From: a virus
Direction: 5' to 3' (one strand)
Virus record (IMG/VR): IMGVR_UViG_3300032116_001177
Coordinates: 1 to 25,892 of that record
Length of the DNA stretch: 25,892 nucleotides
Shown here: positions 1 through 25,892 of the stretch, piece by piece
Layout: the number at the start of each line of letters is the position of its first letter
Position numbering within the stretch: the first letter of the stretch is position 1
Notes under the pieces: model-generated
Database searches by the model: none
The model's input: the letters and a program-made list of their open reading frames with translations, nothing else
Told to the model about the DNA's origin: nothing
Translations under genes and position numbers: made by a program

Positions 1-3000
1 AGTTTCTTTATATATCCTGCAAATAATTCTTTAAATAAATTTTCAACAGGAACAAAAACATTTAAATTAACTGACAGAGTATCTACAGATGCTCAGGAAA
101 ACTTTACTGCCAGTGGTTTTGTCGAAACAGTTCAACCAACTACAATTTCAACAAGATCTTATAAAATAGCATCACAGGAAATATTAGAAACTGGATCGTC
201 CCAAGAAAGAATATTAGGTACTGATGTAACTCAAGAAACGGTATCTAATACTAGGGTAGATAACACTCCGCCACCACCTCCACCACCAACTTATAGTTAT
301 TCGCCTCCCCCAACACCTGCACCTACACCTACACCTGCACCTGCTGCACCTGCACCACCCCCACCAACACCTGCTGCACCTGCACCAACCGTCCAGATTA
401 ATTATGACGGCCCTGTTTATGCTCAGGCTGCTAGAGAAAGGTTAGGTGATGCAGCGGCTAGTGTAGGACTACCTAGAAATCTATCTGAAACAGCAAGACA
501 ACTTGGAATTGATATTCAAAGGACAGCTGGTGGAAATTTAACAGAACAATCCGGTAATCAATTAGTAAGAGCAATTAGACAAGAAGGCGCAAAAATTTGT
601 GCGCGAGATCCACTAGCACAATCATTCTCAGTTGGAGCAAAAGGAGTATTTTTAACCAAATGTGTTATTTACTTCAATTCAGTTCCTTCAACTGATGGTC
701 TTACTGTAGATCTGGAAATCAGACCTATAACAAATGGAACAGTGTCTGGGGGACCAAACCCATCAGATTATATTTTAGATGGTTCTCAAGTTTCCAAATT
801 ACCATCAGAAATAACCATTTCAAGTGATGGATCTTTAGGTACAGAATTTGTATTCAAACGTCCAATTTATTTGGAAGGAAACAAAGACTATGCCGTTTGC
901 CTATTGTCACAATCACCAGATTATTCGGTATTTATTTCAAGAGTTAATGAAAATGATTTAATTACAAATTCTTTTGTATCAAATCAAGAAGATTTTGGAT
1001 CACTTTTCAAATCACAAAATGGAACTACGTGGGAACCTAGCCAATGGGAAGATTTGAAGTATCAACTCTGGTGTGCAAATTTTGTTAGATCTGGATTTGT
1101 TAATTTCTATAATCCAAAACTTACAAACCAAACTCTAAAGTATTCTAAAAAATTATCTCCAGATTCAGTTATACTCAATTCTAGAAAGGTTAGAGTTGGT
1201 TTAGCATCCTCATTACCCAGTAATTCTGGATTGGTAATAGGAAACACTGTTTTACAGTCAAATTCAAAAGGAACTGGAAATTATGTTGGCAGTGCTGGAT
1301 CTGCTTTTGGGCAATTAACTTTAATTAATCCTGGAATAGGATACACTCCATCATCTGGATCATTTATTTTCAATAATGTCAATTTAGAATCTATTTCTGG
1401 AGATGGAAGAAATGCAACTGCTAATGTAACAATAGTTAATGGTGAAGTTGGTATAGCAACAATTGTAAATGGAGGAGTTGGTTATAAAATTGGAGATGTG
1501 CTAGGAATTTCCTCCATAGGATCTCTAAATGTCGGATATGGAGCAAGAGTTTCTATTTCTAGTATATCAAGAATAAATGAAATAATACTTGATAATGTTC
1601 AAGGTGATTTCATTGTTTCCGGATCACCATCATTGCAATATAAAAATAATGTTGGTTCAACTGTAAACTTAAATATAGCAGTTAGCAATTTGATTACTGT
1701 TTCAGATGGATTGCATATAAAGGTCAATCAAAAAAATCATGGAATGCATTCATCGCAGAATCATTTAATTATATCTGGAGTTGAGAGTGATATTGCACCA
1801 ACAAAATTATCACAAAAAATTACTGCTAGTTCTATATCTTCAGGTGATTCTATATATGTAGATAGTTCTAGTTTGTTCCAAACTTTTGAAAATGTTGGTG
1901 TTGCTTCAACAAATCCTGGGTATCTTTTAATTGGAAATGAAATAATACCTTACGAATCAGTTTCCAATGGACAAATTAATGGAATAGTGACAGCACCCGA
2001 AAAGGATTATGATATTGGAACACCCGTATATAAGTATGAATTGGGAGGAGTATCATTAAGAAGAATTAATAAGCAACATGAATTATCCACAGTGGATACC
2101 TCAATTATCAATGAACCAATAACATTAGATTCATATCACATTAAACTTGATATGTCTTCGGATGGAATTGATAGATCTGTAGAAACATCTTTACCAAAAC
2201 TCTATATCAATGAAACTAAATCTGCTGGGGGTTCAGATATTTCGGCATCTAATAATATACAATTTGAATTAATTGAACCAATTATTCCAAATACTACAGT
2301 AAATGGAACATCAATAAGTGGATCTATTAAGACAATACAGGGAACAAGTATAAGTGGAAATGAATCCCCATTCTTAGATGTAGGTTTTGAACCTATCTCA
2401 ATATATGAAAACAACAATTTAAATTCACCAAGACTTATTTGTTCTGATGTAAATGAAGTTGAGAACTTACTTAATGAGAAATCTTTTAATTTAAGAATTG
2501 ATTTATCTTCGAATAATAATTTACTGAGTCCTACAATCGATGCTAGGGCATCATCTATCACCCTAGTCACAAATAGAGTTAATAATATTATAACCGATTA
2601 CTCTACCGATAGTAGAGTAAATAGTGCAATTGATGACCCAACTTCATTTAAATATATTTCTAAAGAGGTTCAACTGGAGACTTCATCATCATCAATAAAA
2701 ATTATATTAGATGCACACTTAACCCCAGATTCAAATGTTCGTGCTTTTTATGCAATTAGTGATAATCCGAATTTTTCTCCAATATTCATACCTTTCCCAG
2801 GATATTTGAATTTGAACAAATATAAAGAAGTTATAAATTTTGAAAATAGTGACGGACTTCCTGATGACTATATTGCACCATCAACAGTGCTTGGATTTAA
2901 TGATGTTGATTTTAGAGAACATACATTTACAGCAAATAATCTACCTTCATTCCGTTATTTTAGAATAAAATTAATAGGAACATCTACCAATCAAGTTCAT

Positions 3001-3042
3001 GTTCCTAGAATTAAAAATCTAAGAGTTCTTGCCCTAGCCTAA
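1..3042 (+). CDS. Large virion structural protein, 3' part (5' end outside window)
   Basis: Frame 1 is open from the first base to the TAA at 3040-3042, so the gene begins upstream; the GTG at 742 is only an internal codon. About 1013 residues are visible. A Pro/Ala/Thr-rich linker lies at visible residues 90-130. It is followed by a segment with DPLAQSF (203-209) and GVFLTKC, a pattern I know from large tail and baseplate proteins of marine T4-like phages. The middle is beta-rich with two G-x-GY motifs (PGIGYT near 445, GGVGYK near 491) and a GNEIIPYESV module like one in gp15. There is no membrane segment. It sits directly before the neck genes, where cyanophages carry large baseplate or tail-fibre-like proteins (some labelled VrlC). 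The structural role is inferred from composition and position; the exact virion location is unknown. Confidence 0.75.
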   Translation, partial: SFFIYPANNSLNKFSTGTKTFKLTDRVSTDAQENFTASGFVETVQPTTISTRSYKIASQEILETGSSQERILGTDVTQETVSNTRVDNTPPPPPPPTYSYSPPPTPAPTPTPAPAAPAPPPPTPAAPAPTVQINYDGPVYAQAARERLGDAAASVGLPRNLSETARQLGIDIQRTAGGNLTEQSGNQLVRAIRQEGAKICARDPLAQSFSVGAKGVFLTKCVIYFNSVPSTDGLTVDLEIRPITNGTVSGGPNPSDYILDGSQVSKLPSEITISSDGSLGTEFVFKRPIYLEGNKDYAVCLLSQSPDYSVFISRVNENDLITNSFVSNQEDFGSLFKSQNGTTWEPSQWEDLKYQLWCANFVRSGFVNFYNPKLTNQTLKYSKKLSPDSVILNSRKVRVGLASSLPSNSGLVIGNTVLQSNSKGTGNYVGSAGSAFGQLTLINPGIGYTPSSGSFIFNNVNLESISGDGRNATANVTIVNGEVGIATIVNGGVGYKIGDVLGISSIGSLNVGYGARVSISSISRINEIILDNVQGDFIVSGSPSLQYKNNVGSTVNLNIAVSNLITVSDGLHIKVNQKNHGMHSSQNHLIISGVESDIAPTKLSQKITASSISSGDSIYVDSSSLFQTFENVGVASTNPGYLLIGNEIIPYESVSNGQINGIVTAPEKDYDIGTPVYKYELGGVSLRRINKQHELSTVDTSIINEPITLDSYHIKLDMSSDGIDRSVETSLPKLYINETKSAGGSDISASNNIQFELIEPIIPNTTVNGTSISGSIKTIQGTSISGNESPFLDVGFEPISIYENNNLNSPRLICSDVNEVENLLNEKSFNLRIDLSSNNNLLSPTIDARASSITLVTNRVNNIITDYSTDSRVNSAIDDPTSFKYISKEVQLETSSSSIKIILDAHLTPDSNVRAFYAISDNPNFSPIFIPFPGYLNLNKYKEVINFENSDGLPDDYIAPSTVLGFNDVDFREHTFTANNLPSFRYFRIKLIGTSTNQVHVPRIKNLRVLALA
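271..390 (+). repeat. Degenerate CCT/CCA/GCA codon repeat encoding a Pro/Ala linker
   Basis: Short imperfect repeats of CCTGCACCTACACCT type encode stretches of Pro, Ala and Thr (PPPPPPP, then TPAPTPTPAPAAPAP). The tract is in frame inside the large structural gene and probably forms an extended, stiff linker between two domains. Confidence 0.7.
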
Positions 3043-3045
3043 ATT

Positions 3046-3270
3046 ATGAAATATATTAAAGTAAAGGATAATAGTGATTTGGTAAGAGATATTACCACAA
3101 ATTCTATTATCAACACAAACATAAACGAATATCAAAGATACTTGTCTATGAAAATGGATAAGGATAATGAAAATAAAAAAATGAAGGAATTTGAAAATGA
3201 TTTAAATAATATTAAAAATGATATTAATGAGATAAAATTTTTATTGAGGAGTTTAATAAATGAATCCTGA
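3046..3270 (+). CDS. Small coiled-coil protein upstream of gp13
   Basis: This 74-residue protein starts three bases after the stop of the large structural gene, with no clear Shine-Dalgarno sequence, which suggests translational coupling. The N-terminus reads MKYIKVKDNSDLVRD. From about residue 36 to the end it is very rich in Lys, Glu, Asp and Asn with heptad-like Leu/Ile spacing (NDLNNIKNDINEIKFLLRSL), as expected for a coiled coil. Short proteins of this type occur next to gp13 in marine T4-like phages, as I recall. The function is unknown. A chaperone or adaptor role in neck or tail assembly would be a guess from position only. Confidence 0.65.
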   Translation: MKYIKVKDNSDLVRDITTNSIINTNINEYQRYLSMKMDKDNENKKMKEFENDLNNIKNDINEIKFLLRSLINES

Positions 3271-3442
3271 CGAAATTAAGTTGGATAATTTGAGTAAAAG
3301 TTTTGAGTATTTTAAATATTGCTCAGAAATAGATTCTATTGATAATGTTGATAAACTAAAAGATATTGCTAAATGTTATTACAAGTTATATTTGAAACAG
3401 CAAGAAGTTATATCAAATCTTTCATTTATTAATTTTACATAA
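3260..3442 (+). CDS. Small hypothetical protein, overlaps the preceding ORF
   Basis: This 60-residue ORF begins inside the end of the previous gene (11-base overlap) and has a good ribosome site, GAGGAG at 3246-3251, eight bases before its ATG. The sequence is Lys/Asp/Tyr-rich and looks helical, with two Cys (C22 and C39). No family domain is recognised. The start overlap, the ribosome site and its place in the same run of genes support a real gene. Its stop codon TAA is part of the late promoter octamer of gp13. Confidence 0.6.
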   Translation: MNPDEIKLDNLSKSFEYFKYCSEIDSIDNVDKLKDIAKCYYKLYLKQQEVISNLSFINFT

Positions 3443-3445
3443 ATA
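3438..3445 (+). promoter_or_regulatory. T4-type late promoter octamer before gp13
   Basis: CATAAATA lies 19 bases before the gp13 ATG and differs from the T4 late consensus TATAAATA only at the first base. A ribosome site (AGAGGT) follows. Confidence 0.55.
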
Positions 3446-3464
3446 TTTTTAAGAGGTAATAAAA

Positions 3465-4313
3465 ATGGCACAACCATCTACCAGACAAGAATTAATAGAT
3501 TATTGCAAAAGAAAACTTGGTGCTCCAGTTTTGGAAATAAATGTTGCAGATGAACAAATTGAGGATTTGGTAGATGACGCTATACAATTTTTTCAAGAAC
3601 GGCATTTTGATGGAGTTTATCCCACATTCTATAAGTATAAAGTAACAGCACAAGACATTGCTAGAGGAAAGGCAAGAGGATTAAATCAAAACTCTGTAGG
3701 TATTGCGACAACTAGCGTAACAACTAGTATAGTAGGAACTGCTACTACTTTTTCTTATGAAGAAAATAGCAATTATTTACAAGTTCCCCCTAATGTTATA
3801 GGAGTAAATAAAATTTTTACTTTTGATGGTTCCAATACAATCACTCATAATATGTTTAGTGTAAAATATCAATTATTTTTAAATGATGTTTATTATTGGG
3901 GGACTACTGAACTTTTAAGTTATGCAATGGTAAAAACATATTTGGAAGATTTGGATTTCTTATTAAATACACAAAAACAGATAAGATTTAATAAAAGACA
4001 AGATAGATTGTATTTGGATATTGATTGGGGATCAGTAACAGAAAATCATTATTTTATCATAGATTGCTATTCAACTTTAGACCCAAACGATTATTCTAGA
4101 GTTTGGAATGATTCATTTATAAAACCATATTTAACTTCTCTTATTAAAAGACAATGGGGTCAAAATATGATGAAATTTACCGGAGTTAAACTTCCAGGGG
4201 GAGTAGAGTTAAATGGAAGACAAATGTATGATGATGCCCAAAAAGAAATTGATATTTTGATGGAAAAAATGTCAAACACTTATGAACTTCCACCATTAGA
4301 CATGATTGGTTAA
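3465..4313 (+). CDS. 13: Neck protein gp13
   Basis: The 282-residue product matches the T4-like head-completion/neck protein gp13 (T4 about 309 residues). It starts RQELIDYCKRKLGAPVLEIN, then ADEQIEDLVDDAIQFFQERH, the conserved N-terminal helical region of this family. It ends with a portion containing LIKRQWGQNMMKFTGVKLPGG and QKEIDILMEKM. gp13 acts with gp14 to close the portal after packaging so that the tail can join. A Ser/Thr-rich insert (residues about 75-100, VGIATTSVTTSIVGTATT) is low in complexity. AGAGGT seven bases upstream supports this ATG. gp14 follows after three bases, as expected for proteins made together. Confidence 0.9.
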   Translation: MAQPSTRQELIDYCKRKLGAPVLEINVADEQIEDLVDDAIQFFQERHFDGVYPTFYKYKVTAQDIARGKARGLNQNSVGIATTSVTTSIVGTATTFSYEENSNYLQVPPNVIGVNKIFTFDGSNTITHNMFSVKYQLFLNDVYYWGTTELLSYAMVKTYLEDLDFLLNTQKQIRFNKRQDRLYLDIDWGSVTENHYFIIDCYSTLDPNDYSRVWNDSFIKPYLTSLIKRQWGQNMMKFTGVKLPGGVELNGRQMYDDAQKEIDILMEKMSNTYELPPLDMIG

Positions 4314-4316
4314 TTT

Positions 4317-5723
4317 ATGTTAAATCCATTTTTTCTCCAGGGATCAAAATCAGAACAAGGTCTCATACAGGACTTGATCAATGAACAATTGAGAATGTAT
4401 GGTATTGAAGTTTATTATCTTCCAAGAAAATATATCACAGAAAAAAAAGTAATTAGAGAAGTTATTGAGTCTGAATTCTCAAATGCATATCCAATAGAAG
4501 CTTATTTAGATAATTTTGAAGGTTATGGTGATAACACAACAATATTATCTAAATTTGGAATACAAGCACTAAATGAAATTAATTTGATAATTTCTAGAGA
4601 AAGATTTAAAACTTACATTTCACCATTGATAGAAAATATACCAAATATTAAATTATCCACAAGACCAAAAGAAGGTGATTTAATATATTTTCCACTTGGG
4701 GACAGAATTTTTGAAATAAAATATGTAGAGCACGAGAAACCATTTTATCAACTTCAAGGACTTTATACATATCAATTAAAATGTGAATTATTCCGTTATG
4801 AAGATGAATTGATTGATACTGGTATAGGAGAAATTGATGATAATATTAGTGGTAGTATTGGGGAGGATACTACTCCAATTGGTGCAATACAAAAACTTCA
4901 GATGATAGGGATTGGCATAACTGCATCCGCAGTTACAGGAGTTGTAAATGGTGGTATTAGATTAATAACAATAACAAATAGAGGAGGAGGATATACAAAT
5001 ACTCCAACTGTAGGAATTTCTTCAGCACCATTAAATGGACAAACCGCTTCAGCAATTGCCAAAATGATAAGCGGAATAGTGGTATGTAATGATAACACTA
5101 ATCCATCAGCACAATCAGTTCAAAGTGTTGAAATTGTAAATCCCGGTTATGGATATACTATAACTCCTGGTGTTAGATTCATTGGAGGAGGAGGTAGTGG
5201 AGCAACTGCAAAGGCAATATTGGGTGATGGTATAGTTGGAATTATAACTGTTACTAATTCTGGTTCTGGTTATGTAAATCCTCCAGTAATAACATTTGTC
5301 GGACAATCAACAATTTCTGCAGCAGCAACTGCAGTAGTTTCTGCTGCAGGTTCAATAACTTCAATAAGAATTACAAACGCAGGTCTTGGATACACCCAAG
5401 CACCAATGATGTCTATTGGTAATCCTCCACTCACTTCAAGTGGAAGTTTTGTATTTAATGAAGTTGTAACCGGAAATCAAAGTGGAGTAACTGCTAGAGT
5501 TAGGTCTTGGAATACAGTAACAAATATATTAGAAGTTTCCAATGTAAATGGACAATTTATACCAGGAGAAACCATAGTAGGTTCTGCATCGAGTGCGTCT
5601 CACCATTTAAGAAAAGTAGAAACTGCTTCTATCAAGAGTGGTTTTACTAATAATGATGAAATTGAAGAAGAAGCAGATACAATAATAGATTTTACTGAAA
5701 GAAATCCTTTTGGAATGCCATAA
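4317..5723 (+). CDS. 14: Neck protein gp14 with GxGY-repeat insertion
   Basis: The 468-residue protein follows gp13 closely and has the expected gp14 N-terminal region (residues 1-165, including PFFLQGSKSEQGLIQDLINE and PKEGDLIYFPLGDRIFEIKY) and C-terminal tail (EIEEEADTIIDFTERNPFGM). T4 gp14 is about 256 residues; the extra length is a beta-repeat block at about 200-435. Four motifs of the type G-x-GY-x-x-x-P lie near residues 223, 277, 316 and 356, and a GETIVGSASSASHHL module follows. The core acts with gp13 at the head-tail neck. The insert probably projects from the neck. The identification of the core is firm; the role of the insert is inferred. Confidence 0.88.
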   Translation: MLNPFFLQGSKSEQGLIQDLINEQLRMYGIEVYYLPRKYITEKKVIREVIESEFSNAYPIEAYLDNFEGYGDNTTILSKFGIQALNEINLIISRERFKTYISPLIENIPNIKLSTRPKEGDLIYFPLGDRIFEIKYVEHEKPFYQLQGLYTYQLKCELFRYEDELIDTGIGEIDDNISGSIGEDTTPIGAIQKLQMIGIGITASAVTGVVNGGIRLITITNRGGGYTNTPTVGISSAPLNGQTASAIAKMISGIVVCNDNTNPSAQSVQSVEIVNPGYGYTITPGVRFIGGGGSGATAKAILGDGIVGIITVTNSGSGYVNPPVITFVGQSTISAAATAVVSAAGSITSIRITNAGLGYTQAPMMSIGNPPLTSSGSFVFNEVVTGNQSGVTARVRSWNTVTNILEVSNVNGQFIPGETIVGSASSASHHLRKVETASIKSGFTNNDEIEEEADTIIDFTERNPFGMP

Positions 5724-5726
5724 ATA
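5719..5726 (+). promoter_or_regulatory. T4-type late promoter octamer before gp15
   Basis: CATAAATA overlaps the gp14 stop codon and lies 43 bases before the gp15 ATG; an AAAGGA ribosome site follows. It has one mismatch to TATAAATA. Confidence 0.5.
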
Positions 5727-5769
5727 GAAAATAATCAATGATTAAATAATATTAAAGGAACGTAAAAGT

Positions 5770-6771
5770 ATGTTTGAATATTTTTATCACGAAGTTTTAA
5801 GAAGCACAGTAGTTGCATTTGGTTCTCTATTTAATGATATAAGTATTAAACATACTGATAGTAATAAAAATGTAAAAAGTGTAATTAAGGTTCCTCTTGC
5901 ATATGGACCAACTCAAAAATTTCTTGCTAGGTTAGAACAATCGCCGGATTTGAATAAACCGGTACAAATTACACTCCCAAGAATGTCTTTTGAATTTACT
6001 GGATTGACCTATGATCCATCAAGAAAGGCAACAACAACTCAAACATTTACTTTGAAGTCTTCTTCAAATGGTGCTGAGACAAAAAAAGCATATCTACCAG
6101 TTCCTTATAATATGCAATTTGAGCTTAGTATTATGTCTAAGCTAAATGATGATGCACTACAAATCATAGAGCAAATTTTACCATATTTTCAACCCGCATA
6201 TACTATGACGGTAGAGTTAGTCAATGAAATTAACGAAAAAAGAGATATTCCTATAATTTTAGAAAGCATTGCGATGCAAGATGATTATGAAGGAAACTTT
6301 TTATCGAGAAGAGTATTATTATACACATTAAGATTTACTGCAAAAACTTATCTTTTTGGACCAGTTTCTTCTGCAACAAAAGATATTATCAAAAAAACTA
6401 CAATTGGTTATATTGCTGGAGATACTACAAATTCTCCAATAAGAGAAATCGTTTATTCTGCTCAACCAAGAGCAATCAAAAATTATACGGGAAATATCTT
6501 AACAACTTTAACCAAAGATGCAAGTACAGAAGATATACTAATTTATGTTAGCGATTCGTCATCTATAATTTCAAATACATATCTCGATATTGAGGGAGAA
6601 GAAGTATATGTAAAACTTGTTTCCGGAAATGCTATTACAGTAGAAAGAGGTAGAGATGGAACACCAATTACCTCTCATTTAATCGGCGCAGAAGTAAAGT
6701 CTATAACAACTTCTGACAATATGTTAATAGAAGATGGTGATGATTTTGGTTTTAGTGGTTCAAATTTATAA
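5770..6771 (+). CDS. 15: Tail sheath terminator / proximal tail stabiliser gp15
   Basis: The 333-residue product has the gp15 N-terminus (MFEYFYHEVLRSTVVAFGSL, then FNDISI) and the core PYNMQFELSIMSKLNDDALQ with ILPYFQPAYTMTV, characteristic of T4-like gp15. gp15 caps the contractile tail and connects it to the neck. T4 gp15 is about 272 residues; this one carries an extra C-terminal module (about residues 240-312, with IEGEEVYVK and VERGRDGT...H..GA.V). This is a beta module that recurs in phage structural proteins, and a related stretch is in the first gene of the window. AAGGA lies about ten bases before the ATG. Confidence 0.88.
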   Translation: MFEYFYHEVLRSTVVAFGSLFNDISIKHTDSNKNVKSVIKVPLAYGPTQKFLARLEQSPDLNKPVQITLPRMSFEFTGLTYDPSRKATTTQTFTLKSSSNGAETKKAYLPVPYNMQFELSIMSKLNDDALQIIEQILPYFQPAYTMTVELVNEINEKRDIPIILESIAMQDDYEGNFLSRRVLLYTLRFTAKTYLFGPVSSATKDIIKKTTIGYIAGDTTNSPIREIVYSAQPRAIKNYTGNILTTLTKDASTEDILIYVSDSSSIISNTYLDIEGEEVYVKLVSGNAITVERGRDGTPITSHLIGAEVKSITTSDNMLIEDGDDFGFSGSNL

Positions 6772-6783
6772 CTTTTATAGAAA

Positions 6784-7212
6784 ATGACAAAAAAATTTGA
6801 TAACCTAAATCAGACTTTTAACACAAGTGCTGAGATTATATCTAAAAAAATAGATACTAATATAGAAAATATAGAGACACATACTTCTAGTATTTCAGAT
6901 GATATTAAAAAAGATTATGAATATACTAGGGGAAATTTATATTCACTAATAGAAAAGGGACAAGAAGCTATTAACGGTATTCTTGAATTGGCACAAGAAA
7001 GTGAAATGCCTAGAGCATATGAGGTTGCTGGACAACTTATTAAAAGTGTTGCAGATGCCACAGATAAATTAATGGAACTTCAAAAAAAATTAAAAGATGT
7101 AGAAGAAAATAAAATAAAAGGACCAACAACAGTCAATAATGCATTGTTTGTTGGATCTACATCAGAACTAGCAAAATTTTTAAAACAACAATCCCAAGAA
7201 AGTATAGAATAA
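6784..7212 (+). CDS. 16: Small terminase subunit gp16
   Basis: The 142-residue, highly helical acidic protein lies between gp15 and gp17 as in T4 (gp16 about 164 residues). The central part YEYTRGNLYSLIEKGQEAIN followed by GILELAQESEMPRAYEVAGQ is the conserved signature of T4-like gp16, and a coiled coil (ATDKLMELQKKLKDVEENK) follows. It recognises concatemeric phage DNA and stimulates the gp17 ATPase during packaging. The ribosome site is weak and the gene follows gp15 by 12 bases, so coupling to gp15 translation is likely. Confidence 0.87.
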   Translation: MTKKFDNLNQTFNTSAEIISKKIDTNIENIETHTSSISDDIKKDYEYTRGNLYSLIEKGQEAINGILELAQESEMPRAYEVAGQLIKSVADATDKLMELQKKLKDVEENKIKGPTTVNNALFVGSTSELAKFLKQQSQESIE

Positions 7213-7218
7213 TAAATA
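7211..7218 (+). promoter_or_regulatory. Late promoter-like octamer before the mosaic gene
   Basis: AATAAATA overlaps the end of gp16, 24 bases before the next ATG. It has one mismatch to the late consensus, and A+T-rich chance matches are possible. Confidence 0.4.
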
Positions 7219-7242
7219 TAAAAAGGTACTTAATATAGTTCA

Positions 7243-9273
7243 ATGCCTAAGTTGAAATCTCATAAAACAGTTGAGCAAATTGCAAAAAAACATCGTCTTG
7301 ATGTTTCCTTTATACAAAATCAACTTGATATGGGAGAACCTATTGAGCATGAGCACACTAAAGATCATAAATTAGCACGAGATATTGCTCTTCAGCATCT
7401 TGATGAGATTCCAGATTATTATACTCGTTTGAAAAAAATGGAAGCATCCGCTAAAAAGAATCATAAAAAATTTAAGGATGTAAAAGAAGAAACTAAATCG
7501 GGAGATGAAAGTCTCCGTGATTGGTTTAAAAAATCTAGTGGAACAGATCCAAAAACAGGAAGAAAGGTGAAAGGATGGGTTCAACTAGGAGGTCCATTTG
7601 CTGGTGCTCCTTGTGCTCGCCAGCCAGGTCAAACTTCTACACCAAAATGTGGAAGTTCTAAAATGGCAGCAAATCTTTCTCCAGAAGAGGAAGAAAAAGC
7701 ATTTAGAAGAAAGAATAGAAACGATCCAAATCAACCAGAAAAAAAGAACGCATCAAAACCAACTAACGTAAGAACTGAAGAAATGGATTTACAAGAAAAA
7801 AAGAAGTCTGGAAAAAAAGATGCGTGCTATAATAAAGTAAAGTCTAGATATGATGTTTGGCCGAGTGCATATGCGTCCGGAGCACTTGTAAAATGCCGTA
7901 AAGTTGGTGCTGCAAACTGGGGAACTAAATCTGAGGAAACTATGCACGAAGAAGAAAGATACTGTCCTTTATGTGATAAAAGAGAAACAAGATCTGAATG
8001 TTCTTACGGAGAAAAAGTTTGGGATAAAATCTCAATTAAAGATGAAGAATATTCAATGGCAAGGTCAGAACTCAAAACCATTGAAGATGCGGTAAAAAGA
8101 CTTAAAGCAAAAGTTGGTAAAGGTGAAGGAGATCTAGAAGCATGGGTTCAATCAAAAATCACTAAAGCAGCAGATTATATTGATACTGCAGCGGACTACA
8201 TTGTAAGCGGAGAAATGACAACCGAAAATGTTGAGCGTGGTCCCATTTTGCCGATGAAAGAAAAAGGTAAAAGAGTTTTTGCTAAAGGTCAGCAACCAAG
8301 ACCAACAGGAGCAAAACTTCCAAAAATCAATAAAGAAGAAACTTTAGTCGATAAAATTCTAGGCGAACTTCAAGAAGAAGATCCTTGTCGGAAAGGATAT
8401 AAGGAAGAAGTTGTTCATGAACGTGCGGATTTTTGGCATCCAGACCCAAATCAAGATCGCAAACTAGGTGGACCTGGAGCAAATCAACGGGCCCGTGAAG
8501 ATAGTGTTGCATCTAAATCTACTTCTACTTCAAAATCTGATAATAAATTAAGACCAGGCGAGTCTTATATGCAATTTGCTAAGCGCAAAGCAGCGGAAAG
8601 AATGAAGGAAGATGTAACAATCGAGGATGCCGATGGAAATACTTTTGCCGAAGTAATTGACATAATAAAACCAGGACCAATTAAAGGATTTAAATCGCAA
8701 GTAAGTGAAGCAACAAGACTTCAAGCACAAACAGGGAATATAATTGGAGTCACTTTAAATTGGAGAGGAAAATATTATTCTCTTAAAATGTTTTTCCCTC
8801 AGGTGAAACTCCCAACACGTAAAGAAATTAATAATGAAATTCAAAAGGTTTATCCCGGATCAATAGTTGTTTATCATTCTGTCTCTGAAATTCAACCAGG
8901 ACATCCTTTAATCCAGGCATTTGGACCTCAAGGCGGAAGTGCAGCAAAACCTGGTCCTAGTAGAAATTATGTAAAACCAATGGGAATGATGGGAGAAGAA
9001 GTTGAGGTTGATGAAGACTGGCAAAAAGTAAATCGTCAAGATAGAACTGATGGTTTGAGTTCCGCTGCAGTAAAGGCATATCGAAGAGAAAATCCAGGTT
9101 CAAAACTTCAAACTGCAGTAACTGAAAAAAATCCTACAGGTAAGAGATCGGATCGTCGTAAATCATTTTGCCGTCGTATGTCCGGAATGAAGTCTAAACT
9201 TACTTCAACAAAAACAGCAAGAGATCCAGATAGTAGAATTAATAAAGCACTTAGACGTTGGAATTGTAATTAA
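7243..9273 (+). CDS. Mosaic hypothetical protein between gp16 and gp17
   Basis: This 676-residue charged protein is a chain of short modules. Residues 1-70 form a helical domain (HKLARDIALQHLDEIPDYYTRLKKME, split around 40-66) of a DUF5661-like type. Residues 87-145 contain DESLRDWFKKS, GWVQLGG and CARQPGQ with TPKCGSSKMA. Residues 190-228 contain KKDACYNKVKSRY, VWPSAYASGALVKC and NWG. Residues 241-256 hold CPLCDKRETRSECSYG, possibly metal-binding. Residues 268-324 are helical (GEGDLEAWVQSKITKAADYI). Residues 379-421 contain ADFWHPDP and KLGGPGANQRARED. Residues 499-561 are paralogous to a domain in the gene at 15990. Residues 600-676 end with RRKSFCRRMSGMK, DPDSRINKALRRWNC. Such modules occur singly in many aquatic phage and giant-virus proteins, as I recall. 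The function is unknown; position suggests packaging or an internal head role. Confidence 0.8.
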   Translation: MPKLKSHKTVEQIAKKHRLDVSFIQNQLDMGEPIEHEHTKDHKLARDIALQHLDEIPDYYTRLKKMEASAKKNHKKFKDVKEETKSGDESLRDWFKKSSGTDPKTGRKVKGWVQLGGPFAGAPCARQPGQTSTPKCGSSKMAANLSPEEEEKAFRRKNRNDPNQPEKKNASKPTNVRTEEMDLQEKKKSGKKDACYNKVKSRYDVWPSAYASGALVKCRKVGAANWGTKSEETMHEEERYCPLCDKRETRSECSYGEKVWDKISIKDEEYSMARSELKTIEDAVKRLKAKVGKGEGDLEAWVQSKITKAADYIDTAADYIVSGEMTTENVERGPILPMKEKGKRVFAKGQQPRPTGAKLPKINKEETLVDKILGELQEEDPCRKGYKEEVVHERADFWHPDPNQDRKLGGPGANQRAREDSVASKSTSTSKSDNKLRPGESYMQFAKRKAAERMKEDVTIEDADGNTFAEVIDIIKPGPIKGFKSQVSEATRLQAQTGNIIGVTLNWRGKYYSLKMFFPQVKLPTRKEINNEIQKVYPGSIVVYHSVSEIQPGHPLIQAFGPQGGSAAKPGPSRNYVKPMGMMGEEVEVDEDWQKVNRQDRTDGLSSAAVKAYRRENPGSKLQTAVTEKNPTGKRSDRRKSFCRRMSGMKSKLTSTKTARDPDSRINKALRRWNCN

Positions 9274-9289
9274 TTTTTAGGAGTTCGTT

Positions 9290-10939
9290 ATGACAAATAA
9301 TGATGTTTATCTTGGCAATCCGTTATTAAAAAAAGCGAATACCACTCACGAATTTACTGAAGAGCAAATTCTTGAAATTTCTAAATGCATGAGTGATCCT
9401 GTTTATTTTGCAAAAAATTATGTAAAAATTGTAACTCTTGATCATGGATTGCAACCATTTAAAATGTATCCATTTCAAGAAAAACTTGTAAATAAATTTC
9501 ATGCGAACAGATTTAATATCTGTAAGATGCCTCGTCAGACGGGAAAATCAACTACAGTAGTATCTTTTCTCTTACACTATGCAGTATTCAATGATAATGT
9601 AAATATAGGCATACTAGCAAACAAAGCAGCGACCGCTAGAGAACTGTTAGATAGATTGCAGACAGCATATGAAAATTTACCAAAGTGGATGCAACAAGGA
9701 ATTATCTCTTGGAACAAGGGTTCTTTGGAACTTGAAAATGGAAGTAAAATCTTGGCTGCTTCTACTTCTGCTTCTGCAGTTCGTGGTATGTCATTCAACA
9801 TTTTATTTTTGGATGAATTTGCGTTCGTCCCAAATCATATTGCAGATTCATTCTTTGCTTCGGTTTATCCTACGATTACTTCAGGTAAAAATACAAAAGT
9901 AATTATAGTATCAACTCCACATGGTATGAATCATTTCTACCGAATGTGGCATGATGCAGAAAAAGGTAAGAATGAGTATGTATTCACAGACGTTCATTGG
10001 AGTGAAGTTCCTGGAAGAGATGAGGAATGGAAAAAGCAAACCATATCAAACACTTCGGAACAACAATTTAAAGTTGAGTTTGAATGTGAATTTTTAGGAT
10101 CTGTTGATACTTTAATTGCTCCATCAAAACTAAGATCACTTGTTTATGATCATCCCAAGACACGCAGTGCGGGATTGGATGTTTATGTGGATCCTGAAGA
10201 TAACCATGATTATCTTATTACAGTAGATGTTGCAAGAGGAGTAGGAAATGATTACTCAGCATTTACTGTTGTTGATATAACAGAATTTCCCCACAAAGTA
10301 GTTGCAAAGTATAGAAATAATGAAATAAAACCTATGCTTTTTCCAAGTATTATTGATGAAGTTGGAAAAAGTTATAATGATGCTTATGTGTTATGTGAAG
10401 TTAATGATGTCGGGGATCAAGTGGCAAGCATTCTTCAATATGATTTAGAATATAAAAATTTACTAATGTGCTCAATGAGGGGAAGAGCAGGTCAAATTGT
10501 AGGTCAAGGATTTTCTGGAAAGAAAACTCAACTTGGGGTCAAGATGTCAAAGACGGTAAAAAAAGTCGGATGTCTTAATCTCAAAACAATGATTGAAGAG
10601 AATAAGTTATTTTTAAATGATTATGAGATTATTGCAGAACTCACCACATTTATCCAAAAACACAATTCCTTTGAAGCAGAAGAGGGTTGTAATGATGACC
10701 TTGCAATGTGCTTAGTAATCTATGCTTGGTTAGTGGCTCAAGATTATTTCAAAGAACTTACAGATCAAGACGTAAGAAAGCGTTTATATGAAGAGCAAAA
10801 AAATCAAATAGAACAAGATATGTCGCCATTTGGATTTATATCTGACGGATTAGATAGTAGTAGTTTTGTAGATAATGATGGAGATAGATGGTTTGTTGAC
10901 GAATATGGAGATAGGTCATATATGTGGGAATATATGTAA
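9290..10939 (+). CDS. 17: Large terminase subunit gp17 (packaging ATPase-nuclease)
   Basis: The 549-residue protein (T4 gp17 is 610) is the motor that translocates DNA into the prohead through gp20 and cuts the concatemer. The ATPase domain shows Walker A PRQTGKST (81-88), Walker B ILFLDEF (171-177, catalytic E176) and the coupling motif VSTPHG (207-212). The nuclease domain has the expected acidic residues: D313 in LITVDVARG, E370 in LCEVND and D469/D470 in CNDDLAM. The tail EYGDRSYMWEYM is typical of the marine T4-like group. The start has a good ribosome site (TAGGAG, 9278-9283) before the ATG. The stop overlaps the next start as TAATG. All key residues are present, so it should be active. 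Confidence 0.97.
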   Translation: MTNNDVYLGNPLLKKANTTHEFTEEQILEISKCMSDPVYFAKNYVKIVTLDHGLQPFKMYPFQEKLVNKFHANRFNICKMPRQTGKSTTVVSFLLHYAVFNDNVNIGILANKAATARELLDRLQTAYENLPKWMQQGIISWNKGSLELENGSKILAASTSASAVRGMSFNILFLDEFAFVPNHIADSFFASVYPTITSGKNTKVIIVSTPHGMNHFYRMWHDAEKGKNEYVFTDVHWSEVPGRDEEWKKQTISNTSEQQFKVEFECEFLGSVDTLIAPSKLRSLVYDHPKTRSAGLDVYVDPEDNHDYLITVDVARGVGNDYSAFTVVDITEFPHKVVAKYRNNEIKPMLFPSIIDEVGKSYNDAYVLCEVNDVGDQVASILQYDLEYKNLLMCSMRGRAGQIVGQGFSGKKTQLGVKMSKTVKKVGCLNLKTMIEENKLFLNDYEIIAELTTFIQKHNSFEAEEGCNDDLAMCLVIYAWLVAQDYFKELTDQDVRKRLYEEQKNQIEQDMSPFGFISDGLDSSSFVDNDGDRWFVDEYGDRSYMWEYM

Positions 10940-11169
10940 TGGACATAAACACTCAGATAAAATTCGGTCATTTACTTCTCACGGATAGAAAATGTAGAGT
11001 GTGTGGGGAAATAAAAAATTTGATAGATGGATTTTATAGAACAAGAAAAGATAGAGGTCCAGTAGCATCATCATATTCATATGAATGCAAAAATTGCACA
11101 ATAAAAAGAATAGTTGCGAATAAAATAACATCAAACGTTATAGGTAAGTGGGAATATCCAGATTGGTAA
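10939..11169 (+). CDS. Small CxxC...CxxC protein after gp17
   Basis: I place the start at the ATG at 10939, which overlaps the gp17 stop as TAATG and gives 76 residues; a GTG at 10924 would add five residues inside gp17 but has no support. Two Cys pairs, CRVCGE near residue 19 and CKNC near residue 52, with FYRTRKDRG between them, suggest a zinc-binding ribbon or a treble-clef fragment of the HNH type. The catalytic histidines of a full HNH nuclease are not visible. Its coupling to gp17 suggests co-expression with packaging, for example a terminase accessory protein or a DNA-binding factor. The function is inferred only. Confidence 0.72.
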   Translation: MDINTQIKFGHLLLTDRKCRVCGEIKNLIDGFYRTRKDRGPVASSYSYECKNCTIKRIVANKITSNVIGKWEYPDW

Positions 11170-11208
11170 ATATTCACGTCAAGTTTCCCCTGCGTAAAGT
11201 ATTTTTTT

Positions 11209-11216
11209 AATAAATA
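11209..11216 (+). promoter_or_regulatory. Late promoter octamer before gp18
   Basis: AATAAATA lies 35 bases before the gp18 ATG in the 82-base gap between the CxxC gene and gp18, within a T-rich context. This is the expected place for a late promoter of a highly expressed tail gene. Confidence 0.5.
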
Positions 11217-11251
11217 TTTTTTAGATAAACTGAGATTTTACGGAGAAAAAA

Positions 11252-13471
11252 ATGGCGACTCCTCAATTATCTCCAGGCGTACTCGTCAGAGAGGTTGACT
11301 TAACTGTAGGAAGAGCTGATAATGTTTTAGATAATATTGGAGCAATTGCAGGTCCCTTTCCAATCGGTCCTGTTAATTATCCAATTGATATTACAACTGA
11401 GCAAGATTTAATCAATACTTTCGGAAAACCAATTTCGACTGATGCGCAATATGAGTATTGGATGAGTGCATCTTCTTATCTCTCTTATGGTGGTGTTCTT
11501 AAAGTTGTTAGAACTGGTGGAGCAACCCTCAACAACGCAAATGCCGGTGTTGGTGCTGCATCAACAACATCTTTAGATATTGACAATTACGATGATTATA
11601 TTAATAATCATTCGGAAGGAAACAACTTTACATTTGCTGCGAAGAATCCAGGTTCTTGGGCAAATGATCTTAAAGTCTGTGTTATTGATGATCTAGCAGA
11701 TCAAACTATTGGTATTGCAACAACCAATGTTGGTGCTCTTGGAGCGCAAATTGGTTTTGGTGTTACTGCTGCACTCAATAATGTTGTTCTTCCTGGCGCA
11801 GGAACAACTTCACCTTTTAATGGTTATTTAAAAGGTATTATTACTGGTGTTACAACAGATGCAACTAATAGTGCAAGTAGCATTAACGTAAAAATTGTAT
11901 CAAGAGTTTCTTCTACAGGAACTGAGACGCAAATTAGTTATGCAGAAGGTTCGGAATTTGCTTCATATGTAGCATCTTCAACTCTTACCTTTGTAAATAA
12001 TTCCGGTATTAATACAGGAACTACAGCTAGCGCAACATCAGTATCCGATTGGTACAATAACCAAACTTTAGGTTTAACAAATACTACAATTTATTGGAAG
12101 TCTATTGCACCAAAACCAGTTTCAAACCAATATGTTCTTGAGAGAAACGGTAAGAATGATGCAATTCACGTTGTAGTTGTTGATGATCTCGGATCTATTA
12201 CTGGCAATCAAGGAACTCTTCTTGAGAAGCACGTTGGTCTATCCAAAGCACTAGATTCAGTTTCAGCGGTCAATTCCCCACAAAAGATTTGGTATGAGCA
12301 ATATCTTGCAGATTTCTCATCTCAAGTTTATGCTGGTGGAAATCCTTCAAGTGCAGCGGATTCTTACTGGGGAACAGCACCAAGAGCAACTGGATTTACA
12401 ACGTATTCTGGTGTTGCTTCTGCTTCATTCACCCCAGTTTCTACTGCAAATGGTCTTTGGGGATCATCTGCACAAGATATAACATTTAGTGCAATTGGAA
12501 ACAAAACATATACCTTAACCGGTGGTGTTGATTATTCCTCTGCTGGCGGGATGAAACCAACTCTTGCAGATTTGATCACATCTTACGATAAGTTCTCCAA
12601 CAAAGATGAAGTTCAAGTTGATTATCTGATTATGGGTCCTGGATTGGATTCTGTATCACAGTCTCAAGCAAAAGCAGGTTATTTAATCTCACTTGCAGAG
12701 CAAAGAAAAGACTGTATTGCTGTGATTGGACCACATAGATCTGATTTAGTTGGACAAACTAATACAACAACTCAGACAACAAATCTTATTAAGTTCTTTA
12801 GTGGAGTCAATAGTTCTTTACCATCTTCATCTTATGCGGTATTTGATAGTGGATATAAGTACACTTATGATAGATTTAATAATAAGTTCGTATATATTCC
12901 TTGTAACGCTGATGTTGCAGGTCTAATGTGTCGCACTAACATTGTTGCATATCCTTGGTTCTCTCCTGCTGGACAGCAAAGAGGAATTATTAACAATGCT
13001 ATCAAACTTGCTTATAATCCAAGTAAGGCACAAAGAGATCAACTCTATCCACAAAGAATTAATGCTATCGTAACTCAACCTGGAATTGGAACTCTTCTCT
13101 TTGGTGATAAGACTGCTCTTGGATATGCTTCGGCATTCGATAGAATCAATGTTCGTCGCTTGTTCCTCACTATTGAGCAAGCACTTCAAAGAGCTGCTCA
13201 AGCACAACTGTTTGAACTGAACGACGAACTAACCAGAGCAAACTTTAAGAATATTGTTGAACCTTATCTCCGTGATGTTCAAGCAAAGAGAGGTTTGTAT
13301 GGATTCTTCGTTGTTTGTGATACCACAAATAATACACCAGATGTTATTGATAACAATGAATTTAGAGCGGATATTTTCTTAAAACCAGCAAAATCTATTA
13401 ATTATGTAACTCTTACTTTTGTTGCAACTCGTACTGGAGTAAGTTTTGAAGAGGTTGCAGGTACTGTTTGA
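11252..13471 (+). CDS. 18: Contractile tail sheath protein gp18
   Basis: The 739-residue protein (T4 gp18 is 659) begins QLSPGVLVREVDLT, the typical start of T4-like sheath subunits. It ends with the conserved sheath C-terminal domain: FDRINVRRLFLTIEQALQRA, then FKNIVEPYLRDVQAKRGLYG, FVVCDTTNNTPDVIDNNEF and DIFLKPAKSINYVTLTFVAT. gp18 forms the contracting outer tube around gp19. The central 150-430 region is Gly/Ser/Thr-rich and variable, probably the surface-exposed protrusion domain. CGGAG lies seven bases before the ATG. gp19 follows after 38 bases. The codons appear somewhat richer in C than in the neighbouring neck genes, as expected for an abundant product. Confidence 0.96.
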   Translation: MATPQLSPGVLVREVDLTVGRADNVLDNIGAIAGPFPIGPVNYPIDITTEQDLINTFGKPISTDAQYEYWMSASSYLSYGGVLKVVRTGGATLNNANAGVGAASTTSLDIDNYDDYINNHSEGNNFTFAAKNPGSWANDLKVCVIDDLADQTIGIATTNVGALGAQIGFGVTAALNNVVLPGAGTTSPFNGYLKGIITGVTTDATNSASSINVKIVSRVSSTGTETQISYAEGSEFASYVASSTLTFVNNSGINTGTTASATSVSDWYNNQTLGLTNTTIYWKSIAPKPVSNQYVLERNGKNDAIHVVVVDDLGSITGNQGTLLEKHVGLSKALDSVSAVNSPQKIWYEQYLADFSSQVYAGGNPSSAADSYWGTAPRATGFTTYSGVASASFTPVSTANGLWGSSAQDITFSAIGNKTYTLTGGVDYSSAGGMKPTLADLITSYDKFSNKDEVQVDYLIMGPGLDSVSQSQAKAGYLISLAEQRKDCIAVIGPHRSDLVGQTNTTTQTTNLIKFFSGVNSSLPSSSYAVFDSGYKYTYDRFNNKFVYIPCNADVAGLMCRTNIVAYPWFSPAGQQRGIINNAIKLAYNPSKAQRDQLYPQRINAIVTQPGIGTLLFGDKTALGYASAFDRINVRRLFLTIEQALQRAAQAQLFELNDELTRANFKNIVEPYLRDVQAKRGLYGFFVVCDTTNNTPDVIDNNEFRADIFLKPAKSINYVTLTFVATRTGVSFEEVAGTV

Positions 13472-13494
13472 TATTATTATTCAACAAATAACTC

Positions 13495-13502
13495 AAGGAG
13501 GT
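13495..13502 (+). promoter_or_regulatory. Strong ribosome binding site deciding the GTG start of gp19
   Basis: AAGGAGGT is a full Shine-Dalgarno match seven bases before GTG at 13510. It is the best ribosome site in the window, and supports the GTG start of the abundant tube protein. Confidence 0.85.
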
Positions 13503-13509
13503 AACAATC

Positions 13510-14094
13510 GTGGCAAGACTTAAAACAATCTCTGATTTCAAAAGTGCTCTAACTGGTGGCGGTGCTCGTCCAAATTTATTCGAAGTTGAATTAACAACTT
13601 TTCCAACAGGAATTAGTTGGGACGCAGATAAATTTAAGTATCTATGTAAAGCAGCTGCTTTACCCGGTTCAAATGTTGCAAGTATAGATGTTCCATTCAG
13701 AGGAAGATCATTTAAAGTTGCTGGAGATAGAACAATTGATGCTTGGACTGTAACTATTATTAATGATGAAGATTTCAAATTGAGAAGAGCCTTTGAATCT
13801 TGGACAGAACTAATTGCAAAACTTGATAATAATTTGGGTGCCACAAACCCTAGTGCTTATATGAGCAATGCAACTGTTTATCAACTTGGAAGAGGTTCTA
13901 CCCTAAATAGCACTACCAATTCAGGTTCAGATAGTTCTATTTTAGCAGCATATCAATTTATTGATATTTTCCCAACCAGCGTATCTCCAATTGATTTATC
14001 TTATGATAGTGGAGATACTATTGAAGAATTTACTGTAGAGTTCCAAGTTCAATCTTACGAGATTATAAGTTCAGCTACAGCATCTAAAGTCTGA
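13510..14094 (+). CDS. 19: Tail tube protein gp19
   Basis: The 194-residue product (T4 gp19 is 163) follows gp18 as in all T4-like phages. The features are those of the tube fold: PNLFEVELTTFPTGISWDAD near the N-terminus, then FKYLCKAAALPGSNVASIDV, PFRGRSFKVAGDRTIDAWTV and a C-terminal strand EEFTVEFQVQSYEI. It stacks in hexameric rings to form the inner tail tube through which DNA passes. The start is GTG at 13510, chosen because a full Shine-Dalgarno sequence lies seven bases upstream and the protein begins MARLKTISDF. A Ser/Asn/Thr-rich loop around residues 125-145 is an insertion relative to T4. Confidence 0.94.
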   Translation: MARLKTISDFKSALTGGGARPNLFEVELTTFPTGISWDADKFKYLCKAAALPGSNVASIDVPFRGRSFKVAGDRTIDAWTVTIINDEDFKLRRAFESWTELIAKLDNNLGATNPSAYMSNATVYQLGRGSTLNSTTNSGSDSSILAAYQFIDIFPTSVSPIDLSYDSGDTIEEFTVEFQVQSYEIISSATASKV

Positions 14095-14100
14095 TAAATA
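14093..14100 (+). promoter_or_regulatory. Late promoter octamer before gp20
   Basis: GATAAATA starts within the gp19 stop codon, 26 bases before the gp20 ATG, with one mismatch to TATAAATA. Transcription would start near 14106. Confidence 0.5.
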
Positions 14101-14125
14101 GACCAAAGGCATAAAAAAATAAATT

Positions 14126-15799
14126 ATGGCAAGATTGTTTGGATTTTCTATTGAAGATAATGAACCATTATCTCAAGGTGTTGTTAGTCCTGTCCCCGAA
14201 AATAATGAGGATGGGACTGACCACTACTTGAGTAGTGGTTTTTTTGGTTCTTATGTAGATATTGAAGGAGTATATAGAACAGAATTTGATTTAATTAAAA
14301 GATATCGTGAAATGGCACTTCACCCAGAGTGTGATAGTGCAATTGAAGATATTGTAAATGAAGCAATTGTATCAGATACGAATGATACTCCAATAGAAAT
14401 TGAACTTTCAAATCTAAATGCTAGTGATGGTATTAAAAAGAAAATTAGGCAAGAATTTAAATATATTCTTTCACTATTAGATTTTGATAAAAAGTCTCAC
14501 GAAATTTATAGAAATTGGTATATTGATGGAAGACTTTATTATCATAAAGTTATTGATTTAAAAAATCCACACGAAGGAATTCAAGAGTTGCGTTACATAG
14601 ACCCAATGAAAATGAGGTATGTAAGGCAGCAGAAAAAAAGCGAAAAAGATAAGTATAGAGTATCCAATATTAATAGCGATAATCCTATGGACTTTGAGTT
14701 TCCTCAGATAGAGGAATATTTTGTGTATAGTCCAAAATCAACATATCCTACAGGAAATCCTTCTTCTATGGGAGGATCTCAAGGGATTAAAATGTCTAAA
14801 GATTCAATTACTTATTGCACTTCTGGTCTTGTAGATAGAAACAAAGGATCAACTCTTTCCTATTTACATAAAGCAATTAAGTCTCTTAATCAATTGAGAA
14901 TGATTGAAGACTCATTAGTAATTTATCGTTTATCTCGTGCTCCGGAGCGTAGAATTTTCTATATCGATGTAGGTAATCTACCAAAGGTTAAGGCAGAACA
15001 GTATCTTCGTGATGTTATGATGAGATACCGTAATAAACTTGTATATGATGCAAATACAGGAGAAATTCGTGATGATAAAAAATTTATGTCTATGTTGGAA
15101 GATTTTTGGCTTCCTCGTCGTGAAGGTGGTAGGGGTACAGAAATCTCTACTCTTCCTGGGGGACAAAACCTAGGGGAAATTACTGACATAGAATACTTTA
15201 AGAAAAAACTATATCGTTCTTTAAATGTTCCACCCTCAAGAATGGATGGGGAAGGTGGATTCAATCTTGGACGTTCTTCAGAAATTCTTAGAGATGAAGT
15301 TAAATTCAGTAAATTTGTTTCTCGTTTGAGAAAGAGATTCTCATATATGTTCCACGATATGCTTAGAACTCAATTGATTCTTAAGAATATTATTACCCCA
15401 AAAGATTGGGATATTATGGAAGAGCACATTCAATATGATTTTCTATATGATAATCATTTTGCAGAACTTAAAGATGCGGAACTTCTCAATGAAAGACTGA
15501 ATATGGTTCAAGTTGCAGAACCATATGTAGGTAGATATTTTTCTCAAGATTACTTAAGAAGAAAAATCTTGCGTCAAACTGATGAAGAAATTATTGAGCA
15601 AGATAAAATTATGAAGAAAGAAATCGAAGATGGAATAATTCCAGATCCAAATCAACCAATAGATCCAAATACTGGTATGCCTTTAGACCAAACATCACAA
15701 ATGGATTTGGGACAACCCGTTATGGAACCAGAACTCAATGCTTCTTCTACCGAAATAAATGCAAAACCAGTAGAAATGCCTAAGGGTGGAGAGATATAA
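14126..15799 (+). CDS. 20: Portal vertex protein gp20
   Basis: The 557-residue protein (T4 gp20 is 524) is the dodecameric portal that starts prohead assembly, is the channel for gp17-driven packaging and joins the neck. Recognisable parts include LSSGFFGSYVDIEGVYRTEF, REMALHPECDSAIEDIVNEA, a long-helix region EDSLVIYRLSRAPERRIFYI, VGNLPKVKAEQYLRDVMMRY and LNVPPSRMDGEGGFNLGRSS. These are among the most conserved segments of marine gp20, used as diversity markers. The C-terminal tail is Pro/Asp/Glu-rich. Codons 31-40 contain a terminator-like hairpin (see separate entry). The start is the first ATG after the late octamer; the ribosome site (AAAGG) is distant. Confidence 0.97.
   Translation: MARLFGFSIEDNEPLSQGVVSPVPENNEDGTDHYLSSGFFGSYVDIEGVYRTEFDLIKRYREMALHPECDSAIEDIVNEAIVSDTNDTPIEIELSNLNASDGIKKKIRQEFKYILSLLDFDKKSHEIYRNWYIDGRLYYHKVIDLKNPHEGIQELRYIDPMKMRYVRQQKKSEKDKYRVSNINSDNPMDFEFPQIEEYFVYSPKSTYPTGNPSSMGGSQGIKMSKDSITYCTSGLVDRNKGSTLSYLHKAIKSLNQLRMIEDSLVIYRLSRAPERRIFYIDVGNLPKVKAEQYLRDVMMRYRNKLVYDANTGEIRDDKKFMSMLEDFWLPRREGGRGTEISTLPGGQNLGEITDIEYFKKKLYRSLNVPPSRMDGEGGFNLGRSSEILRDEVKFSKFVSRLRKRFSYMFHDMLRTQLILKNIITPKDWDIMEEHIQYDFLYDNHFAELKDAELLNERLNMVQVAEPYVGRYFSQDYLRRKILRQTDEEIIEQDKIMKKEIEDGIIPDPNQPIDPNTGMPLDQTSQMDLGQPVMEPELNASSTEINAKPVEMPKGGEI
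14220..14245 (+). terminator. Terminator-like hairpin inside the gp20 coding region
   Basis: ACCACTAC (14220-14227), loop TTGA, GTAGTGGT (14232-14239) form an 8-bp perfect stem, and the T run spans 14239-14245. It encodes HYLSSGFF near the gp20 N-terminus. The structure has the form of an intrinsic terminator; whether it acts in a translated gene is unknown. Confidence 0.5.
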
Positions 15800-15802
15800 A
15801 TA
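15795..15802 (+). promoter_or_regulatory. Late promoter with consensus octamer, before the gp67-position ORF
   Basis: A perfect TATAAATA overlaps the gp20 stop codon and lies 23 bases before the next ATG. This is one of three exact matches to the T4 late consensus in front of genes here. Confidence 0.65.
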
Positions 15803-15825
15803 AAGAAAATTACTTAGGTATTAAA

Positions 15826-15993
15826 ATGGATGACCTTCTTGATATGATTGTTGCAGATGAATCACCTTCACAAATCAGCGACAAAATTAAAGAACTTCTT
15901 TTTACAAAATCAGCAGAAAAAATTGACGAATTTCGCCCAATTATAGCAAATTCAATGTTTAATGGAGATAATGAAGAAATAGAGGAAGAATGA
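15826..15993 (+). CDS. Small prohead core-like protein in the gp67/gp68 position
   Basis: This 55-residue acidic ORF begins MDDLLDMIVADESPSQISDK and ends in a Glu-rich tail (NEEIEEE). It has its own consensus late promoter upstream and overlaps the next gene as ATGA (15990-15993), so it is very probably real. T4 has the small core proteins gp67 and gp68 between gp20 and gp21, and short proteins of this sequence type occupy this place in marine T4-like phages. I see ISDKIKELLFTKSAEKIDEF as a helical core. A scaffold or core role is inferred from position and acidity; sequence similarity to T4 gp67 is not evident by eye. Confidence 0.75.
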   Translation: MDDLLDMIVADESPSQISDKIKELLFTKSAEKIDEFRPIIANSMFNGDNEEIEEE

Positions 15994-16310
15994 AATCATT
16001 CAAACAATTTCTTTCAGAAAGTATAAGTATTGCCGGAGATTTTAACGGTAATCTTTATATTAATAATTCTGAACCTCAAGTACAACAAGTTGGTGAAGAA
16101 TATATTGCTGATGTAATGTGGAATGGAAACTTTTATAGACTTGAACTAGTCACAAAAACTGGAATTCCATCTACAAGAGACCTTGGTGAGCAATTGCAAT
16201 CCGATTATCCCGGAGCAGTTGTTCATCAGATTTATCCAGTTGCAGAAAAAAATTTAAACATCAAAAACGCACAAAGATATCACCCATCAAAGTTAGAATG
16301 GATTGATTGA
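15990..16310 (+). CDS. Putative internal head protein with capsid-targeting-like N-terminus
   Basis: The 106-residue protein overlaps the previous gene as ATGA. Its first ten residues, MKSFKQFLSE, align with the T4 capsid-targeting sequence MKTYQEFIAE: same Met-Lys, aromatic at 4, Phe at 7, Ile/Leu at 8, Glu at 10. The end, L-S-E, fits the [LI]-x-E cleavage rule of the gp21 protease. The rest (residues 39-90: VMWNGNFYRLEL, STRDLGEQLQSDYPG) is paralogous to residues 499-561 of the mosaic protein at 7243. In T4 such N-termini direct internal proteins into the prohead core and are then removed. Packaging into the capsid is inferred; the function of the domain is unknown. Confidence 0.75.
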   Translation: MKSFKQFLSESISIAGDFNGNLYINNSEPQVQQVGEEYIADVMWNGNFYRLELVTKTGIPSTRDLGEQLQSDYPGAVVHQIYPVAEKNLNIKNAQRYHPSKLEWID

Positions 16311-16313
16311 TAA

Positions 16314-17915
16314 ATGGCCCAGTGGAATAAAGTAGAACAAGATTATTTAAATCAGGAAAGGAGTCTTTTTGAAGTTAATATGATTGCCACAAAAGATGGC
16401 AGTCCAGTTTCTTTTGATAACCCATTTCCAGTATCTCTTGGAAGTTCTAATATTACAATTAATGGTGATATCAGTATTCCCGGAATAGTAACAGTTACGA
16501 GCACTCCAGATAATCCAATTCATAATCACATAGTTGAAGTTGGGACAGGTGGAACATTAACAACTCCATATCTTCCAGTCGGTATTTCTACATTACTGAA
16601 TACCGTAGGTATTGGAACCACTGGACAAGTATCAATCAACCTCAATAATTCACCAGTCAGCACCACAAATCCATTTCCAGTTACTGGATCAGTTGATATT
16701 GAATTACCACCAATAGCAACAGATGCATTTGGTAGACAAAGAATGTCTACCCCACTCACACTTTTTGATAGTTCTCACAGATATAGAGACAATAATCTTT
16801 GGAGTGGTTTAGTTGTAGGAACTGGTTCAACAGTTGGATTTGTAACTGCACAAGGTTTGATTAATATGACTGTTGGGGTGGGAAGTACCGCATCAGTCAT
16901 CAGAGAAACAACAAAAGTATTCTCATATCAACCAGGAAAATCATTACAGGTATTGAATACATTCGTAATGAATCCAGCAAAAGAAAATCTTCGCCAAAGA
17001 GTAGGATATTATGGTGCAGATAATGGAATGTATCTTGAACTTGATGGAAGTACTTTATATTTTGTAGAAAGAACTTTTGTACCAGGAATTACAACAGAAA
17101 CTAGAAAATCTCAACACGAATGGAATGTTGATACGATGCTTGGTCCTGGGCATCTTAATCCATCTGGTGTCACATTAGATATCAGCAAAGCACAGATTAT
17201 GTGGATGGATATTGAATGGTTAGGACTTGGAACTGTAAGATTAGGATTTGTAGTTAATGGGCAATTTATTCACTGCCATTCATTCCATCACGCAAATCTT
17301 ATCAATACAACTTATATCACAACAGCATCATTACCTTTGAGGTATGAGATTGCAAATACTGGAATTACAACTAGTGCAAGTACACTCAAACAAGTTTGTT
17401 CTACTGTAATTTCCGAAGGTGGTTATGAACTTCGTGGATTACAGCAAGCAGTAGGAACACCAGTTCAAACACCAGTTGATTTAACAACCGCAGGAACCTA
17501 TTACACAGTCGCATCAATTCGTCTTAAAGCAACACCAAATAGATTAGATGCAATCGTAATTCTAACTGCACTTTCTATTTTAGGTATTACAAACAATGCA
17601 ACTTATAACTGGCAAGTAAGAGCAAGTGGGACATCTAATGGTGGAACTTGGAATGATGCTGGTGGCGATAGTGCTGTTGAATATAAGATTGGTGGAGGAA
17701 CTTATACTGGTGGAAGAATATTAGCATCTGGATATACGTATGGTTCCAATCAAGGTTCATCATCAGTAGATATTCTTAAAGAGGCATTATTTAAGTTTCA
17801 GTTAGAAAGAAATGCACTAACTGGAACACCTTATGAACTTTCTATTGTATGTGCTTCTGATGCTAATGGTGCAGATATTCACGCTTCTATGGACTGGGAA
17901 GAAATTAGTAGGTAA
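16314..17915 (+). CDS. Beta-rich virion structural protein in the head cluster
   Basis: This 533-residue protein follows the previous gene by three bases. N-terminal repeats of SPVS..NPFPV occur at residues 30-40 and 113-123, followed by IATDAFGRQRMSTPLTLFDS, a motif I recall from structural proteins of aquatic phages and some giant viruses. The central part (about 280-330) contains IMWMDIEWLGLGTVRLGFVV and NGQFIHCHSFHHAN, suggestive of a jelly-roll or lectin-like beta sandwich. The C-terminal third is Gly/Thr/Ser-rich. No transmembrane segment or signal peptide is seen. Because it lies between the portal/core genes and the protease, a head-surface decoration or fibre is the best guess; a tail or fibre role is possible. 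Confidence 0.7.
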   Translation: MAQWNKVEQDYLNQERSLFEVNMIATKDGSPVSFDNPFPVSLGSSNITINGDISIPGIVTVTSTPDNPIHNHIVEVGTGGTLTTPYLPVGISTLLNTVGIGTTGQVSINLNNSPVSTTNPFPVTGSVDIELPPIATDAFGRQRMSTPLTLFDSSHRYRDNNLWSGLVVGTGSTVGFVTAQGLINMTVGVGSTASVIRETTKVFSYQPGKSLQVLNTFVMNPAKENLRQRVGYYGADNGMYLELDGSTLYFVERTFVPGITTETRKSQHEWNVDTMLGPGHLNPSGVTLDISKAQIMWMDIEWLGLGTVRLGFVVNGQFIHCHSFHHANLINTTYITTASLPLRYEIANTGITTSASTLKQVCSTVISEGGYELRGLQQAVGTPVQTPVDLTTAGTYYTVASIRLKATPNRLDAIVILTALSILGITNNATYNWQVRASGTSNGGTWNDAGGDSAVEYKIGGGTYTGGRILASGYTYGSNQGSSSVDILKEALFKFQLERNALTGTPYELSIVCASDANGADIHASMDWEEISR

Positions 17916-17924
17916 TTTGCAATT

Positions 17925-17932
17925 TATAAATA
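17925..17932 (+). promoter_or_regulatory. Consensus late promoter before the 183-residue structural gene
   Basis: A perfect TATAAATA is located in the 41-base gap, 24 bases before the ATG at 17957. Confidence 0.65.
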
Positions 17933-17956
17933 ACTAAAAGTGTTGTATTTAAAATA

Positions 17957-18508
17957 ATGGCTCATAGACCAGTTGGGGCAGGTTCCTCATTTACATTTAC
18001 TGCAGGTGCTGCAACAACTTCATCTGCCTTTTCAGTACAATCTAGTGTTTTGAGAGTAGTTGCAGTTGGTGGTGCTGCCCACGTTGCAATTGGAGTTAAT
18101 CCTACAGCAACCAATACTGATTACTATGTTTCTGCAGGCGATACTGTAACTTTAGGTTTAACTAAAGCATCAAATAGAGTTGTTGGAATAACAACAGGAA
18201 CAACAACTATTGTTACTGTTCCAGAGGGAACTCAAGTTCCATTTGCGGTCGGTGATTATGTAACTTTAACCTCATCAGGGCAGTCATATTACAACTTTAC
18301 AAATCAGCAAGTTTTATCAGTTGATACTTCTGCAGGTGTTAATGGATATTATCAAACCAGAATGACTGTGAATTACAATTCAAGTGGAATTGTAACTGCA
18401 TTCTCCTCAGCAGATGCCTCAGTGATTATTTCTAATAAGATTTCCGCTTATGGGGTCGGTTCAGGAACAATTTATTTCCAACAAGTACAAATCACAGGAC
18501 AAGCATAA
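17957..18508 (+). CDS. Small beta-rich structural protein, possible head decoration
   Basis: The 183-residue product is rich in Ser, Thr, Val, Gly and Ala and almost free of long helices. Segments include SSVLRVVAVGGAAHVAIGVN, DYYVSAGDTVTL and a C-terminal GVGSGTIYFQQVQITGQA, which look like repeated beta strands. It has its own consensus late promoter, and its stop overlaps the gp21 start as TAATG. I recognise the type as a structural protein found in marine myovirus head clusters, but cannot assign a fold. Candidates are a capsid decoration protein or a subunit paired with the 533-residue protein upstream. The function is inferred. Confidence 0.68.
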   Translation: MAHRPVGAGSSFTFTAGAATTSSAFSVQSSVLRVVAVGGAAHVAIGVNPTATNTDYYVSAGDTVTLGLTKASNRVVGITTGTTTIVTVPEGTQVPFAVGDYVTLTSSGQSYYNFTNQQVLSVDTSAGVNGYYQTRMTVNYNSSGIVTAFSSADASVIISNKISAYGVGSGTIYFQQVQITGQA

Positions 18509-19155
18509 TGAAACTCATCACAGAAGAAATAGAATCAGTACAAGTTCTTACTGAAACTGTAAATGGTAAAAAGACTCTTTATATTCAGGGAGTATTTTTG
18601 CAAAGTGAGTGCGTAAATCGCAATGGAAGACTTTATCCATTTCAAATTATGGAAAGAGAAGTGAAGCGTTATAATGAAAACTATGTTCAAAAAGGAAGAG
18701 CTCTTGGAGAACTTGGACATCCAGATGGTCCAACAGTAAATTTAGATAGAGTTTCTCATAAAATAACTTCTCTAACTTGTGAAGGTAAAAACTTCATAGG
18801 AAAGGCACAGATTCTTTCTACTCCTATGGGAAAGATTGCAGAATCTCTTTTAAATTCTGGTGTATGTCTTGGCGTTTCTTCTCGTGGTATTGGTTCTCTA
18901 AGAGAAAATAATAATGGATATAAAGAAGTTGGTGAAGATTTTATGTTAGCAACTGCTGCTGATATTGTTGCAGATCCTTCTGCACCAGATGCATTTGTTC
19001 AAGGAATTATGGAAGGTGTTGAATGGATTTATGATGCATCAAGAAATAACTGGTTAATTGAAAATACAAAAAATAAAATTAACAACTTGGTAGATCAAAA
19101 ATTATTAGAAGATTATAAGTTATCTCTGTTCAATGAGTTTTTAAACTCCCTGTAA
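18508..19155 (+). CDS. 21: Prohead core protein protease gp21
   Basis: The 215-residue protein (T4 gp21 is 212) is the serine protease that matures the prohead by cutting gp22, gp23 and other core proteins at [LI]-x-E sites. The catalytic His lies in GRALGELGHPDGP (H71) and the catalytic Ser in GVCLGVSSRGIGS (S124 or S125), the same spacing and motifs as T4-like gp21. The conserved DIVADPSAPDAFVQGIMEG follows at 152-170. The start at 18508 is fixed by the TAATG overlap with the preceding gene. It lies before gp22 and gp23, its main substrates. Confidence 0.95.
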   Translation: MKLITEEIESVQVLTETVNGKKTLYIQGVFLQSECVNRNGRLYPFQIMEREVKRYNENYVQKGRALGELGHPDGPTVNLDRVSHKITSLTCEGKNFIGKAQILSTPMGKIAESLLNSGVCLGVSSRGIGSLRENNNGYKEVGEDFMLATAADIVADPSAPDAFVQGIMEGVEWIYDASRNNWLIENTKNKINNLVDQKLLEDYKLSLFNEFLNSL

Positions 19156-19165
19156 TTTATTAAAG

Positions 19166-19173
19166 TATAAATA
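19166..19173 (+). promoter_or_regulatory. Consensus late promoter before gp22
   Basis: A perfect TATAAATA, followed at once by an overlapping AATAAATA, lies about 39 bases before the gp22 ATG. No octamer is seen directly before gp23, so gp22-gp23 may be read from here. Confidence 0.65.
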
Positions 19174-19211
19174 AATATAGTTTATAACGTAAGGTTAAAC
19201 GGAGAGTTCAA

Positions 19212-20384
19212 ATGTCTCGTGGAGATTTACAAGAAATGGAAGTAGGCACTAAGCAATCCAAAACCGCTGTTAACGCAAATGCCAAAGCAGCGGATGCTAT
19301 GCCACATTTATCAGGTTCTACCCCAGGACAAACTGGTGGATGGGAAGATCTTGGGGGACCTACTCCCGAGAACTATAAGACTGATGATGATTCGGCAAAA
19401 TTAAAAACACCCGGAGCAACTCTTAAGCAAGTTAAAGATGTTGTAAATAAGGGTGCTAGATCCGCTGAAGCAATGAAATCAGTTAAAGAAGAAGAAGATC
19501 TTGATGATGAAGATCTAATTGACGAAGATGAATATCTTGAAGATGAAGAAGTAATTGAAGAATCTGAAGAAGAATCACCTAAGAAAAAAGAAAAGAAAGG
19601 TGAAGAAGACGAAGATGAAGAAGATGAAGAAGATGAGGATGAAGAGGAAGTCAAAGAAAACTTTGATATTGAAGAAGATGTTAATGCTCTTCTAGAAGGT
19701 GAAGAACTTTCCGAAGAGTTCCAAGAAAAAGCACGCACTATTTTTGAAGCTGCTCTTCGTTCTAAAGTATATGATATTAAAGAATCCCTTGAGGAGCAGT
19801 ATTCTATTGCTCTTGCTGAAGAAGTAGAAGAAATTAAATCTATTCTTTCTGAGCGTGTAGATGCATATCTTGAATATGTTGCTGATGAATGGATTCAAGA
19901 AAATGCACTAATTATCGAACAAGGTCTTAAGACCGAAATGACCGAATCATTCCTTCAAGGAATGAAGGGTCTTTTTGAAGATCATTATGTTTCAATCCCT
20001 GAAGATAAATATGATGTGCTTGAGAGCATGGTAGAAAAACTTGATGAAATGGAGACAAAACTCAACGAGCAAATTGATAAGAATGTTTCCCTAAACAAGC
20101 GTCTCGCAGAGTCGGTTGCCGATGGAATTTTTGAACAGGTCTCTGATGGTCTTGCAGACACTCAGAAAGACAAGCTCGCTTCACTTGCCGAAAGTGTTGA
20201 GTTTGAAAGTGAAGAAGAATATCGTGAAAAACTGGAGACTTTAAAGGAATCATATTTTCCTTCAAGAGTAGTTTCTCCATCTGCAAGAACTGAAACTTTG
20301 TCTGAGGGTCTAGATGCCACTCCCGAAACTTATTCGGACTCAATGGCTGCTTACTTGAAGACTCTTTCAGCATTCGGCAAATAA
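19212..20384 (+). CDS. 22: Prohead scaffold protein gp22
   Basis: The 390-residue, very acidic protein precedes gp23 as in T4. Residues about 150-390 form the helical scaffold core (SEEFQEKARTIFEAALRSKV, then LEEQYSIALAEEVEEIKSIL) and end SMAAYLKTLSAFGK, as in other marine gp22. T4 gp22 is 269 residues; the extra length is an N-terminal head (1-92, with GGWEDLGGPTPENYKTDDD and AKLKTPGATLKQVKDVVNKG) and an almost purely Asp/Glu tract (93-152, split by KKKEKKG). The scaffold organises capsid assembly and is cut by gp21; several LxE sites are visible. GGAG lies seven bases before the ATG. The N-terminal head is probably a separate module found in other marine phage proteins. Confidence 0.93.
   Translation: MSRGDLQEMEVGTKQSKTAVNANAKAADAMPHLSGSTPGQTGGWEDLGGPTPENYKTDDDSAKLKTPGATLKQVKDVVNKGARSAEAMKSVKEEEDLDDEDLIDEDEYLEDEEVIEESEEESPKKKEKKGEEDEDEEDEEDEDEEEVKENFDIEEDVNALLEGEELSEEFQEKARTIFEAALRSKVYDIKESLEEQYSIALAEEVEEIKSILSERVDAYLEYVADEWIQENALIIEQGLKTEMTESFLQGMKGLFEDHYVSIPEDKYDVLESMVEKLDEMETKLNEQIDKNVSLNKRLAESVADGIFEQVSDGLADTQKDKLASLAESVEFESEEEYREKLETLKESYFPSRVVSPSARTETLSEGLDATPETYSDSMAAYLKTLSAFGK
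19490..19680 (+). repeat. GAA/GAT codon repeat of the acidic gp22 tract
   Basis: Imperfect GAAGAWGAW repeats encode the Glu/Asp tract of gp22. On the opposite strand they create a Ser-rich shadow ORF. The tract may vary in length by slippage. Confidence 0.7.
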
Positions 20385-20440
20385 TTGAATTTAATATAAT
20401 TCAAACAAAAAACAAAACACTAAGTAAAAGGTAAAAGCAA

Positions 20441-21859
20441 ATGTTTCAATCAGAGCATCTGCAGGAAAAGTGGGCACCTCTTCTCAACTATGAGGGTCTT
20501 GATCAAATCAAAGATTCGCATCGTAGATCGGTAACCGCTGTTCTGCTAGAAAACCAAGAAAGATTCCTCAGAGAGGAAAGCGCATTCCAAGTTGGAAATC
20601 TTTCCAACCTTATGGAATCCCCAACAAATTCAGCTGGAACCGGTGGTTTCAGTGGTAGTGCCGCTGCTGCTGGACCTACCGCAGGTTTCGACCCCGTACT
20701 GATCTCACTGATCCGTCGTTCGATGCCTAACCTGATCGCCTATGATGTTGCAGGCGTTCAACCAATGAGTGGTCCTACTGGACTCATCTTCGCAATGCGC
20801 TCCCGTTATGCTAATCAGAGTGGTGCAGAGACCTTCTACAACGAAGTTGATTCTGCATATTCTGGTCAGGATGCAGGATTCAATGTTGCTGGTTTTGGTA
20901 GCACTGCTGCTGGAATTGGTACAACTGCACAAGCAGGTTCGAACCCATCAGTTCTGAACCCAGTTAGTGGTGGTGGCAGTCAAACTGCTTACAACGTTGG
21001 TCAAGGTATGCCAACAGGCGATGCCGAAAATCTTGATGGCACACAAGGAGATGCTTTCAACCAGATGGCATTCTCAATCGAGAAAGTCACTGTTACTGCA
21101 AAGTCACGCGCCCTGAAGGCCGAGTACTCACTTGAGCTTGCTCAAGACCTCAAGGCAATCCACGGTCTGAACGCTGAAGCGGAATTAGCAAACATTCTCT
21201 CAACTGAGATTCTTGCTGAAATCAACCGCGAAGTTATCAGAACCATCTACAAGGTTGCTGAGCAAGGTGCTGTTCAGAACGTTGCAACTCCTGGTATCTT
21301 TGACCTAGATATCGACTCCAACGGTCGTTGGTCAGTTGAGAAGTTCAAGGGTCTTCTATTCCAGATTGAGCGTGATGCTAATGCTATCGCTCAGAGAACT
21401 CGTCGTGGAAAGGGCAACATCATCCTCTGCTCTGCAGACGTTGCTTCCGCTCTAACCATGGCCGGTGTTCTTGATTACACCCCAGCACTCAACGCTAACC
21501 TAACTGTTGATGATACCGGCAACACCTTTGCTGGTGTTCTGCAAGGTAAGTATCGTGTATACATTGACCCATATGCTGCTAACCTGACTTCCGCTAACGG
21601 AACTCCTGGTAACCAGTACTATGTTGTTGGTTATAAGGGTTCTTCACCTTATGACGCTGGACTCTTCTATTGTCCTTATGTTCCCCTCCAAATGGTTCGT
21701 GCCGTTGGTGAGAACAGCTTCCAACCCAAAATCGGATTTAAAACCCGTTATGGAATGGTTGCAAACCCATTTGCTGAGGGCACTGATCAAGGTCTCGGTA
21801 GACTTCAAGTTAATGCTAACCGCTACTATCGTAGAGTTGCTGTAAAGAACTTAATGTGA
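20441..21859 (+). CDS. 23: Major capsid protein gp23
   Basis: The 472-residue protein (T4 gp23 is 521 before cleavage) shows the marine gp23 signature: GFDPVLISLIRRSMPNLIAY, DVAGVQPMSGPTGLIFAMRS and KSRALKAEYSLELAQDLKAI. It ends with GLGRLQVNANRYYRRVAVKN. A gp21 site fits at NLM-E59|S60, so about 59 residues would be removed during maturation. It folds as the HK97-type shell subunit. A-AAAGGT lies about nine bases before the ATG. The gene is visibly richer in G+C and in C-ending codons than all its neighbours, which fits translational selection on the most abundant virion protein. A strong terminator follows. Confidence 0.98.
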   Translation: MFQSEHLQEKWAPLLNYEGLDQIKDSHRRSVTAVLLENQERFLREESAFQVGNLSNLMESPTNSAGTGGFSGSAAAAGPTAGFDPVLISLIRRSMPNLIAYDVAGVQPMSGPTGLIFAMRSRYANQSGAETFYNEVDSAYSGQDAGFNVAGFGSTAAGIGTTAQAGSNPSVLNPVSGGGSQTAYNVGQGMPTGDAENLDGTQGDAFNQMAFSIEKVTVTAKSRALKAEYSLELAQDLKAIHGLNAEAELANILSTEILAEINREVIRTIYKVAEQGAVQNVATPGIFDLDIDSNGRWSVEKFKGLLFQIERDANAIAQRTRRGKGNIILCSADVASALTMAGVLDYTPALNANLTVDDTGNTFAGVLQGKYRVYIDPYAANLTSANGTPGNQYYVVGYKGSSPYDAGLFYCPYVPLQMVRAVGENSFQPKIGFKTRYGMVANPFAEGTDQGLGRLQVNANRYYRRVAVKNLM

Positions 21860-21880
21860 GCAATCATTCACATTGATTTT

Positions 21881-21908
21881 AAGAGACCCGAAAGGGTCTC
21901 TTTTTTTT
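21881..21908 (+). terminator. Intrinsic terminator after gp23
   Basis: AAGAGACCC (21881-21889), loop GAAA and GGGTCTCTT (21894-21902) form a 9-bp perfect stem, followed by an eight-T run (21901-21908). This is a classic Rho-independent terminator, 21 bases after the gp23 stop, ending the capsid transcript. Confidence 0.93.
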
Positions 21909-21909
21909 A

Positions 21910-21917
21910 TCTAAATA
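21910..21917 (+). promoter_or_regulatory. Possible variant late promoter before gp3
   Basis: TCTAAATA follows the terminator T run directly and lies 14 bases before the gp3 ATG. It has one mismatch to TATAAATA at the second position, where change is less well tolerated in T4, so the call is weak. Confidence 0.35.
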
Positions 21918-21930
21918 GTCAAAAAAGATC

Positions 21931-22482
21931 ATGGTAGCAGGACAACCTGAAAATAGAAATTTCTTATCTCCAACAGGATTTAAATTCACATTAAAAAGAA
22001 CACCAAAAGTTGCATTTTTTTGCAACTCAGCCAACATACCAGATTTAACTCTAGGGGTTGCAAATCAACCCACTTATTTAAAAGATCTTGATATTCCCGG
22101 CGATAAAATAATTTTTGGCGATTTAAGTTTAAGATTTTTGGTAGATGAAAATTTAGAAAATTACATGGAAATCCAAAACTGGATAAGAGGTCTTGGTTAT
22201 CCAGAAAGTTTGAGTCAAATATACGATTTCCGTACAACTGGTAGTATAAATCCTCCACGGGACGCCCAAGAACAAATAGGATTATATTCAGACGGAACAT
22301 TGCAAATTTTAACAAGTTCTTCTATACCAAATTTTCAGATTATTTTTAAAAATCTTTTTCCTTATTCTTTAGGAACATTAACTTTTGATGCTACAGATAC
22401 AGATGTAAGATACTTTACAGCAGATGTTAGTTTCAAGTATAGTATATACAATATAGTAGATCTTGGTGGGAATCCTTTATGA
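21931..22482 (+). CDS. 3: Tail completion / tube terminator protein gp3
   Basis: The 183-residue protein (T4 gp3 is 176) lies between gp23 and uvsY, where marine T4-like phages encode gp3. It begins with QPENRNFLSPTGFKFTLKRT and FFCNSANIPDLTLGVANQPT, and has FLVDENLENYMEIQNWIRGL and a C-terminal strand YFTADVSFKYSIYNIVDLGG. The overall pattern is that of a tube-type fold. gp3 caps the tail tube before gp15 joins. The identification depends on gene order and on remembered similarity to annotated marine gp3 proteins; it could also be called a tube-like protein of other type. The stop overlaps the uvsY start as ATGA. Confidence 0.75.
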   Translation: MVAGQPENRNFLSPTGFKFTLKRTPKVAFFCNSANIPDLTLGVANQPTYLKDLDIPGDKIIFGDLSLRFLVDENLENYMEIQNWIRGLGYPESLSQIYDFRTTGSINPPRDAQEQIGLYSDGTLQILTSSSIPNFQIIFKNLFPYSLGTLTFDATDTDVRYFTADVSFKYSIYNIVDLGGNPL

Positions 22483-22916
22483 GTTTAGATCTTGATATGA
22501 TTCAAAAAATGTGGGAACAAGATTCGAAGATTGATATTGATAATCTTCACACAGAATCAACAAATATCCCAATTCTTCACGCAAAATACTTTGAATTATA
22601 TAATACAATATTTCTATTAAGAAAAAAAGCAGAACAGCAGAAAAGAAACATTCGCCATGAAAGATATGAATATTATTCAGGAAAGGCAGATCCAGATGTT
22701 TATGTGACTGACCCATTTCCTAAAAAAATTAGGGATAAGGATACTATGCAAAAATATCTTGATGCTGACGAAAAACTTTCTTCAGTATGTTTAAAAATAG
22801 ATTATTACGATACTATGTTAGTATATTTGGAAAGTATTTTAAAAATGATTCAAAATAGAACTTTCCAAATTAAAAACTCAATCGAGTTTATGCGTTTTAA
22901 TGCAGGACTTGGGTAA
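22479..22916 (+). CDS. uvsY: Recombination mediator UvsY
   Basis: The 145-residue protein (T4 UvsY is 137) loads the UvsX recombinase onto gp32-coated single-stranded DNA. It has the family pattern: MIQKMWEQDSKIDIDNLHTE, a YFELYNTIFLLRKKAEQQKR helix, YYSGKADPDVYVTDPFPKKI, and a C-terminal helix LESILKMIQNRTFQIKNSIE with FMRFNAG. The ATGA overlap with gp3 (22479-22482) fixes the start and implies coupled translation. The next gene, uvsW, also belongs to recombination-dependent replication. Confidence 0.95.
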   Translation: MSLDLDMIQKMWEQDSKIDIDNLHTESTNIPILHAKYFELYNTIFLLRKKAEQQKRNIRHERYEYYSGKADPDVYVTDPFPKKIRDKDTMQKYLDADEKLSSVCLKIDYYDTMLVYLESILKMIQNRTFQIKNSIEFMRFNAGLG

Positions 22917-22923
22917 ATAAATA
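22916..22923 (+). promoter_or_regulatory. Late promoter octamer overlapping the uvsW hairpin
   Basis: AATAAATA overlaps the end of uvsY and its last base is the first base of the hairpin's 5' arm. With the T4 distance, transcription would start near 22929, inside that arm, so late transcripts would not form the hairpin. Confidence 0.5.
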
Positions 22924-22949
22924 TTCATAGCAGTCGTAATGCTATGAAT
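22923..22949 (+). promoter_or_regulatory. Start-codon-sequestering hairpin of uvsW
   Basis: ATTCATAGCA (22923-22932) and TGCTATGAAT (22940-22949) are perfectly complementary, with the loop GTCGTAA between them. The uvsW ATG (22944-22946) lies in the 3' arm. In read-through RNA from upstream the start codon would be paired. Confidence 0.7.
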
Positions 22950-24416
22950 GATGTAATTATTGAAAAGAAAAATGAAGTTTATATTAAACTTCATTGCGAA
23001 TCACATATTTTATACGAACTACAACCATATTTTACATTTGAGGTTGAATCTGCAAAATTTATGTCCCAGTATAGAAGCAAGCACTGGGACGGAAAGATTC
23101 GACTTCTGAGTACTCATACTGGGGAAATTTATGCTGGGTTGATAGATAAAGTTATCGACAAATTAAAATTGCATAATTATACTTACGAATTTAAAGAAAA
23201 CAAATTCTATGGATTACCCTTTGAAGTAAATGAAGAAATTTCTTACGAGGGTGTAAAGGATTATATGTCTTCTATTTGTTCTCATTCCCCGAGAGATTAT
23301 CAAATAGATGGAGTACACGATGCTTTAAGACATAATAGAAAATTATTGATATCACCAACTGCCTCAGGTAAATCTCTGATGATTTATTCAATCGTGAGAT
23401 ATTATGTAGATAAAGGGCAAAAAATTCTTTTAGTTGTTCCAACGACATCTTTAGTAGAGCAGATGTACAAGGACTTTGAAGATTATGGTTGGGATGCTGA
23501 TTCATATTGCCACCGTATATATTCAGGTAGAGAAAAAACTAATGAACATTCAGTCACAATTACAACGTGGCAATCTGTATATAAATTAGAGCGTTCATTT
23601 TTTGAAAATTATAATGTAATTATAGGAGATGAAGCTCATTTATTTAAGAGTAAATCTTTAGTTGACATTATGACTAAACTTCATCATGCAAAATATCGTT
23701 TTGGATTTACTGGTACTTTGGATGGAACGCAAACTCATAAATGGGTTCTTGAAGGACTATTTGGACCATCATATAAAGTAACAAGAACTTATGAGTTGAT
23801 GCAACAGGGGCATATTTCTCAATTAGATATTCGTTGTCTTGTTCTTAAGCATCCACCTCAAAAATTTGAAACTTATGAAAATGAAATACAATATCTTATC
23901 CAGCATGAACAAAGAAATAAATTTATTACAAATCTTTCTTTAGATTTAAAAGGAAACACTCTTGTTCTCTTTTCTAGAGTTGAAGCACATGGATCTATAC
24001 TATATGAAAGAATAAATAACATTAAACGAGATGATCGTAAAGTATTTTTTATTCATGGTGGAGTGGACACTGAAGAGAGAGAATTAGTTAGAGAAATTAC
24101 AGAAAGAGAAAATAATGCAATTATTGTTGCTTCTTATGGAACTTTCTCTACTGGAATTAATATAAAAAATCTACATAATGTAATTTTTGCTTCTCCAAGT
24201 AAATCAAGAATTAGAAATCTTCAATCAATTGGAAGAGTTTTAAGAAAAGGGAAAAATAAAACAAAAGCAGTTCTTTATGATATATCTGATGACTGTACAT
24301 ACAATTCAAGAAAAAATTATACCTTAAATCACCTCATTGAAAGAATAAAAATTTATAATGAAGAAAACTTTAATTACGAAATAATAACTATACAACTTAA
24401 AAAAGATGGGAATTGA
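22944..24416 (+). CDS. uvsW: DNA/RNA helicase UvsW
   Basis: The 490-residue SF2 helicase (T4 UvsW is 503) unwinds R-loops and branched DNA, and in T4 drives the switch from origin-dependent to recombination-dependent replication. An N-terminal DNA-binding domain (1-100, with FMSQYRSKHWDGKIRLLS) is followed by motif Q RDYQ (117-120), Walker A SPTASGKS (137-144), DEAH box GDEAHLF (228-234), motif III TGT (256-258) and motif VI QSIGRVLRKG (429-438). The ATG at 22944 lies inside a perfect hairpin and no Shine-Dalgarno sequence is visible. The gene overlaps the next one by 11 bases. Confidence 0.96.
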   Translation: MNDVIIEKKNEVYIKLHCESHILYELQPYFTFEVESAKFMSQYRSKHWDGKIRLLSTHTGEIYAGLIDKVIDKLKLHNYTYEFKENKFYGLPFEVNEEISYEGVKDYMSSICSHSPRDYQIDGVHDALRHNRKLLISPTASGKSLMIYSIVRYYVDKGQKILLVVPTTSLVEQMYKDFEDYGWDADSYCHRIYSGREKTNEHSVTITTWQSVYKLERSFFENYNVIIGDEAHLFKSKSLVDIMTKLHHAKYRFGFTGTLDGTQTHKWVLEGLFGPSYKVTRTYELMQQGHISQLDIRCLVLKHPPQKFETYENEIQYLIQHEQRNKFITNLSLDLKGNTLVLFSRVEAHGSILYERINNIKRDDRKVFFIHGGVDTEERELVREITERENNAIIVASYGTFSTGINIKNLHNVIFASPSKSRIRNLQSIGRVLRKGKNKTKAVLYDISDDCTYNSRKNYTLNHLIERIKIYNEENFNYEIITIQLKKDGN

Positions 24417-24801
24417 AGAAGATTTTTATTGCACAGTCAAACTAAAAACCGGTGAAGAAATATTCGCTAAAATAGCAGCTTCTGAAGAAGATGATAGAAC
24501 ATTACTTATAGTTTCTAACCCCATAACTGTAGATGAAATTAAAGGTAAATCTGGAGTTATAGGATATAAATTAGAACCATGGTTAAAAACATCAAAAGAA
24601 GATATGTTTATTATTGACTTAAAGGATGTTTTAACTCTTTCTGAATCTTCCGATATTGAAATGATTATGATGTATCAAACTTATGTCAGACAATCCTTAA
24701 AAAACTCTACAAAAGAATCTAAAATTAATCGTAGAATGGGATACCTAGCAAATGTAAATGATGCTAAAGAAATCTTAGAGAAGATTTATAAGAATAGATA
24801 G
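24406..24801 (+). CDS. Putative Sm-like (LSm) fold protein between uvsW and gp55
   Basis: The 131-residue protein overlaps the end of uvsW by 11 bases. Its N-terminal part (FYCTVKLKTGEEIFAKIAAS, then EEDDRTLLIVSNPITV) has the strand-turn pattern of an Sm fold (x-V-x-L-K-[NT]-G-x-x-[IV]). The stretch YKLEPWLKTSKEDMFIIDLK, DVLTLSESSDIEMIMMYQ is conserved, as I recall, in proteins at this place in cyanophage genomes, and a metagenomic Sm-like protein of putative cyanophage origin has been described structurally. The C-terminus is helical (VNDAKEILEKIYK). An RNA-binding role is plausible but inferred. The sequence shows no transmembrane segment. Confidence 0.75.
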   Translation: MGIEEDFYCTVKLKTGEEIFAKIAASEEDDRTLLIVSNPITVDEIKGKSGVIGYKLEPWLKTSKEDMFIIDLKDVLTLSESSDIEMIMMYQTYVRQSLKNSTKESKINRRMGYLANVNDAKEILEKIYKNR

Positions 24802-24849
24802 TATTATTCATCAAACCCAACAAAGGTATTCTACACAGTTATTACAACC

Positions 24850-24878
24850 TTGTCAATTATTTGTATAAATGCTATAAT
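24850..24878 (+). promoter_or_regulatory. Sigma-70-type promoter before gp55
   Basis: TTGTCA (24850-24855), a 17-base spacer and TATAAT (24873-24878) match the bacterial housekeeping consensus with one mismatch. It lies in the largest gap of this part of the window, giving a start near 24885, just upstream of gp55. It would serve early or middle expression by unmodified host RNA polymerase. Confidence 0.8.
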
Positions 24879-24903
24879 CTATACATAATAATAATGTACC
24901 TTT

Positions 24904-25440
24904 ATGATCACTACCGCAGTTATGACCAAAAGAAAAAGGTCTGAGCATTATGTAAATAATAAAGATTTTCTTTCTGCTCTTATTAAATATAGGGAAGATG
25001 TAGAAATAAGTTTTATTAAAAAGTATGGAAAAGAACCAACTAAAGATGAGTGTGGTAAAAGTTGGGATACAAAACCTCCAATTCCACGTTATATTGGAGA
25101 ATGTTTTTTAAAAATTGCAAATCATCTTTCCTTTAAGCCTAATTTTGTAAATTATATGTTTAAAGAAGATATGATTTCTGATGGCATAGAAAATTCAGTT
25201 CAATATATTCATAATTTTAATCCAGATAAATCCCAAAATCCTTTTGCTTATTTTACTCAAATTATCCATTATGCATTTTTGAGACGTATTCAAAAAGAGA
25301 AGCGTCAATTGGAAATTAAAAATAAAATTCTTGAACGTTCTGGGTTCTCTGAGGTTTTTGACGATAATTTGCTTGACGGATCCAATTATAGTGATTACAA
25401 TACTATCAAAGATGTAGTACATAGTAAATTGAGGTATTAA
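24904..25440 (+). CDS. 55: Late transcription sigma factor gp55
   Basis: The 178-residue protein (T4 gp55 is 185) replaces the host sigma factor at late promoters. Visible family features are RSEHYVNNKDFLSALIKYRE at the N-terminus, PRYIGECFLKIANHLSFKPN, and the region-2-like core FVNYMFKEDMISDGIENSVQ, YIHNFNPDKSQNPFAYFTQI, then LRRIQKEKRQLEIKNKILER. This is the part that opens and binds the TATAAATA box. The start is uncertain: ATG at 24904, or the ATG at 24922 giving 172 residues (MTKRKRSEHY), which better fits typical N-termini; neither has a good ribosome site. The stop overlaps gp47 as TAATG. Confidence 0.94.
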   Translation: MITTAVMTKRKRSEHYVNNKDFLSALIKYREDVEISFIKKYGKEPTKDECGKSWDTKPPIPRYIGECFLKIANHLSFKPNFVNYMFKEDMISDGIENSVQYIHNFNPDKSQNPFAYFTQIIHYAFLRRIQKEKRQLEIKNKILERSGFSEVFDDNLLDGSNYSDYNTIKDVVHSKLRY

Positions 25441-25892
25441 TGCGTATTGCTTTAATTACAGATACTCACTGGTCTGCTCGCAAATCTTCAAGATTGTTTC
25501 ATGATTATTTTGAACTTTTTTATAAGAATGTCTTTTTTCCTACTTTAGAAAAAGAAGGAATTGATACAGTTATTCATATGGGGGATGCTTTTGATAATCG
25601 TAAAAGTATTGATTTTTGGGGATTAGAATGGACTAAAAAAGTTGTCTTGGAACCACTTTCCAAATATAATGTTCATTTAATCACTGGAAATCATGATGTG
25701 TATTTTCGTAATACCAATCAAATAAATTCCCCCCAACTTCTTCTTAAGGATTATCCAAATATAATAACATATTCAACTCCAACTGAAATTAAAATAGATA
25801 ATCTTGATATTTTACTTCTTCCTTGGATTTGCTCCGATAATGAGCAACAATCTTTGAGAATGATTCAGAAAACTAAAGCAAAAATTGCTATG
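25440..25892 (+). CDS. 47: Recombination endonuclease subunit gp47 (SbcD/Mre11-like), 5' part
   Basis: The frame is open from the ATG at 25440 (TAATG overlap with gp55) to the window edge; 151 residues of about 340 are visible. It is a calcineurin-type metallophosphoesterase: ITDTHW (D8, H10), HMGDAFDNR (D49, D52) and TGNHDVYF (N84, H85, D86) supply the metal-binding residues in the right order and spacing. gp47 works with the ATPase gp46, probably encoded downstream, to resect DNA ends for recombination-dependent replication, in the same pathway as UvsY and UvsW. It was not listed among complete reading frames because it runs off the end. Confidence 0.95.
   Translation, partial: MRIALITDTHWSARKSSRLFHDYFELFYKNVFFPTLEKEGIDTVIHMGDAFDNRKSIDFWGLEWTKKVVLEPLSKYNVHLITGNHDVYFRNTNQINSPQLLLKDYPNIITYSTPTEIKIDNLDILLLPWICSDNEQQSLRMIQKTKAKIAM

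Follow-up and report, generated by a model that had tools for sequence, protein, structure and literature searches.

In a 25.9 kb fragment of a T4-like cyanomyovirus of marine cyanobacteria (25,892 nucleotides; the whole analysed stretch is called the window below), the start codon of the DNA-repair helicase gene uvsW lies in a hairpin whose 5' arm begins on the last base of a late promoter octamer, and this arrangement probably locks translation until a switch of promoter releases it, as in the class known from T4 e, soc and 49, timing included. Genes for gp23, a gp3-like protein, UvsY, UvsW, an Sm-like protein, gp55 and gp47 are all located on the + strand, and the database relatives of the window are Synechococcus and Prochlorococcus phages. 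The neighbours of uvsW were identified as UvsY, gp55 and gp47 by using Pfam and PHROG. The uvsY ORF (22479..22916; Pfam UvsY, 3.1e-41; PHROG 231) is located upstream of uvsW, and its TAA stop codon (22914-22916) shares one base with the octamer AATAAATA (22916..22923). The octamer ends on the first base of the 5' arm ATTCATAGCA (22923..22932), which is followed by the loop GTCGTAA (22933..22939; variable among relatives) and the 3' arm TGCTATGAAT (22940..22949). The ATG of uvsW (22944-22946; ORF 22944..24416; Pfam UvsW_N, ResIII and Helicase_C) is contained in the 3' arm. An initial annotation had given the coordinates of this perfect 10 bp stem exactly, and its placing of the octamer end on the first stem base was confirmed. 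A gp55-like late sigma factor, the expected reader of the octamer, is encoded at 24904..25440 (PHROG 234, 1e-60).

The T4 late octamer occupies positions -13 to -6, and conservation of its first T is lacking among many relatives (PMC1524935). The octamer upstream of uvsW had been described as one base off consensus, which holds against T4 TATAAATA but not against NATAAATA, the cyanophage late motif reported for S-PM2 and Syn9 (PMC2984593) and also found in other T4-like phages (PMC1524935). The window contains 12 copies of NATAAATA on the + strand versus one on the - strand, and eight other genes carry NATAAATA or NCTAAATA 13-43 nt 5' of their start; for uvsW the distance from octamer to ATG is 20 nt. 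With the octamer at a predicted -13 to -6, late uvsW RNA would begin at the A at about 22929, six bases after the octamer end. A start at about 22929/22930 is supported by 116 other late leaders (from three close relatives, the window, S-SKS1, S-SM2 and Syn9), in which the sixth and seventh positions after the octamer are the only ones with a rise in purines and a drop in C. The base at the predicted start is A in 216 of 232 octamer-bearing uvsW junctions. The triplet CAT (22926..22928), which pairs with the ATG, would by the T4 spacing rule occupy -3 to -1, immediately 5' of the predicted start as in T4 soc, so the late RNA would lose the bases that mask the start codon. CATAG was considered as a general late promoter element and was rejected, since it is missing from other late leaders.

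Folding of read-through and late RNA, which the initial annotation had proposed, gave the expected difference, with the 10 bp stem in the former and 4 bp in the latter. Read-through RNA (22880-22990) folds with the complete stem (z -3.5; none of 200 shuffles was equally stable), whereas RNA from 22929 retains a 4 bp remnant, and its ATG is open in the fold. The predicted probability of an unpaired start codon is 0.001 for read-through RNA versus 0.53 for late RNA, which is thus only about half open at this codon, and 13.2 versus 4.6 kcal/mol are needed to open -12 to +12. Starts shifted by 2 nt upstream to 3 nt downstream of 22929 gave an openness of 0.21-0.54; with a shift of 3 nt upstream the openness was 0 and the ATG stayed paired. 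No Shine-Dalgarno-like motif was found upstream of the uvsW ATG in the window, and such motifs were present in only four of 61 close relatives; because they are nearly absent, masking of the AUG itself is a plausible route to silencing. No terminator was found in the gap between uvsY and uvsW, and the stem does not resemble an intrinsic terminator of the + strand, being followed by GATGTAATT and containing only three G-C pairs.

The proposed sequence of events is as follows. RNA begun upstream would read through uvsY, and 22923-22932 would fold onto 22940-22949 and bury the uvsW ATG. Once gp55-dependent late transcription begins at about 22929, the new RNA would lack 22923-22928, CAT included, and could form only the 4 bp remnant AGCA/TGCT; its leader of about 15 nt, devoid of a Shine-Dalgarno motif, would then be translated. 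As the lock would be opened by promoter choice, most UvsW would derive from the late promoter of uvsW itself, even in the presence of earlier uvsY RNA. By analogy with T4, the purpose may be to spare origin R-loops until late in infection. Structure, conservation, covariation, geometry and the octamer link come from computation, whereas the exact 5' end, the strength of repression of read-through RNA and its early timing are inferred.

The timing component is the part most exposed to an alternative, in which the same lock serves another purpose: the read-through RNA would itself be late, starting from the CTAAATA before gp3, and the hairpin would set the UvsW:UvsY ratio without any delay. This is unlikely, but several features of the locus accord with it. 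The gene preceding uvsY is gp3, which is of late type and carries a CTAAATA of its own, so read-through from uvsY is only putatively early; the octamer TCTAAATA is located at 21910-21917, 13 nt 5' of gp3, and gp3 and uvsY overlap. No convincing early promoter was found upstream of uvsY, where sigma-70-like sites occur at chance level. TATACT before uvsY was tried as an early promoter and rejected; its conservation is uninformative because it encodes a conserved Lys-Tyr-Thr of gp3. If read-through RNA is itself late, the hairpin would govern amount and not time. Against such exclusively late read-through, uvsY is a middle gene in T4, and according to the T4 annotation its transcript primes oriF. 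The S-PM2 counterparts of MotA-controlled T4 genes are preceded by early and late promoters (PMC2984593), and the middle class of cultured cyanomyoviruses includes nucleic-acid genes (PMC7238727).

Distinct uvsW junctions (268) were collected by sequence-collection scans. A late octamer was present 19-28 nt (mostly 20-23 nt) upstream of the uvsW start in 232 of these. Because the junctions share descent, tests across them are not independent and all p-values given here are descriptive. The octamer-bearing junctions had a median z of -1.9, with p <= 0.05 in 113; those with an ATG start (n=143) had a median z of -2.6 (91 at p <= 0.05), and those with a GTG start (n=81) a weak hairpin with a median z of -1.2 (18 at p <= 0.05). 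No hairpin was found in S-SM2, a member of the GTG-start group. The remaining eight start with TTG; in the TTG-start junctions L214 and L052 a stem CCCATA/TATGGG lies directly after CTAAATA, with an apparent Shine-Dalgarno sequence, GGAGG, displayed in the loop. In more distant ATG relatives a stem of 7-10 bp lies directly 3' of the octamer in other registers, with its end at the ATG or at most a few bases short of it (L158, L364, P-SSM2, S-SKS1), and in the most distant ATG relatives the hairpin is lost.

The 36 junctions without octamer had no hairpin (their median z was +0.55 and none reached p <= 0.05), so the hairpin accompanies the late promoter and not uvsW itself. Overlap between the uvsW start and the stop of the gene upstream occurs in 29 of these 36. 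The junction octamer is absent from Syn9, Syn1, P-TIM68, S-PRM1, S-CAM9, S-SCSM2R, S-RIM2 and Melnitz. The statement of the initial annotation that UvsW must be made late is therefore not generally valid for these phages: several isolates, Syn9 and Syn1 among them, have neither octamer nor hairpin before uvsW, and tight late-only control is inessential there. Start codons that overlap or abut the upstream stop in the absence of an octamer were seen in L226 (P-TIM68), L227, L230, L231, L232 (Syn1), L238 (Syn9) and others; this is probably coupled translation, the opposite arrangement.

Coupling was also weighed as an explanation for the window; translation of uvsW would then require the stem to be melted by ribosomes completing uvsY. 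Among 60 close relatives, 35 have the uvsY stop inside the octamer, a few bases 5' of the stem. At that distance a ribosome terminating on uvsY would be in contact with the stem base. With the usual ribosome footprint, however, a ribosome at 22914-22916 extends to about 22926 and covers only the outer few base pairs. Moreover, the junctions in which uvsW appears truly coupled, namely the overlapping ones, have no hairpin, and the hairpin tracks the octamer, not the stop. Coupling at this junction is accordingly rather improbable, and a lock opened by the late promoter is preferred.

Terminator-like hairpins with T-runs were observed just 5' of the uvsW octamer in L323, L324, L326, L328, L332, L368, L379 and L387, and in S-CAM7 (L233) such a hairpin lies over the octamer; these may be a different route to shield uvsW from upstream RNA. 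The idea that terminators replace the start hairpin was rejected, as the hairpin in 13 such junctions (e.g., S-CAM7, L323, L324, L326) has a median z of -1.9, the same as in the rest.

Covariation was analysed in 60 close relatives with an ATG start and a UvsW identity of at least 77.5%, which gave 33 distinct arm pairs, unselected for pairing. The alignment of related phages, proposed in the initial annotation, revealed conserved pairing with compensatory changes in both arms; the absence of conserved pairing, which would have spoken against the switch, was not found. Standard pairs occupied 82% of cells compared to 31-45% in slid registers. Changes on both sides were found at five of the ten pairs, in 29 cells; slid registers gave no more than 8 such cells, and none of 500 shuffles reached 29. 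On the UvsW tree, 14 double changes led from pair to pair, versus 2, 2 and 0 in slid registers. The codon 2 changes AAT/AGT/TGT have their pairing counterparts ATT/ACT/ACA in the noncoding 5' arm. Examples of arm pairs are ATTCATAGCA/TGCTATGAAT in the window, ATTCATAGTA/TACTATGAGT in L096, ACTCATAGAAT/ATTCTATGAGT in L241 and ACACATAACG/TGTTATGTGT in L083.

The same alignments bear on a DNA-level element, such as a palindromic operator or an extended promoter 3' of the octamer, for which it may be said that CAT-A-G at -3 to +2 is common even among GTG-start relatives. CAT-A-G is missing from other late promoters, however, and pairing to the start region persists although loop and register vary. 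Among non-Watson-Crick cells of all distinct arms, read on the + strand, G-U was favoured over A-C by 28 to 12, as expected of RNA; in stems of at least 8 pairs the counts were 14 to 1, a figure partly biased by selection. A role at the level of DNA is thus very improbable.

The mere presence of the stem is only mildly unusual, since perfect stems of at least 10 bp (loop 3-10) occur twice in the window versus 0.4 +/- 0.6 times in dinucleotide shuffles. The second one (22971-22995; 11 bp, 3-base loop, uvsW codons 10-18) was set aside as a chance stem because it is broken in relatives. At the site between octamer and start, however, the stretch that runs from the last base of the octamer through start+5 has an MFE of -11.2 kcal/mol (z -5.5); the case rests on location, comparison and covariation, not on the presence of a stem alone. 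The equivalent segment in 27 other late genes has a median z of -0.12. Comparable structure was found in only one of about 127 other late octamer/ORF pairs. In S-SKS1, S-SM2, Syn9 and the window, 85 octamer/ORF cases contained three strong structures, two of which belong to uvsW (window and S-SKS1), leaving one in about 83 non-uvsW leaders; the late leaders of three close relatives contained none (0/44). A search of the window against Rfam gave no match above the gathering score. Neither chance pairing in AT-rich DNA nor intrinsic termination of antisense RNA is a credible explanation, for although the second perfect stem is unconserved and the stem at the start codon is listed by a - strand terminator scan, the former idea is largely refuted by conservation and covariation in the alignments and the latter lacks a T run (ATTTATTTAC, - strand) and a known - strand gene at this place. 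The structure is almost certainly real and selected as RNA.

The only other late-octamer gene found with its start codon in a strong stem is SWZG_00081 of S-SKS1 (L478; start 11521, - strand; annotated as NAD synthetase), in which GATAAATA forms CTCAT...ATGAG; it is a possible second lock.

The T4 hairpin logic invoked in the initial annotation was borne out by positive controls. In T4 e, soc and gene 49 the octamer is located at or before the 5' arm, and the same computation gave drops in opening cost from 16.2 to 1.9, 8.0 to 6.3 and 15.7 to 3.3 kcal/mol, respectively. T4 soc (L493), computed in the same way, shares the geometry of uvsW here: two bases separate the octamer from a CAT at -3 to -1, which pairs with the ATG within a stem of about 10 bp. 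It differs in carrying a Shine-Dalgarno sequence in the loop and in encoding a capsid protein, whereas uvsW encodes a DNA/RNA helicase and has no such sequence; late soc RNA retains about six pairs, with the start largely paired in prediction, compared to four pairs in late uvsW RNA. In T4 e the start region is hidden in read-through RNA, and late RNA without the 5' part is translated, a reported difference of about 100-fold (PMC3014915). The likeness to uvsW extends to late promoters immediately upstream, but the e helix also hides the Shine-Dalgarno sequence, two late promoters are present, and its control is experimentally proven where that of uvsW is predicted. T4 gene 49, I-TevI and Aeh1 mobE likewise have a helix covering the initiation region, with a late promoter at its 5' arm or inside it (PMC2988022, PMC3014915); in these other genes, from Shine-Dalgarno-driven hosts, the Shine-Dalgarno sequence is hidden or the ATG is flanked.

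T4 uvsW itself is expressed from a late promoter, and its product ends R-loop origin use (PMC3016281). Gene and, by prediction, late promoter are shared with the window, but T4 uvsW (L234) follows segE and lies opposite to uvsY, and the nearest octamer-like sites are 98-102 nt upstream. No start hairpin was found there (z -0.1), nor a drop in opening cost like those of e, soc and 49. The timing of T4 uvsW seems to rest on transcription, and on transcription alone as far as is known.

The late-only switch for uvsW suggested in the initial annotation is partly supported overall, through conserved pairing, the link to the octamer, and geometry. No earlier description of a uvsW start hairpin was found in the literature searched, which excludes most subscription journals. 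The principle is known from other T4 genes; as far as was found, the gene, the virus group and the masking of a start codon whose leader lacks a Shine-Dalgarno sequence are new. Because T4 origins are primed by R-loops, which UvsW removes, the timing of UvsW decides the moment of the change in replication mode. Tentatively, and with less confidence than is attached to the lock itself, it is proposed that in cyanomyoviruses with an ATG-start uvsW an AUG-masking lock in such a leader times the R-loop helicase and hence the switch from origin-primed to recombination-primed replication, that this lock was repeatedly re-established over the start codon in varying registers, and that other lineages instead couple uvsW to the upstream gene. 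If this is true, the late-hairpin logic of T4 would extend to a replication regulator and to a distant host group, and the cyanophage origin-to-recombination switch could be tested directly by changing a few bases.

Immediately after uvsW, positions 24406-24801 encode a protein with an Sm-like fold (Pfam Sm_like, 5e-13), a conserved neighbour and possible RNA-binding protein, whose homologues in many records carry the label 'methylamine utilization'.
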